Below are positions 1-56,385 of a stretch of 56,385 bases of DNA, one piece after another (within the stretch, counting starts at the first letter, position 1; each line of letters begins with the position of its first letter). The DNA comes from Bacillota bacterium (GTDB lineage Bacteria > Bacillota > Sulfobacillia > JAJZYS01 > JAJYTV01): the NCBI GenBank assembly GCA_021793315.1, contig JAJYSZ010000008.1, forward strand, positions 1-56,385. The letters are read 5' to 3'. Made by a program: the position numbers and the translations under genes. Below the pieces are notes generated by a model that worked only from the letters and a program-made list of their open reading frames with translations, searched no databases and was not told where the DNA came from.

Positions 1-90
1 CGACACAACCTTGATGAACCGCTGCGTCAGCCGCTCGTCGCCAAACTCTGCCCGCCCGCACTCGTGCACGGCCCATGTCAGATCAGGAAT
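1..90 (-). pseudogene. IS4/Tn5-type transposase, N-terminal fragment
   Basis: The minus strand reads IPDLTWAVHECGRAEFGDER and continues LTQRFIKVVS before leaving the window. This matches the N-terminal DNA-binding stretch of IS4/Tn5-type transposases (WAxxEFGxAxLGDxRLxxR, from memory of the family). No ATG opens the frame: the upstream in-frame codon is ATT at 88-90 behind a GGGAGGGG box, and the first usual start is GTG at 67-69, inside the motif. I therefore treat it as a damaged copy, although the rest lies outside the window. It fits the insertion-sequence debris that follows. Confidence 0.5.
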
Positions 91-225
91 GGTCGACCCC
101 TCCCTGATCCCCTCTTCGACAACTAACCTGCCAGTTCCTTGCTCCTAGACGATGCTTAACTTGTTAACCCCTGACAGCGGAAATGTGGGTAAAGGGTAGC
201 CTCCTGTGAGGGTAGCGCCTCTGGA

Positions 226-254
226 TTGCGGTCCCGGGAGCCTCATGCTACCAT
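226..254 (+). promoter_or_regulatory. Promoter of leader copy 1
   Basis: TTGCGG at 226-231 and TACCAT at 249-254 are separated by 17 bases. Both boxes are unchanged from the intact copy at 10674-10702, so transcription may still start here although the gene downstream is broken. Confidence 0.45.
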
Positions 255-288
255 GGCGGCGCCAGCTTCTGGGAAGGGGGCCCGGCCG

Positions 289-333
289 ATGCACATGGCG
301 ACGGCCCTTCCGACCCTCGAGGCGAACATTTAG
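289..333 (+). CDS. Leader peptide, copy 1 (14 aa)
   Basis: ATG at 289 follows GGGAAGGGGG at 271-280 and opens the frame MHMATALPTLEANI, which stops at TAG 331-333. It differs from copy 2 at two residues (A for D at position 6, P for L at position 8) plus synonymous changes. It ends one base before the left arm of the terminator hairpin. With no functional gene downstream it is probably a relic, but it shows that the leader frame survives divergence. Confidence 0.5.
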   Translation: MHMATALPTLEANI

Positions 334-334
334 G

Positions 335-383
335 CCCCTCGCGCCTTTTTGCACGCTCCGCTGCATAGCGCGAGGGGGTTTTT
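335..383 (+). terminator. Attenuator-type terminator, copy 1
   Basis: CCCCTCGCGC (335-344) pairs with GCGCGAGGGG (368-377), followed by G and five T. The 3' arm also carries the GAGGGGG that serves as ribosome binding site for the gene start at 390. This is the same arrangement as in copy 2. Confidence 0.8.
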
Positions 384-389
384 CTGCCC

Positions 390-527
390 ATGTGGCGCAT
401 ATTCGCGGTGCCCGCCTACAGGCGGTAAGGGTTTGGGGACCTTTGCGGCGGCATCCTGGCCGCGCACCAGAGCGGGAACCTGCTGCGCAAGGTGCTGCTC
501 GGGAAGCTCCTGGCGAGCCTCGGTTTC
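390..527 (+). pseudogene. MFS transporter remnant (stop codon plus internal deletion)
   Basis: ATG at 390 gives MWRIFAVPAYRR and then TAA at 426-428, where the intact gene at 10839 has TAC (YW). Past the stop, homology continues to residue 24 or so (LGDLCGGILA) and then jumps to a segment matching residues about 280-300 of the intact protein (LLRKVLLGKLLASL). About 770 bases of coding sequence are therefore deleted. The homology ends near 527, where IS701-like sequence begins. The gene is broken beyond doubt; I infer that it derives from the same transporter as 10839-12074. Confidence 0.85.
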
Positions 528-539
528 GCACGAAGGGCT

Positions 540-1268
540 AGATCGCACTGGGCAGCTGCGGCGCGTCCGGTCCTGGGGCGTGGACGCGTACACCTTGCTG
601 GCCAACGCCGGCTACGGCAACAGCTCGGAGTTCCGCGCCGAGCGCACCGCACGCGGTCACTGCTACATGGTCGGCGTGCTGGGGAGCACGGGGGTCTGGT
701 CAGCCGAGGTGCCCGGTGCACCCCAGGGCTCGTCGCAGTCGCACGGGCGACGGCCGCGCCCGCCGAGGCGTGGCAGACAGTCTCTTGGGACTACGGTGCG
801 GGCTAGAAGACTTCGAGGTTCCACCGGCAACGGGTTCATCCGGGCCCCCCCCCCGACTACGTCCACGGCAAGTGGCCGGTGCCGGAAGAGTTGCTTTGCT
901 CGAGTGGCCCGAGGACCAGACCGAGCCCTTGCACTATTGGCTCCCGACCTTGCCCGGAGACATCGCCAGCAGTCCCTAGTCCGGACGGCCAAGCGTCGCT
1001 GGCGTATCGAGCTTGACTACCGGCAGCTCAAGGACGAACTTGGGCTCTACTATTTGAGGGACGTCGCTGGCCAGGCTGGCAGCGTCACGTCACGCTCGTT
1101 TCCGAGGCCTATCACTTTCTCATCCACCAGCAGCTTCAGGGGAAAAAGCGGCTGACTCTCGCACGTGTCCGTCAGGACACGCAGGGCATCCTCGCCCTAT
1201 GGGCTGGGGTCAGATCCATCTGCGAACGCCGCATCCCACGCTGCATCGCACTTTCTGGCGAACCATAG
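540..1268 (+). pseudogene. Degenerate IS701-family transposase
   Basis: Pieces of an IS701-type transposase appear in successive frames: VDAYTLLANAGYGNSSEFRA near 580-640, AEAWQTVSWDYGAG near 765-806, RRWRIELDYRQLKDELGL near 995-1050, and HVTLVSEAYHFLIHQQLQ near 1087-1140, ending at TAG 1266-1268. The second frame change falls within about 1050-1085. The DAGYG, WRIE.YRQLK and YHFLI blocks are typical of the family. The N-terminal third is missing, several frameshifts separate the blocks, and no terminal inverted repeats were recognised. It is a dead fragment inserted into or abutting the MFS remnant. Confidence 0.75.
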
Positions 1269-1653
1269 CGGAGCAATGCCAGGCGAATCACGTGCATATC
1301 CTTATCGCCGACGTCAATACCCTCAGCGGTCGGGTACAGGCAGGACCTGTCCCAGCACTACTGGTGGCTCACTGTTTGCAAGGCCGCTGCCAGGGCCAAT
1401 GCACGGCGGCCTACTTGCACCCTGGTGCGCGACGGGCTCGATGCCGCCTCATGCGAGGAAGGCGGTCCATGAGATCGCTGGAGTGGGCGACGAGCGTGCG
1501 ACGGCCGGGGTATGCACCATGGAATCCAAGGCGTGATGGCCGGAGCGCGGCGCTCAACCTTCCGCAGTCGAGGGCAACCACGTTGGCACCTGCATATGTC
1601 TACCGCGAGCCGGTCAGAAACCTCAAAGCGGCTCGTAGGCAGAGGGGAATACC
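1269..1653. other. Gene-free stretch with no recognised content
   Basis: This stretch between the IS701 fragment and the next gene has two open plus-strand frames (1199-1669 and 1512-1832), but they lack ribosome binding sites and recognisable motifs and are Arg/Ala/Gly-rich like out-of-frame translations. It may hold further decayed insertion-sequence DNA. I see no hairpin terminator and no convincing promoter. Confidence 0.4.
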
Positions 1654-1665
1654 TTGGAGGAGCCG

Positions 1666-2238
1666 ATGACCTTGGAACTGTATCGCCAGGTGCGAGAGTT
1701 GATCGTGGCGGCGCTCAAGCACGCGGACTTCTTTGGTGCGTATCGACGTTGCGAGTGGAACTTGAAGCCGATCGCGGAGTGCATAATCCAGTACTACACT
1801 CTGCGTCCGGAGCGAATCTTCTATGCCTTTGAGAATGCGCATATCGCGAAGCTTGCGAGTGTTTACGCGTGGTTCACGGATGTGCCCGTGTTGTTCGTCA
1901 GCGGAAAGGCCGAGCAGCAGCGTGCACTCCAGGAACGTCAGTACGGGTGGTCGGGCATTGTCGGTACGGTGTGCCACTGGGGTCGGGCAGCGCTCGACGA
2001 CAGAGGCAGGGCCATGGACCGGTTCGACTACCGCGTGGCGCTCGTCGGTGGCGGCGTGGACGGTAAGATCCTTACTGCGGACGCGAAGGCCGCAGGTGGC
2101 GTGGGCATTGACTTTGGCAACGGGATCGGACGCGTCATTCAGTTGGACGCCGAGGGCATCGACGCCTGGGATTGGCCCAAGTTCCCAAAGTACGGATCTG
2201 ACACGGGGAAAGAGCAGGCCGCACATCCGCCATGTTGA
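1666..2238 (+). CDS. GT-D-fold-like glycosyltransferase domain protein
   Basis: A 190-residue protein. ATG 1666 is chosen over TTG 1654 because GGAGGA (1656-1661) sits just upstream of it. The C-terminal part (KILTADAKAAGGVGIDFGN, about residues 130-150) resembles the GT-D-fold-like domain found in Bacillota glycosyltransferases, where such domains often accompany spore or S-layer glycan genes; this assignment is from memory of the family. The protein has no signal peptide or TM segment and is probably cytosolic. It lies 64 bases upstream of a CgeB-like gene on the same strand, which suggests co-transcription and a role in sugar transfer. Substrate unknown. Confidence 0.6.
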   Translation: MTLELYRQVRELIVAALKHADFFGAYRRCEWNLKPIAECIIQYYTLRPERIFYAFENAHIAKLASVYAWFTDVPVLFVSGKAEQQRALQERQYGWSGIVGTVCHWGRAALDDRGRAMDRFDYRVALVGGGVDGKILTADAKAAGGVGIDFGNGIGRVIQLDAEGIDAWDWPKFPKYGSDTGKEQAAHPPC

Positions 2239-2302
2239 TAGTGCAGCGTTCCCGCGAGCCAGGTCCCAAGCCGACAGGCGTGTACCGGGGAGGTGCGATG
2301 CG

Positions 2303-3253
2303 GTGCATATCCTTTTCACCAACGACAGCCCGCTGATCAAATACGGTCTTGCCCAGGGTATCGTCGACGTAGGGCACGAAGCCACCTTTCTGGGACTTTG
2401 GCGCTATCCGGCCGATCAGCAGTTCGATGTGTTACGCCGTGTCATTGAGCGTGTCAGGCCTGATGCATTGCTTACGGAAGGCTTTCCCGGGCTGAACTGG
2501 CAGGCCATCCAATTGGCGCGGGAAACGGCGCATGTACCGCATATCTACTGGGCGATCGAAGACCCGGTTCAGCATGAGGAATCCCTGGAAATCGCCTCCT
2601 TCAGCGACTACACGTTCACGACGACGGCGGAGTGCCTCCCGTCCTACGCAGAACGTGGTCTGAGGGCAAGCCTACTGCTGTTTGCGTGCAACCCCCACCT
2701 GCATCGCCACGTCGCTGCCGACGGTGCGCGCATCCACGACATCGTGCTCGTCGCGACCAACTACCGTCAGCGTGCGGCGCAGGTCCGAGCCCTGCTGCTA
2801 CCGTTGATCGAGGATGGCTATGACGTGATGGTCTGGGGCCACGGCTGGACCGATCCGCAGGCTCCCATCACACTCCGTGCGGAGCAATACGGGGGAGCCA
2901 TACTGCCGTATGAAGATCTTGCGGCGGTGTACAGCGCTGCGCGGATCGTGCTTGGACTGCATCTGGTGGAGGATTCGCGTACGCAGACCTCGATGCGCAC
3001 CTATGAAGCCCTCGGTTGCGGAGCGTGCTACCTGACGTACGACACGCTGGCACATCGGTCGCTATTCGAGCCGGGCCGCCATCTCCTGTGCAGCGGCAGC
3101 CCAGCGGAGACGCGACAGATCGTGGCCGAGTATCTAACGGACCGGGCCAAGCGGAATGCCGTCGCAGTGGCCGGGCAGCAACTCGTGTATGCTCAGCACA
3201 CCTACGCGCAGCGGGCGGGGACAGTCATCGCAGCCTTGGAGAGTGTGCGGTAG
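2303..3253 (+). CDS. CgeB-like glycosyltransferase 1
   Basis: A 316-residue protein. GTG 2303 is chosen because GGGGAGG (2287-2293) precedes it at normal spacing and because this gives exactly the length of the paralogue at 4304-5254. It has a GT-B layout: N-terminal half starting HILFTNDSPLIKYGLAQGI, C-terminal half with GLHLVEDSRTQTSMRTYEAL and GCGACYLTYD, then the AxxGQQLVYAQHTYxxRA ending typical of the CgeB family (glycosyl transferase group 1_2). In Bacillus subtilis CgeB acts in maturation of the outermost spore layer. I infer a cytosolic enzyme that adds sugars to a spore or cell surface polymer; donor and acceptor are unknown. Confidence 0.75.
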   Translation: MHILFTNDSPLIKYGLAQGIVDVGHEATFLGLWRYPADQQFDVLRRVIERVRPDALLTEGFPGLNWQAIQLARETAHVPHIYWAIEDPVQHEESLEIASFSDYTFTTTAECLPSYAERGLRASLLLFACNPHLHRHVAADGARIHDIVLVATNYRQRAAQVRALLLPLIEDGYDVMVWGHGWTDPQAPITLRAEQYGGAILPYEDLAAVYSAARIVLGLHLVEDSRTQTSMRTYEALGCGACYLTYDTLAHRSLFEPGRHLLCSGSPAETRQIVAEYLTDRAKRNAVAVAGQQLVYAQHTYAQRAGTVIAALESVR

Positions 3254-3257
3254 GTCC

Positions 3258-3327
3258 GGTTCGCGGTGTGGACATGCAACCGGCAATGCCCAAGTTGGGA
3301 ACGTTGCCACTGCGCAAGCCGCGAACC
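3258..3327. repeat. Inverted repeat downstream of the CgeB-like gene
   Basis: GGTTCGCGG at 3258-3266 and CCGCGAACC at 3319-3327 form a perfect 9-base inverted repeat with a 52-base loop, starting five bases after the stop codon. It might be a loose transcription terminator or a relic of a mobile element. No T-tract follows. Confidence 0.35.
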
Positions 3328-3480
3328 GTGGCTCAAGGCAATCAGCACTGGCTAACGTCTTGCGAGTAGGCGCATAAGCCGACATCTACCAGCGGAAGAA
3401 TGCAAACCGCCTCAAGGAAGCCACCTGCGATTCGTCCCGTCACCCGCCGGCATGGTGGGAGGCAGGGATATAACTCGGTC

Positions 3481-4255
3481 TATCAGAGAATCGTTTCTGA
3501 CGGACCTCGCCGCAGAGGCCCGCGGTAGACCTCGGGCATCGAGGCGAACGGGGTCCTGTCCATCGTGACTCTGCCCGTGAACGGCCGCTCCCGCAGACGT
3601 TCCGAAATCGACGTTGGCTTGAGGAACGTTGTGGTCGACGGCCACGCGAAGGCGCACATCGGGATACGCGTCAAGAGGAGGTTCGATCGCTTCGAGACGC
3701 GCACCGGATCCAGCCGCCTAGGATAGAGGACGGTGAGGAGCCGTTCGGGGGAGGCGATCCCGGGATGAAATTCCGACGCGTCAACCGGGTTGGGGATCAC
3801 CGTGATCTTCCCCGCGCGCTCCGGGTACACGGCCCGCATCACGTTTAGAAAGTTGTAATCGACGGAGACGATCTCCGCTGCGTGTTCCATTGCAGAACGG
3901 CAAAAGTTGACGTGCCTTTGTACGGGGACGTCTACTGCATCCCACCACACATCATGCGAGATCGCGAGTGAGTTCGGTGTCATTTTCATGGGCGGGCGAA
4001 GGATGGCGAGCTACACAGCGGGTGCGACGATTTGGTTGATGGAATAGTCCGAGCCCTCGCTTGCCGGGTGCACCATGTCACATGTCATGGCCGCAGACCG
4101 CGATCCCCCCGGGTTGCGGTGCCAAGCGGTCCTGACGAACTGGTGCACCTCCACCGAATAACCCATGTCTCGCGCGACGCCCATCAGCAGGATCGTGAAG
4201 CGCTCCAAACCGCCGATGACGACTTTGGCGCCGCCTGCCGTGAGTAGGCTGGTGT
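3481..4255 (-). pseudogene. Broken GT4 glycosyltransferase
   Basis: Two minus-strand frames together match most of the intact GT4 at 9185-10264. From 4255 to about 4010 the frame reads TSLLTAGGAKVVIGGLERFT and MGYSVEVHQF. From 3989 to 3483 it reads ISHDVWWD, AEIVSVDYNFLNVM, ITVIPNPVDASEFHPG and LYPRRLDPVR, and then loses register around SMPEVYR. The catalytic C-terminal end (the SEGTSLSLLEA block) is absent. At least two frameshifts and a 3' truncation make it non-functional. It is a diverged paralogue, so this enzyme type was once present twice in the locus. Confidence 0.8.
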
Positions 4256-4303
4256 GACGAAGCCGTGAGGGCGGAATGCCTCATATGGCAGACACGAGCT
4301 GGG

Positions 4304-5254
4304 TCACCTGCTTCGAACGGTATCCGGGAGCGCCCGGAGGATCTCCTCCGCACGGTGCCGGTAGGTGTGGTGCGCATAGACGAACTGCTGGCCCTGCCGC
4401 CGGATGGCGGCGGCGGCCTCTGGACGCGCGCTATAGAACTGGTACAGATCTATCGTCTCTTCCGCAGACCGCGACCAGATCAAATGGACATGATTCCGAA
4501 ACATGGCCTCGATCGCAGTGGTCCATTGCGTGAGGTACAATCCTCCGCAGCCCAAGATTTCGAATGTTCGAACCGACTGCATGGTTCTTGAGCCGTTGAT
4601 ACTGTGGACGCCGAGCATGAAGTTCGACGATGCACAAAGTGCGGGTAGCGCAGAGTAAGGCAGGTATCCGCGATACGTGTTCTGTGGAATCTGATAGGTA
4701 AATGAGGGCTCGGTCCACCACCAGTTGCCGTAGACCGCGATGTCGTATCCCGCACCGATGAATGGATTGAGCATGTGCTGGAATCCTTCAAGGCGCGTCG
4801 GGAACGGTTCGTAATTGTTACCGAGGAACACCAGATCGTGCGCATACTGCGGATCGGGTTCGCCCGTCTTATGGAACCCGGGATTACAGGCGAACGGAAT
4901 GCTGATCGCACGGATCCCACGCGGGGCGTACACATCTTCGACCCACTCGGCACACGTGGTCAGCGTGAGAATGGATCTCTTGGCGAACTCCATGGAGAAT
5001 TCGATCGAGACGGGATCCTCGATTTCCCAACACACGTATGGAACCTTAGCGGCGTCGATCGCCGGAAAGACGATCTGCTCCATGCCGTATATTGCAGCGG
5101 AGAAGAGCAGGTCAGGGTGAAGCTCTGCGACTGAAGCCAGAGTTCCATCGACGCTGGCTGGGTGTATGACGTGGACCTCGTGTCCGAGTTCGCCGAATGC
5201 GGGTGCCATGCCGTAGGTGATCCACGGGCGGTCGTCCAGAAAGAGAATGCGCAT
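4304..5254 (-). CDS. CgeB-like glycosyltransferase 2
   Basis: A 316-residue paralogue of the gene at 2303, on the opposite strand. It starts MRILFLDDRPWITYGMAPAF and ends with ADAIRR-type helix, then GQQFVYAHHTYRHRAEEIL, the CgeB-family C-terminal signature. The middle contains GVHSINGSRTMQSVRTFEIL and GCGGLYLTQW, the expected nucleotide-sugar site. ATG 5254 follows GGATGG weakly. No signal peptide or TM segment. Equal length and co-linear motifs with the first copy argue for duplication within the locus, followed by divergence. A cytosolic sugar transferase acting on a surface or spore component is inferred. Confidence 0.75.
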   Translation of the reverse strand: MRILFLDDRPWITYGMAPAFGELGHEVHVIHPASVDGTLASVAELHPDLLFSAAIYGMEQIVFPAIDAAKVPYVCWEIEDPVSIEFSMEFAKRSILTLTTCAEWVEDVYAPRGIRAISIPFACNPGFHKTGEPDPQYAHDLVFLGNNYEPFPTRLEGFQHMLNPFIGAGYDIAVYGNWWWTEPSFTYQIPQNTYRGYLPYSALPALCASSNFMLGVHSINGSRTMQSVRTFEILGCGGLYLTQWTTAIEAMFRNHVHLIWSRSAEETIDLYQFYSARPEAAAAIRRQGQQFVYAHHTYRHRAEEILRALPDTVRSR

Positions 5255-5533
5255 TGGAATCCATCCAGACGTTCAGGGAATGCGGTTCCGCACTGCTTTC
5301 CTATGCCTTGTACATGGCAAGGGTTCCATGCCGGGGAGTTGCGGCATGTAGCATTGCCTGCGGACTTCTAGCAATCCGCTCGGCGGGAGCGTGCGGTCCG
5401 TGCAGAGGCGTATCCCATGCTATGTCAACGCCGGGTTACAACTGATCCACCCGAGGGAGGGGGTTGTGGGAAATCGTGGGTTGCCCTAAAGCCGGCCCCA
5501 GGGGGTGGGGGCGGGCGGCAGCAGGCCGCCACT

Positions 5534-5950
5534 TCAGGCGTCCTCGAAGAGGCTGGCTCGCTTCTTCTCGCGCAGGCGGTTAGACTCACCGCGGATGTTG
5601 AGCACGTGGCTGTGTGCAGCAGTCGGTCGGGGATTGCCGTGGCGACCACGTTGTCGTCGAGGACGTCGCCCCATTCGGCGAAGCCCTTGTTCGAGGTAAG
5701 GATGATGCTGCCGCGCTCGTAGTGGGTGGAGATCAGGGTGAACAGCGCCCTGGCCGCTATCCGGTCATAGGGCCAGACACCGAACTCATCGATGATCAGC
5801 ACCTTGGGAGCGAGGTAGATCCGCGATCCGCATGCGCCGGTCGAGACGGTGCTCCTGCGCACCGTGTCGCGCGAGATCCCCAGCATCCTTGCGATACGCC
5901 GGATCGGCATGCACCCGCCGCGTATCTCGAACACCGTCTTCAAGTTCCCA
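5534..5950 (-). pseudogene. IS21-family remnant: istA head fused to istB tail
   Basis: One minus-strand frame begins like the IstA helix-turn-helix (FEIRGGCMPIRRIARMLGIS, DTVRR) and within 20 residues becomes the IstB C-terminal half (KVLIIDEFGVWPYD, SIILTSNKGFAEWGDVLDD, ATAIPDRLLH). More than a kilobase of istA and istB is missing between them. After RLLH an extra two bases (AC doubled in CACAC) shift the frame; the true IstB ending, HSHVLNIRGESNRLREKKR and SLFEDA, follows in the neighbouring frame to TGA at 5534-5536. The IstB Walker A region is lost, so the element is inactive. Confidence 0.85.
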
Positions 5951-6108
5951 CCTCTCAGCATGGTTTCGAACAGCCCGCCATCCTTGGACGGAATTGGCCG
6001 GATGTTCGCTGGGAGGTGGGTCAATTCTTGCCCGACGCTACAGGGTCAAAGCACTACCGCCGCTTACACAGGATCCACCCGCGGTGCGCCAACGGCGGCT
6101 GCGGCCAC

Positions 6109-6639
6109 CTACCATGGCGTGCGCCTGGGGATTTCGCCATGCTCGGTGGGGAAGATAACCGTGCAGCCGAGGCATGCGGCAGCTACCTGAACCCGCCAGG
6201 TGCCGAGCCCTGGTGCCGCTGATGCGCACGAGCGCATCAGCGGCAGAGTCTGCGCCGTCACCTCAAGGGGCCCTTCGCGATCTTCGACTGTGAAGGTGCC
6301 TGTCAGGACCCAGAGCGCTGCAATTGCATCCGTGCCAGGACTGACGACGGCCTCGGCCGTTAGTCGTCCGCAGCGTACTACTGTGTGCGGCGTCAACCAC
6401 GCCTGCCGTGTGTAGAAAAGCAGCTGGCTATCAAGACATACCACGGAGTCCTGCAGCACTTTTGGGCACGCCACCATGGTCGGAACGAACTCAGCGCCCT
6501 GGGACGACGCGGCCGGGAGGGCGAGGCAGACAGGCATGGTCTGGAGCAGCTCCACCTGCTGAGCTACCTCGCAGAGCAGGACGCCACCTGCGGTGGTGAC
6601 CAGGTTGCCACGGTTGTAGGCGATGGATGAGAATGGCAC
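6109..6639 (-). CDS. Hypothetical beta-rich protein in the glycan island
   Basis: I do not recognise this 176-residue protein. GTG 6639 is proposed because it lies 18 bases after the stop of the upstream GT4 gene; an ATG at 6702 would overlap that gene by 46 bases. The sequence (SIAYNRGNLVTTAGGVLLCE, LWVLTGTFTVEDREGPLEVT, LGTWRVQVAAACLGCTVIF) alternates short hydrophobic and polar stretches like a beta-sandwich and has eight or so cysteines. There is no signal peptide or clear TM helix. It follows the GT4 gene closely enough for one transcript, so a surface-structural or glycan-related role is possible but unproven. Confidence 0.45.
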   Translation of the reverse strand: MPFSSIAYNRGNLVTTAGGVLLCEVAQQVELLQTMPVCLALPAASSQGAEFVPTMVACPKVLQDSVVCLDSQLLFYTRQAWLTPHTVVRCGRLTAEAVVSPGTDAIAALWVLTGTFTVEDREGPLEVTAQTLPLMRSCASAAPGLGTWRVQVAAACLGCTVIFPTEHGEIPRRTPW

Positions 6640-6656
6640 GGCGACACCACCAGCGA

Positions 6657-7778
6657 TTATGGATTGGTGCAGCCTGAGACGTCCTTGATGACGCGGGTCC
6701 ATCCCTGACGCCAGCGGTCAAGGCCGAACGTCTCAGCCACCTCGCGAGCCCGGCGGCCCAGGCGGGCCCGCAGTTCGGGGTCGCGCTTCAGCCGTAGGGT
6801 TGCGTCGTACAGGGCTCGCGCAGTCGGTTCGATCAGGAGTCCGCTGTAGTTGTCCTGGACGAGGTCCGAGAGGCCGCCTACCGGTGTCGTCACCACGGCG
6901 CAACCGCTGGCCATGGCTTCCAGGCAGGAGAGCGACGTGCCTTCCGTTGACTTCGACGGAATCCATGCGACGTCCGTATGCCGGTAGAGGTCGGGCATGA
7001 GGTGCGGTGGCAACCAGTAGTAGTACACACGGTCGTGGGATGAGGCCCAGGCCATGAGCATGCGCTCCATAGCGTCGTCGTGTGCACGGCCGACGAAGTG
7101 CACTTCGACGTCGGGGTCGTCTTCGGTGAGCCAGAGCGCCGCCCTTCCAGCCTCGTTGATGCCGCGCACGGTGGTAGCGCGCCTGGGAAATGCGACGCGG
7201 ACTCTATCGCCTGATCTTGCCTTCGGCGCAAATGCCTTGGTGTCCACGAAGTTCGGCACATAGACAAACTTCGTGGCGAGGGTCGGCCACGTGGCGCGCA
7301 CCCAATTGATCGTTGCCGTGTCGACCGAGACCACCCGGCGCACACCACCTATGGCGAGCTCAAGCCGGCGCAGCCATTCGTCCCGCTCCGGCTGGGTGGG
7401 GTGGAACTTGTCGGTGCCGGGATGATCCCAATAGATGCCGTGCGAAACAGAGATGCTGCGTGGGAACGCGGTCGGATAGGCAAGGAAGGTCACGAAGTAT
7501 ATCGCGAGGTCCGCATCGACCGCCTGCTCGAAGAAGACTTGGTTCAAGTGCGGCATGGTCTGGTAAGGGACATCGCTCTCGGGTACGCCCCGGAGCGGGA
7601 CGCCGGGAATGATCTCCTTGCGCCAGTTATCGCCGATCTGCCACCACTCGACCTCGTAGCCTAGGTCGAGCAGGAGATGCGTCAGCTCTACACCGTAGCG
7701 TTCAGCGCCACCGTAGACCTGGCGAACGCCTGACGGCTCGAGATGGTTCGACGTTAGAATCGCCACGCGCTGAGTCAA
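6657..7778 (-). CDS. GT4-family glycosyltransferase
   Basis: A 373-residue GT-B enzyme. TTG 7778 (MTQRVAILTSNHLEPSG) follows GGAGCG; GTG 7766 is an alternative. Visible features are the N-terminal GGAERYGVELTHLL motif, VSVDTATINWVRATWP and VPNFVDTKAF in the inter-domain region, and the donor site IPSKSTEGTSLSCLEAMASG followed by CAVVTTPVGGLSDLV. The E-x7-E pattern of retaining GT4 enzymes is present (EGTSLSCLE). It is predicted to be cytosolic, using a nucleotide-diphosphate sugar. It sits 58 bases downstream of the CalY/TasA-like gene on the same strand, so the two may be co-expressed. Confidence 0.8.
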   Translation of the reverse strand: MTQRVAILTSNHLEPSGVRQVYGGAERYGVELTHLLLDLGYEVEWWQIGDNWRKEIIPGVPLRGVPESDVPYQTMPHLNQVFFEQAVDADLAIYFVTFLAYPTAFPRSISVSHGIYWDHPGTDKFHPTQPERDEWLRRLELAIGGVRRVVSVDTATINWVRATWPTLATKFVYVPNFVDTKAFAPKARSGDRVRVAFPRRATTVRGINEAGRAALWLTEDDPDVEVHFVGRAHDDAMERMLMAWASSHDRVYYYWLPPHLMPDLYRHTDVAWIPSKSTEGTSLSCLEAMASGCAVVTTPVGGLSDLVQDNYSGLLIEPTARALYDATLRLKRDPELRARLGRRAREVAETFGLDRWRQGWTRVIKDVSGCTNP

Positions 7779-7836
7779 CGCACAACACGCTCCGTTCAGG
7801 TTCGAGTCTGAGGGTGGGCAGCGTCCCAGGATGCCA

Positions 7837-8304
7837 CTAGCTCAGAGCAACGAACACGATGTCGAAGCCGACGTCGATGTTCTGGTACGTCGCTTGCGCG
7901 TTGGCGGGCAGAATGACATCGAACTGCACGTTCTCGTTACCGGTGGCGAGGGTGAGATCTTGCCCTGGGCTGGTCGGTTGGTCGATCAGGGCCGACATCG
8001 TCCCTGCGAACAGCGGCGATGCCGTGGCGTCTGGTGAACCCGCGGTGACGCTGACCAGGAGTTCCGACACGAGTCGCGTCGCGGCGGATTGGGTCGTCGT
8101 GCCGCCGGGCGACCAGTTGACGGTCACCTGGAAGAACTCGTCGACGCTGCCAGTGTTGGACACGTTGACAACGCCGGTCGCCGTGGATCCGGGCGTCATG
8201 TTGGTGGCGGTGACGATCGCATCGGTGGGGGAAACCGCAAGCGCCACGTCGCCGGTGTTGGCCTGGTTGCCGGTCGGGTCGGTGATCCCGAAGGTGAACG
8301 CCAT
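7837..8304 (-). CDS. CalY/TasA-like structural protein without signal peptide
   Basis: A 155-residue protein. ATG 8304 is chosen because GAAAGAGGA lies 7 bases upstream, although the frame stays open further. It starts MAFTFGITDPTGNQANTGDV and consists of a single beta-sandwich-like domain with TPGSTATGVVNVSNTGS, FFQVTVNW and an AQATYQNIDVGFDIVFVAL ending. Similar patterns occur in the camelysin/TasA fibre family (assignment by pattern, not search). Family members are normally exported through SipW; here no hydrophobic leader exists in any upstream in-frame extension. The protein is rich in Thr, Ser and Asn. It lies amid five glycosyltransferase genes, so it may be their acceptor. Confidence 0.55.
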   Translation of the reverse strand: MAFTFGITDPTGNQANTGDVALAVSPTDAIVTATNMTPGSTATGVVNVSNTGSVDEFFQVTVNWSPGGTTTQSAATRLVSELLVSVTAGSPDATASPLFAGTMSALIDQPTSPGQDLTLATGNENVQFDVILPANAQATYQNIDVGFDIVFVALS

Positions 8305-8356
8305 GGTAGCATCCTCTTTCCTCGTGGGGAGTTCCCGGGGCGCTGCCCGGATTATG

Positions 8357-8415
8357 TTATGTCGCGATTTTCCCCTGGACACGGTCCAGACAGAACAATG
8401 CGACATAAATTGTCG
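8357..8415. promoter_or_regulatory. Nested inverted repeats between divergent genes
   Basis: The gap between the CalY-like gene (minus) and the GT2 gene (plus) holds TTATGTCGC (8357-8365) and GCGACATAA (8400-8408), a perfect 9-base inverted repeat. Inside it CTGGAC (8375-8380) and GTCCAG (8384-8389) form a second stem. CGACA and TGTCG (8401-8415) form a third. This fits an operator for a dimeric regulator or an RNA hairpin controlling the divergent pair. Which strand uses it is unknown. Confidence 0.45.
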
Positions 8416-8442
8416 TGGGAAGTCACTCACCATCGACAGGGG

Positions 8443-9183
8443 GTGCCCGAGTTGCCTCACGTGGTTGCCATGCTGCCCGTTCGTAATGAGGAGAGCCGGT
8501 ATCTCTCACGTGTGTTGGCAAGGCTTGCAGAGTTGGCGGATGTCATCGTGGCCTACGACGACGCCTCGACCGACGCGACAGTTGAGGTCTGCCGCTCGTC
8601 GCCCAAGGTCGAGGTCCACCGCGGCCTCTCACCGTTGCTTCCAGTGGATGAATCCGCATTGCGCGAGGATCTGTGGCACTTGGTGCTGGAGCATGAGCCG
8701 GAGTGGGTGCTGGCACTCGACGCCGACGAAGAGTTCGAACAGCGGGCCGTTGCCGAATTGCCGCACCTCATGGACCAGAGCGATTACGACGTGATCGCAT
8801 GCCGGATCTTCGACCACTGGGGGAGCGAGAGCCACGTGCGGGTAGATGGCCCGTGGAACCCCTGGAACCGCTTTTCACCCGTCGCAGTCCGAGTTGTGCA
8901 GGGTATCCCATCCGCGTGGCCGTCGCGGCCGATTCACTGCGGTCGCTTTCCCCGCGCCTATCTCGACCGTGCGACATTCTACAGCCACTTGCGCGTACGG
9001 CATTTCGGCTGGGCGCGACAGGAGGACCACCTGCGCAAGTATCTGTTCTATCGTGAGCGCGACCTGTCGGTCGTCGGCAAGGTGAGACAGCAGACGGAGT
9101 CAATCATCAGCGCGAACGTCGCGTTGGAACCGTGGCTGGACGTTCGCCCAGCACCATGGCTCGCGGAATGGCAGGAGGAATAG
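8443..9183 (+). CDS. GT2-family glycosyltransferase
   Basis: A 246-residue GT-A enzyme. GTG 8443 (MPELPHVVAMLPVRNEESRY) is proposed because it gives the normal family beginning; ATG 8398 would put the start inside the inverted repeat, and neither has a well-spaced ribosome binding site. Motifs are MLPVRNEE, IVAYDDASTDATVEVC (nucleotide site) and WVLALDADEEFE, where DAD is the metal-binding DxD. It lacks the C-terminal membrane segments of polymerising GT2 enzymes, so it is probably a soluble transferase. It ends one base before the ATG of the following GT4 gene, which indicates translational coupling. Confidence 0.8.
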   Translation: MPELPHVVAMLPVRNEESRYLSRVLARLAELADVIVAYDDASTDATVEVCRSSPKVEVHRGLSPLLPVDESALREDLWHLVLEHEPEWVLALDADEEFEQRAVAELPHLMDQSDYDVIACRIFDHWGSESHVRVDGPWNPWNRFSPVAVRVVQGIPSAWPSRPIHCGRFPRAYLDRATFYSHLRVRHFGWARQEDHLRKYLFYRERDLSVVGKVRQQTESIISANVALEPWLDVRPAPWLAEWQEE

Positions 9184-9184
9184 C

Positions 9185-10264
9185 ATGCGGATCTCACTGG
9201 TGATACCGAATCTCCTGACCTGGGACGGGGAGCGACTTGTGACCGGCGGGCTCGAGCGCCTCGCCTGGCATCTCCTCGATCTGATGCGGGGCGCGGGCTA
9301 CGAGGTCGACGTGCACCAGAATGCCAGTCAGGACTGGCAGCGCACGGTGCAAGGCGTGTCTGTGCGGGGACACGGCCTAGCCGCCATCTCGCCGCTGGCG
9401 GCGCTAGAATCGATCCACCACGAGACGGAGCGTTGCCTCTATCTCTCGATCCTGCAGGAGCCAAGGGCGTTCCGCCCGCGCTCGCTCGTGGTCTCGCACG
9501 GGGTTTGGTGGGACGGCAAGGGAATCGCGGCCGAGTCTCATCTCAACCTCTGTCGTAGCGTTCTGGAGCAGGCAGCAGAGGTCGTGTCGGTGGACTACAA
9601 CTTCAAGAACGTCATGCGGGCGACGTTCCCGGACTACGCCGATCGCATCACGGTGATTCCAAACCCCGTGGATCTCGACAGATTCCACCCGCCGGCCGCG
9701 CCTCGCCAGGGCAGGTTGCAGGTTCTCTTTCCGCGCAGGCTGGATCCTGCGCGCGGGCTCGACCTGTTCCTCGATGCCATGGCACCGCTTCTTGCTGAGC
9801 GACGGGACATGGAGGCGGTCCTCGCTGTGGACGCGAACGACCCGGCCAAGACGCGGGATCTGCAGCAAAGGCTCGCAGACTTGAGCGTGGCCGGTTCCGT
9901 CAGCATGCGGACGGCGACCTTCGACCAGATGCCGGAGCTCTACCGTCGTGCAGACATCGCCGTCATACCTTCCCTATACAGCGAGGGCACCTCACTGTCG
10001 CTGCTGGAGGCGCTCGCATCGGGATGCGCGGTGGTGACCAGCGATGTCGGCGGCATCACCAACGTCATACTGGATGGTTTCAATGGCCTGATGGTCCCAC
10101 CGCGAGCGCAACCCCTGCGCGAAGGAATCGCTGCCTTGGCGGCAGACCCCGACCTGAGAGCGCGCCTCGGCGCCAACGCGCGCGCCAGTGCGGTCGCCTT
10201 CGCCCTGCCGCGCTGGGCGGCAACTTGGCGCGACGTCTTGCACCGCACATATGGTGATCCCTGA
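9185..10264 (+). CDS. GT4-family glycosyltransferase
   Basis: A 359-residue retaining GT-B enzyme. ATG 9185 follows GGAGGA at good spacing and begins one base after the GT2 stop. Visible are GGLERLAWHLLDLMRGAGYE, VSHGVWWDG, VSVDYNFKNVM, ITVIPNPVDLDRFHP, LFPRRLDPARGLDLF and the donor site YSEGTSLSLLEALASG with CAVVTSDVGG. It is the intact relative of the broken gene at 3481-4255. It is cytosolic by sequence and probably extends or decorates the same glycan as the GT2 enzyme. It is the last gene of the island; a strong terminator follows at 10373. Confidence 0.85.
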   Translation: MRISLVIPNLLTWDGERLVTGGLERLAWHLLDLMRGAGYEVDVHQNASQDWQRTVQGVSVRGHGLAAISPLAALESIHHETERCLYLSILQEPRAFRPRSLVVSHGVWWDGKGIAAESHLNLCRSVLEQAAEVVSVDYNFKNVMRATFPDYADRITVIPNPVDLDRFHPPAAPRQGRLQVLFPRRLDPARGLDLFLDAMAPLLAERRDMEAVLAVDANDPAKTRDLQQRLADLSVAGSVSMRTATFDQMPELYRRADIAVIPSLYSEGTSLSLLEALASGCAVVTSDVGGITNVILDGFNGLMVPPRAQPLREGIAALAADPDLRARLGANARASAVAFALPRWAATWRDVLHRTYGDP

Positions 10265-10372
10265 CACGGCCACCCCGTGGCGCATGGGCCCCGTCCGGCC
10301 GGGAACCCGGCAGCCGGGGCCAGGGCGGTGGGCGCCGCTCGCGCCGCCTTTGCGGCGCGTGGTGGGGCGCGA

Positions 10373-10420
10373 GACAAGGGAAAGGGCCGGGGCTATGACG
10401 CCCGGCCCCTTCCCTTGTCC
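10373..10420. terminator. Bidirectional terminator at the island edge
   Basis: GACAAGGGAAAGGGCCGGG (10373-10391) pairs with CCCGGCCCCTTCCCTTGTC (10401-10419) over 19 positions with one mismatch and a 9-base loop. It lies between the plus-strand GT4 and the minus-strand reading frame ending at 10433, so it can serve both directions. No long T-tract follows on either side. Confidence 0.7.
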
Positions 10421-10432
10421 TTCGGCTACGCG

Positions 10433-10633
10433 TCAGAACGTCTTCGGGTGATCGGTCGCCTCCCAGTCCCGGCTTGCGGCCAGGGGGATGCCCTGCCCGC
10501 GGAAGAAGGCCACCGCAGCCGCAAACATGCCTGCGCCTGCCCAGCTACCAAGGATATCGCACTCGGCGTCGACTCCTGTGGTGCCCAGCAGCAGGGCCAG
10601 GTGACCAAGCTCTGTCCCGGAATGCGCCTGCAC
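10433..10633 (-). CDS. Small hypothetical protein or C-terminal gene fragment
   Basis: The minus-strand frame from GTG 10633 gives 66 residues (MQAHSGTELGHLALLLGTTG ... DWEATDHPKTF). The same frame stays open upstream to about 10694 (RNPEAVLDDIDGGLW), overlapping the -35 region of the leader promoter on the other strand. The composition looks coding, with mixed hydrophobic and acidic residues and no Arg/Pro-rich shadow pattern, but there is no clear ribosome binding site and I recognise no family. It may be the tail of a gene cut when the neighbouring segment was rearranged. Confidence 0.4.
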   Translation of the reverse strand: MQAHSGTELGHLALLLGTTGVDAECDILGSWAGAGMFAAAVAFFRGQGIPLAASRDWEATDHPKTF

Positions 10634-10673
10634 CCAGAGACCGCCGTCGATGTCGTCCAGGACCGCCTCTGGA

Positions 10674-10702
10674 TTGCGGTCCCGGGCGCCTCATGCTACC
10701 AT
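10674..10702 (+). promoter_or_regulatory. Promoter of the MFS leader transcript
   Basis: TTGCGG (10674-10679) and TACCAT (10697-10702) are spaced by 17 bases, which places the RNA start near 10709, just before the leader ORF. Both boxes are kept in the degraded copy at 226-254. Confidence 0.5.
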
Positions 10703-10736
10703 GGCGGCGCCAGCTTCTGGGAAGGGGGTCCGGCCG

Positions 10737-10781
10737 ATGCACATGGCGACGGACCTTCTGACTCTCGAGGCAAACATTTAG
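10737..10781 (+). CDS. Leader peptide of the MFS attenuator (14 aa)
   Basis: ATG 10737 follows GGGAAGGGGG (10719-10728) and encodes MHMATDLLTLEANI, ending at TAG 10779-10781. The stop codon abuts the left arm of the terminator that precedes the MFS start. In known resistance leaders (for example those of bmrCD, vmlR and mef genes) a ribosome stalled by an antibiotic on such a short ORF prevents terminator formation; that mechanism is inferred here from layout. Twelve of 14 residues, the ribosome binding site and the stop position are the same in the degraded copy. Confidence 0.65.
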   Translation: MHMATDLLTLEANI

Positions 10782-10782
10782 G

Positions 10783-10832
10783 CCCCTCGCGCTTTTTTGC
10801 ATGCTTCCGCTGCATAGCGCGAGGGGGTTTTT
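10783..10832 (+). terminator. Attenuator terminator before the MFS gene
   Basis: CCCCTCGCGC (10783-10792) pairs with GCGCGAGGGG (10817-10826), followed by GTTTTT (10827-10832), a standard intrinsic terminator only six bases before the MFS ATG. Its 3' arm contains the GAGGGGG that would be the ribosome binding site of the transporter, so folding would both end transcription and hide the translation start. Confidence 0.8.
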
Positions 10833-10838
10833 CTGCCC

Positions 10839-12074
10839 ATGCGGCGCATATTCGCCGTGCCCGCCTACAGGCGGTACTGGCTTGGGGACCTTTGCGGCGG
10901 CATCCTGGCCGAAGTCGTGCAGGTAGCCGTCATGTGGTATCTCACGTCCTACGGCCATTCCCCGCAGGCCCTGGGCCTTTACAGTTTCTTCGCCGACGCG
11001 CCCGTCGCGCCCGGCGGCGTCCTTGTCGCCCAGCTCTTCCGGCGCTGCAAGGTCCGTTCCGTGATGATGCTCGATCTCGTTGCGCGATCGCTCGGCTACG
11101 CCGTCCTTGCCGGCTGTCTCCTTGCCGGAAGGGGCCATGGGGTGCCGTTCTGGACGTTCGATCTCGTCGCGGCCGTGACCGCACTCTTCGTCATGGCGCC
11201 CTCGGCCGGCGGGCCAAGCCTCTGGCCAAGGCTGCTGCCTAAAGCGGAACTCGGGCACGCCATGCAGTCCGAACAGTTCGGCTGGAACCTCAGTTCTGCT
11301 GTCGGTCCTCTGCTGGCTGGCGCTTTGGTCACTGCGGCGGGCCTGCCGGCGATTGCGCTGGCGGCAGCTCTGCTCTTTGCAGGACTCGGCCTCAACCTCG
11401 CGACGCTTCGCCTGGAGGGTCCCGACCCGCAGGCAACAGAGGCCGAGGGAAAGACGCCTCAGGCAAGCCTTCTTGCCGTCTGGCGCATCGTGGCGCGGGA
11501 GCGGGCGCTCCTTCTCCCGACCGTGCTCTTCTGGGTGCTGAACCTGGTGGGCGGAATGCAGGGCGTGTTCCTGCCGCTCATCGTCCACACCTTCTGGCAG
11601 GGTCCGGCCTGGCTCTATGGCGCCCTCTTGGGCACGGCCGCACTGAGCGGACTCCTCGGCAGCATCACCCTCGCGAGTGCCCAAGGCGGGGACCTCCTGC
11701 GCAAGGTGATGCTGGGGGAACTGGCCGCGAGCCTGGCGTCGCTTCTGTTGGTGCCTGGCCTGCGCAGTCCTCTCTTTGCGTTCGCGGCACTCGGCATCTC
11801 ATCCGCGATCTCCGCCGCGACGGCCACGTGGGTCCTCCAGCTTCGCTTTGACGCGACAGGCGAACGGGAGCGGCCCGTCGTGCTCGCCTACATCCGGACG
11901 GCCCTCTATTCCGCGTCGCCGCTCGGCGCGCTCGTCGCAGGCGGCGTCTGGCGGCCCGCATCGGCGGCTGCCTGGCTCGCGGGAGGCAGTGGCCTGATGT
12001 TCCTCGCAGCCCTCGTGGGTCTCGCCGCGGCGGGGCCTGGGCGCCGGAACGCGGCCGTCGGGGCGTCCCGCTAG
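10839..12074 (+). CDS. MFS transporter, Mef-like efflux protein
   Basis: A 411-residue integral membrane protein with about 12 hydrophobic segments, beginning MRRIFAVPAYRRYWLGDLCG, the typical N-terminus of macrolide-efflux-like (MFS_3) transporters. ATG 10839 uses GAGGGGG at 10821-10827. The cytosolic loop around residues 60-70 (FRRCKVRSVMMLDL) corresponds to the conserved loop 2-3 region, and a charged loop near residue 195 (EGPDPQATEAEGKTP) separates the two halves. Proton-driven drug efflux is inferred from the family and from the leader-peptide attenuator upstream. The substrate is unknown; ribosome-targeting antibiotics would fit such a leader. Confidence 0.75.
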   Translation: MRRIFAVPAYRRYWLGDLCGGILAEVVQVAVMWYLTSYGHSPQALGLYSFFADAPVAPGGVLVAQLFRRCKVRSVMMLDLVARSLGYAVLAGCLLAGRGHGVPFWTFDLVAAVTALFVMAPSAGGPSLWPRLLPKAELGHAMQSEQFGWNLSSAVGPLLAGALVTAAGLPAIALAAALLFAGLGLNLATLRLEGPDPQATEAEGKTPQASLLAVWRIVARERALLLPTVLFWVLNLVGGMQGVFLPLIVHTFWQGPAWLYGALLGTAALSGLLGSITLASAQGGDLLRKVMLGELAASLASLLLVPGLRSPLFAFAALGISSAISAATATWVLQLRFDATGERERPVVLAYIRTALYSASPLGALVAGGVWRPASAAAWLAGGSGLMFLAALVGLAAAGPGRRNAAVGASR

Positions 12075-12109
12075 ACCGGCGGCGCCTTCCCCGGTCGAGG
12101 GCCAACCGC

Positions 12110-12138
12110 TTGCTGGACCTGGAAGATACGGGTATCCT
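12110..12138 (+). promoter_or_regulatory. Candidate promoter before a small ORF
   Basis: TTGCTG (12110-12115) and TATCCT (12133-12138) are 17 bases apart. RNA would start near 12145, only about nine bases before ATG 12154. Confidence 0.35.
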
Positions 12139-12153
12139 CTGGCCAAGGCAGCT

Positions 12154-12384
12154 ATGCGTGAGGTCTGGCCGACGACGGGCTTGGTCGTTGGGCTGGAAAT
12201 GCGGGGTGATCGCGTGGAGGCGTTCCAGGAGCGCGAGAGCATCCGCGCGCAGGAGCTCCTGCGCGAGCAGGTGCAGCGTGACGAACAGACGCTGGTGGTC
12301 CCGGACCGGGAGGCAGGCTCCGGCCGGGGACACGGGAAGCTGGGCTTGCTGCTGCGGGCGATCTTGCGCCGGCAGGCGAGATGA
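12154..12384 (+). CDS. Small hypothetical protein (76 aa)
   Basis: ATG 12154 opens MREVWPTTGLVVGLEMRGDR followed by VEAFQERESIRAQELLREQV, an acidic and amphipathic helix, and a basic end (LLLRAILRRQAR). The amino-acid mix resembles a real soluble protein more than a GC-rich shadow frame. The ribosome binding site is poor (AAGG), though a candidate promoter lies just upstream. I recognise no family. It ends 10 bases before the strong promoter of the ileS leader. Confidence 0.4.
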   Translation: MREVWPTTGLVVGLEMRGDRVEAFQERESIRAQELLREQVQRDEQTLVVPDREAGSGRGHGKLGLLLRAILRRQAR

Positions 12385-12394
12385 GCCCTCGTGC

Positions 12395-12423
12395 TTGACC
12401 GACCTCGCCGCCCACGGTAAAGT
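12395..12423 (+). promoter_or_regulatory. Promoter of the ileS leader
   Basis: TTGACC (12395-12400) and TAAAGT (12418-12423) are separated by 17 bases, a good match to the housekeeping consensus. It lies about 80 bases ahead of the first conserved T-box element and is the likely start of the ileS transcript. Confidence 0.65.
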
Positions 12424-12484
12424 CACGCTAAGAGTCTTGGGCTTCTTGCATGGAGAGGCTAGCGACAATTCGACCTCGCCTTGG

Positions 12485-12734
12485 CGGGGGGAGACCGATG
12501 CGGAAGAGAGTAACGCCAGGCCGACGTGCAGCGAACCGGAACTGGTGCGAGCCGGGACGGCGGCAGGGCGCGAAGATCACTTCCAAGGTTCGCGGCGAGA
12601 CGCCGCCCCTAGCGGCGGCGAGGTAGCCGGCGACGCGTGGCGCACGTGATCGCGCATGGAGCCCGGCCCAGGCCGGGGAAACAAGGTGGTACCGCGGTGA
12701 CAGCCCGCCCTCGTGCAGGCTGTCACCGTTTTTG
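12485..12734 (+). promoter_or_regulatory. T-box riboswitch, isoleucine-specific
   Basis: All key parts of a transcriptional T-box are visible. AGAGAGTAA (12505-12513) is the 5' side of Stem I. GAAGATCAC (12572-12580) carries the specifier codon ATC (12576-12578). AACAAGGTGGTACCGCG (12680-12696) is the T-box antiterminator bulge, with TGGT able to pair with an ACCA tRNA end. The terminator is GGTGACAGCC (12696-12705) against GGCTGTCACC (12718-12727), followed by GTTTTTG. Uncharged tRNA-Ile should stabilise the antiterminator and raise ileS expression. Confidence 0.93.
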
Positions 12735-12758
12735 TTCCGAACAGGGGAGGCTATTTCC

Positions 12759-15473
12759 GTGGACTATCGCGAGACGGTTCTCCTGCCGAAGACGGAATTC
12801 CCCATGCGCGCGAACCTGCCCGAGCGCGAGCCCGGGTGGCTCAGCTATTGGCAGGAGCATGGCCTTTACGAGGCGGCGCTCCGGCTGCGCGCCGGCGGGG
12901 AGCCCTTCATCCTGCACGACGGCCCGCCGTACGCCAATGGCGACATCCACATGGGTACGGCGATCAACAAGGTCCTCAAGGACACGGTGACGCGCTTCCA
13001 GACGATGCAGGGCAGACCCGCGCCCTATGTGCCCGGCTGGGACACCCACGGGCTGCCGATCGAGATGCTGGCGCTGCGCGAGATGCGCCGCGACCGCCAC
13101 AGCCTCGACGACCTCGCCTTGCGCCAGGCCTGCAGGGCTTTCGCCGAGCGCCACATCGCCCAGATGACGGAGCAGTTCAAGCGTCTCGGGGTGCTGGGCG
13201 ACTGGCAGAACCCGTACGTCACGATGAATCCCGTCTACGAGGCGCAGGAACTCCGGGTGTTCGGCGAGATGTACGAGCGCGGGCTCGTCTACAAGGGCTT
13301 CAAGTCCGTGCACTGGTGCCCCATCGACGAGACGGCGCTGGCGGAGGCCGAGATCGAGTACAAGGACGTCTCGTCGCCCTCGATCTACGTCAGCTTCCCG
13401 ATCGAGGCGGCCCCGGCCGCCGGGGATCTCGTCGGGGCAGGGCTCGTGATCTGGACGACGACGCCCTGGACCCTGCCCGCCAACGAGGCGGTCGCGCTGC
13501 ATCCGGATCTCCTCTACGCGCTCTACGAAAGCGAGCACGGGCCTTTGGTCATCGCCGTGGCCGCCGAGGAGCGCCTCAAGGGCAAGCTCGGCCTCGGCCG
13601 CCAGCTGCGGCAGGTGCCGGCCCGGGAGCTCGAGGGCGCGCTCCTCGGCCATCCGGTCTTCGACCGGCAGGTGCCCATCGTCTACGGCGGGCACGTCACG
13701 GCCGAGGACGGGACCGGTGCCGTGCACACCGCTCCGGGGCACGGCGAGGAGGACTTCGAGATGGGCCGGCAGTACGGGCTGCCGGTGACCGTGCCCGTCG
13801 ATGACCACGGCGTCTTCAACGAGCTCGCGGGTCCCTTCCAGGGCCTGCGCTACGACGAGGCGCAGCCGAGGATCCTCGCGTACGTCAAGGAGCGCGGCAG
13901 GCTCTTGCGCTCCGAGGAGATCCGCCACCAGTACCCGCACTGCTGGCGCTGCCGCGGGCCGGTGCTGTTCCGCGCCACCGAGCAGTGGTTCGGCTCGGTC
14001 GAGGCGATCCGCGACGACATCCTGCGGGCCACGGAGAAGGTCCAGTGGGTCCCGGCCTGGGGCGAGGCACGCATGCGCCAGATGACGGCCGAGCGCGCCG
14101 ACTGGTGCATCTCGCGCCAGCGCGTCTGGGGCGTGCCGATCCCGGCCTTCTACTGCGAGGGCTGCGACGAGGTGCTGGTGACGCGCGAGACGGTTGGCCG
14201 GGTGGCGGACATCGTGCAGGAGCGGGGGGCGGACATCTGGTGGCAGATGAGCCCCGAGGAGCTCCTGCCCCAGGGCCAGCGCTGCCCGCACTGCGGCGGC
14301 GCGAGCTTCCGCAAGGAGAAGGACATCCTGGACGTCTGGTTCGACTCGGGCTCGTCGCACGCCGCCGTGCTGATGACGCGCGAGGGGCTGCGCTGGCCTG
14401 CCGACCTCTATCTCGAGGGTCCGGACCAGTTCCGCGGCTGGTTCAACTCGTCCCTGACGACGGCTGTCGCGACGCAGGGTGAACCTCCCTACCGGGCGGT
14501 GCTCTGCCACGGCTTCGTGGTGGACGGCGACGGGCGCAAGATGTCGAAGTCGCTCGGCAACGTCGTGCGTCCGTCGGAGATCCTGGACAAGTTCGGGGCG
14601 GACATCCTGCGCCTGTGGGCCACAAGCGCCGACTTCACGGCCGACGTGCACGTCAACCAGGAGATCCTCGGCCAGGTGGCGGAGGGCTACCGCAAGATCC
14701 GCAACACCTGGCGCTTCCTGCTCGGCAACCTCCAGGACTTCGATCCTCTGGCCGACATGGTGCCGCTCGCGGATCTCGAGGGACTCGAGGGCTACATGCG
14801 CGGCCGGCTCGGCCGGCTGGTCGAGACCTGCGAGCGCGCCTACAGCCAGTACCAGTACCAGGCCATCTACTACCATGGCCTCAACTTCTGCGCGGTCGAC
14901 CTTTCGAGCCTCTACCTCGACGTGCGCAAGGACCTCCTCTACTGCGGCGGCAGGGACGACCAGGCCCGCCGCGCCGCGCAGACCTTCATCTGGCACGCGG
15001 CGTCCGTGCTGGCGCGCCTCTTCGCGCCGATCCTCTCGTTCACGGCGGACGAGGTCTGGTCGTATCTGCCGGGGGCGAGAGATCAGGCCTGGTCGGTGCA
15101 GCTTGCGGACTTCCCGCGGGCGGCGGACTACCCCCTGGACGAAGCGCTCGACCAGAAGTTCGGCGCCTTGCTCGACCTGCGCGACGAGGCCCTCAAGGCG
15201 CTGGAGGTCGCGCGGGCCGAAAAGCGCATCGGCAAGTCGACCGACGCGGACCTCGTCTTCAAGCTGCCCGCAGGGAACCTCAAGGACCTGGCCGAGCGGG
15301 ACCACGAGCTTCTGGCGGACCTTTGCATCGTCTCGCACGTCGAGATCCGCGCGGGCGAGCGCTCTGTGGCGGTGGAGCCGTCCCAGGCGCCGCGCTGCGA
15401 GCGCTGCTGGCTGCATCGCGAGGACGTCGCGGACGACCTCTGCGGCCGCTGCCGCTCCGTCGTGAATCCCTGA
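12759..15473 (+). CDS. ileS: Isoleucyl-tRNA synthetase
   Basis: A 904-residue class I synthetase that charges tRNA-Ile. GTG 12759 is chosen because GGGGAGG (12744-12750) precedes it, just past the T-box terminator. The HIGH motif appears as HMGT at residues 64-67 (PPYANGDIHMGTAINKVLKD), the editing domain has IWTTTPWTLPANEA (about 228-241), KMSKS is at 594-598, and the C-terminal zinc site is CERCW plus CGRC near 880-903. Length is normal for the bacterial type. The gene heads the ileS-DUF5665-ylyA-lspA-rluD-pyrR cluster known from Bacillus. Confidence 0.98.
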   Translation: MDYRETVLLPKTEFPMRANLPEREPGWLSYWQEHGLYEAALRLRAGGEPFILHDGPPYANGDIHMGTAINKVLKDTVTRFQTMQGRPAPYVPGWDTHGLPIEMLALREMRRDRHSLDDLALRQACRAFAERHIAQMTEQFKRLGVLGDWQNPYVTMNPVYEAQELRVFGEMYERGLVYKGFKSVHWCPIDETALAEAEIEYKDVSSPSIYVSFPIEAAPAAGDLVGAGLVIWTTTPWTLPANEAVALHPDLLYALYESEHGPLVIAVAAEERLKGKLGLGRQLRQVPARELEGALLGHPVFDRQVPIVYGGHVTAEDGTGAVHTAPGHGEEDFEMGRQYGLPVTVPVDDHGVFNELAGPFQGLRYDEAQPRILAYVKERGRLLRSEEIRHQYPHCWRCRGPVLFRATEQWFGSVEAIRDDILRATEKVQWVPAWGEARMRQMTAERADWCISRQRVWGVPIPAFYCEGCDEVLVTRETVGRVADIVQERGADIWWQMSPEELLPQGQRCPHCGGASFRKEKDILDVWFDSGSSHAAVLMTREGLRWPADLYLEGPDQFRGWFNSSLTTAVATQGEPPYRAVLCHGFVVDGDGRKMSKSLGNVVRPSEILDKFGADILRLWATSADFTADVHVNQEILGQVAEGYRKIRNTWRFLLGNLQDFDPLADMVPLADLEGLEGYMRGRLGRLVETCERAYSQYQYQAIYYHGLNFCAVDLSSLYLDVRKDLLYCGGRDDQARRAAQTFIWHAASVLARLFAPILSFTADEVWSYLPGARDQAWSVQLADFPRAADYPLDEALDQKFGALLDLRDEALKALEVARAEKRIGKSTDADLVFKLPAGNLKDLAERDHELLADLCIVSHVEIRAGERSVAVEPSQAPRCERCWLHREDVADDLCGRCRSVVNP

Positions 15474-15823
15474 TGGGCGAGGAGCCCAGGGCGCCAGGGC
15501 AGGACGGGGGCGGCGCAGCCCTGCCAGCCGCCGCGGACCATGCACACCCGGAGCTCCTCGAACGCATCGCCGCCTACATGGAGTCCGTGAACCTCGGCGC
15601 CTACGTCGACCTCTACCGGCGGCCGTGGCGCATGCTCTGGCTCAACTTCGTCGCGGGTCTCGCGCGCGGCGTCGGCATGGCGATCGGCTTCGCGATCCTG
15701 GGGGCGTTCGTCATCTACATCTTGCGCTCGTCGTTCCTGGACAACCTACCCGTGATCGGCAAGATCATCGCCCAGCTCGTGCAAATCGTGCAGCACGAGA
15801 CGCAGGGGGGCGTCGGGAGGTAG
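15473..15823 (+). CDS. DUF5665 membrane protein
   Basis: A 116-residue protein whose ATG overlaps the last base of the ileS stop codon (TGATG). After a Pro/Ala-rich start, the conserved block ERIAAYMESVNLGAYVDLYR and RPWRMLWLNFVAGLARGVGM leads into one TM helix (about 68-90, GFAILGAFVIYILRSSF) and a short amphipathic tail (VIGKIIAQLVQIVQ). The pattern and the position near ileS/lspA fit the Bacillota family DUF5665, whose function is unknown. A cytoplasmic-membrane location is inferred. Confidence 0.8.
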   Translation: MGEEPRAPGQDGGGAALPAAADHAHPELLERIAAYMESVNLGAYVDLYRRPWRMLWLNFVAGLARGVGMAIGFAILGAFVIYILRSSFLDNLPVIGKIIAQLVQIVQHETQGGVGR

Positions 15824-15829
15824 GCCTTC

Positions 15830-16474
15830 ATGGAGATCGAGGCAAGGCTGGAGCGGCGCAGGCAGGAACTGCTGGGTCGGATCGACGAATTGCGGGACGA
15901 CGGCCTGGGAGAGTCGTTTAAGGAGTCGACGCAGGAGCTCTCGAGCTACGACAACGAACTCGCCGACAACGCGAGCGAACTCTACGAGCGGGAAAAGGAC
16001 TACGGCCTTTTGGAGGGCCTGCAGGCGCAATTGCAGAAGGTGGAGGACGCCAAGCGCCGGCTCAAGGCCGGCAGCTACGGGCGATGCCTGCGCTGCGGCC
16101 AGCGGATCGAGGCCGAAAGGCTGCAAGCCCTGCCCTGGGCGGAGACCTGCGCCCGTTGCGCCACAGAGGAGGTCGAACGCAACCGTCGGCGGCCGCCGGT
16201 GGGGCACGCGCTGCCCCGCGACCGCGAGATGTTCGCCCACTCCTTCCGTGACGGCAAGGACGAAGTCGAGTTCGACGGCGAGGACACCTGGCAGTCCATG
16301 GCGCGCTGGGGCAACGCCAATACGCCGCAGGACACGCCGCCCGCGATCCGCAACGACGAGGCCTACGTCGATTCCATGGAGCTGCGCAACGCCGTCGAGG
16401 GCGTCGAGCTGCTCATCGATTCCGAGGGCGAACCGCTGCGCGTTCGCAGCAGGGAGGTCGATCCGGACATTTGA
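15830..16474 (+). CDS. TraR/DksA-type zinc finger protein (YlyA/YteA-like)
   Basis: A 214-residue soluble protein. The N-terminal 70 residues form a coiled coil (ARLERRRQELLGRIDEL onward), followed by the C4 zinc finger CLRCGQRI (about 86-93) and CARC (about 108-111). The acidic C-terminal part (DGKDEVEFDGEDTWQSMARW) is characteristic of the long Bacillota version. DksA-like proteins bind the secondary channel of RNA polymerase; in Bacillus subtilis ylyA occupies the same place between ileS and lspA. The gene starts six bases after the DUF5665 stop. Confidence 0.88.
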   Translation: MEIEARLERRRQELLGRIDELRDDGLGESFKESTQELSSYDNELADNASELYEREKDYGLLEGLQAQLQKVEDAKRRLKAGSYGRCLRCGQRIEAERLQALPWAETCARCATEEVERNRRRPPVGHALPRDREMFAHSFRDGKDEVEFDGEDTWQSMARWGNANTPQDTPPAIRNDEAYVDSMELRNAVEGVELLIDSEGEPLRVRSREVDPDI

Positions 16475-16896
16475 TCGCCATTCTTGTGGCCATCGTGGTC
16501 TTCATCCTGGACCGCATCACCAAGGCGTGGGCCGTGACCCATCTGGTGCTCGGCGCGAGCGTACCCGTCCTGCCGCTTGTGGACTGGACCCTCGTCGAGA
16601 ACCGGGGCGCGGCCTTCGGCATGTTCTCCGGCGCGACGGCGGGCCTCGTCCTGGTCGCCTTGGCGGCGATCGTGGGACTCGTCGTCCTGCTGCGCCGCCG
16701 TCCCTCGGTCGTCGTGCAGCTGGGCGTCGGCGGCGTGCTCGGAGGGGCGCTCGGCAATCTTTACGACCGCATCATGCTGCACAGCGTCGTGGACTTCATC
16801 GACGTGCGCGTCTGGCCCTACGTCTTCAACGTCGCGGACATCGGCATCACGCTAGGCGCGATCGTGCTGATCGTAGCCCTATGGCGCCAGAACTGA
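16471..16896 (+). CDS. lspA: Lipoprotein signal peptidase (signal peptidase II)
   Basis: A 141-residue aspartyl protease of the inner membrane that removes the signal peptide of lipidated prolipoproteins. TTG 16471 overlaps the previous stop (TTGA); GGGAGG lies at 16452-16457. Four TM segments are visible, with the conserved blocks DRITKAW, VENRGAAFGMFSG, GGALGNLYDRI (first catalytic Asp, about residue 98) and FNVADIGI (second catalytic Asp, about 123). Its position between the DksA-like gene and the RluD-type gene matches Bacillus. Confidence 0.96.
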   Translation: MIAILVAIVVFILDRITKAWAVTHLVLGASVPVLPLVDWTLVENRGAAFGMFSGATAGLVLVALAAIVGLVVLLRRRPSVVVQLGVGGVLGGALGNLYDRIMLHSVVDFIDVRVWPYVFNVADIGITLGAIVLIVALWRQN

Positions 16897-17831
16897 CGGC
16901 CAGGGTGCCTGAGGAGCTCGCAGGCGAGCGCTTCGACGTCGCCCTCGCCAGACTCTCGGGCCTGACGCGCAGCCAGGCGCAGATCCTGGTGCGGCAGGGA
17001 CTGGCGCTGCTCATGGGGCAGCAGGCCGCGCCATCGCGCAAGGTTTCGGCGGGCGAGGAGATCTCCTGGCCGCCCAGGGAGCCCGAGCACCTGCACGCCG
17101 AGCCCCAGGACCTGCCGCTCGCCATCGTCTTCGAGGACGAGCACCTTATGATCATCGACAAGCCGCGGGGACAGGTCGTGCATCCGGCGGCCGGCCACCG
17201 TGACGGCACGCTCGTCAACGCGGTGCTGCACCACGTCGGGACCCTCCCGGGCGGAGATCTCATGCGGCCCGGCATCGTGCACCGCCTCGACAAGGACACA
17301 TCGGGCCTGATGCTGGTGGCCAAGAGCGAGGTCGCCTTCCGCCGGCTGCAGCGCATGATCGCTGCGCGGGCCGTCCACCGGACCTACGACGCGCTGGTCT
17401 ACGGCACTCCCAAGGCGGAGGCGGGGACGGTGGACCGCCCGATCGGCCGCCGCCCGGGCGATCGCCAGCGTTTCGGCGTGGTCGCGGGGGGGCGCGAGGC
17501 GGTGACGCACTGGCGCCTCGGCGAGAGTTTCGGTCGCGAGAGCTGGCTGCGGCTCCGGCTCGAGACCGGACGCACGCACCAGATCCGCGTGCACCTGCAG
17601 TCGATCGGGCTGCCCGTGGTCGGCGACCCTGTCTACGGCACGGCGCCGCATGCCCAGGGCCAGTTCCTGCACGCCGTGCGCCTGCGGCTACAGCATCCGG
17701 TCACGCGGATGGAACTTTCGTTCTTCGCTCCCTGGCCCCCCGACATGCTCGGGCATCTCGAGGGCCTTTGCCGGGCGCAGCATCTGGACTTCGGAGGGGT
17801 GGTCGAGCGGATTGGCCGCGAAGATTCTTGA
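16881..17831 (+). CDS. RluA/RluD-family pseudouridine synthase (YlyB-like)
   Basis: A 316-residue enzyme that isomerises uridines in ribosomal RNA. ATG 16881 overlaps lspA by 16 bases. An S4 RNA-binding domain (about 12-75, [20 protein letters not shown]) precedes the catalytic domain with [20 protein letters not shown] (about 130-150), where the Asp of HRLD is the nucleophile, and [18 protein letters not shown] (about 228-245). Gene order corresponds to ylyB of Bacillus subtilis. Target positions in 23S rRNA cannot be told from sequence alone. Confidence 0.94.
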
Positions 17832-18336
17832 CGCGGACGCGATGCGCCGCGCGCTCTGGCGGATGGCCCACGAGATCCTGGAACAGCTCGGTGGCCCGCA
17901 GGACCTTCTCCTGGTCGGCATCCCGAGTCGCGGCGAACCCCTGGCGCAGCGTCTTGCGTCCTTCATCGAGCAGATCGAGGGACGGAGGCCGCCTGTGGCC
18001 AGGGTCGAGATCGGGCCGTATCGCGACGATCGGCGCGGCGGGGCAGGACCTGCGCCCGGCATTCCCGTCGGTGGCAGATCGGTCGTGCTCGTGGACGACG
18101 TCCTGCATACCGGACGCACGGTGCGCGCGGCGCTGGATGCCATTGTCGACTGGGGCCGTCCGCAGCGGGTGCTGCTGCTCGTCATGATCGATCGCGGGCA
18201 TCGCGAACTGCCGATTCGCGCAGACTTCGTCGGGAAGAACGTGCCGACGGCGCAGCGCGAACGCGTGTTCGTACGCCTTTTGGAGATCGATGGGCTTGAC
18301 GAGGTCGTGCTTGAGCGAGACAATACCAAGGAATAG
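17812..18336 (+). CDS. pyrR: PyrR, pyr operon attenuation regulator / uracil phosphoribosyltransferase
   Basis: A 174-residue protein. TTG 17812 ([20 protein letters not shown]) is chosen because it gives the normal PyrR length; GGAGGGG is at 17793-17799 and the gene overlaps rluD by 20 bases. The PRPP loop [20 protein letters not shown] (about 91-110) and [14 protein letters not shown] (about 33-46) are conserved. With UMP bound, PyrR binds leader RNA and promotes termination upstream of the pyr genes; a matching site lies 15 bases after this gene. Secondary uracil phosphoribosyltransferase activity is known for the family. Confidence 0.95.
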
Positions 18337-18351
18337 AGCGCGTCCCTTTAA

Positions 18352-18435
18352 GTTCGGTCCCGTGAGGCCGGCAAGGGTGCTTAAGTGGATTTTGCCACGC
18401 CCTTTCCCGCCGATGAGCGGGGAAGGGCGTTTCGG
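18352..18435 (+). promoter_or_regulatory. PyrR-dependent attenuator before pyrB
   Basis: The pyrR-pyrB gap contains TTCGGTCCCGTGAGGCCGGC then AAGGGTG (18353-18379), resembling the PyrR binding loop (consensus about AGUCCAGAGAGGCUNGCAAGG). It is followed by a terminator, ACGCCCTTTCCCGC (18397-18410) against GCGGGGAAGGGCGT (18417-18430), with a T-rich tail. High UMP should stabilise the binding loop and allow termination. Only one such site is seen; Bacillus subtilis has three. Confidence 0.85.
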
Positions 18436-18465
18436 TTTGCCGGCGGCGCGCAGGGAGGGAAAGCG

Positions 18466-19389
18466 ATGCAAGGCCGCGTCAAGTCGCCCGTCCGCGTCCG
18501 GCTCGATCGCCTCGTCAAGATGCGCGATTTCGAGCCTGTCGACCTCGAGCGCCTGCTCGCCCGCGGGCAGGAGATCTTCGAAGGACAGCCCGCCCAGCAG
18601 TTCCAGGGTGCGGTCGCGACCGTCTTCTACGAGAACTCCACGCGCACCAGGAACTCATTTCAGCAGGCCGGGCGCCGGCTTGGGCTCGATGCCCTGCAGG
18701 TGGGGCGCGAGGGCTCGAGCATCCAGAAGGGCGAAACCCTGGAGGACACCTTGCATACCCTGAGAGCCCTCGGCGCGGTGATCGCCGCCGTGCGCACGCC
18801 AGAACCCGGGGCGCTCGAGGAACTGCCCGATGTCGGCATGCCGCTCGTCAACGCGGGCGACGGCTGGCGGCAGCACCCGACGCAGGCCTTGGCCGACCTC
18901 CTGGCCGTGCGGCTCGCGGGACGCGAGATCGCGGGGGCGCGCCTGATGATCGTCGGCGACATCCTGCACAGCCGCGTCGCGCGCTCCGCGGCGGACGGCT
19001 TCGCGATGCTCGGGGCGGAGGTCTGGCTCGCGGGCCCGCCGACGCTCCTGCCGCCCGGCCTCGCGCAGGCCCTCGGCGCTCGGCAGGTTGCCCTGGAGGA
19101 CGGGCTGCGGGCGGCTGACCTGATCATGGTGCTGAGGCTCCAGCAGGAGCGCATGGAACGCGGCTACCTGCCGTCGCTCGGCGAGTACCGGCGGGAGTGG
19201 GGACTTACGGCCGAGCGCCTCGCGCTGCTGCGCGAGGATGCCATGGTGCTCCACCCGGGACCGCAGAACCGCGGCGTCGAGCTTGACGCGGACGTCATCC
19301 GCGACCCGCGCAGCCTGATCCACCGGCAGATCGCGTGCGGCGTCGCCATGCGGGCCGCCCTGATGGAGGCGATGCTCGATGCGCGTTGA
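18466..19389 (+). CDS. pyrB: Aspartate carbamoyltransferase catalytic subunit
   Basis: A 307-residue enzyme that condenses carbamoyl phosphate with aspartate, the committed step of pyrimidine synthesis. ATG 18466 follows AGGGAGGGA (18452-18460). The carbamoyl phosphate loop is FYENSTRTRNSFQQAGRRLG (about 49-68), then GWRQHPTQALADLLAVRL (HPTQ about 135), and LRLQQERM (about 224) near the aspartate site. No pyrI regulatory subunit is present, as usual in Bacillota. It ends overlapping the pyrC start. Confidence 0.97.
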   Translation: MQGRVKSPVRVRLDRLVKMRDFEPVDLERLLARGQEIFEGQPAQQFQGAVATVFYENSTRTRNSFQQAGRRLGLDALQVGREGSSIQKGETLEDTLHTLRALGAVIAAVRTPEPGALEELPDVGMPLVNAGDGWRQHPTQALADLLAVRLAGREIAGARLMIVGDILHSRVARSAADGFAMLGAEVWLAGPPTLLPPGLAQALGARQVALEDGLRAADLIMVLRLQQERMERGYLPSLGEYRREWGLTAERLALLREDAMVLHPGPQNRGVELDADVIRDPRSLIHRQIACGVAMRAALMEAMLDAR

Positions 19390-20650
19390 CGTGCGGGGCG
19401 CTCGCCTCTTCGATCCCGCCGCGGGCCTCGACCGCGTTGCGGACCTGCTCGTCGAGGACGGCGCCATCGCCGCCATCGGCCACGGCCTGCCGCACGGCGA
19501 TGAGACCGTGGAGGCCGAGGGGGCTCTCGTGACGCCGGGTCTTTGCGATGTGCACGTCCACCTGCGGGAACCGGGACAGACGCACAAGGAGGACATCGGC
19601 TCGGGCCTCAGGGCGGCGCTCGCCGGCGGGTTCACGGATGTCTGCGCGATGCCGAACACGAAGCCGCCGATCGACGAGCCCTGGCTCCTGGGCCAGGTGC
19701 TCGCCCGCGCGGCCGGCCATCCCGTGCGCATGCACCAGATCGCCGCGATGACCAAGGGGCAGGCAGGAGCCGAACTGACCGAGTTCGGCGCCCTGCGCGA
19801 AGCCGGCGCCGTGGCATTCTCCGACGACGGGCACGGCGTCGCCCGCAGCACGGTCATGCGGCTCGCGCTCCAGTACGCGCAGGCCTGGGACGCCTTGATC
19901 GTCAGCCATGCCGAGGACCCCGAGCTTGCCGGGGCGGGCGTGATGCACGAGGGTCAGGTCTCCTACAGGCTCGGCCTGCCCGGCCAGCCGCGCAGCGCAG
20001 AGTCCTCGATCGTCGCGCGGGATCTCGAACTCCTGCGCGATGTCGGCGGCCGGCTGCACGTGGCGCACGTCTCCACGAAGGAGACGCTGGCCCTGATCTT
20101 GAGGGCCCGCGAAGACGGGCTCCAGGTGAGCGCGGAGGTGACGCCGCACCACCTCCTGCTGACGGATGAGGCCGTGGCAAAGATGGGCAGCCGCGCCAAG
20201 ATGAACCCGCCCCTGCGCACGGCGTCCGACCGCGACGCCCTGCGAAAGGCCCTTCGGGAGGGACTTATCGACTGCATCGCGACCGACCACGCGCCGCACA
20301 GCGACCGCGAGAAGGAGCAGGGGATGCTCTCGGCGCCCTTCGGCGTCATCGGACTCGAGACCGCGTTCAGCTCGCTCTACACCGACTTGGTGCAGGAAGG
20401 TCTCCTGAGTCTCGAGCGGCTCGTGACCGCGCTGACCGCGGGGCCGCGCGAGAGATTCGGGCTGGCGCCCAGCGTCGTTCGCGAGGGCGAGGCGGCCCGC
20501 CTCAGCGTCTTCGATCTCGCCGCGCGCTGGACGGTCGGGCCCGGAGCGCTGCGCTCGAGAAGCGGCAATTCGGCCCTCCTGGGCCGCAGCCTCAAGGCCA
20601 GGGCGCTTGGCATCATTACGGAAGGCAGGTGGCATCCGGTTGCAGAGTGA
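19379..20650 (+). CDS. pyrC: Dihydroorotase
   Basis: A 423-residue zinc amidohydrolase that cyclises carbamoyl aspartate to dihydroorotate. ATG 19379 lies inside the last codons of pyrB (11-base overlap). Metal ligands are in CDVHVHLREPGQTHKEDIGS (about 57-76), ALIVSHAEDPELAG, LHVAHVSTKE and CIATDHAPHSDREKEQGM (about 299-316). Length and motifs fit the class I (Bacillus-type) family. It overlaps carA by 11 bases at its end. Confidence 0.97.
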   Translation: MRVDVRGARLFDPAAGLDRVADLLVEDGAIAAIGHGLPHGDETVEAEGALVTPGLCDVHVHLREPGQTHKEDIGSGLRAALAGGFTDVCAMPNTKPPIDEPWLLGQVLARAAGHPVRMHQIAAMTKGQAGAELTEFGALREAGAVAFSDDGHGVARSTVMRLALQYAQAWDALIVSHAEDPELAGAGVMHEGQVSYRLGLPGQPRSAESSIVARDLELLRDVGGRLHVAHVSTKETLALILRAREDGLQVSAEVTPHHLLLTDEAVAKMGSRAKMNPPLRTASDRDALRKALREGLIDCIATDHAPHSDREKEQGMLSAPFGVIGLETAFSSLYTDLVQEGLLSLERLVTALTAGPRERFGLAPSVVREGEAARLSVFDLAARWTVGPGALRSRSGNSALLGRSLKARALGIITEGRWHPVAE

Positions 20651-21704
20651 TCGCATCTCCGCAGTGCTCGAGCTCGAGGACGGGCGGATTTTTCCCGGCA
20701 GCCTGGTGGGACCGGATGACGTCGTCGGGGAGGTCGTCTTCACGACGGCGATGACAGGATACGGCGAGATCGCCACCGATGCGTCCTACGCCGGGCAGAT
20801 CGTCGTCATGACCTTCCCGGAGATCGGCGTCTACGGCATCGACCCCGGAGCGCTCGAGGCGGCGCGGCCGACCCTGCGCGGCCTTGTGGTGCGCTCCCTG
20901 CAGGAGGACCCGAGCCACGCGACGAGTCGCGTCGGCATCGTTCCCTTCCTGCAGGGCGCCGGCGTGCCGATCCTCGGAGACGTGGACACGCGCGCCCTGA
21001 CCCGCCATCTGCGGCGGGCGGGCACGATGGCGGGCCGGATCGCCCGCGCGGCACGCGGCGACGTTCCGCAGGCCTCGTGTCAGCTCGTGCGGGACATGGC
21101 CACCCGCGAGAGCTACTGGTTCTCGCGCGAGGGAGACGGGCCGGTGGTGGCCGTCGTCGACTTCGGCCTCAAGTCCGACATCCTGCGCCAACTGGCGGCT
21201 GCCGGCGCGCGGGTCTTCGTCGTGCCACCCGATGCGCCGCTCGCGGCAATCGAGGAGGCGGGGGCGCAGGGCGTCGTGCTGTCGAACGGTCCCGGCGACC
21301 CGTCGCTGATGCCGGAGTTTGCCGTGAAGGCACGCCAGGTCGCGGAGTGCTGGCCGACGCTCGGCATCTGCCTCGGACACCAACTGCTCGCGCTCGGCTA
21401 TGGCGGCCGGACGTTCAAGCTGCCCTTCGGCCACCGCGGCGCGAACCACCCGGTCGGCCACGGCGGCAGCCGGCCCGGAGAGGTCACCAGCCAGAACCAC
21501 GGCTACGCGGTCGAGGAGGGGAGCCTCGAACAGACGCCGCTCGTCGTGACGGAACGCCATCTCAACGACGGCACCGTCGAGGGCCTCAGACACAAGGGGC
21601 GCCCGGTCTTCTCGGTGCAGTACCACCCTGAGGCGGGACCGGGACCGTGGGAGGCCCGCGGCACCTTCGGGCGCTTCGTCGCGTCGCTGGGAGGTGTCGC
21701 CTGA
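20640..21704 (+). CDS. carA: Carbamoyl-phosphate synthase, small (glutaminase) subunit
   Basis: A 354-residue protein that hydrolyses glutamine and feeds ammonia to CarB. TTG 20640 ([20 protein letters not shown]) gives the normal start. The N-terminal CPSase domain has [20 protein letters not shown]; the class I amidotransferase domain has [12 protein letters not shown], the nucleophile Cys in [16 protein letters not shown] (about 243) and the His/Glu pair in [11 protein letters not shown] (about 327-329). It lies in the pyr operon, so it probably serves pyrimidine rather than arginine synthesis. It overlaps carB by one base. Confidence 0.97.
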
Positions 21705-24700
21705 TGGGCCGGCAGGGGCTGCCGCGCAAGGTGCTGGTGATCGGCTCCGGCCCGATCGTGATCGGGCAGGCGGCCGAGTTCGACTACGCGGGAACCCAGG
21801 CCTGCCAGTCCCTGCGCGAGGAAGGCGTCGAGGTGGTGCTCGTCAACTCGAACCCGGCGACGATCATGACGGACCCGGGCATTGCCGACCGCGTCTACCT
21901 CGAGCCGCTGCTGCCCGAGTACCTCGAGCGCATCATCACGCGCGAGCGTCCGGACGGTCTTTTGCCAACCCTCGGCGGGCAGGTCGGGCTCAACCTCGCG
22001 GTGCAGCTCGAGGAGTCAGGGGTGCTTCGGCGCCATGGCGTCCGCCTCCTCGGCACAGGCGTCGCGGCGATCAAGGGCGCCGAGGACCGCGAGGCCTTCC
22101 GCGCCCTCATGTTGCGTCTTGGCGAGCCGATTCCCGAGAGCCGCACCGTCGAAAGCATCCAGGACGGCGTCGCCTTCGCGCGGGAGGTCGGCTACCCGGT
22201 GATCGTGCGCCCGGCCTACACCCTGGGCGGCACCGGCGGCGGCATCGCCCCGGACGAGGCTGAGCTCGAGGCAGTCCTGGCGCGCGGGCTCGCGCTCTCG
22301 CCGATCCGCCAGTGCCTTGTCGAGGAGTCCATCCAGGGCTGGAAGGAAGTCGAGTACGAGGTCATGCGCGATCGCCTCGATCAGGCGATCACGGTCTGCA
22401 ACATGGAGAACATCGACCCTGTCGGCGTGCACACAGGGGACTCGATCGTCGTGGCGCCGAGCCTGACCCTGACGGACCGCGACTACCAGATGCTGCGCTC
22501 GGCCTCGCTGCGCATCATTCGTGCGCTCGGTGTCGAGGGCGGCTGCAACGTGCAGTTCGGCCTGCATCCGCTGTCGGGGGAGTACCGGGTCATCGAGGTG
22601 AACCCCCGCGTCAGCCGCTCGAGCGCCCTGGCCTCGAAGGCGACCGGCTACCCGATCGCGAAGCTCGCCGCCAAGCTCGCGCTGGGACTCACGCTGGACG
22701 AGCTGCGCAACCCCGTGACGGGACGCACCTCGGCCCTCTTCGAGCCGGCGCTCGACTACGTCGTCGTCAAGATCCCGCGCTGGCCGTTCGACAAGTTCGC
22801 CCAGGCGGACCGGCGCCTCGGCACGCAGATGCAGGCGACGGGCGAGGTGATGGCGATCGGCCGCACCCTGCGCGCCGCTCTTCTGAAGGCGGTGCGCTCG
22901 CTCGAGATTGGCACCTACCACCTGCGCCTCAAGGAGATCGAAGGCAAGTCGGACGAGGAACTGGTCGAACTCGCGCGCACGCCGGACGACCGGCGGATCT
23001 TCGCGGTGGCGGAGCTTTTGCGCCGCGGCCGCGAGATCGAGGAGCTGTGGCGCCTGACGGCGATCGACCGCCACTTCCTGCGTGAGATCAGCCGCATCGT
23101 CGCCCTTGAACGGGAGCTCATGGACAACCCGCAGGACATCGCTCTGCTGCGCCGGGCGAAGCGCGACGGCTTCTCGGACCGCATGATCGCGGAGCTCTGG
23201 GGCGAGGACGCCGCTGACATCCGGCGGCTGCGCCGCAGCCACGGCATCGTGCCGACCTACAAGATGGTCGACACCTGCGCCGCCGAGTTCGACGCCGAGA
23301 CGCCCTACTACTACTCGACCTATGAGATGGAGGACGAGGCACCGGTCGAGGAAGGCGAGCGCTCCGTGCTCGTGCTTGGCTCCGGGCCAATCCGCATCGG
23401 CCAGGGCATCGAGTTCGACTGCTCCGCCGTGCACGCGTTGGGCGCCCTGCGCCAGGCCGGGCGGCGTTCGATCATGATCAACTCGAACCCGGAGACGGTC
23501 TCGACCGACTGGACGCAGTCCGATCGGCTCTACTTCGAGCCGCTCGGATTCGAGGACGTCCAGGAGATCGCCGAGCGCGAGCATGTCGAGGGAGTGCTGG
23601 TGCAGTTCGGCGGCCAGACCGCGATCAACCTCGCGAGCAGCCTGCAGGAGGCCGGGATCCCGATCCTGGGCACGCAGGCGCAGGGGATCGATGCGGCGGA
23701 GGACAGAAGGCAGTTCGACGCCCTGCTGGAACGGCTGGGCCTCAGGCGTCCGCTCGGACGGACGGTCCTCGACGCCGAAGCCGCCCTCGCGGTGGCCGGC
23801 AAGATCGGCTACCCGGTCCTGGTGCGCCCGTCGTTCGTGCTCGGCGGTCGCGCCATGGAGATCTGCTACGGCCCCGAAGACCTCGCGGAATACCTCGAGC
23901 GCGCCGCCGGCGCCATGCCGGGCCGGCCGATCCTCGTCGACCAGTACCTGCCAGGCCTCGAACTCGAGGTGGACGCGGTGGCGGACGGCGAGGAGGTGCT
24001 CGTCGGCGGCATCATGCAGCATATCGAGCGGGCGGGGGTGCACTCCGGCGACTCGATCGCCGTCTACCCGGCACCGGGCATCGACGAGCAGCTGGAGGCG
24101 GAGATCTGCGAGGCGACGCGTCGCCTGGCGCTGGGACTCGAGACGCGCGGACTCCTGAACGTCCAGTTCGTCGCCTACGAGGGACAGCTCTACGTGATCG
24201 AGGCGAACCCGCGCGCGTCGCGCACCCTGCCCTATCTCATGAAGGTGGCGGGGGTGCCGCTCGCGGCGATCGCGACGCAGGTGGCCCTGGGCAGGAGCCT
24301 CAGGGATCAGGGCATCACGCCGGGCCTCTGGCCGAAGAGCCCGCACGTCGGCATCAAGTGTCCTGTCTTCTCCTGGGCCAAATTGCGATGCGTCGACGCG
24401 ACGCTGGGACCGGAGATGAAGTCCACAGGCGAGGTGCTCGGCATCGACCCCGAGTTCTCCCAGGCGCTCATCAAGGCCTTCGCCGCCGCAGGCTACCGCG
24501 TGCCCGAGCGGCCGCGGGTGCTCCTCACGATCGCCGACCGCGACAAGGAGGAGGTGCTGCCGCTTGCGGCCGATCTCTACCGCGCGGGGGCGAGGCTCTA
24601 CGCGACGCAGGGCACGGCCGCGGCGCTCCGGGCGGCCGAGGTCGAGGTGGAAGAGGTGCCGAAGATCGGCGAGAGGGATCCGGACATCCTCGAGCGCATC

Positions 24701-24913
24701 CGCTCCGGCGACATCGACCTTGTGGTCAACACGTTCACGCAGGGCAGGAGCCCGCTGCGCGACGGCTTCCAGATCCGCAGGACCGCGGTGGAGCACGGCG
24801 TGCCGTGCGTCACGTCGCTCGACACCGCGCGTGCGATGCTCGGCGTGATGGCGAAGCCGCGCAGCATGGAGGTGCGGGCCTTGCAGGACTACTTCGCGCC
24901 CGACCTGCCGTGA
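21704..24913 (+). CDS. carB: Carbamoyl-phosphate synthase, large subunit
   Basis: A 1069-residue enzyme that makes carbamoyl phosphate from bicarbonate, ammonia and two ATP. ATG 21704 overlaps the carA stop (TGATG) after GGGAGGTG. Two homologous ATP-grasp halves are seen: [20 protein letters not shown] at the start and [20 protein letters not shown] near 556-575, with [20 protein letters not shown] and [16 protein letters not shown] as carboxyphosphate and carbamate sites. The C-terminal 130 residues form the MGS-like allosteric domain ([20 protein letters not shown]). Confidence 0.98.
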
Positions 24914-25692
24914 GGCCGCGAGACGTTCGGGTGGTGGAGCGCCTGCAGCCGGCGCCGGACTGTGTCGAACTCGTGATGGAGTTTCCGGACGACGAGGCGC
25001 CAAAGCCAGGCCAGTTCTACATGCTCTCCACCGGTGACGGGCGGGACACGTACCTGCCGCGGCCGCTCTCGTTCTACCGCACCTTCTCGCCACGGCGGAT
25101 GAGCTTCCTCTTCCGCGTGGTCGGGCCGGGAACCCAGGCGCTTGCGGCGCTCAAGCCCCGGGACCGGCTGCAGGCGATGGGGCCGCTGGGGCGTGGCTTC
25201 CCTGTGCCCGACCAGCCGATCCGGGCGGTGCTCGTCGGCGGGGGCGTCGGCGTGCCGCCGCTCTGGTCCCTTGGTCGTGCCCTGCTGGAGAGGGGGGCCA
25301 AGGTGACCGCGCTCATCGGCGCCAGGACGCGGTCGGGCCTGCTCGGACAGGCGGAGCTGCAGGCGCTCGGCCTCGAGGTGCGGACGGCGACGGACGATGG
25401 CACGCGCGGCCACCGCGGGCCCGTCACGGAACTTCTGCCAGGCCTCGATGCCGACCAGGTGTTCGCGTGCGGACCGGAGCCCATGCTGAGGGCCGTGCAG
25501 GCCTTCGCGGCGAGCCGCCCCCTGCCGGACACCTACCTGGCGCTCGAGGCTGCGATGGCCTGCGGCTACGGAGTGTGTCTCGGCTGCGCCGTGGAGCGGG
25601 CGAAGCCCGACCCGGAGCTCGGCCCCTACGGCACCTATGCCCGCGTCTGCCGCGAGGGGCCCGTCTTCCGCTGGGACGAGGTGAAGTTCTGA
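24910..25692 (+). CDS. pyrK: Dihydroorotate dehydrogenase B, electron transfer subunit
   Basis: A 260-residue FAD and [2Fe-2S] protein that links PyrD to NAD. GTG 24910 overlaps the carB stop by four bases (GTGA). The FAD domain has [12 protein letters not shown] (about 45-56), the NAD domain has [20 protein letters not shown] (about 107-126) and [13 protein letters not shown], and the cluster cysteines are in [15 protein letters not shown] plus RVCREGPVF near 217-252. It overlaps pyrD by one base. Confidence 0.95.
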
Positions 25693-26618
25693 TGGAAATG
25701 GCGACGAAGCTCGCAGGACTTTCGTTCAAGAACCCCGTCCTGACGGCCTCCGGCACCTTCGGCTACGGCCGCGAGGCAGCGGAGCTCTACGACCTTGCAA
25801 CGCTCGGCGGGGTGATGGTGAAGGGCGTCTCGCGCGAGCCCTGGTCCGGCAACCCGCCGACGCGCATCGCGCGCGCGCCAGGCGGCATGCTCAACGCGAT
25901 CGGCTTGCAGAACCCCGGCCTCGACCACTTCCTGGCCGTCGACCTGCCGTTCCTGCGCGCCTACGACACCAAGGTGGTCGTGAACGTCGTCGGCCACGAC
26001 GAGGAGGGCTTTCTGGCCGTTGTCCGCGGTGTGGACGGGCAGGCGGGCGTCGCGGCGATCGAACTCAACATCTCCTGCCCGAACGTGGCGGACGGGCTTC
26101 TGTTCTCGCAGGATCCCGCGCGCGCCGCGCAGCTGGTGGCCAGGGTGCGCCTGGAGACGAGCCTGCCCCTGATCGTCAAGATCTCGCCGAACGTCACGGA
26201 TCCCGTCGCGCTAGGCGCGGCCTGCGCCGAGGCCGGGGCCGACGCGCTCTCGGCCATCAACACCCTGCTGGGTATGGCGATCGACGTCGAGCGCCGCCGG
26301 CCGGTGATCGCGAACCGGACGGGCGGCCTCTCCGGGCCGGCCGTGAAGCCAGTCGGTCTGCGCATCGTCTACGATCTCGCGAGGAGCCTCGCCATCCCCG
26401 TGATCGGCATGGGCGGCATCGAGAGCGGGCGGGACGCCCTCGAGTACCTGATGGCCGGCGCTAGGGCCGTGGCGGTCGGGACGGCGGTTTTTCGCGACCC
26501 GTTGGCCCCGCCGCGCATCATCGGAGAACTCGAGCGGGAACTGGAGGCTGCCGGCTTTGCCTCGGTGGCCGAAGCGTGGGCCGCCGCCAATCCACAGGCG
26601 AAGGAGAGGGTTTCATGA
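25692..26618 (+). CDS. pyrD: Dihydroorotate dehydrogenase B, catalytic subunit
   Basis: A 308-residue class 1B flavoprotein that oxidises dihydroorotate to orotate, coupled to NAD through PyrK. ATG 25692 overlaps the pyrK stop. Visible are LTASGTFGYGREAAELYDLA, KGVSREPWSGNPPTRIARAP, NAIGLQNPG, the catalytic Cys in LNISCPNVADG (about 130), and the FMN phosphate site IPVIGMGGIESGRDALEYLM (about 235-254). Cysteine as base and the neighbouring pyrK define class 1B. Confidence 0.97.
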   Translation: MEMATKLAGLSFKNPVLTASGTFGYGREAAELYDLATLGGVMVKGVSREPWSGNPPTRIARAPGGMLNAIGLQNPGLDHFLAVDLPFLRAYDTKVVVNVVGHDEEGFLAVVRGVDGQAGVAAIELNISCPNVADGLLFSQDPARAAQLVARVRLETSLPLIVKISPNVTDPVALGAACAEAGADALSAINTLLGMAIDVERRRPVIANRTGGLSGPAVKPVGLRIVYDLARSLAIPVIGMGGIESGRDALEYLMAGARAVAVGTAVFRDPLAPPRIIGELERELEAAGFASVAEAWAAANPQAKERVS

Positions 26619-27313
26619 ACGCACGGGAGCGTCTCTACATCCCGCTGGACCAGCTGGAGCCGGAGGCGGCGCTGACGCTGGCCAGAGAGCTCGCGCCGGA
26701 GGTCGGGGGCTTCAAGGTGGGCATGGACCTCTTCTACCAGGGCGGCCCGCAGGCGGTGCAGGAGGTCGTGCGGCTTGGGTTGCCGGTCTTCCTGGACCTC
26801 AAACTGCACGACATCCCGCAGACGGTGGCCCGCGGCGTGCGGGCGGTGCGCCGACTCGGCGTGCGCTACCTGACCGTGCATGCGGCAGGCGGCGAGGCGA
26901 TGCTGCGGGCCGCCCAGGCCGAGGCGGACGAGGACCTGCGTCTCCTGGCTGTCACGCTGCTGACGAGCATCGATCTGCAGGCGGCCAGGGCGATCGGCTG
27001 GCAGGAGACGCCGCAGGAGATCGTCCTGCGGCTTGCCCGCATCGCGCATGACGCGGGGCTAAAGGGCTACATCACCTCCGGCGAGGAGGCAGCGGGCATC
27101 CGCCTGCTCGCAAAGGACGCGGTGATCGGGGTGCCAGGCGTGCGCCGCGCGCAAGACGCCGCCGGCGACCAGCGCCGCGTGGTGACTCCTCGGGCGGCAC
27201 TTCGGGCCGGCGCCGACCTGATCATCGTCGGACGGCCGATCACCCAGGCGGCCGATCCCGTCGCCGCAGCCAAGGCGTTCGTGGAAGAGATCGCGGAAGG
27301 GGAGGCCGTGTGA
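26615..27313 (+). CDS. pyrF: Orotidine 5'-phosphate decarboxylase
   Basis: A 232-residue TIM barrel that decarboxylates OMP to UMP. ATG 26615 overlaps the pyrD stop (ATGA) after AAGGAGAGGG. The catalytic signature is FLDLKLHDIPQTVARGVRAV (about 61-80), with the Asp-Lys-Asp array; KVGMDLFYQGG and VGRPITQAADPVAAAKAF provide phosphate contacts. Two family motifs are altered: the first strand reads YIPLD rather than VALD, and YITSGEEA replaces the usual SP.E segment. The active-site residues are kept, so I expect it to be functional. Confidence 0.94.
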   Translation: MNARERLYIPLDQLEPEAALTLARELAPEVGGFKVGMDLFYQGGPQAVQEVVRLGLPVFLDLKLHDIPQTVARGVRAVRRLGVRYLTVHAAGGEAMLRAAQAEADEDLRLLAVTLLTSIDLQAARAIGWQETPQEIVLRLARIAHDAGLKGYITSGEEAAGIRLLAKDAVIGVPGVRRAQDAAGDQRRVVTPRAALRAGADLIIVGRPITQAADPVAAAKAFVEEIAEGEAV

Positions 27314-27879
27314 TGCGGGACCACGCGTACTGGCTCGAGCGGCTCAAGAAGTGGGGCGTGCTGCGCGAGGGGCATTTTCTGCTCACCTCCGGCCGCCACT
27401 CGAACCGTTTTCTCCTCTTTGCGCCGGCCTTCTCCCTGCCGCCGGCGGCTGAGGAGCTCGGGCAGGCGATCGCCGAGCAGTTCCAGGGGCAGGGCATCGA
27501 GACGGTGGTCGGCCCGGCCATGGGCGGCGTGCTGCTGGCCCACGAGGTGGCGAGGGCGCTGGGCGTGCGCTCGATCTACGCCGAGAAGGACGGCGAGCGC
27601 ATGGCCCTCAGGCGCGGCTTCTCGCTCAGGCCGGGCGAGCGCGTGCTCGTGGTCGAGGACGCGGTCTCGACAGGCGGCTCGGTGCAGAAGGTGCTGGACA
27701 TCTGCCACGAGGCGGGCGCGGCTGTCCAGGGCGTCGGCATCATAGCCGACCGTACCGGCGGCAGTGTGGATCTCGGCGTGCCGCTGAAGGCGCTCCTGAC
27801 CATCGAGGTGCCGTCGTATGCGCCGCCGGATTGTCCCCTCTGCCGCGAGGGCAGACCGCTCGAGCGGCCCAAGGCGTGA
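27313..27879 (+). CDS. pyrE: Orotate phosphoribosyltransferase
   Basis: A 188-residue enzyme that joins orotate and PRPP to give OMP. ATG 27313 overlaps the pyrF stop; GTG 27310 would add one residue. The start LERLKKWGVLREGHFLLTSG is typical, as are YAEKDGERMALRRGF and the PRPP loop VLVVEDAVSTGGSVQKVLDI (about 112-131). The end PPDCPLCREGRPLERPKA carries a CxxC pair common in the thermophile/Bacillota subtype. It is the last gene of the operon; a terminator follows. Confidence 0.96.
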   Translation: MRDHAYWLERLKKWGVLREGHFLLTSGRHSNRFLLFAPAFSLPPAAEELGQAIAEQFQGQGIETVVGPAMGGVLLAHEVARALGVRSIYAEKDGERMALRRGFSLRPGERVLVVEDAVSTGGSVQKVLDICHEAGAAVQGVGIIADRTGGSVDLGVPLKALLTIEVPSYAPPDCPLCREGRPLERPKA

Positions 27880-27920
27880 TCGGGTGCCGCTTTGAGGCCC
27901 GCTCGTTCATGCAGACCCAT

Positions 27921-27953
27921 GGGCGGCGAGCATCTGCTCGCCGCCCTCCTTCT
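27921..27953 (+). terminator. Terminator of the pyr operon
   Basis: GGGCGGCGAGCA (27921-27932) and TGCTCGCCGCCC (27935-27946) form a perfect 12-base inverted repeat with a tiny loop, followed by TCCTTCT. It lies 41 bases after pyrE. Confidence 0.8.
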
Positions 27954-27991
27954 GCCCGAGCCCCCCTGTCATGCAGGGCCCGTTCTGCCGC

Positions 27992-28024
27992 AGACCGTCT
28001 GCACCCACCGGGAGCAGGCGGTCT
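27992..28024. terminator. Hairpin between convergent pyrE and tatA
   Basis: AGACCGTCTG (27992-28001) pairs with CAGGCGGTCT (28015-28024) with one G-T pair. It is ten bases past the tatA stop on the minus strand, so it probably ends the tatA transcript. No strong T-tract. Confidence 0.45.
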
Positions 28025-28033
28025 CGTACGGTT

Positions 28034-28237
28034 TCAGTCCTTCTTCGGTGTCGCGGGGTCGGTGGCGCTGGCCTTCGCCTCAAGGCTGACATCCTGCTGG
28101 ATCTCGCTCATGGACTTGCGGAATTCCTTGATCGTCTTACCGATGCCGGAGCCGATCTCAGGCAGACGCTTCGGGCCGAAGATCAACAGGGCGACGACCA
28201 GGATGATCGCCAGGTGAACTGGCGAGAGAAGATCCAT
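28034..28237 (-). CDS. tatA: Twin-arginine translocase subunit TatA/E
   Basis: A 67-residue membrane protein that forms the Tat pore for folded proteins. ATG 28237 is chosen over ATG 28243 because GAGGAGG lies eight bases upstream of it. The N-terminal TM helix (HLAIILVVALLIFGPKRLPE) with the FGPKRLPEIG hinge and the amphipathic helix IGKTIKEFRKSMSEIQ are diagnostic. No tatC is next to it. Tat substrates are not evident in this window; Rieske and molybdopterin proteins are common clients. Confidence 0.95.
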   Translation of the reverse strand: MDLLSPVHLAIILVVALLIFGPKRLPEIGSGIGKTIKEFRKSMSEIQQDVSLEAKASATDPATPKKD

Positions 28238-28271
28238 CAGCATAGCCTCCTCGGCAGACGGGACTGTAGAG

Positions 28272-28277
28272 ATTATA
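28272..28277 (-). promoter_or_regulatory. -10 box of tatA
   Basis: The minus strand reads TATAAT at 28277-28272, about 35 bases before the tatA ATG. No convincing -35 sits 17 bases upstream (CTCCAC), so the call rests on the perfect -10. Confidence 0.35.
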
Positions 28278-28479
28278 GACCTAGCCCGGCCTGGGTGGAG
28301 CGGTCGCGCCTGCGGACCATCCCGCCCCGTCGGGCGAACGCTCGGCCACGACCGAGGCGTCTGCGCTCTGGCGATGCGCTGTGGGCGCCATCCGGCCAAC
28401 GACGTTCAGGACTTGCTTCGTGCCGCCGCGGACACCTGGAACGCGTGGCTCGGGTGACGGGCGCCGACCTTGGAACGTG

Positions 28480-28515
28480 AGCGGGCGGGAAGGGCTGTCG
28501 CCCTTCCCGCCCGCT
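28480..28515 (-). terminator. Terminator of the symporter operon
   Basis: AGCGGGCGGGAAGGGC (28480-28495) and GCCCTTCCCGCCCGCT (28500-28515) form a perfect 16-base stem with a TGTC loop, 14 bases after the stop of the SSS gene. The T-tract is lacking but the stem is very stable. Confidence 0.75.
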
Positions 28516-28529
28516 ACTTTCCAGCCTTC

Positions 28530-29978
28530 TCAGTCGGCCGGGGTTGCCGCCGTCGCCGGTGCCTCGATGACCGCCGCGCCGGGGGTTGCGGCGGAGACCG
28601 CCAGGACGACGATCGCGTTCGCGATGACCGCCAGGAAGCCCGCATTGAGACCCCAGATGATCGACGTGCCGGTGAGGGCGAAGATCGCGACCATGATCAC
28701 GCCGACCAGGATGCCGCATACGGCGCCGGTCCGGTTGGCGCCGCGCTGCGTGAAGACTCCGAGGATCACGGCGGGGAAGAACTGCGTCACGAAGTTGTAG
28801 CCCATCAGCAGAAGGGCGACGATCGTGGCGTTGCTGTTGGCCGAGAAGAAGAGCGTGATGGCCGCGATGACCCAGACCAGCACGCGGGCGACGAGTTGCA
28901 CCTGGGCGGGCGTCGCGTTGCGGCTCAGCGGCCGGTAGATGTTCTCCGACAGGAGCGTGCTTGCGCCGATCAGCATCAGTGAGCCGGGCACGAGGGCCGC
29001 GAGCATGCCCGCGCCGCCGACGACACCGACGAACCACGGCGCGTAGACCTTGGTGACGGCAGACATCAGGGCGAGGTTCGAGTTTGTCAGCCCCGGCACG
29101 ATCAGGATGGCGGCGAAGCCGACGAAGAAGACGAAGAGAAGAATGAGCTGGTAGAGCGGCAGGAACATCGCGTTGTTCCTGAACACGCGCTCGTTCTTGG
29201 CCGTGTAGACGGCTCCAAAGGCGTGCGGCCACATGTAGAAGCCGACAGCCGTCATCAGCACGGTGGAAACGAACCAGGGGATGCCCATGGCGGTGGAGCC
29301 GAAGGTCAGGAAGCCTGGCTTCAGGGCGTCGATCTTGTGGAACATGGCCGAGAAGCCGCCGACGTGCAGCGGCAGGGCGATGCCGATGAAGAGAACGACG
29401 GCAAGAAGGACGATGTCCTTCAGCGCCGCCGTCCACGCGGAGCCGCGCACGCCGCTCAGGGTGACGTAGACCGCGATGACGAACATCGCGATGACCATGC
29501 CCCAGACGCCGCTGATGCTACCGTAGGAGGCGATCTCCACGATCAGGCCGAGGCCTGTGAACTGCGACTGAAGGTACGGGATGATGGCGACCACGCCGAC
29601 CAGGGCCACCAGCATGGCCAGGGCCTTGCTCTGGAAGCGCTGGTGGAAGTAGTCCGGCTGGGAAATGAGGTTGTGCGTCTTCGCGTAGCGCCAGATGCGC
29701 GGCAGCATGAAGTAGGCGAGCACGTACGCCAGGGACCCGTAGCTGAGAATGTAGAGCGTCGGTCCGCCGACGCCGTAGGACCAGCCGCTGCCGCCGAGAA
29801 AGGTGAACGTCGTGTAGATGTCGCCGGCCATCAGCAGGAAGACGAACAGCGCGCCGAAGCTGCGCCCCGCCACCGTCCACTGCTCGAGGTTCATCTGCTT
29901 GCCGCGCGCAGCCATCAGGCCGAGGGCCAGCGCGATCACGACGGTCAGGAAGATGATGACCAGTGCTGCACTGTGCAA
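28530..29978 (-). CDS. Sodium:solute symporter (SSS family)
   Basis: A 482-residue membrane protein with about 13 TM segments. It begins MHSAALVIIFLTVVIALALG and has the family features GRSFGALFVFLLMAGDIYT, SQPDYFHQRF (the loop after TM3) and AALVPGSLMLIGASTLLSEN (sodium-site region, about 330-349). It is the last gene of an operon with an M20 amidohydrolase and a DUF3311 protein; SSS plus DUF3311 pairs are known in Bacillota. The substrate is unknown; a carboxylate or amino-acid derivative that the M20 enzyme hydrolyses would fit. Confidence 0.88.
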   Translation of the reverse strand: MHSAALVIIFLTVVIALALGLMAARGKQMNLEQWTVAGRSFGALFVFLLMAGDIYTTFTFLGGSGWSYGVGGPTLYILSYGSLAYVLAYFMLPRIWRYAKTHNLISQPDYFHQRFQSKALAMLVALVGVVAIIPYLQSQFTGLGLIVEIASYGSISGVWGMVIAMFVIAVYVTLSGVRGSAWTAALKDIVLLAVVLFIGIALPLHVGGFSAMFHKIDALKPGFLTFGSTAMGIPWFVSTVLMTAVGFYMWPHAFGAVYTAKNERVFRNNAMFLPLYQLILLFVFFVGFAAILIVPGLTNSNLALMSAVTKVYAPWFVGVVGGAGMLAALVPGSLMLIGASTLLSENIYRPLSRNATPAQVQLVARVLVWVIAAITLFFSANSNATIVALLLMGYNFVTQFFPAVILGVFTQRGANRTGAVCGILVGVIMVAIFALTGTSIIWGLNAGFLAVIANAIVVLAVSAATPGAAVIEAPATAATPAD

Positions 29979-29993
29979 CGTCGTCCCCTCCTT

Positions 29994-30194
29994 CTAGTCC
30001 TGAAGCTCCGGCCCTTTGTTGGCCGGGTCCAGCAGGTAGACGACAATCATGACAAGTGCGGTGAAGACGACGCAGGCGGAAATGTAGAACCAGAGGAATG
30101 GCAGCCCCATGACGTACGGCGTGACCGAGTTGGCGAAGAAGACGCCCACCAGAAAGACGAGCGGTGGGAGTATGGCCAGCCAGCGAATCGCCAC
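29994..30194 (-). CDS. DUF3311 small membrane protein
   Basis: A 66-residue protein with two TM helices (LAILPPLVFLVGVFFANSV and FLWFYISACVVFTALVMIVV) and the loop TPYVMGLPFLW typical of DUF3311. GTG 30194 is chosen because GGAGG lies eight bases upstream; ATG 30215 is possible. Such proteins are usually encoded just before an SSS transporter, as here (15 bases from it), and may be a stabilising subunit. Confidence 0.85.
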   Translation of the reverse strand: MAIRWLAILPPLVFLVGVFFANSVTPYVMGLPFLWFYISACVVFTALVMIVVYLLDPANKGPELQD

Positions 30195-30228
30195 GTTTAC
30201 CGCCTCCGTGTCCATGGAGTACTGGGAA

Positions 30229-31440
30229 TCAGTGCTCGGCTTGCCGCAGCTTCTCGAGGAGGTGCAGGGCCGTGTGCACTTCCGCCGTGAGGCCGATCCG
30301 CAGTGCGTTTTCGTCGATATTGAAGCGTGAGTTGTGGTGGGGGTAGGCCATGCCCTTGGCGGCATTGCCGGCACCGATCAGGAAGAACGTGCCGGGAGCC
30401 TTGGTCTGGTAGGCGGAGAAGTCCTCGCCGCCCATGCTGGGCTCGGGCGACAGAACGGCGTCCGGCCCGAACTCCGCGAGCAGCGCCTCCTGGACCCAGC
30501 CTGTGATCCTCGCGTCGTTGATCACTGGGCGGTAGCCGAACTGGTAGCGCAGGTCGTATTCGGCGCCGTGGGCTTGCGTCACGCCGCGCAGCACGCGTTC
30601 CATCATGCCGGGAACCTGCTGGCGTTGCTCGGGGTCGAAGGAGCGCACGGTTCCGGCGAGTTCCGCCACGTCCGGAATCACGTTGTTGGTGGTTCCGGCG
30701 TGCATTTTCGTGATGGACAGCACGAGAGGCTTCAGGGGGTCGGCGTTGCGCGAGACGACCTGCTGCAGGTTCACGATGGCCTGCGCTGCGACGACCACGC
30801 AGTCGACGCCCATGTGGGGCTGGGCCGCGTGCCCGCCGCGTCCGCGGATGACCAGCTCGAAGGTGTCCGAGGACGCCATCATGGGGCCCGCCTTCACGGC
30901 CACCGCGCCGACCGGCAGGGGAGTCCAGACGTGCGCCCCGACCACGGCGTCGACGCCGTCGATCGCACCGCTGTCGCAGAGCGGCTGCGCCCCGCCGGGG
31001 GGAAGCTCCTCCGCCGGCTGGAACACGAAGCGCAGTTCGCCCACCAGGCTATCGCGCAGAGTGGAGAGCACCTTGACGGCGCCGAGCAGCATGGCCGTAT
31101 GTGCGTCGTGGCCGCAGGCGTGCATGGCGCCGACATTGCGGGACACGAAGTCGATCTCGTTTTCCTCTGTGATCGGCAGGGCGTCGATGTCGGCCCGCAG
31201 CGCGACGACGGGCCCCGGCTGCGCTCCGACCAGACGTGCAACGACGCTGTTCTCCGTGGGCCTCGTCAGCTGCAGCCCGTCAAACTGCTGAAGCGTCTGG
31301 AACACGAATGCAGCTGTTTCGCGCTCGTGGAACGAGACTTCGGGATGCGCGTGCAGATGCCGCCGCCAACGCACGACGTCCGCTTGGACCGCCTCAAGCC
31401 TGGATCTGATTTCGGCCGGATCAAGTGCCAAGCTCTTCAA
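30229..31440 (-). CDS. M20-family metal-dependent amidohydrolase
   Basis: A 403-residue hydrolase of N-acyl amino acids or related amides (IAA-amino acid hydrolase/hippurate hydrolase group). ATG 31440. Metal-site motifs are VVALRADIDALPI (about 78-90), MHACGHDAHTAMLLGAVKVL (about 106-125), QPAEELPPGG and VVGAHVW; the lid domain begins near SSDTFELVIRGRGGHAAQPH and the last ligand is in YPHHNSRFNIDE. There is no signal peptide, so it is cytosolic. It is the first gene of the operon with DUF3311 and the symporter, which suggests uptake and hydrolysis of an acylated amino acid. Confidence 0.9.
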   Translation of the reverse strand: MKSLALDPAEIRSRLEAVQADVVRWRRHLHAHPEVSFHERETAAFVFQTLQQFDGLQLTRPTENSVVARLVGAQPGPVVALRADIDALPITEENEIDFVSRNVGAMHACGHDAHTAMLLGAVKVLSTLRDSLVGELRFVFQPAEELPPGGAQPLCDSGAIDGVDAVVGAHVWTPLPVGAVAVKAGPMMASSDTFELVIRGRGGHAAQPHMGVDCVVVAAQAIVNLQQVVSRNADPLKPLVLSITKMHAGTTNNVIPDVAELAGTVRSFDPEQRQQVPGMMERVLRGVTQAHGAEYDLRYQFGYRPVINDARITGWVQEALLAEFGPDAVLSPEPSMGGEDFSAYQTKAPGTFFLIGAGNAAKGMAYPHHNSRFNIDENALRIGLTAEVHTALHLLEKLRQAEH

Positions 31441-31534
31441 TGCCCCCTATCGTCGGGTTGCGCCGACTCGTCGTCGGTCCACCATAGAAGCGCGAGTCTG
31501 CAAATATGCCATGGACAACCGGTGGCAGATGCGG

Positions 31535-31582
31535 ATGGAACGCATGGGGTGCGGTCTTCTGGCCGCACCCCATGCGTTCCAT
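31535..31582. terminator. Terminator downstream of the cytochrome b cluster
   Basis: ATGGAACGCATGGGGTGCGG (31535-31554) and its reverse complement (31563-31582) form a perfect 20-base stem with an 8-base loop. It lies beyond the end of the minus-strand cytochrome cluster and upstream of the M20 gene. TTTCG follows on the plus side. Confidence 0.8.
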
Positions 31583-31654
31583 TTCGATAAGAATCGGGTC
31601 CGCGGCGCGCGATGCGGCGCCAGCGGGCGACGACTCTGCCTCCCCGCAGACAGG

Positions 31655-31900
31655 TCAGTGCGCTCTGCCCGCCGAGGGGCGTCCGGCGTCGTCCCGATGG
31701 CGGTTTCGCTCTGCGCGATAGGCGAGCCGGGCGCGGGCCAGCACGGTCCCCGCGATGTAGAGGCCCGGCAGGAACAGCGCGAGACCGAGGATGAGGTCGG
31801 TGGCCGTTCCGCGCGTGACTGCCCGATAGAGGAAGCCCGTGCCGAGGGTACCGAGGCCGAGCCCGCCCAGCCAGAGCAGGGGGAAGAGAAGGCCCCTCAC
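31655..31900 (-). CDS. Small two-TM membrane protein of the cytochrome cluster
   Basis: An 81-residue protein. GTG 31900 overlaps the stop of the preceding gene (GTGA). Two TM helices (LLFPLLWLGGLGLGTLGTGF and DLILGLALFLPGLYIAGTVL) are followed by a basic cytosolic tail (ARARLAYRAERNRHRDDAGR). I recognise no family. Its tight coupling to the cytochrome b genes suggests a subunit or assembly factor of that complex. Confidence 0.7.
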   Translation of the reverse strand: MRGLLFPLLWLGGLGLGTLGTGFLYRAVTRGTATDLILGLALFLPGLYIAGTVLARARLAYRAERNRHRDDAGRPSAGRAH

Positions 31901-32886
31901 GACGTGTGCTTCCCGAGGTCCATCCCCGCGTGGCTCCCGGTGGCGTCCGAGCCATGTTCCACGGTGTGGTACCAGTCTCGCCAGACGAGGCGGTAGAGGC
32001 GCAGCTTGTGCGGGATGTCGCGCAGCCCGGGGATGAGTGGGACCGCCAGCAGCACGAGCAGGATAGCCAGCATGGTGTACGCCGCCATCGCGTCGCCGGC
32101 GGACGAGGTGGAGTACGGCGGAATCTGATAGAGGGCGGAGTACGGCGTCAGCCACCAGGGACCTGGGTAGCTGAGTTCGTCGTGCATGATGCCCCATTCG
32201 CCGCCCAGGAGGTCATACTTTTGCGCCACCTGCTCCATTGCTGTGCCTTGCAGGAAGAGCAGGCTCGGCGCGACGTCGTAGCGGTAGACGGGGTCGAGGC
32301 GGTCGAGGGCGCCGGACATCAGCCCACCCGACCCCAGCGCTTGCAAGGCGGAGAGCATGGCTGGCACCGGTCCATCGGCGGCTGCGGGGACGGTGACGGC
32401 TCCGCCGTGCACCGCGGCCTTGGGCAGCGCAGCGAGGTAGGCCTTTACCCAGGCGTCCTGCCGTTGCCGCGAAGCGTGGCTCCACTGGGAGAGCACTGGC
32501 TTCAGGGCGGGGTCGAGGGGTGTCGCCATGGCGAGGGGCTGAAGCACATCGACCTCGGACGGGTTGATCGGGAACGTGATCCCCAGGATCGTCTGCGGGT
32601 GGAATGGTCCGATCGCCTGCAGGCTGCCCGTGCCATTGTTGTAGGGCGGCCCGTACTGCGCAATCGCCGACGTGTCGTCGAGTTCGTGCGCCGCGGTCTG
32701 CAGGAAGAGCACAGGTTCGCTGTTGGCGACCTGCTGGATGGTGAGCGGCTTGACGTAGGGCTCGCCGAGCGTCAGCGAGGCGATGACCACGATCACGAGC
32801 ACGACGACGCCGCTGATCACGGCTTCCTTCACGAGGTCGAAACGAGCCTGGGGGTACTTTGCCGGATCGGTCGCGTATCTCCTCAT
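31897..32886 (-). CDS. Bitopic membrane protein of the cytochrome cluster
   Basis: A 329-residue protein. ATG 32886 overlaps the cytochrome b stop (ATGA). TM1 is at about 22-41 (AVISGVVVLVIVVIASLTLG), then a large extracytoplasmic domain with LTIQQVANSEPVLFLQTAAH, YGPPYNNGTGSLQAIGP and WGIMHDELSYPGPWW, and a second TM near 273-292 (MAAYTMLAILLVLLAVPLIP) before a basic tail. It has no CxxCH haem site, no Rieske cysteines and none of the usual cytochrome b subunit IV motifs, so it is not an ordinary partner subunit. I infer an accessory subunit of a quinol-oxidising complex. Confidence 0.7.
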   Translation of the reverse strand: MRRYATDPAKYPQARFDLVKEAVISGVVVLVIVVIASLTLGEPYVKPLTIQQVANSEPVLFLQTAAHELDDTSAIAQYGPPYNNGTGSLQAIGPFHPQTILGITFPINPSEVDVLQPLAMATPLDPALKPVLSQWSHASRQRQDAWVKAYLAALPKAAVHGGAVTVPAAADGPVPAMLSALQALGSGGLMSGALDRLDPVYRYDVAPSLLFLQGTAMEQVAQKYDLLGGEWGIMHDELSYPGPWWLTPYSALYQIPPYSTSSAGDAMAAYTMLAILLVLLAVPLIPGLRDIPHKLRLYRLVWRDWYHTVEHGSDATGSHAGMDLGKHTS

Positions 32887-33524
32887 CGCGACGACCCCCT
32901 CTCCACCTGCTCGTTGTCCGCAGGGTACGGCGGTACCACGCCATGCCTGCGCACCAGGAGCAGGTGGAGGCTGACGAAGGCTATCAAGATGGCCGGCAGG
33001 ACGGCAATGTGCAGCCCGTAGATCTGGCCGTTGTTCAGCACGTTGAACCAACCGCCGATCCCCGCGCCGTTGAAGGCGTCCTTCGCCTGCACCTGGTTCC
33101 ACTCCGAGAAGAAGTCGCCACGTGAGAGATAGCCGGTAAACGCGGTGACCACGGAAAGCGCGAAGCTGAGGACGCCGAGGACCCAGGTCCCGCCGCGGCC
33201 GAGGCGCCACGAGCCCATGAAGAACTGCGCCGTCAGGTGCAGGATCATGAAGAAGAAGAACGCCTGGACGCCCCAGTAGTGGATGCCGCGCATGAACACC
33301 CCGGCGCCTGGCGTCTGCCACCAGAAGGGGCCGTTCGCGGCGAGAATGATGCCGCTTGCGACCACGACCACGAGCGCACCCAGCGTCAAGGCGCCGAAGC
33401 TGTAGACTACGGAACGCACGTAAACCGGCTGCTCCGTCGGCAGCAGCGTGTCCCAGGTGAAGGCCTCCGCACGCCTGCGGATGGCCTCGGTCCAGTTGCC
33501 GGCACCGGCTTCGTGCCTACTCAT
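32883..33524 (-). CDS. Cytochrome b, b6-type N-terminal domain
   Basis: A 213-residue protein with four TM helices that bind two haems and oxidise menaquinol. Haem ligands are H82 and H96 (spacing 14, in RGIHYWG and MILHLTAQ) and H172 and H187 (spacing 15, in GLHIAVL and VSLHLLLVRRHG). The 14/15 spacing is that of cytochrome b6 (known for the family), as opposed to 14/14 in mitochondrial cytochrome b. TGYLSRGDFFSEWNQ matches the quinol-site loop region. No Rieske protein and no subunit IV of normal type are encoded nearby. Confidence 0.9.
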   Translation of the reverse strand: MSRHEAGAGNWTEAIRRRAEAFTWDTLLPTEQPVYVRSVVYSFGALTLGALVVVVASGIILAANGPFWWQTPGAGVFMRGIHYWGVQAFFFFMILHLTAQFFMGSWRLGRGGTWVLGVLSFALSVVTAFTGYLSRGDFFSEWNQVQAKDAFNGAGIGGWFNVLNNGQIYGLHIAVLPAILIAFVSLHLLLVRRHGVVPPYPADNEQVERGSSR

Positions 33525-33612
33525 GGTGGGGGTACCTCAGCACGAGCGCCCCGATGAACGCAAGGAGCAGGAGGCCCTCAACGACGAAGTTTGGCCACAC
33601 GTTGCCCGCCAT
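33517..33612 (-). CDS. 31-residue single-TM peptide upstream of cytochrome b
   Basis: The minus strand from ATG 33612 encodes MAGNVWPNFVVEGLLLLAFI then GALVLRYPHHE, stopping at 33517-33519. A strong GGGAGGCGG box lies six bases upstream, and the end overlaps the cytochrome b start by eight bases (ATGAGTAG), which indicates translational coupling. One TM helix spans residues 9-25. In cytochrome b6f complexes the subunits PetG, PetL and PetN are single-helix peptides of about 29-37 residues; by size and position this could be an analogue, though I see no clear sequence identity. Confidence 0.75.
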   Translation of the reverse strand: MAGNVWPNFVVEGLLLLAFIGALVLRYPHHE

Positions 33613-34155
33613 CGTTACCGCCTCCCTGCGTCTGCTCGACTACGGCCATATGCACGTGGACCTGGTTGCCCAGCCAACGTCCATAGGGCGCATCGATTAC
33701 CAAGAGACTAACTCCGCTGGAGGGTGGCCACATGGGCCATTGGCATCTTTGAATGTGTCCGGTCGGAAAACAGCACCCTGGCCAGGTGGATGGATGTACC
33801 TGGCTTCGGCGCCTGGCAGCATCAGAAATAGCGTGGACTGGGGCGCCCCCGACAACCGTGTCCGCGGCTGCCGATTCGCCGGCGGCGAGCGGTATTGGCG
33901 CATCGCATGCACGGCGGGCGGCACCAAGACGGGCCCTGTCCGGTTGGCCCCCCCGACCGGACCTGCCGACGGCAATCCGGAAAGCCCACCCGAACCGCGA
34001 ACCTGCGCGTCGCTGACTCCACGAACATGCAGATTGTGGCAGGCGAATTCCCGACGCCGCAGAAGCCATAAGTTGTCAGCCGGTGCGGCGAGCGCACGGC
34101 TGAGCCAGGAGAAGGCGGTGAGGTCTTGCCTCTTTCGCGCTCGGGAGGAAATGGC
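33613..34155. other. Divergent intergenic region
   Basis: This 540-base gap lies between the minus-strand cytochrome cluster and the plus-strand S41-like gene, so it must hold promoters in both directions, but I find no convincing -35/-10 pair. GTCCGGT (33938-33944) and ACCGGAC (about 33956-33962) form a small hairpin around a C-run. Open frames here are Arg/Pro-rich shadows. Confidence 0.4.
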
Positions 34156-35412
34156 GTGCGGACAGCCGCGGTTGCCGCCCTCACGGTCCTGCTGGCTGCC
34201 CTGCCGCTGCTGCGCCCGCTCGGCGACCAGCCGGCCCGCCAGCATGACCTCCGGCAGATCGCCGAAACTGTCGAGCAGCACGAGTGGGGGTTGGGGCGGC
34301 AGCCTGGGCGGATGGCCGCCTTCAGGCGCCTGGCGGCGCGCGATGTCCGCCTTGCCGCGCGGCCGATGCCCAACTGGCGCTACTTAGGGCTCGTGACGAG
34401 CCTGGTCGCCTCGCTGCAGAACCCGCATGCCCTGGTGTGGCCCGACTTTCGCGCCCTGAGCTACCTGCCGCTCACGTTCTACTGGACGAGCAACGGCCTC
34501 GTCACCCTGCCTGTGGCGGGGGCGCCGCAGGGAATCCTGGTCGGAGACAGGGTCCTGGCGCTTGGCGGCAAGACGCCGGCGCAGCTCACCGTTGCCTTGC
34601 GCCGCTACATCGCTGGCAGCGACTACGATGTGCGCTACTCCGCCTGCCGGTTTTCGTACCTGAGCGCCCGCTATGCGCTCGAGTGGCTGGGCGCCGTCGA
34701 CCGCCAGGGCAAGGTGCCGATCACAGTCGAGAACGCGCAGGGCCGCGTCGAGCGCCTGAAGCTTTCGTTCGTGGCCTGGCCTGACTTTCTTGAACGCGCG
34801 GGCAAGGCGCAGGAGGCGTTCGCAGACCGCTTCATCGCCCCTCCCGATGTCCCGCTGACCGCGACGCCGTACGGCTGGCACGTCGTCGCCGGCCGCTACG
34901 GCGTCTTCTGGCTGAGAAGCTTTGACGCGAGCGTCGGCGTGCTTCGTGGCCTTAGGCGCTTCCTCGCGACGGTGGTCCGCCGAGGCGCCCCGAACATCGT
35001 GATCGACGTGCAGGGCGACCCGGGAGGTTACTACAGTGTCGTCCAGGGAGTGGCGCAGTTGCTGCATCACGTGCAGTACGACGTCTGGCGTCATGCCTAC
35101 ATCCTCACCGACTGGGGCAGCTTCAGCGCCTCCGTCCTGCTGGCCGAGGAGTTTTTGAGTCTGGGCATCGGCCCGGTGGTCGGGGAGCCGACCGGTGAAG
35201 ACCTCGAAGTGAGTGGGGAGAGCGGCTTCGCGGCGGCGGAGACGGGAGTTGTGTACCAGTTGGCGGTTGACCCGCCCACGGATCTGCTGCACCGCGAGGC
35301 CAAGGCGATCTACCCGAGTACCCCGGTGCCGCTGACCGTCCAGGACGTCCAGCGGGGCGTGAACCCGGTCGGCCGCTGGCTCGGCACCCTCAGCGCAACG
35401 GCTCCGAACTAG
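34156..35412 (+). CDS. Exported S41-peptidase-like protein
   Basis: A 418-residue protein. GTG 34156 is chosen over TTG 34126 because GGGAGGAA precedes it and the result begins with a signal peptide or anchor (MRTAAVAALTVLLAALPLLR). A PDZ-like segment is seen near 130-150 (GILVGDRVLALGGKTPAQLT). The core resembles C-terminal processing peptidases: NIVIDVQGDPGGYY (about 283-296) and ILTDWGSFSASVLLAEEFLS (about 316-335), where the Ser after GSF would be the nucleophile. The usual Lys four residues later is not obvious, so activity is uncertain. Location outside the membrane is inferred. Confidence 0.65.
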   Translation: MRTAAVAALTVLLAALPLLRPLGDQPARQHDLRQIAETVEQHEWGLGRQPGRMAAFRRLAARDVRLAARPMPNWRYLGLVTSLVASLQNPHALVWPDFRALSYLPLTFYWTSNGLVTLPVAGAPQGILVGDRVLALGGKTPAQLTVALRRYIAGSDYDVRYSACRFSYLSARYALEWLGAVDRQGKVPITVENAQGRVERLKLSFVAWPDFLERAGKAQEAFADRFIAPPDVPLTATPYGWHVVAGRYGVFWLRSFDASVGVLRGLRRFLATVVRRGAPNIVIDVQGDPGGYYSVVQGVAQLLHHVQYDVWRHAYILTDWGSFSASVLLAEEFLSLGIGPVVGEPTGEDLEVSGESGFAAAETGVVYQLAVDPPTDLLHREAKAIYPSTPVPLTVQDVQRGVNPVGRWLGTLSATAPN

Positions 35413-35505
35413 CGCGAGTCGCTCGGCCGCGGCAGGAGCGGTGGCCCGCCATCGCCAAACCACATCGCAGAATCTCCGTGCCAGACGGGGAAACGGAGGC
35501 TTGCC

Positions 35506-36252
35506 ATGCTGCGCGACGTGCGGTTCCTGAACATGGGCTGGTGCCTGATCGATCGATCCCAACTGGTGACGGGACATCCCGTGGGGGACGTGGTGCGGAT
35601 CCCGATCTGGGCCTACCTGCTGCGGGGCGACGACGCACTGCTGTTGGTGGATTCCGGCATGCCGGCGGGCTGCATCGGCAACGAGCGCTACTTCGGCGAG
35701 ATGGAACCAGGAGACCTGATCATGCCGCAGATGCAGGCCGAGGACATGGTCGACCGGGTGCTGGCGCGCCAGGGAGTGCGCCTCGAGGACATCGACGAGG
35801 TCATCTTCACGCATGCGCACTTCGATCACGCGGGGGGCAGCGGGCTCTTCCACGGCACCCGCATCCTCGCCCACCCGGACGAACTCGAGGCCCTGCGGGC
35901 GGAGCCGGAGCTGCCCGAGTGGATCGACCTCGGCCTGCGCTACGAGACCGTGCAGGACGGCCTCGAGCCGATCCCGGGCGTCAAGCTCATCCACACCCCC
36001 GGCCACACGCCAGGCCACATGTCGCTGCTGCTCAGGCCAAAGGGCGTTCGGCCCATTCTGCTGACGGTCGACGCGGTGTATACGCGGCACAACTGGGAGG
36101 CGGACATCCTCGGCGCGATGACGGACGCAGACCTGGGTCAGGCGAGCGTGGCACGCCTGCGGGCCATCGCGGCGGCGGAAGATGCCGCCGTCTTCTTCGG
36201 CCATGACCCTGACCAGGCCAAGGAACCCTTCTGGCAGGCCTTCACCCGCTGA
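35506..36252 (+). CDS. MBL-fold hydrolase, N-acyl homoserine lactonase-like
   Basis: A 248-residue metallo-hydrolase. ATG 35506 follows GGAGG. The metal motif is FTHAHFDHAGGSG (HxHxDH, about 104-116), with further ligands in HTPGHTPGHMSLLL (about 164-177), the Asp in LTVDAVYT (about 187) and the last His in FFGHDPDQ (about 233). The layout resembles AiiA-type lactonases, but sequence alone does not show the substrate. Cytosolic. It is followed 58 bases later by an S9 peptidase gene on the same strand. Confidence 0.8.
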   Translation: MLRDVRFLNMGWCLIDRSQLVTGHPVGDVVRIPIWAYLLRGDDALLLVDSGMPAGCIGNERYFGEMEPGDLIMPQMQAEDMVDRVLARQGVRLEDIDEVIFTHAHFDHAGGSGLFHGTRILAHPDELEALRAEPELPEWIDLGLRYETVQDGLEPIPGVKLIHTPGHTPGHMSLLLRPKGVRPILLTVDAVYTRHNWEADILGAMTDADLGQASVARLRAIAAAEDAAVFFGHDPDQAKEPFWQAFTR

Positions 36253-36310
36253 ACGCCGCCGGCTCCGGTCTGCGGCAGGACCCATGCGGCCTGCGGGGAA
36301 TGGGGAGTAC

Positions 36311-38278
36311 ATGAACAACTTGGAGCGCTGCGGGTCTCTCGACCCGCAGGTACTGATGGGCATTCGCGCGATCGGCGCACCGGTGTTCGACCCCGAAGGC
36401 AAGAGCCTGCTCGTCACCGAGACCTTCTTCGTCCCGGAGGAAAATCGTCAGAAGAGCCGCATCCTGCGCCTCGACGTCGCCTCGGGCGATGCGGCGCCCA
36501 TGACCTCCGGCCCCTCGGACCAGCACCCCTTGTTCTCGCCGGACGGCCGGCAGATCGCCTTCCTGCGCCGCAAGGAGGGACCGGCGCAGCTCTGGCTGAT
36601 GCCGACGGATGGCGGCGAGCCACGCGGCCTGACAGACCTCGCCTACGGCGTGTCCGATTTCGCGTGGCTGACGCCGGACCGCGTCGTCCTCACGGTGCCA
36701 CTCAAGGACGGCCGCCTGCGCACGGGCAAACCTCCCGAGAGCGACGATCCCTACGTCCGCTTCAACCAGGACGTGCGCCGGATCAAGTCGCTCTACCACA
36801 AGCTCGATGGCGAGGGCTTCCTGCCGGAGACGCGCCAGGCGCTCGCCGTGATGGACCTCGGCGACGGAAGGATCGACGTCCTCCAGAGCGGCGGATACGA
36901 CTGCCAGCAGCCCGTGGTCTCGCCGGACGGGACGCGGATTGCCTTCCTCTCGTATCGCCGGCCGGATGCCGAGCGGCGGCCCGGCCTGCAGGACGTCTAC
37001 CTCTACGACCTCGGCCTGCGCACGGCGCGGCGCCTGACCGACGGCCGCCTTGGCGTCGTGGCCCACACCTTCTCGGAGGACGGGCAGGCGATCTATTTCG
37101 CGGCGGACGACCCCATCGATCTCGGCTACGGCCAGACGCGCCTCTACGTCTGGACCGAGGGGGAGGGGACGCGCTGCATCTCCCGCACCCTGGACCGGTC
37201 GCTTGGCGACCAGAGCGGCACGGACCTCGGGGCGCCCGGCGAAATGCGCCTGATCGCGCGGGACGGCGGCGTCTATGCGCAGGTGTCGGACGCCGGACGC
37301 GTCGGCCTCTGGCGCCTCGGGGACGGGAGCCTGCGGCCCGTCGTGGCCGGCGACCGCGTGATCTACGCCTTCGACCACCATCCGCAGGTCGGCTTTGCCA
37401 TCGCCTATGCGGATTTCGAAGAGCTTTCGGCGATCGCCCTCGCCCGCGAGGGAGAGGAGCGCCTGCTCTGCACCGGCAGGGTGCCCGAGAGTCTGCGCAA
37501 GTCCATCCGCAGGCCGGAGCATTTCCTCGCTCGCGCGGAGGACGGTCCCGACATTGACTGCTGGCTGCTCATGCCCGACGGCGAGGAAAGCCGTCTGCCC
37601 CTCGTGGTCGAGGTGCACGGCGGTCCCATGAGCATGTACGGCATGCGGTTGCATCTCGAGTTCCAGCTTTTGCGGGCGGCAGGCTATGCGGTCCTGTTCA
37701 CGAACCCGCGCGGCAGCCAGGGCTATGGCGAGGCTTTCTGCAATGCCATCGTGGGCCGCTGGGGCGACAAGGACTACAAGGACGTCTTGGCCGCCCTGGA
37801 CGAGGCCCTGCGGCGCTATCCGCGGCTCTCGCCGATGCGGGTCGGCATCGCCGGCGGCAGTTACGGCGGCTTCATGGTGAACTGGGCGGTCTCGCATTCC
37901 AGGCGCTTCCGCGCGGCGGTGACCATGCGCTCCGTCGTGAACCGGATGAGCGCCATGGGGTCGTCCGACACGGGCTTCGAGCGCGTGCCGCAGTACGGTC
38001 CCCTCTGGTGGGAGGACCCGGCCCCTTATCTCCAGCAGTCGCCGCTCACCTATGCGTCGGAGATTCGCACGCCGCTCCTTATCGAGCATCAGGAGCAGGA
38101 CATGCGCCTGCCGATCGATCAGGGCGAACAGCTCTTTACCGCCCTGCGCCTGTTGGGCAGAACGGTGGAGATGCTGCGCTATCCGGGTGAGAGCCACGGG
38201 ATGAGCCGCAGCGGCAAGCCGTGGCACAGGGTCCACCGCTACAGGGCGATCCTGGACTGGTTCAATCGCTACTTGTGA
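36311..38278 (+). CDS. S9-family prolyl oligopeptidase/acylaminoacyl peptidase
   Basis: A 655-residue serine peptidase. ATG 36311 follows GGGGAG. The N-terminal part is a beta-propeller with PD40-like repeats (HPLFSPDGRQIAFLRRKEG, QPVVSPDGTRIAFLSYRRPD). The catalytic alpha/beta domain starts near residue 425, with the oxyanion segment VEVHGGPMSMYG, the nucleophile in IAGGSYGGFMVNWAVS (Ser about 517), Asp in EHQEQDMRLP (about 597) and His in PGESHGMSR (about 629). No signal peptide. It probably trims peptides in the cytosol. Its 3' end overlaps the convergent regulator gene by 17 bases. Confidence 0.9.
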   Translation: MNNLERCGSLDPQVLMGIRAIGAPVFDPEGKSLLVTETFFVPEENRQKSRILRLDVASGDAAPMTSGPSDQHPLFSPDGRQIAFLRRKEGPAQLWLMPTDGGEPRGLTDLAYGVSDFAWLTPDRVVLTVPLKDGRLRTGKPPESDDPYVRFNQDVRRIKSLYHKLDGEGFLPETRQALAVMDLGDGRIDVLQSGGYDCQQPVVSPDGTRIAFLSYRRPDAERRPGLQDVYLYDLGLRTARRLTDGRLGVVAHTFSEDGQAIYFAADDPIDLGYGQTRLYVWTEGEGTRCISRTLDRSLGDQSGTDLGAPGEMRLIARDGGVYAQVSDAGRVGLWRLGDGSLRPVVAGDRVIYAFDHHPQVGFAIAYADFEELSAIALAREGEERLLCTGRVPESLRKSIRRPEHFLARAEDGPDIDCWLLMPDGEESRLPLVVEVHGGPMSMYGMRLHLEFQLLRAAGYAVLFTNPRGSQGYGEAFCNAIVGRWGDKDYKDVLAALDEALRRYPRLSPMRVGIAGGSYGGFMVNWAVSHSRRFRAAVTMRSVVNRMSAMGSSDTGFERVPQYGPLWWEDPAPYLQQSPLTYASEIRTPLLIEHQEQDMRLPIDQGEQLFTALRLLGRTVEMLRYPGESHGMSRSGKPWHRVHRYRAILDWFNRYL

Positions 38279-38891
38279 CACCCGGCGAGAGATCCCGCGG
38301 GACGAACAGCTCGAGCAGCATGTCGCGGGCCAGCTGCGGCTGCTGGCGGCCGATCGCCGCAATCAGGCGCTGGTGCGCCCTCAGCCGCTCGGGGCCGGTG
38401 GCCTCGGGCGGTTCGCGGTAGGCGGCCTCCAGGAGCGGCAGGCAAAGGTTTTCGAGGATCGGGTTGCCGGCGGTGGCCAGAAGCTCTCGGTGGAGATCCG
38501 CCTCGGCCTGCCAGGCGGCGTCCGGGGACTCGGCCGCAAAGAGCGCCCGCAGGCGGTCCCGCAGGCGGGCGTGCCCGTCTGGGCCTGCCCTGAGCGCGGC
38601 CAGGGCTGCGATTTCGCCCTCGAGGACGCTGCGCGCCTCAAGCACCGCCGCACCGGCGGCGATCGGCTGCTCGGAACGGATCTGCACGACCGTCGCCACG
38701 GCCGGGTGACCGCCGTCGCCGCGGATCTGGCCCTGTGCCCGCAGAATCGCCAAGGCTTCGCGCACCATGGCGCGGCTGGCGCCGAGTTCGGCCGCCAAGC
38801 GGCGCTCGGACGGCAGCGGCACGTCCGGCGCGGTGCAATGACGCTGCGCGATCACCTCCGCGAGTCGCTCCGGCAGGCGTCCGTCCGACAT
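38262..38891 (-). CDS. GntR-family regulator, FadR subfamily
   Basis: A 209-residue transcription factor. ATG 38891 is chosen because GGAGGG lies eight bases upstream. The winged helix is visible as LPSERRLAAELGASRAMVRE (about 26-45), and the C-terminal all-helical FCD domain has LEARSVLEGEIAALAALRAG and WQAEADLHRELLATAGNPIL with His ligands for a metal or effector. It is divergent from a thioesterase-thiolase-dehydrogenase operon, so it probably controls that acyl-CoA operon in response to an acyl-CoA or organic acid. Confidence 0.85.
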   Translation of the reverse strand: MSDGRLPERLAEVIAQRHCTAPDVPLPSERRLAAELGASRAMVREALAILRAQGQIRGDGGHPAVATVVQIRSEQPIAAGAAVLEARSVLEGEIAALAALRAGPDGHARLRDRLRALFAAESPDAAWQAEADLHRELLATAGNPILENLCLPLLEAAYREPPEATGPERLRAHQRLIAAIGRQQPQLARDMLLELFVPRDLSPGVTSSD

Positions 38892-38975
38892 GGCGCATCC
38901 CTCCACGCCGATCCTACCATGTGCGAAGGGCGTTTCGCGTCGATTCCGGGCGCAGCTGACCCGGTTCCCGCCTCC

Positions 38976-39004
38976 TTGTGTTCGTTCTTGGGAAAAGGTA
39001 GCTT
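38976..39004 (+). promoter_or_regulatory. Promoter of the acyl-CoA operon
   Basis: TTGTGT (38976-38981) and TAGCTT (38999-39004) have 17-base spacing, about 18 bases before the thioesterase start, in the gap shared with the divergent GntR gene, where the regulator would be expected to bind. Confidence 0.45.
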
Positions 39005-39022
39005 CAGTTTGGTGGTGGTACA

Positions 39023-39508
39023 TTGGCGAGGCACGTGTCCGACTCTCGCGTGGAAATGACCGAGATCGTCATGCCGAACGACGCGAACCCGCTCGGCACG
39101 ATCTTCGGTGGCCGCGTCATGCAGCTCATGGACATCGCGGCATCGATCACCTGCTTCAGACACGCCCGCTGCAACGTCGTCACGGCGTCGGCCGACAGCC
39201 TGGAATTCAAGGGGCCCGTGCATGTCGGCGAGGCGATCATGGTGCGGTCGTGGCTCAATTGGGTCGGCCGCAGCTCCATGGAGGCACAGGTGGAGGTCTT
39301 TTCCGAGAACCTGCTGACAGGGGAGCGGCGGCGGACCTCGACCGCCTATCTCACCATGGTTGCCGTCGACCAGGACGGCAAGCCGACCGAGGTGCCCAGG
39401 CTCGAGCTCGAGAGCGACGAGGAGCGGATGCGCTTCCGCCAGGCTGGCGAGCGCCGCACCCAGCGCCTCAGGCTGCGCGAGAAGCATCGCATGGAGGAGG
39501 CAGAGTGA
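39023..39508 (+). CDS. Acyl-CoA thioesterase, YciA/hotdog type
   Basis: A 161-residue hotdog-fold enzyme that hydrolyses acyl-CoA to free acid. TTG 39023 is used; GTG 39035 (MSDSRVEMTEIVMPND) is equally possible. The signature is MPNDANPLGTIFGGRVMQLM (about 17-36), with the catalytic Asp in MDIAASITC (about 37), and EVFSENLLTGERRRTSTAYL later. It is the first gene of the operon with thiolase and 3-hydroxyacyl-CoA dehydrogenase and overlaps the thiolase start (TGATG). Confidence 0.88.
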   Translation: MARHVSDSRVEMTEIVMPNDANPLGTIFGGRVMQLMDIAASITCFRHARCNVVTASADSLEFKGPVHVGEAIMVRSWLNWVGRSSMEAQVEVFSENLLTGERRRTSTAYLTMVAVDQDGKPTEVPRLELESDEERMRFRQAGERRTQRLRLREKHRMEEAE

Positions 39509-40677
39509 TGGCTGGACCTGGGGTCTACGTGGTCGAGGGGGCGCGTACGGCTTTCGGCAGCTTCGGCGGAGGACTCAAGGACGTCTCGGCCCTGGAGCTC
39601 GGCGTATCTGCGGCGAAGGGAGCGATCACGCGCAGCGGGTTTGCCCCGAACGTCTTCGACGCCTGCTTCTTCGGCAACGTGATCCAGGCGGGGCGTGGCG
39701 CGGCCTACCTCGCGCGACACGTGGCGCTCAGGGCAGGCCTCGACGAGCGGGTGCCGGCGCTTACCGTGAACCGGCTCTGCGGCAGCGGCCTCGAGGCAGC
39801 GGTCCAGGCCTATAAGGCGATCGTGCTCGGCGAGTCCCAGGTCGTCCTGGCAGGCGGGACGGAATCGATGTCGACCGCGCCGTACCATTTGCAGGGCGTG
39901 CGGTTCGGTTGGGGGCTCGGTGGCGCGCAGGTGCTGGACGCCCTTTGGGACACCCTTACAGACGACTACTGCGGTTGCGCCATGGCGGACACGGCGGAGA
40001 ATCTCGCCGAGCGTTACGAGATCTCGCGCGAGGCGCAGGACGCCTTCAGCCTGGAAAGCCACACGCGGGCGCTGCGGGCCATGACGGACGGGCTGATGGC
40101 GGAGGAGATCGTGCCCGTGCCGACCAAGAAGGGCGAGGTCACCCGCGACGAACACCCGCGCGAGACCAGCATGGAGAAGCTCCAGAAGCTGCCCGCGCGC
40201 TTCCGCGCAAACGGCACGGTCACGGCGGGCAACGCCTCGGGCATCAACGACGGTGCCGCCGCCGTCGTCGTGGCGGGCGAGGCGGCCGTCCAAAAGGCTG
40301 GCGTCGAGCCCTTGGCGCGCATCGCCGGTTACGCCGCGGTGGGGGTCGATCCGCGCTTCATGGGCATCGGCCCCGTCGAGGCGATCCAGGGGGCCCTGAG
40401 GATGGCGGGCTGGACGGTCGACGATGTCGACCTCTTCGAGGTGAACGAGGCCTTCGCGGCGCAGTATCTGGCGGTGGAAAAGGTGCTTTCGCTGCCACGC
40501 GAGCGCACCAACGTGCAAGGCGGCGCGGTCGCGCTCGGCCATCCGGTCGGGGCGAGCGGCGCGCGGCTTCTGCTGACGCTCGGCTACCAGCTGCGGCGCC
40601 GGGGTCTCAGGCGCGGTGTGGCGTCGCTCTGCATCGGTGGCGGGCAGGGCATCGCCATGGCGATCGAACGCAGTTGA
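39508..40677 (+). CDS. Thiolase (acetyl-CoA C-acyltransferase)
   Basis: A 389-residue enzyme that cleaves or forms 3-ketoacyl-CoA. ATG 39508. The nucleophilic Cys is residue 91 (VNRLCGSGLEAAVQAY); GGTESMSTAPYHL, ANGTVTAGNASGINDGAAAV, GHPVGASGARLLLTL (His about 346) and CIGGGQGIAMAIER (second Cys about 375) complete the thiolase set. Cytosolic. Together with the dehydrogenase downstream it fits beta-oxidation or acetoacetyl-CoA/3-hydroxybutyryl-CoA metabolism; direction cannot be told from sequence. Confidence 0.95.
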   Translation: MAGPGVYVVEGARTAFGSFGGGLKDVSALELGVSAAKGAITRSGFAPNVFDACFFGNVIQAGRGAAYLARHVALRAGLDERVPALTVNRLCGSGLEAAVQAYKAIVLGESQVVLAGGTESMSTAPYHLQGVRFGWGLGGAQVLDALWDTLTDDYCGCAMADTAENLAERYEISREAQDAFSLESHTRALRAMTDGLMAEEIVPVPTKKGEVTRDEHPRETSMEKLQKLPARFRANGTVTAGNASGINDGAAAVVVAGEAAVQKAGVEPLARIAGYAAVGVDPRFMGIGPVEAIQGALRMAGWTVDDVDLFEVNEAFAAQYLAVEKVLSLPRERTNVQGGAVALGHPVGASGARLLLTLGYQLRRRGLRRGVASLCIGGGQGIAMAIERS

Positions 40678-40693
40678 GCGAGGAGGCAACCCC

Positions 40694-41554
40694 ATGTCGG
40701 AGATTCGCACGCTAGGCGTCGTCGGCGCCGGCACGATGGGATCGGGCATTGCCCACGTCGCGGCACAGTCGGGCCTGCGGGTCACCGTCGTCGAGACGGA
40801 CGCACGGCAGCTGGAGCGCGCGCAGGACTACATCCGCGAGATCGACCGGCGATCGGTCGCCAAGGGCCGCCTGACAGAGGACGCGGCGGCGGAGATCTTC
40901 TCGCGGCTCAGCTTCCGGCAGGACATCGACGCCCTCCGCGACGCGGACCTGTGCGTCGAGGCGATCTACGAGGACCTCGAGGCGAAGAAGGCGATCTTCC
41001 GCCGTCTGGACGAGGTGGCACGGCCAGGGGTGATCATCGCGACCAACACCTCCTCGATGTCGATCACCGAGATCGGCCGGGTGACGATGAGGCCCGACCG
41101 CACCTGCGGCCTCCACTTCTTCAACCCGGCGCAGGTGATGAAGCTCGTCGAGGTGGTGCGCGGCTACAACACGAGCGACGCGACGATGGCCGAGGCGCAG
41201 GCGTTCGCGTCCCAGCTCGGCAAGACGCCGATCGCCGTGCAGAAGGACCAGCCGGGCTTCGTCGTCAATCGCGTGCTGATGCCGTTCCTCGCCGAGGCCT
41301 GCAAGGTGGTGGAGGAGGGCGTCGCGAGCTTCGAGGACGTCGACACCGCCGTGAAGCTCGGCCTCAACCACCCGATGGGTCCCTTCACGCTGCTCGACTT
41401 CACCGGCGTCGACGTCTGCTACGCGGTGATGGACTACTTCTACCGCGAGTTCGGCGACCCGGCCTACAAGCCGCCGCTCCTGCTGCACCAGCTGGTGCGT
41501 GCGGGCCGCATGGGCCGCAAGTCGGGCGCGGGCTTCTACGAGTACCCTTCATGA
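40694..41554 (+). CDS. 3-hydroxybutyryl-CoA dehydrogenase
   Basis: A 286-residue NAD(P)-dependent enzyme that interconverts 3-hydroxyacyl-CoA and 3-ketoacyl-CoA. ATG 40694 follows AGGAGG. The Rossmann motif is LGVVGAGTMGSGIAHVAAQS (about 7-26), the active site HFFNPAQVMKLVEVVRG (catalytic His about 141), and the C-terminal part has FVVNRVLMPFLAEACKVVEE and GLNHPMGPFTLLDFTGVDV. Length and motifs fit the short Hbd/PaaH type. It overlaps the next gene by four bases. Confidence 0.95.
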   Translation: MSEIRTLGVVGAGTMGSGIAHVAAQSGLRVTVVETDARQLERAQDYIREIDRRSVAKGRLTEDAAAEIFSRLSFRQDIDALRDADLCVEAIYEDLEAKKAIFRRLDEVARPGVIIATNTSSMSITEIGRVTMRPDRTCGLHFFNPAQVMKLVEVVRGYNTSDATMAEAQAFASQLGKTPIAVQKDQPGFVVNRVLMPFLAEACKVVEEGVASFEDVDTAVKLGLNHPMGPFTLLDFTGVDVCYAVMDYFYREFGDPAYKPPLLLHQLVRAGRMGRKSGAGFYEYPS

Positions 41555-42396
41555 CGGAGTTGCGACTGGGCGCGCACCTCTCGATCAGCCAGGGCCTACC
41601 GAAGGCGATCGCGGATGCGCAGGCGATCGGCGCCAACACCTTCGCCTACTTCACCCGCAATCCGCGCGGCGGTGCCGCGCGCCAGATCCCCCAGGAAGAG
41701 GCGGAGCGCTTCAAGGTGCTAAGCCGTGAGACCGACGTGCGGGATACGGTCGGCCACCTGCCGTATACGGTCAATCCGGCCGGCCGTGACCCCAAGGTGG
41801 CGGAGTTCGCCCGCATGGTGCTGCGCGAGGATCTCCTGCGCGCCGGCGCCTTCGGCGGCGAGTTTCTCAACTTTCATCCGGGCAGCCACCAGGGTGACGG
41901 GCCCGAGGCGGGTCTCGACAGGCTCGTGGCGACGCTCGAGGACGTGCTCTCGGTGCCGACCGGCGAGACGATGTTGCTGATCGAGACGATGTCGGGTCAG
42001 GGCAGCGAGGTCGGCTGCAGCTTCCAGCAGATCCGCGAGGTGCTGGACCGCATCCAGGATTCGCGCCTCGGCGTGTGCCTCGACAGCTGCCACCTGTTCG
42101 CCGCAGGCCACGACCTGCGCACGCCGGAAGGGGTGGCGCAAATGGTGGGAGAGCTCGAGGACATCGTCGGCCTCGAGCATGTCCGCGCCATGCACCTCAA
42201 CGACTCGAAACAGCCGCTCGGCTCGCACCGGGACCGGCACGAGAAGCTCGGCCAGGGGCAGATCGGGCGGGATGGCATCCAGGCTATCCTCCGCAACGAG
42301 TTCCTGCGCACCCTGCCGCTCATCCTCGAGACGCCGGTGGACAACTGGAAGGAGTACGGCGCCGAAATCCTGCTCGCCAAGGAACTGGCCGGTTAG
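41551..42396 (+). CDS. nfo: Endonuclease IV
   Basis: A 281-residue zinc-dependent AP endonuclease that cuts DNA 5' of abasic sites. ATG 41551 overlaps the previous stop (ATGA). It begins LRLGAHLSISQGLPKAIADA; metal ligands lie in FLNFHPGSHQGDG (about 107-119), LLIETMSGQGSEVG (about 146-159), GVCLDSCHLFAAGHD (about 176-190), VRAMHLNDSKQPLGS and DRHEKLGQGQIG. Translational coupling of a repair enzyme to an acyl-CoA operon is odd but has no evident meaning. A terminator follows 13 bases after the stop. Confidence 0.96.
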   Translation: MTELRLGAHLSISQGLPKAIADAQAIGANTFAYFTRNPRGGAARQIPQEEAERFKVLSRETDVRDTVGHLPYTVNPAGRDPKVAEFARMVLREDLLRAGAFGGEFLNFHPGSHQGDGPEAGLDRLVATLEDVLSVPTGETMLLIETMSGQGSEVGCSFQQIREVLDRIQDSRLGVCLDSCHLFAAGHDLRTPEGVAQMVGELEDIVGLEHVRAMHLNDSKQPLGSHRDRHEKLGQGQIGRDGIQAILRNEFLRTLPLILETPVDNWKEYGAEILLAKELAG

Positions 42397-42408
42397 TGTA
42401 ACAATGCT

Positions 42409-42442
42409 CGAAGGGGCGGCATACGCCGCCCCTTCGTCGTTC
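42409..42442 (+). terminator. Terminator after nfo
   Basis: CGAAGGGGCGGC (42409-42420) and GCCGCCCCTTCG (42425-42436) form a perfect 12-base stem with an ATAC loop, followed by TCGTTC. Confidence 0.8.
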
Positions 42443-42589
42443 GCAGACCGGGACGATGACGGGCCGGTAGGAAGCGGATGGACATCGCGCGTACGCGGAG
42501 CCGCGAGGACGTCCAACTCGGACGGTCGCAGGAGTTCGCGCCACGGGTTCCTTGACGTTCAAGGGCCCTTGGGGAGTTGGTCGCGTGGC

Positions 42590-42745
42590 GGCGCCTTCGA
42601 CTCTGGACTCGCGCCGGAGACGTCCGACGCGAAGGGCGACGCCATCTGGACATGGGAGGTCGGGACCAGGACGACCCCGGGCGACTGGCCAGTCATCATC
42701 TCCGCCAACGGTAGTACCATCAAGCTGACGCTGCACGTCGAGTAA
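42590..42745 (+). pseudogene. C-terminal fragment of a secreted Ig-like domain protein
   Basis: The frame ending at TAA 42743-42745 reads FDSGLAPETSDAKGDAIWTW then EVGTRTTPGDWPVIISANGS. This resembles the last beta-sandwich domain of secreted Bacillota proteins (GLxPxTSDAxGxVSWTWxVGTxTTPGTWPV, pattern from memory). Upstream in the same frame the sequence turns into Ser/Arg-rich nonsense and there is no start or signal peptide. It is a gene tail left by deletion, directly upstream of the TGA-containing glutaredoxin gene. Confidence 0.6.
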
Positions 42746-42806
42746 GCAGGCTGCGGCAGGCAGCAGGACGCGCAGCCGAGTACGCAATTCGGGGGGCGTG
42801 TAAGCG

Positions 42807-43073
42807 ATGTCCGTCGTCATGTATGTGGTTCCGCTCTGACCGCACTGCGCCCAGGCACGGCGCTTCCTCTCGGCGAGAGGAGTAAAGTGGGAGGAACGAA
42901 ACGTCCTTGCGAGCGCCAGATACCTGCGCGAGATGCGCCGGCTCACGAACGCTAGAACGGTGCCGGTCACGCAGATCGGGGATCAGGTGATGGTCGGCTT
43001 CGACCCGCACGCTTACGAGGAAGCTCTCGTGGCCGCAAGCCGCCTGGCAGGCAAGTCGGGACCGCGGGCGTAA
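42807..43073 (+). CDS. Glutaredoxin-like protein with in-frame TGA (candidate selenoprotein)
   Basis: ATG 42807 (GGGGGGCG at 42791-42798 upstream) reads MSVVMYVVPL, then TGA at 42837-42839 (codon 11), then PHCAQARRFLSARGVKWEER and on to TAA 43071-43073, 88 residues if TGA is read through. The protein is a thioredoxin-fold glutaredoxin/NrdH type: the TGA sits exactly at the first Cys of the CPxC active site (L-U-P-H-C), and the cis-Pro block TVPVTQIGDQVMVGFDPHAY follows. The frame is otherwise free of stops and shifts. A 5-bp hairpin (42847-42863) with an AGG-containing loop and a second one (42866-42880) follow the TGA, as a bacterial SECIS would. The alternative is a nonsense mutation. sel genes are not in this window. 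Confidence 0.7.
42847..42880 (+). promoter_or_regulatory. Candidate SECIS hairpins after the in-frame TGA
   Basis: GCGCC (42847-42851), loop CAGGCAC, GGCGC (42859-42863) places an AGG loop 17-19 bases from the T of TGA, within the range of bacterial SECIS elements. CCTCTC (42866-42871) and GAGAGG (42875-42880) form a second, tighter stem. Either or both could be the SelB-binding element; neither is proof. Confidence 0.45.
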
Positions 43074-43135
43074 GGGCCCATGGCCCGGCGAGGGTTCGCA
43101 ACTGCCGGCAAGCCGGGCGGCTAGAAGCGGGGGCC

Positions 43136-44575
43136 CTACGCGAGCTTGAACCTTGAGATCTGCTCATGCAGATCATGAGCCATGCCTGCCAGCCCTCGGG
43201 CCATGGCCGAGATCTCCTCCGCCGAGGCGCCCACCTCCTCGGTGGTGGAGCTCACCTCTTGGATCGACGCCGCGGTTTGCGTCGACACCTGGGCAACCGA
43301 CCGGATCGCGTTGGAGACCTGGTCCCCGAAACCGGACATGCCCTCGGTGGCCGCCATGTTCTCCTCGGTGATGCCCGCCATGCTGTCGATCGCTCCGACG
43401 GCGTCGGCAACGCCCGCGCTGACCTCTTCGGACGCCGCTGAGATGGTCTGCGCGTGCTCGTTCATCTGGCTCATCGCCTGCAGGATCAGCTGCAGCGCGT
43501 TGCCCGCGGAGTTTGCGAGCCCCACGCCGGTCTCCACTTCGCTCATCCCCGCGTCCATCGCCGCCATCGCAGCGTTCACTTCCTGCTGGATCGAACCGAT
43601 CAAGGCCGCGATCTCCTTGGTGGCCTTGTTGGAGTTCTCCGCCAGGACACGCACTTCGTCGGCGACCACCGCGAAGCCCTTGCCGTACTCGCCGGCGCGG
43701 GCCGCTTCGATCGCCGCGTTCAAGGCGAGCAGGTTGGTCTGGTCCGCGATGCCGCTGATCACCGCGACGATGTCGCCGATCTGCTGCGACGCCACACCAA
43801 GCTCGTGGACCTTGGCCGACGCCTCCTCGGACTTGCGCTGAATCGCGTTCATGCCCTCCACGGTCTGACGCACCGCCGTGCCGCCGTTCTCGGCGGCGGA
43901 GAGCGCGCTCGCGGCCTGCGTGGAAACCTGCTGTGCGACCTGGGCCACGTGCTCCATGGCATCCGCGATCTGACGTACCGTCTGCGAGATCCGCGTCGCG
44001 TCGGTGGCCTGAACCTGCGCTCCCTGCGTGATCTGGCCGATCGTGCTGCGAAGCTGCTCCATGACCTTGACAGACTCGTCCGCACTCGCGGCCTGCTCCG
44101 ACGCACCGGCGGCGACATCCTGGACGGCCACCGCGATCTGCTGCGTCGCCTTGGCCACCTGATCGGCGGAGGCGGCTGCCTGCTCCGACGAGGCGGAGAC
44201 ATTGTCGCTGATGCCGCTCGCGGCCCCGACTAGCTGGTGCAGGCTCTCCACCATCCGGATGCCCGCTCGCAGCGTGTCGCTGATCTCGTCCCGGCCTACG
44301 ACGTGCAGGCCGCGGCCCCGCAGATCGCCGTCAGCGATCCGCTCCATGCCCTGGACCACCGACTTCATGCGCGAGGTCATCGAGCGGCTGAGGATGGCGG
44401 CGAGGGTGATGCCGAGCACAGTCGCGACGACGCTGATGACGATGTCGATCGCCCGGACGGACGGGTTGACCTGGGCCGTAGAGTATACGATGACAGCGAG
44501 GAAGACCACGATCACGGCAACAAAGCTGCCGATCAGCTGCGTGCCTATCTTCATGTTGGCAAGGATCCGATCCAC
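43136..44575 (-). CDS. Methyl-accepting chemotaxis protein without sensor domain
   Basis: A 479-residue receptor. ATG 44575. Two TM helices (about 10-31 and 43-62) are separated by only about a dozen residues (YSTAQVNPSVRA), so there is no periplasmic ligand-binding domain. A HAMP-like region (MTSRMKSVVQGMERIADGDL) follows, then the long signalling coiled coil with the hairpin tip IADQTNLLALNAAIEAARAG then EYGKGFAVVADEVRVLAENS (about 270-310). Methylation-site helices flank it. It probably senses an internal or membrane signal, such as redox state, and talks to CheA/CheW, which are not encoded here. Confidence 0.92.
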   Translation of the reverse strand: MDRILANMKIGTQLIGSFVAVIVVFLAVIVYSTAQVNPSVRAIDIVISVVATVLGITLAAILSRSMTSRMKSVVQGMERIADGDLRGRGLHVVGRDEISDTLRAGIRMVESLHQLVGAASGISDNVSASSEQAAASADQVAKATQQIAVAVQDVAAGASEQAASADESVKVMEQLRSTIGQITQGAQVQATDATRISQTVRQIADAMEHVAQVAQQVSTQAASALSAAENGGTAVRQTVEGMNAIQRKSEEASAKVHELGVASQQIGDIVAVISGIADQTNLLALNAAIEAARAGEYGKGFAVVADEVRVLAENSNKATKEIAALIGSIQQEVNAAMAAMDAGMSEVETGVGLANSAGNALQLILQAMSQMNEHAQTISAASEEVSAGVADAVGAIDSMAGITEENMAATEGMSGFGDQVSNAIRSVAQVSTQTAASIQEVSSTTEEVGASAEEISAMARGLAGMAHDLHEQISRFKLA

Positions 44576-45041
44576 GGTTTGACCGCCCCTTTGGACTGGG
44601 TTTTTGGATCTGGCGCCGCCACGGCGTCGGGGCGCGCTCGAAGGCGCCGGTGGCTGTGATGCGGCACTTCAGTGGGCTGGTGTGCTGCGGGTGCCATGCT
44701 ACCAGGGCCGCGACGACGCAATGTCATCCCTGTCTCGCCGACGCGTTTCGACCTATCTTCGACCAGGTTCGTCAAACTGGGCTGCGTTCCCTTGGACGGG
44801 ATAGACATGGGCCGAATGGCCAAATAGCCATGACCAAATGGATGGGCGTCTGCAGGGCGTACCCTGGCGGGCCAGCTGGACCATCCTATAGCCAGCACGC
44901 TGGCCCGTCTCACGTTCCGGGGCTATGACGGGCCAACTCGCGGAGATCGATGGCCCTGAGGGGTCGTCTGGCCCGCGACGCCGCATGCGGCGCCGCGGGG
45001 ACGCATAGGCATGGGCGAACCCTGAACATGGAGGGGAGCCT
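44576..45041. other. Intergenic region between the divergent MCP and GH18 genes
   Basis: This 466-base gap should carry promoters for both genes. CGGGCCAGC (44868-44876) and GCTGGCCCG (44899-44907) form a perfect 9-base inverted repeat with a 22-base loop, and a third related GGGCCA occurs at 44930. GGCCAAATAGCCATGACCAAATGG lies near 44820. These could be operators or a hairpin. No -35/-10 pair stands out, and no gene is seen. Confidence 0.4.
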
Positions 45042-46151
45042 GTGCGGCGCGGCTTCTTCAGGCAAATCTTCGCCCTCGCCGTGCTGGTCGGAGTGATCAT
45101 CGCGGCGGGGGCGCTTTTGGAGCGTACCGTTCTCGGACGCGTGGCTCACGAGGTCGACGCGCTGTTCTCGGTGCCGCGGACTGGCACCGTGGCCCAGGCG
45201 CCCATCGTGATTGGGGCGCCGCACGCCGCCGGCCTGCCGACGCCCATGGTGCTCGGTTACTATGAGGGCGGCGCGGGTGGCGCGGGTTACAAGACATTGG
45301 AGCAGGACGCCCACCTGCTCTCGGGCATTGTGCCGGACTGGTACACGATCTGGGCGAACGGTGCCATCACAGGACAGCCGGACGAGCGTGTGCTGCAGTA
45401 TGCGCGCGACCACAGCCTCTGGGTCTTTGCCCTTGTCCAGCAGAACCAGTACGGCGGGCAGGTGCTCGGCCCCCTGCTGGAGAGCCCTCTAAGCTCGCGC
45501 CGCGCGATGGAGAGCATGCTCGCCCTGTGCGAGACGGAAGGCTTCGACGGCATCAACCTGGACTTCGAAGGTGTGCCGCCGAAAGACCGCCAAGACTACA
45601 CGAGCTTCGTGGGCCAGCTAGCGTCCCTGCTGCATCGCTATGGCTACTACCTGACGCTTTCGGTGCCGGCCGAAACCCAGGACGAGCCGGGGAATTCCTG
45701 GACCGGCGCCTACGACTACCGGGCGCTCGGCAAGGAGGCGGACCTCGTCATGGTCATGGCTTATGACCAGCATTACGCGGGGGGCAGTGCTGGCCCGATC
45801 GACAGCACCGCCTGGGTGCAGCAGGTGGCGAACTTCTCCGCCCGCACGATTCCGCCCCGGCGTGTCGTGCTCGGCATCCCCCTCTACGGCTACGACTGGG
45901 GCGGCTCGAGTACGGCGCAGGGCCTGTCGTTCGCGGCGTACCGGCAACTGGCGCTGCAGCACGGCGAATCGCCTTCGGCACAGGACCTCGTCTACTGGCA
46001 GGACGGCGTGCGCCACATCGCATACTACGCCGGCCTGTCCGACTTCGAGAGCAAGATCAGGCTCGCCTCCAGCTACGGCCTGCGCGGCATCGTGCTCTGG
46101 CGCCTCGGGCTCGAAGATCCGAGCATCTGGAGCTATCTCAACGGTCCCTGA
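45042..46151 (+). CDS. GH18-family glycoside hydrolase, YaaH/YdhD-like
   Basis: A 369-residue exported protein. GTG 45042 follows GGAGGGGAG. An N-terminal uncleaved or cleaved signal helix (FFRQIFALAVLVGVIIAAGA, about 5-24) precedes a TIM barrel with LGYYEGGAG, the catalytic block EGFDGINLDFEGVPPKDRQD (DxxxDxE, Glu about 177), VMVMAYDQHYAGG and LGIPLYGYDWGG. This is the arrangement of spore cortex or peptidoglycan N-acetylglucosaminidases of Bacillus, but LysM repeats are absent. A role in cell wall or spore cortex turnover is inferred. Confidence 0.85.
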   Translation: MRRGFFRQIFALAVLVGVIIAAGALLERTVLGRVAHEVDALFSVPRTGTVAQAPIVIGAPHAAGLPTPMVLGYYEGGAGGAGYKTLEQDAHLLSGIVPDWYTIWANGAITGQPDERVLQYARDHSLWVFALVQQNQYGGQVLGPLLESPLSSRRAMESMLALCETEGFDGINLDFEGVPPKDRQDYTSFVGQLASLLHRYGYYLTLSVPAETQDEPGNSWTGAYDYRALGKEADLVMVMAYDQHYAGGSAGPIDSTAWVQQVANFSARTIPPRRVVLGIPLYGYDWGGSSTAQGLSFAAYRQLALQHGESPSAQDLVYWQDGVRHIAYYAGLSDFESKIRLASSYGLRGIVLWRLGLEDPSIWSYLNGP

Positions 46152-47655
46152 TGCGAGCGATCGACTCGTCGCTGGGCGTGACGAAGAGCGTCTCGTGGTG
46201 GTCGTAGAGGACAAAGCCGGGCGCGGCGCCACGCGGCCTGCGCACGTGCCGCACGAAGGTGTAGTCGACCGGGACCTGGCTTGAGCGTCGCTGCTTCGAG
46301 TAGTAGGCGGCCAGCAGGGCCGCCTCGAGCCGGTCGGGCGCACCCACGGCGCGCCCAGGCAGCGGACGCAGGATGCAGTGCGCCCCTTGCCTGTCCTTCG
46401 TGTGGAACCACAGGTCGCTCGGCCGTGCGGACCGGGTCAGCTGATCGTTCTCCTTGGCGCTGCGGCCGACGAGCACTTCGTGACCGGCGGCCGTGCGGAA
46501 GCGCAGCGGCCCTTGGTCCTTGCCCTGCCGGCTGCCTTCGCGCGTGGCCATGATCGATGGACGCAGACCCTCGAGAGCGGCCAGGCCATCGGCCCGCGCG
46601 ACTTCGTCCTCCAGCCGCGTCAGCTCCTCGAGCTCCTCGCGCAGGTGCTCGAGATCCCCGCCGAGGTAGCTCTGGCGGCTTTTAAGCTTGCGGTAGCGGC
46701 GGAAGATCAGGGCCATGTTCTCGCTCGGCCCGAGCTGCGGATCCACCGCGATGCGGCGCATGCGCCCGGGCTCCTCGACGTCCGGCAGCAGGACCTCGCT
46801 CCGGCCCGGTTCGACCAGGTGCATGCCGGCCTTGAGGCTTTCGCCGTCCCGCCGGAAGGCCTCGGCGCCCTCGGTTTCCTGGTACTCCTCCTCCTTGCGG
46901 ATGAGGGCCGTGCGCCGGGCCGTGATGCGCTGCGCCAGCACCTTGGCAAGGCTCTGGCGCAGGTCGTGCTCGCGGCGGCGGCGGATCTGGGCCTCGGCCA
47001 CCAGCGAGAGGCCCCCTAGTAGGTCCGCGAGCGGCGCAGCGGAGCCTTCGCGGGGAGCGAAGGGCAGCGCCTGCACCGGCACGCCATCGCTTTCCAGGAG
47101 GACCGGGCTGAACTTGCCCGCGGCGGCCAGGCGCAAGATCTCGGGCGGCGGCAGCCTGTAGGCGGGTAGGCGCAGTGAGGGCGGCAGGAGCCGGGGACCC
47201 GGCAGGGCGTAGGGAGCGCCGGCTTCCTTGCGCCGCCCGTAGAGCGCCCAGACCACGTGCCCTTCCGCGACGAGCAGGAGATCGGGGTGCGTGCCGAAGA
47301 ACTCGCCTACGAGATAGAGGTCCCTCGGGTCGCCGAAGCGGTCGCGGCCCTCGAGACAGAGCTGCAGCATGCGCTCGCCGAACGGGCTGCGTGCCGCCTT
47401 GACGCGTGCCCCCTCGAGATGCCGGCGCAGAAGCTGCTCCGACGGGGGAGCCCCGCCGCTCCGGTGCCCCCTGGACGCCTCCCGGTAGACAGGCGCGATC
47501 TCCTGGCGCGTGTCGAACGCCAGACCGAATACTTCCCTCTGACGCAGCTGCAGCACCAGTCGCCGCTCATCCAGGTCCACGCGGTCGACGCGCGCGCCGC
47601 GCAGAGCGGCGAGTTCCTGGGCGAGTTCCTGCATCGCCGCCCAGTCGCAGGTCAT
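46138..47655 (-). CDS. rqcH: NFACT-family ribosome quality control protein RqcH (FbpA-like)
   Basis: A 505-residue protein that binds stalled 50S-peptidyl-tRNA complexes and recruits tRNA-Ala for C-terminal tailing, as shown for Bacillus subtilis RqcH. ATG 47655 follows GGCAGGTG. The NFACT-N domain starts MTCDWAAMQELAQELAALRG, the central coiled coil contains ENMALIFRRYRKLKSRQSYL (about 320-340), and the NFACT-R domain has VLVGRSAKENDQLTRSARPS then DLWFHTKDRQGAHCILRPLP (about 405-445). It is shorter than the usual 570 residues, with a compact middle. Its end overlaps the convergent GH18 gene by 14 bases. Confidence 0.92.
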   Translation of the reverse strand: MTCDWAAMQELAQELAALRGARVDRVDLDERRLVLQLRQREVFGLAFDTRQEIAPVYREASRGHRSGGAPPSEQLLRRHLEGARVKAARSPFGERMLQLCLEGRDRFGDPRDLYLVGEFFGTHPDLLLVAEGHVVWALYGRRKEAGAPYALPGPRLLPPSLRLPAYRLPPPEILRLAAAGKFSPVLLESDGVPVQALPFAPREGSAAPLADLLGGLSLVAEAQIRRRREHDLRQSLAKVLAQRITARRTALIRKEEEYQETEGAEAFRRDGESLKAGMHLVEPGRSEVLLPDVEEPGRMRRIAVDPQLGPSENMALIFRRYRKLKSRQSYLGGDLEHLREELEELTRLEDEVARADGLAALEGLRPSIMATREGSRQGKDQGPLRFRTAAGHEVLVGRSAKENDQLTRSARPSDLWFHTKDRQGAHCILRPLPGRAVGAPDRLEAALLAAYYSKQRRSSQVPVDYTFVRHVRRPRGAAPGFVLYDHHETLFVTPSDESIARIRDR

Positions 47656-47697
47656 GTGCGACACCTGCCGGATGTTTCGGCGGGACCGTGGCTTCGG

Positions 47698-47739
47698 TAT
47701 AATGGCCAAGCTCCCTGCCGCAAGGACTCGCGCGGCAGG
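47698..47739 (+). promoter_or_regulatory. -10 box and 5' UTR hairpin of the ABC operon
   Basis: A perfect TATAAT lies at 47698-47703; the -35 region 17 bases upstream is TTTCGG (47675-47680). Downstream, CCTGCCGC (47714-47721) and GCGGCAGG (47732-47739) form a hairpin just before GGGGAGGTG. The hairpin could influence translation of the permease. Confidence 0.5.
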
Positions 47740-47754
47740 CCGGGGAGGTGCAGC

Positions 47755-49464
47755 GTGAGCTGGTTTCCCGCTCCTGGGATCGCACGCCGCGTCCGCCTGG
47801 GCTGGGTCGACCTGCTCGTCTTCGCCGGCGTGCTCCTCCTGCTGCTTGCGGTGCTGCGCCTTGGTGGCCACATGGCGGCGCCGATGCATGCCCTGGGCAC
47901 GATCTCGCTCAGCCCGTGGCAGCTGCCGCTGTATGCCGGCGAGAGCCTCCTGCGCATCTTCATCGCCTTCCTCGCATCGCTCATCTTCGCCGTTGTCTAC
48001 GGCTATCTCGCCGCGAAGAGCCCGTGGGCCGGCCGCGTCCTCGTGCCGCTGCTCGACATCCTGCAGTCGGTGCCGGTCCTCGGCTTTCTCTCGGCGACCC
48101 TGGCCTTCTTTGCCGGACTCTTCCCGGGCAGCTCTTTGGGCCTCGAGATTGCCGCCGTCTTCGCCATCTTCACGGCGCAGGCCTGGAACATGACCTTCGC
48201 CTTCTATCACACGCTCGTCACGCTGCCCCGAGACCTTGAGGAGGCGGCGTACGTTTACCGCCTCGGCCGCTGGTCGCGGCTATGGTACCTCGAATTGCCG
48301 AGTTCCGCCATCACGCTGGTGATGAACAGCATGATGTCGTTCGGTGGCTCCTGGTTCTTCCTCGCCGCCTCCGAAACCGTGACCTTCTCGGGCCGGCGGG
48401 TCATGCTGCCGGGCATCGGGTCGTACATGGCCCTGGCGGAGCAGCGTGGCGACGTGCCCGCCATGGTCGCCGCCGTAGCGATCATGGTCGTGCTGATCGT
48501 GCTGGTGGACCAGCTGTTCTGGCGGCCGATCATCGCGTGGTCGCAGCGCTTCAAGCTCGAGCAGACGCCCTCGGCGGACGGACCGACGTCCTTCGTACTG
48601 ACGATCTTGCGCCGGTCGGTGCTGGTGGACGGGCTGCAGCGCCTCGTGCACCCGGCATGGGAGGCGATCTGGCGGCGCTTCAGCCGCCCCATGGCGCCGA
48701 GGGCCGGCCAGGCAAGGGCGAGCCTCGCCTGGCGCATCGTGTTTTCCCTGCTCGGCCTGCTCGTCCTGGGCTTCGCGCTGCGCACCGGCTGGCACCTCCT
48801 TTACGGCATCGGGCTCGGGCAGGTGCTGCATGTGGGCTGGCTCGGCATCCTGACCTGGCTGCGCGTCAGCGCAGCGGTGCTGCTCGGCGCCATCTGGACC
48901 ATCCCGGTCGGCGTCGCGATCGGTCTCAGCCCGCGCGTCGGGCGGTGGGCGCAGCCGCTGGCGCAGATCGCCGCGTCCTTCCCGGCGAACATGCTTTTCC
49001 CGATCGTGGTCGCCTGGCTCCTGAGGGTCCACGCGGGGCTCGACATCGGCGCGATCCCGCTCATGATGCTGGGCACGCAGTGGTACATCCTGTTCAATGT
49101 CATCGCCGGCAGCATGGCCATCCCGCAGGATCTCAAGGAGGCCGGCCGCATCTTCGGCCTGCGGGGAGCCCTGCGCTGGCGCGGGCTGATCCTGCCGGCC
49201 ATCTTCCCGTCGTTGGTGACGGGCGGCGTGACGGCGGCCGGCGGCGCCTGGAACGCCTCGATCGTCGCCGAGGTGGCGAGCTGGCAGCACCATACCCTGG
49301 TCGCGCACGGACTTGGGGCCTATATCACGCTCGCCACCGCGCAGGGCCAAGGGGCGCACGTCCTCCTTGGCATCGCGGTGATGTCGCTTCTGGTCATCGC
49401 GATGAACCGGCTGGTCTGGCGGCCGCTCTACCGCTTGGCGGAGACGCGCTATCATCTCGACTAG
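47755..49464 (+). CDS. ABC transporter permease, two fused NitT/TauT-type domains
   Basis: A 569-residue membrane protein. GTG 47755 follows GGGGAGGTG. It contains two permease halves of about six TM segments each, joined near residue 285-320 by a cytosolic linker. Each half has its ATPase-contact (EAA) motif: EEAAYVYRLGRWSRLWYLEL (about 162-181) and KEAGRIFGLRGALRWRGLIL (about 461-480). The family imports sulfonates, nitrate, cyanate or related anions, but no substrate-binding protein gene is adjacent, so the substrate is open. It is separated by six bases from the ATPase gene. Confidence 0.88.
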   Translation: MSWFPAPGIARRVRLGWVDLLVFAGVLLLLLAVLRLGGHMAAPMHALGTISLSPWQLPLYAGESLLRIFIAFLASLIFAVVYGYLAAKSPWAGRVLVPLLDILQSVPVLGFLSATLAFFAGLFPGSSLGLEIAAVFAIFTAQAWNMTFAFYHTLVTLPRDLEEAAYVYRLGRWSRLWYLELPSSAITLVMNSMMSFGGSWFFLAASETVTFSGRRVMLPGIGSYMALAEQRGDVPAMVAAVAIMVVLIVLVDQLFWRPIIAWSQRFKLEQTPSADGPTSFVLTILRRSVLVDGLQRLVHPAWEAIWRRFSRPMAPRAGQARASLAWRIVFSLLGLLVLGFALRTGWHLLYGIGLGQVLHVGWLGILTWLRVSAAVLLGAIWTIPVGVAIGLSPRVGRWAQPLAQIAASFPANMLFPIVVAWLLRVHAGLDIGAIPLMMLGTQWYILFNVIAGSMAIPQDLKEAGRIFGLRGALRWRGLILPAIFPSLVTGGVTAAGGAWNASIVAEVASWQHHTLVAHGLGAYITLATAQGQGAHVLLGIAVMSLLVIAMNRLVWRPLYRLAETRYHLD

Positions 49465-49470
49465 GAGGCG

Positions 49471-50781
49471 ATGACCTTGCTGGAGCCCCTGATCGTGGCC
49501 GAGCGCATCGACAAGATCTACGACATGCCGGGCGGCGGCGGCAAGCAGGTGCTGCGCGGCATCGACCTCGCCGTGCGCGAAGGCGAGGTGCTGGCGGTGC
49601 TCGGACCGTCGGGTTCCGGCAAGTCGACTCTCCTGCGCATCATTGCCGGTCTTGTCGCTCCGTCGCGCGGCACCCTCACGTACCAGGGCGCGATGGCCGC
49701 CCGCGGCGGCGACGGCGTCGCGATGGTCTTCCAGTCGTTTGCCCTCTTCCCTTGGCTCACCGTACAGGAGAACGTGGAGCTTGGTCTCAGGGCCCGTGGC
49801 CTGCCGGAGACCGAGCGGCATGAGCGGGCCCTGCGGGCGATCGACATGATCGGCCTCGACGGCTTCGAAGGCGCCTACCCGAAAGAGCTCTCAGGCGGCA
49901 TGCGCCAGCGCGTCGGCTTCGCGAGGGCGCTCGTCGTCGATCCGGACGTGCTGCTGATGGACGAGCCGTTCTCGGCGCTCGACGTCCTGACGGCCGAAAA
50001 CTTGAGGCGCGACCTGCTGGAGCTTTGGCTGGAGCACCGCATTCCAACGAAGGCGATCGTCATCGTCACCCACTCGATCGAGGAGGCCGTCTACCTGGCG
50101 GACCGGGCCGTCGTGCTGTCGCGCGACCCGGCGGAGGTGCGGGCGGAGGTCCCAATCACCCTGCCGCACTGGCGCGACCGCGAGGACAGGCGCTTCGCCG
50201 CTCTGGTCGATCAGATCTACTCCCTTCTGACCCGGCGCACCGCGGAGACCCAGGCACAGCCTGGCCGCCGCCGGCCGGATCCCGTCCCCGCCGTGCGCTC
50301 GGGGGCCCTGAATGGCCTTGTCGAACTCCTGGAGGACGCACCGCGCGAGGACATCTACCGTCTGGGCGAGGAGCTGCAGTTCGAAGTCGACGACCTCTTG
50401 CCGATCGTCGAGGCGCTTGAGCTGCTGGGCCTTGCGAAGGTCCACGAGGGCGACATCGAGCTGACGGAGGAGGGGCGCCGGTACGCCGCGGCAAGCCTGC
50501 TCGAACGCAAGGAGATCTTCCGCACCCAGGCGCTCGACCGCTGTCCCGCGATCGCGCAGATCGCGAAGGTGCTGGGGCAGAAGTCGAACGGGCGCATGAA
50601 CCGCGAATTCTTCGTCGACGCGATGGAGCAGAGCTACGGGGTCGAGGAGGCGGAGCGGCAGGTCGACACCCTGATCGACTGGGGCCGCTACGCCGAGATC
50701 TTCGCCTACGACCAGGAATCGCGCCAGCTCTATCTCGAACTGGAGGAGGAGCCGCACCCGGTCGGTCCGGCCAGGGACTAG
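49471..50781 (+). CDS. ABC transporter ATPase with AAA-associated C-terminal domain
   Basis: A 436-residue protein. The ATPase domain has Walker A GPSGSGKST (about 45-53), the Q-loop VFQSFALFPWLTVQENVELG, the signature KELSGGMRQRVGFARALVVD (about 138-157), Walker B VLLMDEPFSALD (about 161-172) and the switch His in VTHSIEEAVYLADRAV. After residue 285 an AAA-associated domain follows (LVELLEDAPREDIYRLGEEL; winged-helix-like EALELLGLAKVHEGDIELTE), a type found on NitT/TauT ATPases in archaea and some Bacillota and thought to regulate transport. It pairs with the fused permease just upstream. Confidence 0.92.
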   Translation: MTLLEPLIVAERIDKIYDMPGGGGKQVLRGIDLAVREGEVLAVLGPSGSGKSTLLRIIAGLVAPSRGTLTYQGAMAARGGDGVAMVFQSFALFPWLTVQENVELGLRARGLPETERHERALRAIDMIGLDGFEGAYPKELSGGMRQRVGFARALVVDPDVLLMDEPFSALDVLTAENLRRDLLELWLEHRIPTKAIVIVTHSIEEAVYLADRAVVLSRDPAEVRAEVPITLPHWRDREDRRFAALVDQIYSLLTRRTAETQAQPGRRRPDPVPAVRSGALNGLVELLEDAPREDIYRLGEELQFEVDDLLPIVEALELLGLAKVHEGDIELTEEGRRYAAASLLERKEIFRTQALDRCPAIAQIAKVLGQKSNGRMNREFFVDAMEQSYGVEEAERQVDTLIDWGRYAEIFAYDQESRQLYLELEEEPHPVGPARD

Positions 50782-50811
50782 CCCGGCCGGTCGGCGACAG
50801 GAGGAATCCCG

Positions 50812-52818
50812 TTGTCTTCGGAGATCGTCGTGCACGGCGCCTGTCCGCACGACTGTTACGATACCTGCGGGCTCAGGGTGCACGCCGAGGCGGGCGTCAT
50901 CCGCCGCATCGAGGGGGATCCCGATCACCCGACCACCCGGGGCTTCCTCTGCTTCAAGGTGAACCACTACATGGAGCGCCTCTACCATCCGGACCGCGTG
51001 CTCTACCCGATGCGACGCGTGGGGCCCAAGGGAGCCGGCTCCTTCGAGCGGGTCTCCTGGGACGAGGCGATGGCGGAGATCGGGGAGCGTCTTCAGGCCA
51101 TCCTCGCCGCCCACGGCGGCGAGGCCGTTCTGCCCTACAGCTTCGCCGGCAACATGGGCGCCCTGAGCGGCGGTGCGCTCGACGAGCGGCTCTGGCGCCG
51201 GATCGGCGCCTCAAGGCTTGAACGCACGATCTGCACGGCCTCGGGCAACGCAGCCTTGCGCTGGGTCTTCGGCAAGGCGATCGGGCCGGATCCCGAGACG
51301 ATTCCCTCGGCCCGCTTCGTGCTGCTCTGGGGACAGAACCCGATGGCCACGAACCTACACGAGATCCCGCTGCTCGACGCGAGCCGCCGCGCAGGCGGCG
51401 AGATCTGGACGATCGATCCGCTGCGGACCGACACCGCGAGACGCTACGACCGCCACCTGCAGCTGCGCCCCGGCAGCGACCTGCCGCTGGCCCTTGGCCT
51501 CGGACGGGAACTCGTCGCGTCCGGCCGCATCGACCGGGAGTTCGCGCAGGAGCGCGCGACGGGCTTTGAGGACTATCGGCGCCTCGTGGAGCCCTGGACG
51601 CTTCGCCGCACCGCGGACGTCACAGGGCTCGCCGACGAGGGGATCGCGGAGCTTGCGGACCGCCTTTCTTCTGTGCGGCCTCTGCTCCTGCGACCGGGCT
51701 ACGGCGTGCAGCGCCAGCGGCGCAGCGCGGGAGCGGTCTGGGCCATCGCAGCGCTCTCGGTTCTCACGGGCGCATGGCGGGATGTAGGCGGCGGGCTGCT
51801 CATGAGCAATGGCGGCGCCTTTCCGCTGCGCTCGCTCGCGGGGCCGGAACGCAAGACGAGGCCTATCAACATGCTGCAGCTCGGAGATGCGCTGACAGGC
51901 TTGATGGATCCGCCGGTCAAGGCCCTCGTCGTCTACAACGCGAACCCCGCGGCAACGGCGCCCGACCAGGCGAAGGTGCTGCAGGGCCTGGCCCGCGACG
52001 ATCTCCTGTGCGTCGTGCATGAGCAGATGATGACGGATACGGCGAAGTACGCGGACTTCGTCCTGCCGGCCGCGATGGCGATGGAGGTCTGGGACCTGCA
52101 CACGTCCTACTGGCACCGCTACGTGCAGCTCAACCGCCCGGCGGCGCCGCCGCCGGGTGAGGCGGTCTCGAATCCGGAGTTCTTCCGCCGGCTGGCGCAG
52201 GCCCTGGGCCTGCAGGACGAGGAACTCCAGCAGGACGACCTGGCGCTGATCAGGGAGTCTCTGGCGACGCGCCATCCCTGGCTTGAGGGCATCACCCTCG
52301 AGAGCCTGATGCGGCGGCCCGTGCAGAAGCTTCGCCTGCCTGCGGAGACACGGCCATTCGTCGACACGCCCGTGCCCGTTGCGGGCGGGCGCTTCCGCCT
52401 GACGCCGCCGCCCGGCACGGCAACCGAGCCATGGCAGGGGGCCAAACTGCTGCCGGGCGAGTTCCATCTCCTGACGCCGTCCACCCGCGAGACGATCAAG
52501 TCGAGCTTCGGCAATGTCGCGAGCCTGAGGCGCGGACATCCGGTGCCGGAACTCCTGATGACCCAAGAGGACATGCGGCGCCTCGGCGTCAGCCCCGGGG
52601 CGCGGGTGCGCGTCCTGAACGGGCGCGGACAGGTGGAACTGACGGCCGTGGCGAGCGACGTACCCCAGAGGGGGACGGTCGTCAGCTATGCCGTGCGCTG
52701 GAACCACGAGGCAGGCGGCCGCAACATCAACCAGCTGACGTCGCAGGAACTGGCCGACTTTGGCGGCGGCGCCACCTTCTACAGCGTGCGGGTGAAGATC
52801 GAGGCCATTGAGGACTGA
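50812..52818 (+). CDS. Molybdopterin oxidoreductase (DMSO reductase superfamily)
   Basis: A 668-residue enzyme carrying a bis-MGD molybdenum or tungsten centre. TTG 50812 follows AGGAGG. The N-terminal [4Fe-4S] ligands are C11, C15, C19 and C47 (GACPHDCYDTCG; GFLCFK). Cofactor-binding segments include VLLWGQNPMATNLHEIPLLD and KALVVYNANPAATAPDQ; the C-terminal MGD-binding domain has STRETIKSSFGNVASLRRGH and VSPGARVRVLNGRGQVELTA. No Tat signal precedes it, so it is probably cytosolic. No partner ferredoxin or anchor subunit is encoded nearby. Substrate unknown. Confidence 0.9.
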   Translation: MSSEIVVHGACPHDCYDTCGLRVHAEAGVIRRIEGDPDHPTTRGFLCFKVNHYMERLYHPDRVLYPMRRVGPKGAGSFERVSWDEAMAEIGERLQAILAAHGGEAVLPYSFAGNMGALSGGALDERLWRRIGASRLERTICTASGNAALRWVFGKAIGPDPETIPSARFVLLWGQNPMATNLHEIPLLDASRRAGGEIWTIDPLRTDTARRYDRHLQLRPGSDLPLALGLGRELVASGRIDREFAQERATGFEDYRRLVEPWTLRRTADVTGLADEGIAELADRLSSVRPLLLRPGYGVQRQRRSAGAVWAIAALSVLTGAWRDVGGGLLMSNGGAFPLRSLAGPERKTRPINMLQLGDALTGLMDPPVKALVVYNANPAATAPDQAKVLQGLARDDLLCVVHEQMMTDTAKYADFVLPAAMAMEVWDLHTSYWHRYVQLNRPAAPPPGEAVSNPEFFRRLAQALGLQDEELQQDDLALIRESLATRHPWLEGITLESLMRRPVQKLRLPAETRPFVDTPVPVAGGRFRLTPPPGTATEPWQGAKLLPGEFHLLTPSTRETIKSSFGNVASLRRGHPVPELLMTQEDMRRLGVSPGARVRVLNGRGQVELTAVASDVPQRGTVVSYAVRWNHEAGGRNINQLTSQELADFGGGATFYSVRVKIEAIED

Positions 52819-52839
52819 GCGCGGGCCCTGCTCAGTCCT
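52811..52839. terminator. Bidirectional terminator embedding two stop codons
   Basis: AGGACTGAGC (52811-52820) and GCTCAGTCCT (52830-52839) form a perfect 10-base inverted repeat with a 9-base loop. The left arm contains the TGA of the molybdopterin gene and the right arm contains the TGA of the minus-strand thioesterase, so one hairpin closes both convergent genes. Confidence 0.7.
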
Positions 52840-53233
52840 GGGGGCGCAAGGCGTAGCTGGCGGTGATGTGCGCCGCCAGGTGCTGTTCGCCGTCGTAGAC
52901 GCGGCACTCGGCGAACGCGAGCCGGCGGCCGAGGTGCAGCAGGGCGGCCGCGAAGCGCAGCCGCTCGCCGCGGGCAGGACGCAGGAAGTGGGCGTGCAGA
53001 TCGACGGTCACCGCCTGCTGGATGCCGCGAAGATCCTCTGGTGGACCGCAGAGATTCGCCATCAGGGCGTCGGCGACGGAGACGAGCGCTCCACCGTGCG
53101 CCTGGCCGAGACTGTTGACCGCGAGGCCCGCGAGCGGCATTTCCGCCTCGACAGATCCCTGGGACTCGTGCAGCACCGTGAAGCCGAGTGCCGCGTCCAA
53201 AGCTTGCCGGATGCGCGGCGATCCTTCTGCCAT
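52832..53233 (-). CDS. PaaI-like hotdog thioesterase
   Basis: A 133-residue enzyme. ATG 53233 follows GGAGGATCGT. The hotdog signature is LGQAHGGALVSVADALMANL (about 41-60), with the catalytic acidic residue Asp in VADAL; the second half has VDLHAHFLRPARGERLRFAA and AAHITASYAL. It hydrolyses acyl- or aryl-CoA esters; PaaI members act on hydroxyphenylacetyl-CoA, but no paa genes are near. Convergent with the molybdopterin gene. Confidence 0.85.
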   Translation of the reverse strand: MAEGSPRIRQALDAALGFTVLHESQGSVEAEMPLAGLAVNSLGQAHGGALVSVADALMANLCGPPEDLRGIQQAVTVDLHAHFLRPARGERLRFAAALLHLGRRLAFAECRVYDGEQHLAAHITASYALRPQD

Positions 53234-53252
53234 ACGATCCTCCTCCGGGCGA

Positions 53253-54071
53253 TCAGAGAGGCGAAGCGATGCGCTGGCGCCCGATGAAGTGGACTGCCTC
53301 ACCGTAACCGCAGGAGCGCAGTAGCGCGATGCCCTCCGCGAAGCCATGGCCCACGTTTTCTGGCTCGTGCGCGTCCGAGCCGAGGCTTACCGGGACACCC
53401 GCCGCAGATGCCGCAGCGAGGTAGGCGGGCACGGGATAGATCTCTCCCACCGGCCTCCGCAGTCCCGCCGTGTTGCATTCGATGGCCATGCTGGCCTCGG
53501 CAAGCGCCTGGGCGGTGCGGCGATACTCGTCCTCGAGCGGGAACGGTGCCGACGCGCCAAAGATTTTCGGCAGATCGGGGTGGGTGAGGACGTCGAAGAG
53601 CCCAGACGCGACCGCGTCGCGGCTGAGCGAGAAGTATCGGCGCCAGAGCCTTTCCTGGCCCATCTGGCGCCGGAGCGGCCCGTCCGTCTCGAGATCGACG
53701 CCGACGCCGTCGACAAAGTGGACCGATCCCAAGACGAAGTCCCAGGGATAGCGGCTGAGGAAGCGCGCGATGCCCGCCTCGGCGCCAGGCACGTAGTCCA
53801 TCTCGATGCCGAAGGAGACGGGCAGGTGAAGGGCCTTCGCCCGCTCTACGAATGCGAGGTAGGCATCGAGGCGGTACAGGCAGCGCCCCTCGGACCACGC
53901 ACCCGGCAGGAGGCCACGCGCTTCGAGAAAGCGGTAGCCGTGCTCGACGACGCCCAGGCGATCGACGCTATGCGTGCGGGCCGTCCCGAGGTAGCCCTCG
54001 AGCCAGCTGACGGGATAGTTCTCGGGCGTATGGGGCCCCCGCTCAAGGTGCAGATGCTGGTCAGCGATCAT
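53253..54071 (-). CDS. PHP-domain histidinol-phosphatase-like hydrolase
   Basis: A 272-residue metal-dependent phosphoesterase. ATG 54071 is chosen over ATG 54080 because GAAAGG lies nine bases upstream. The PHP motif is ADQHLHLERGPHTPENYPVS (His 6 and 8), followed by VSFGIEMDYVPGAE (metal Glu), FVLGSVHFVDG, VLTHPDLPKIFG and VSLGSDAHEPENVGHGF (Asp-His pair near 236). It resembles HisK/YtvP of Bacillus, which dephosphorylates histidinol phosphate, but no his genes are adjacent, so the substrate remains open. Confidence 0.82.
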   Translation of the reverse strand: MIADQHLHLERGPHTPENYPVSWLEGYLGTARTHSVDRLGVVEHGYRFLEARGLLPGAWSEGRCLYRLDAYLAFVERAKALHLPVSFGIEMDYVPGAEAGIARFLSRYPWDFVLGSVHFVDGVGVDLETDGPLRRQMGQERLWRRYFSLSRDAVASGLFDVLTHPDLPKIFGASAPFPLEDEYRRTAQALAEASMAIECNTAGLRRPVGEIYPVPAYLAAASAAGVPVSLGSDAHEPENVGHGFAEGIALLRSCGYGEAVHFIGRQRIASPL

Positions 54072-54093
54072 CGGGACCATCCTTTCGGCAGGC

Positions 54094-54795
54094 CTACAGA
54101 TGCACCTGGGCGGCGACACCGCCGATCACCATCGCAAGCAGGATCGCCGGCAGCAGGTTGCCCACGCGGATCTTCGTCGCGCCGAGCATGTTGAGGCCGA
54201 TCAGCGCGATCAGCACACCGCCGACGTAGGTCAGGGGCGCGATGACGGCGCTGCCCAGAAGTGGCGCCACCAGCGTGGCGAGCGCCGCGATCGCCGCCTC
54301 GTAGAGGAAGACCGAGCCGGACGCGAGCAAAACGCCCGGGCCGAATGCGGCGGCGAAGAAGATTGCGCTCGTGCCATCCAGGGCGGACTTGGTGTAGAGG
54401 ATGGTGTTGTGGTCGGTGAGACCGCTCTGGATCGCGCCCAGGACAGCCATCGCGCCGATGCACCAGACCAAGGTCGCCAGCATGAAGCCCTCGACGAAGC
54501 TGCCCTGGCCGCCGAAGCGCTGGCGCAGGCGTTCGGCGAAACGCTCAAGCCGCTCCTCGAGTTCGAGCGACTGTCCGATGGCGGCGCCGACGGCGAGCGA
54601 GGCGATGACGATGAGGAAGTTGGGCTTCTCGAGCGCCATGGAGATGCCGATGAGAGCCGCGGCCGCGCCGAGCACCTGCTGGACGAGGTCGCGCACCTTG
54701 GCGGGGATGCGCCGGAAAAGAAGGCCGAGGAGGGCACCGACCAAGGTGGCCAGGCCGTTGACGAAGGGACCGAGTTCGTGGGCCAGTATCGACAA
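54094..54795 (-). CDS. DUF554 (YdfK-like) membrane protein
   Basis: A 233-residue protein with about six to seven TM helices. TTG 54795 is chosen because GGGAGGA lies nine bases upstream, giving MSILAHELGPFVNGLATLVG. The conserved DUF554 features are LGPFVNGLATLVGALLGLLF near the start, LAVGAAIGQSLELEERLERF (about 67-86), LVWCIGAMAVLGAIQSGL and GLNMLGATKIRVGNLLPAIL at the end. A transporter role is suspected for the family but not known. It lies 22 bases upstream of the PHP gene on the same strand. Confidence 0.88.
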   Translation of the reverse strand: MSILAHELGPFVNGLATLVGALLGLLFRRIPAKVRDLVQQVLGAAAALIGISMALEKPNFLIVIASLAVGAAIGQSLELEERLERFAERLRQRFGGQGSFVEGFMLATLVWCIGAMAVLGAIQSGLTDHNTILYTKSALDGTSAIFFAAAFGPGVLLASGSVFLYEAAIAALATLVAPLLGSAVIAPLTYVGGVLIALIGLNMLGATKIRVGNLLPAILLAMVIGGVAAQVHL

Positions 54796-55190
54796 AGTGC
54801 AAGTCCTCCCGACAGCGGCCAGTTCGCTTTGCACGCGTAACGTCCCTGCCGTTGCGGGGCCCCGGCCGTCCCGTGGCGACGAAGCGACCGCACGTGGCAG
54901 CAGGCGGCGCCAGCTGACGAAGGTCGTCAGGCGACGCAGGGCAGCGTTGTGGTCGCGGGCGCCTGCTCTTTCGCCCTTGCGACAGCGTTCTGCGCCCGCA
55001 GAAGGCAAGTTCGGGCCGCTTCCTGTCGAACGGGGGCCCTTCGCGCGTGGAACTGTCGTCTAGGGCATGACCGGCGGGCTGTGTATGCTGTAGAAAAACC
55101 TGTGCACAAATTCGCGGTATCTGTCGGCCGAACGGCTGGGAGCCCAATGGTATACTTGGCTTTAGCCCGGCTTTGGGGGGATATGGCGGC
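54796..55190. other. Intergenic region upstream of miaB
   Basis: This 395-base gap separates the divergent DUF554 and miaB genes. A plus-strand frame of 96 codons (54949-55239) overlaps the miaB start and has no ribosome binding site or family match, so I do not call it. Apart from the miaB promoter at 55148-55156 I see no structured element. Confidence 0.45.
55148..55156 (+). promoter_or_regulatory. Extended -10 promoter of miaB
   Basis: TGGTATACT (55148-55156) is an extended -10 element (TGn then TATACT), 34 bases before the miaB start. The -35 region is weak (CCGAAC), as is common with extended -10 promoters. Confidence 0.5.
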
Positions 55191-56385
55191 ATGGATCTCA
55201 GGCCAAAGTGCCACGTCGAAACCTATGGCTGCCAGATGAACGAGAACGATAGCGAGATCCTCCTCGCCTACCTGGAGGAACTCGGTTACGAGAGCACCCC
55301 GTCGCTCGGGGACGCGGACGTGGTGCTGCTCAACACGTGCTGCGTGCGCGAGTCGGCGGAGGACAAGGTGTATGGCAAGCTCGGCGAGTTGAAGCTCCTG
55401 AAGGAGGAGCGCCCCGAGCTCGTCATCGGCATCGCCGGCTGCATGACGCAGCAGCCTGGGGTGGGTCCGGCGCTTGCCAGGCGCTATCCCTACGTGAACC
55501 TCGTCATGGGCACGCACAACCTGCACCGCTTCCCCGAGCTCTTCCTGCGGGCGCGCACCGCCGACGCGACGTTGGTGGACGTGGCGGAGGAGCCGGAGGA
55601 GATGCCGATCTTTCCGCGCGGCGTGCGCGAAGGCGGCGTCACCGCCTGGGTGACGATCCTGCGCGGCTGCGACAAGCGCTGCACCTACTGCATCGTGCCT
55701 TACGTCCGCGGCCGCGAGATGTCGCGCCCGCTCTCGGAGATCCGCCAGGAGGTCGAGGCGCTCGTCAGGGACGGTGTGCGCGAGGTGACCCTGCTCGGCC
55801 AGAACGTCAACGCGTACGGCAAGGACCTTGCGGGCGGCGAGAGCTTCGCGACGCTGGTCGCGGAACTCGACCAGGTCGAGGGGCTCGAGCGCATCCGCTA
55901 CACCACGAGCCACCCGCGCGATTTCACGCAGGAGATGATCGACGCCATCGCCGCGTCGCACAAGGTCTGCGAGCATTTCCACGTGCCGGTGCAGTCCGGC
56001 AGCCCGCATATGCTGAAGCGCATGGCGCGCGGCTACACGCGGGAGCGCTACGTCGACCTGATCGAGCGTATCCGGCGGGCGGTGCCGGACGCCGCGATCA
56101 CCACCGACCTGATCGTGGGTTTCCCCGGCGAGACCGAAGAGGACTTCGAGCAGACGCTCGAGCTCTGCCGGCAGCTGAGGTTCGACAAGTCCTTCACCTT
56201 CATGTTCTCGCCACGCCACGGCACGCCGGCCGCCGCCTTCCCCGACCAGGTTCCGCTGGCGGTGAAGAAGGAGCGCCTGGCGCGCCTGCTCGAGGTGACG
56301 GATGCCCTCTCGCTCGCGGCCAACCAGCGGCAGCTCGGTCAGACGGTGGAGGTGCTTTGCGAGGGCGTGTCCAAGAAGAAAGATC
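55191..56385 (+). CDS. miaB: tRNA-2-methylthio-N6-isopentenyladenosine synthase (partial)
   Basis: A radical SAM methylthiotransferase that modifies A37 of tRNAs reading UNN codons. The frame opens at ATG 55191 (GGGGGG at 55175-55180) and is cut by the window edge after about 398 codons. The N-terminal cluster cysteines are in ETYGCQMNENDSE (Cys 14), LLNTCCVRESAEDKVYGKL and IGIAGCMTQQ; the radical SAM motif is LRGCDKRCTYCIVPYVRGRE (CxxxCxxC, about 162-169), followed by LLGQNVNAYGKDL and HVPVQSGSPHMLKRMARGYT. The C-terminal TRAM domain has just begun (GQTVEVLCEG). Confidence 0.96.
   Translation, partial: MDLRPKCHVETYGCQMNENDSEILLAYLEELGYESTPSLGDADVVLLNTCCVRESAEDKVYGKLGELKLLKEERPELVIGIAGCMTQQPGVGPALARRYPYVNLVMGTHNLHRFPELFLRARTADATLVDVAEEPEEMPIFPRGVREGGVTAWVTILRGCDKRCTYCIVPYVRGREMSRPLSEIRQEVEALVRDGVREVTLLGQNVNAYGKDLAGGESFATLVAELDQVEGLERIRYTTSHPRDFTQEMIDAIAASHKVCEHFHVPVQSGSPHMLKRMARGYTRERYVDLIERIRRAVPDAAITTDLIVGFPGETEEDFEQTLELCRQLRFDKSFTFMFSPRHGTPAAAFPDQVPLAVKKERLARLLEVTDALSLAANQRQLGQTVEVLCEGVSKKKD

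What the first reader, a model, noticed from the sequence alone, without database searches (positions are those of the whole stretch)
42807..43073. Glutaredoxin-like gene with TGA at the active-site cysteine: candidate selenoprotein
Seen: one 89-codon frame with a good ribosome binding site, interrupted only by TGA at codon 11. The TGA falls precisely at the first Cys of the glutaredoxin CPxC motif (V-P-L-U-P-H-C), with the rest of the fold intact, including the cis-Pro block TVPVTQIG. Two short hairpins begin 8 and 27 bases after the TGA; the first has an AGG loop. Known: Sec replaces a redox-active Cys in several thioredoxin-fold families, and automatic callers drop such genes. Inferred: this is a Sec-containing glutaredoxin. 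Against it: it sits beside a gene fragment, and a single TGC-to-TGA mutation would give the same picture.
Basis: partly seen in the sequence, partly recalled or inferred. Interest (0 to 1): 0.85.

Follow-up and report, generated by a model that had tools for sequence, protein, structure and literature searches.

The report
Selenocysteine-containing glutaredoxin gene
A small redox-protein gene that looks broken by a stop codon is almost certainly intact: the "stop" (TGA) is read as the rare amino acid selenocysteine at the protein's active site, making it a new member of an already known kind of selenoprotein.

Summary
Window 42807-43073 (+) encodes an 88-residue glutaredoxin with TGA at codon 11 (VPL-U-PHC). 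Seven orthologues in other genomes (82-59% identity, plus two more distant) carry TGA at the same codon. Purifying selection continues after it (dN/dS 0.11-0.32). The window's genome has tRNA-Sec (UCA), selA, a full-length selB, and a selD that itself has TGA at its active site. A SECIS hairpin fitting the published bacterial model lies at 42864-42882 (GGC loop, 32 nt after the TGA). Its pairing is kept through compensatory changes, and only 1 of 5,000 synonymous recodings folds as well. The only close Cys homologue (G507) nests inside the Sec clade, sits in a genome with no SelB over the cut-off and no convincing tRNA-Sec, and has lost the hairpin. The nearest characterised protein is Clostridium oremlandii Grx1, a native selenoglutaredoxin with the same UPHC motif. 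This is a new member of a known kind. Two glutathione-synthesis families were not found in the genome, so its reductant may not be glutathione. Mass-spectrometric proof is outstanding.

The parts
42807..43073 (+). Selenoglutaredoxin gene, 88 codons plus TAA stop
   Evidence: Translation; Pfam Glutaredoxin PF00462 at 56.7 bits, cut-off 22.9; AlphaFold model, pLDDT 83.6, nearest PDB fold 7c10
42837..42839 (+). TGA codon read as selenocysteine (codon 11, first residue of the UPHC motif)
   Evidence: TGA in all eight orthologues
42846..42848 (+). Codon 14, resolving Cys of the UxxC motif (TGC)
   Evidence: Invariant in all six sequences of A2
42864..42882 (+). bSECIS hairpin UUCCUCUC-GGC-GAGAGGAG; apical loop GGC at 42872-42874, 32 nt after the TGA
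   Evidence: 95.3% of cells paired, compensatory changes at two pairs; beats 4999 of 5000 synonymous recodings; fits the model of PMC13188914 Fig. 2
42847..42863 (+). First hairpin (loop with AGG): folds in the window but is not a conserved element
   Evidence: No compensatory changes; broken in G274 and G423
42957..42980 (+). cis-Pro block TVPVTQIG of the glutaredoxin fold
   Evidence: Translation and alignment
42791..42796 (+). GGGGGG, weak Shine-Dalgarno-like run
   Evidence: Sequence

Best explanation
A genuine selenoprotein gene. On the mRNA, the hairpin at 42864-42882 recruits SelB carrying Sec-tRNA(Sec), so UGA at codon 11 is read as selenocysteine and not as stop. The product is a small glutaredoxin/YruB-type redoxin whose Sec11 selenolate attacks a substrate disulfide (or a similar oxidised group). 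Cys14 then resolves the intermediate through a selenenyl-sulfide. Decoding is strongly supported by comparative evidence. The Sec11/Cys14 chemistry is inferred from the same UPHC motif in Clostridium oremlandii Grx1. The reductant is unknown; because two glutathione-synthesis families were not found in the genome, thioredoxin reductase or another low-molecular-weight thiol is more likely than glutathione (inference).
For: TGA at the same codon in eight genomes of four families. Purifying selection downstream of TGA. Own-genome tRNA-Sec with UCA anticodon, 68.7 bits; selA 533.8 bits; selB 310 bits with a complete open frame of about 640 codons; Sec-type selD with SGUGCK. Covarying SECIS-type hairpin that fits the published model. 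The hairpin is far more stable than synonymous recodings, and it uses AGA although AGA is only 0.6% of Arg codons in neighbouring genes. The Cys homologue G507 has no SelB over the cut-off, only a borderline tRNA-Sec score (47.1 bits, cut-off 47), and no hairpin. Glutaredoxin domain and fold; closest PDB entries 7c10/7c12 are cGrx1, a native selenoprotein with a UPXC motif.
Against: No direct protein evidence. The window is from a MAG (90% complete), and the Sec genes lie on other contigs of the bin. In the window lineage the flanking genes have changed (upstream gene reduced to a fragment; the RidA gene adjacent in relatives is absent there). G009's bin showed no convincing tRNA-Sec (82% complete). 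G066's hairpin is only moderately exceptional against synonymous recodings (239 of 5000).
Confidence: 0.96

Rival explanations
1. Pseudogene: a Cys glutaredoxin inactivated by a single TGC-to-TGA mutation.
For: A decayed gene fragment lies upstream, and a single base change would give this codon.
Against: The same TGA is kept in eight genomes, with dN/dS well below 1 after it and no acceleration in the window copy; a covarying hairpin is retained.
Confidence: 0.02
2. TGA is decoded as something other than Sec (near-cognate readthrough by Trp-tRNA, or reassignment of TGA to Trp).
For: An open frame continues after TGA.
Against: TGA is the ordinary stop of seven of ten neighbouring genes. tRNA-Sec and SelABD are present. 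The TGA aligns with the catalytic Cys of the fold, and a SECIS is conserved.
Confidence: 0.01
3. The gene is a selenoprotein, but it works like UXX-star selenoproteins (Sec as a metal or metalloid ligand) and not as a disulfide reductase.
For: NF041212 Uxx_star is the second-best NCBIfam model, 55.6 bits; PMC13188914 suggests metal binding for UXX-star.
Against: Below the curated cut-off of 66; the motif keeps the resolving Cys (UPHC), invariant in the orthologues; nearest structure is a UPHC redoxin.
Confidence: 0.1

Closest known systems
Clostridium (Alkaliphilus) oremlandii Grx1 (cGrx1; PDB 7c10, 7c12, 7c13; PMC7642778)
   Same: Native selenoprotein, U-P-H-C active site, same fold (38% identity in the Foldseek alignment), same VGFD region
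   Different: Different N-terminal signature (TSNTU against VVPLU). cGrx1 is paired with a Sec-MsrA; the MsrA found in the window's genome has no TGA.
Moorella thermoacetica Sec-glutaredoxin (L072; a glutaredoxin selenoprotein is listed for this species in PMC1794560)
   Same: TGA at the same codon, UxxC motif, 40% identity
   Different: Separate clade in the tree; UPSC motif, different hairpin sequence
NCBIfam UXX-star families (NF041114, NF041211, NF041212, NF047338)
   Same: Small glutaredoxin-like (seleno)proteins; weak to moderate profile matches
   Different: All scores below curated cut-offs; this protein keeps the resolving Cys
YruB family glutaredoxin-like protein (TIGR02196)
   Same: Best NCBIfam model, 64 bits
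   Different: Below its cut-off of 88.55

Membership tests
Bacterial selenoprotein gene | In-frame UGA at a redox-active position, conserved in orthologues | tested here: met
   Eight genomes with TGA at codon 11
[quoted passage not shown]
   8 bp stem, loop GGC (GUC in G066), 32 nt spacing
Bacterial selenoprotein gene | selA, selB, selD and tRNA-Sec in the genome | tested here: met
Bacterial selenoprotein gene | Se incorporated in the protein | not testable with these tools
   Needs mass spectrometry or 75Se labelling
Glutaredoxin (Pfam PF00462), UxxC selenoform | Domain match, UxxC/CxxC motif, cis-Pro | tested here: met
   56.7 bits against cut-off 22.9; both motif Cys/Sec positions and the cis-Pro invariant; fold
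Glutaredoxin (Pfam PF00462), UxxC selenoform | Use of glutathione as reductant | tested here: inconclusive
   No match to GSH synthetase PF02955 or GCS2 PF04107 in the genome; MAG about 90% complete, other glutathione routes not searched
UXX-star (NF041212) | Score over curated cut-off of 66 bits | tested here: not met
   55.6 bits
YruB (TIGR02196) | Score over curated cut-off of 88.55 bits | tested here: not met
   64 bits

The most novel reading that the evidence does not exclude
The VVPL-U-PHC clade is an unnamed subfamily of selenoredoxins that works without glutathione, coupled to thioredoxin reductase or another thiol, with a partner different from the Sec-MsrA of cGrx1.
Probability: 0.45. 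Interest if true: 0.4.

Novelty: new member of a known kind. Interest (0 to 1): 0.33.

Why it matters
It adds an unnamed subfamily of selenoglutaredoxins in uncultured Bacillota, scoring below the curated cut-offs of the NCBIfam glutaredoxin models, of the sort that gene callers truncate. The set also holds a clean natural comparison: in the one close Cys homologue, Sec, the hairpin and the decoding machinery are all missing together.

Tried and rejected
The first hairpin as SECIS: no compensatory change, broken in distant orthologues. The GC-rich 53-56-nt region as a whole: not significantly more stable than dinucleotide shuffles (z -0.3 to -1.6), so the informative test is the local hairpin against synonymous recoding. 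Operon partner: the RidA-family gene downstream in G001, G004, G005 and G009 is not adjacent in the window or G066, so no conserved partner was found. Sec-MsrA partner as in C. oremlandii: the single MsrA match in the genome has no TGA. Laying the whole genome in the Python box was not available.

Full report
Observation. The frame at 42807-43073 is as described: 88 codons, TGA at codon 11 as the only internal stop, then TAA. Reading TGA as Cys, Pfam Glutaredoxin matches at 56.7 bits against a cut-off of 22.9. An AlphaFold model (pLDDT 83.6) resembles solved glutaredoxins, best 7c10 and 7c12.

Is the TGA conserved? Orthologues in G001, G009, G004, G005 (71-82% identity) and G066 (59%), and more distant ones in G274 and G423, all have TGA at this codon, in the motif Y(V/I)VPLUP(H/R)C. 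G004 and G009 are nearly identical here (about 99% over the surrounding frames) and should count as one. Pairwise dN/dS after the TGA is 0.11-0.32. The window copy is not accelerated (0.16 against G005, compared with 0.17 for G001 against G005). A pseudogene is therefore very unlikely.

Can the organism decode Sec? The window lies in a 3.5 Mb MAG, 90% complete. It holds tRNA-Sec (Rfam 68.7 bits; ARAGORN SeC, UCA anticodon), selA (533.8 bits), selB (310 bits, complete frame of about 640 codons) and selD with its own TGA at SGUGCK. TGA is also the normal stop of seven of ten neighbouring genes, so this is not a changed code.

SECIS. Aligning 66 bases from the TGA of eight sequences needs no gaps. 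The second hairpin, 42864-42882, is paired in 95.3% of cells. C-G becomes U-A at one pair in three sequences, and A-U at another in one; sliding the partner by 1-3 columns drops pairing to 53-69%. The loop is GGC, or GUC in G066, beginning after a spacing of 32 nt from UGA. That satisfies the published bSECIS model (PMC13188914). Because this stretch also codes for conserved residues, I recoded it synonymously 5,000 times. Recodings at least as stable numbered 1, 0, 0, 40, 0 and 239 for the window, G001, G009, G004, G005 and G066. AGA, used in the hairpin, is 0.6% of Arg codons in neighbouring genes. The first hairpin fails the same covariation test.

The Cys homologue. G507 (one contig, 99% complete) has CPIC. 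In the tree it nests within the nine-member clade (support 99/97; its branch is long, so its exact place is unsure). It has no SelB over the cut-off (best 180.9 bits, within the range that looks like EF-Tu in the other genomes), and its best tRNA-Sec score is 47.1 bits against a cut-off of 47, in the range of the tRNA-Ser matches seen in the window's genome. Its hairpin is broken and its loop has no G. The simplest reading is Sec replaced by Cys together with loss of the machinery.

What it does. By sequence and fold the nearest characterised protein is cGrx1 of Clostridium oremlandii, a native selenoprotein with U(C)PXC, and CPHC in the crystallised Cys form. I infer the same chemistry: Sec11 attacks, Cys14 resolves. 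The usual glutathione coupling is doubtful: no match to PF02955 or PF04107 was found in this genome, while the controls rang in several named genomes, E. coli among them. The absence is not proof in a 90% complete MAG. The one MsrA found has no TGA.

Membership and novelty. It is a selenoprotein of the known UxxC glutaredoxin kind. It does not pass the cut-offs for UXX-star or YruB, so it is best called an unnamed subfamily. Sec/Cys switching is frequent among its wider relatives (22 Sec and 20 Cys rows, nine changes on a poorly resolved tree, four forced by well-supported branches), in line with published work on Sec/Cys exchange (PMC1794560).

Noticed in passing
window 42560-42745: Remnant of a gene: matches the C-terminal part of a 372-aa frame upstream of the G001 orthologue (53% over 47 aa) and a frame in G005 (60% over 55 aa); no Pfam match for the G001 protein.
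   Followed up: partly
window 43136-44575 (-): A methyl-accepting chemotaxis protein gene stands where relatives have a RidA-family gene next to the glutaredoxin; the GH18 gene at 45042 is shared.
   Followed up: partly
L011 / L012 (G009 C109, G004 C43): Two bins placed in different genera share this locus at about 99% identity: recent transfer or mis-binning.
   Followed up: no
L016, L022, L028, L029, L031, L032, L033, L035, L036, L078, L086, L095, L116, L119, L120: Many other glutaredoxin-like genes in this class and phylum have TGA at the first active-site Cys, in several motifs such as UPHC, UGSC, UPWC, URPC, UVPC, UGPC, UPAC and UPYC.
   Followed up: partly
G000:C207:18015-20359 (L054, L064): selA and a Sec-containing selD lie side by side in the window's genome.
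   Followed up: yes
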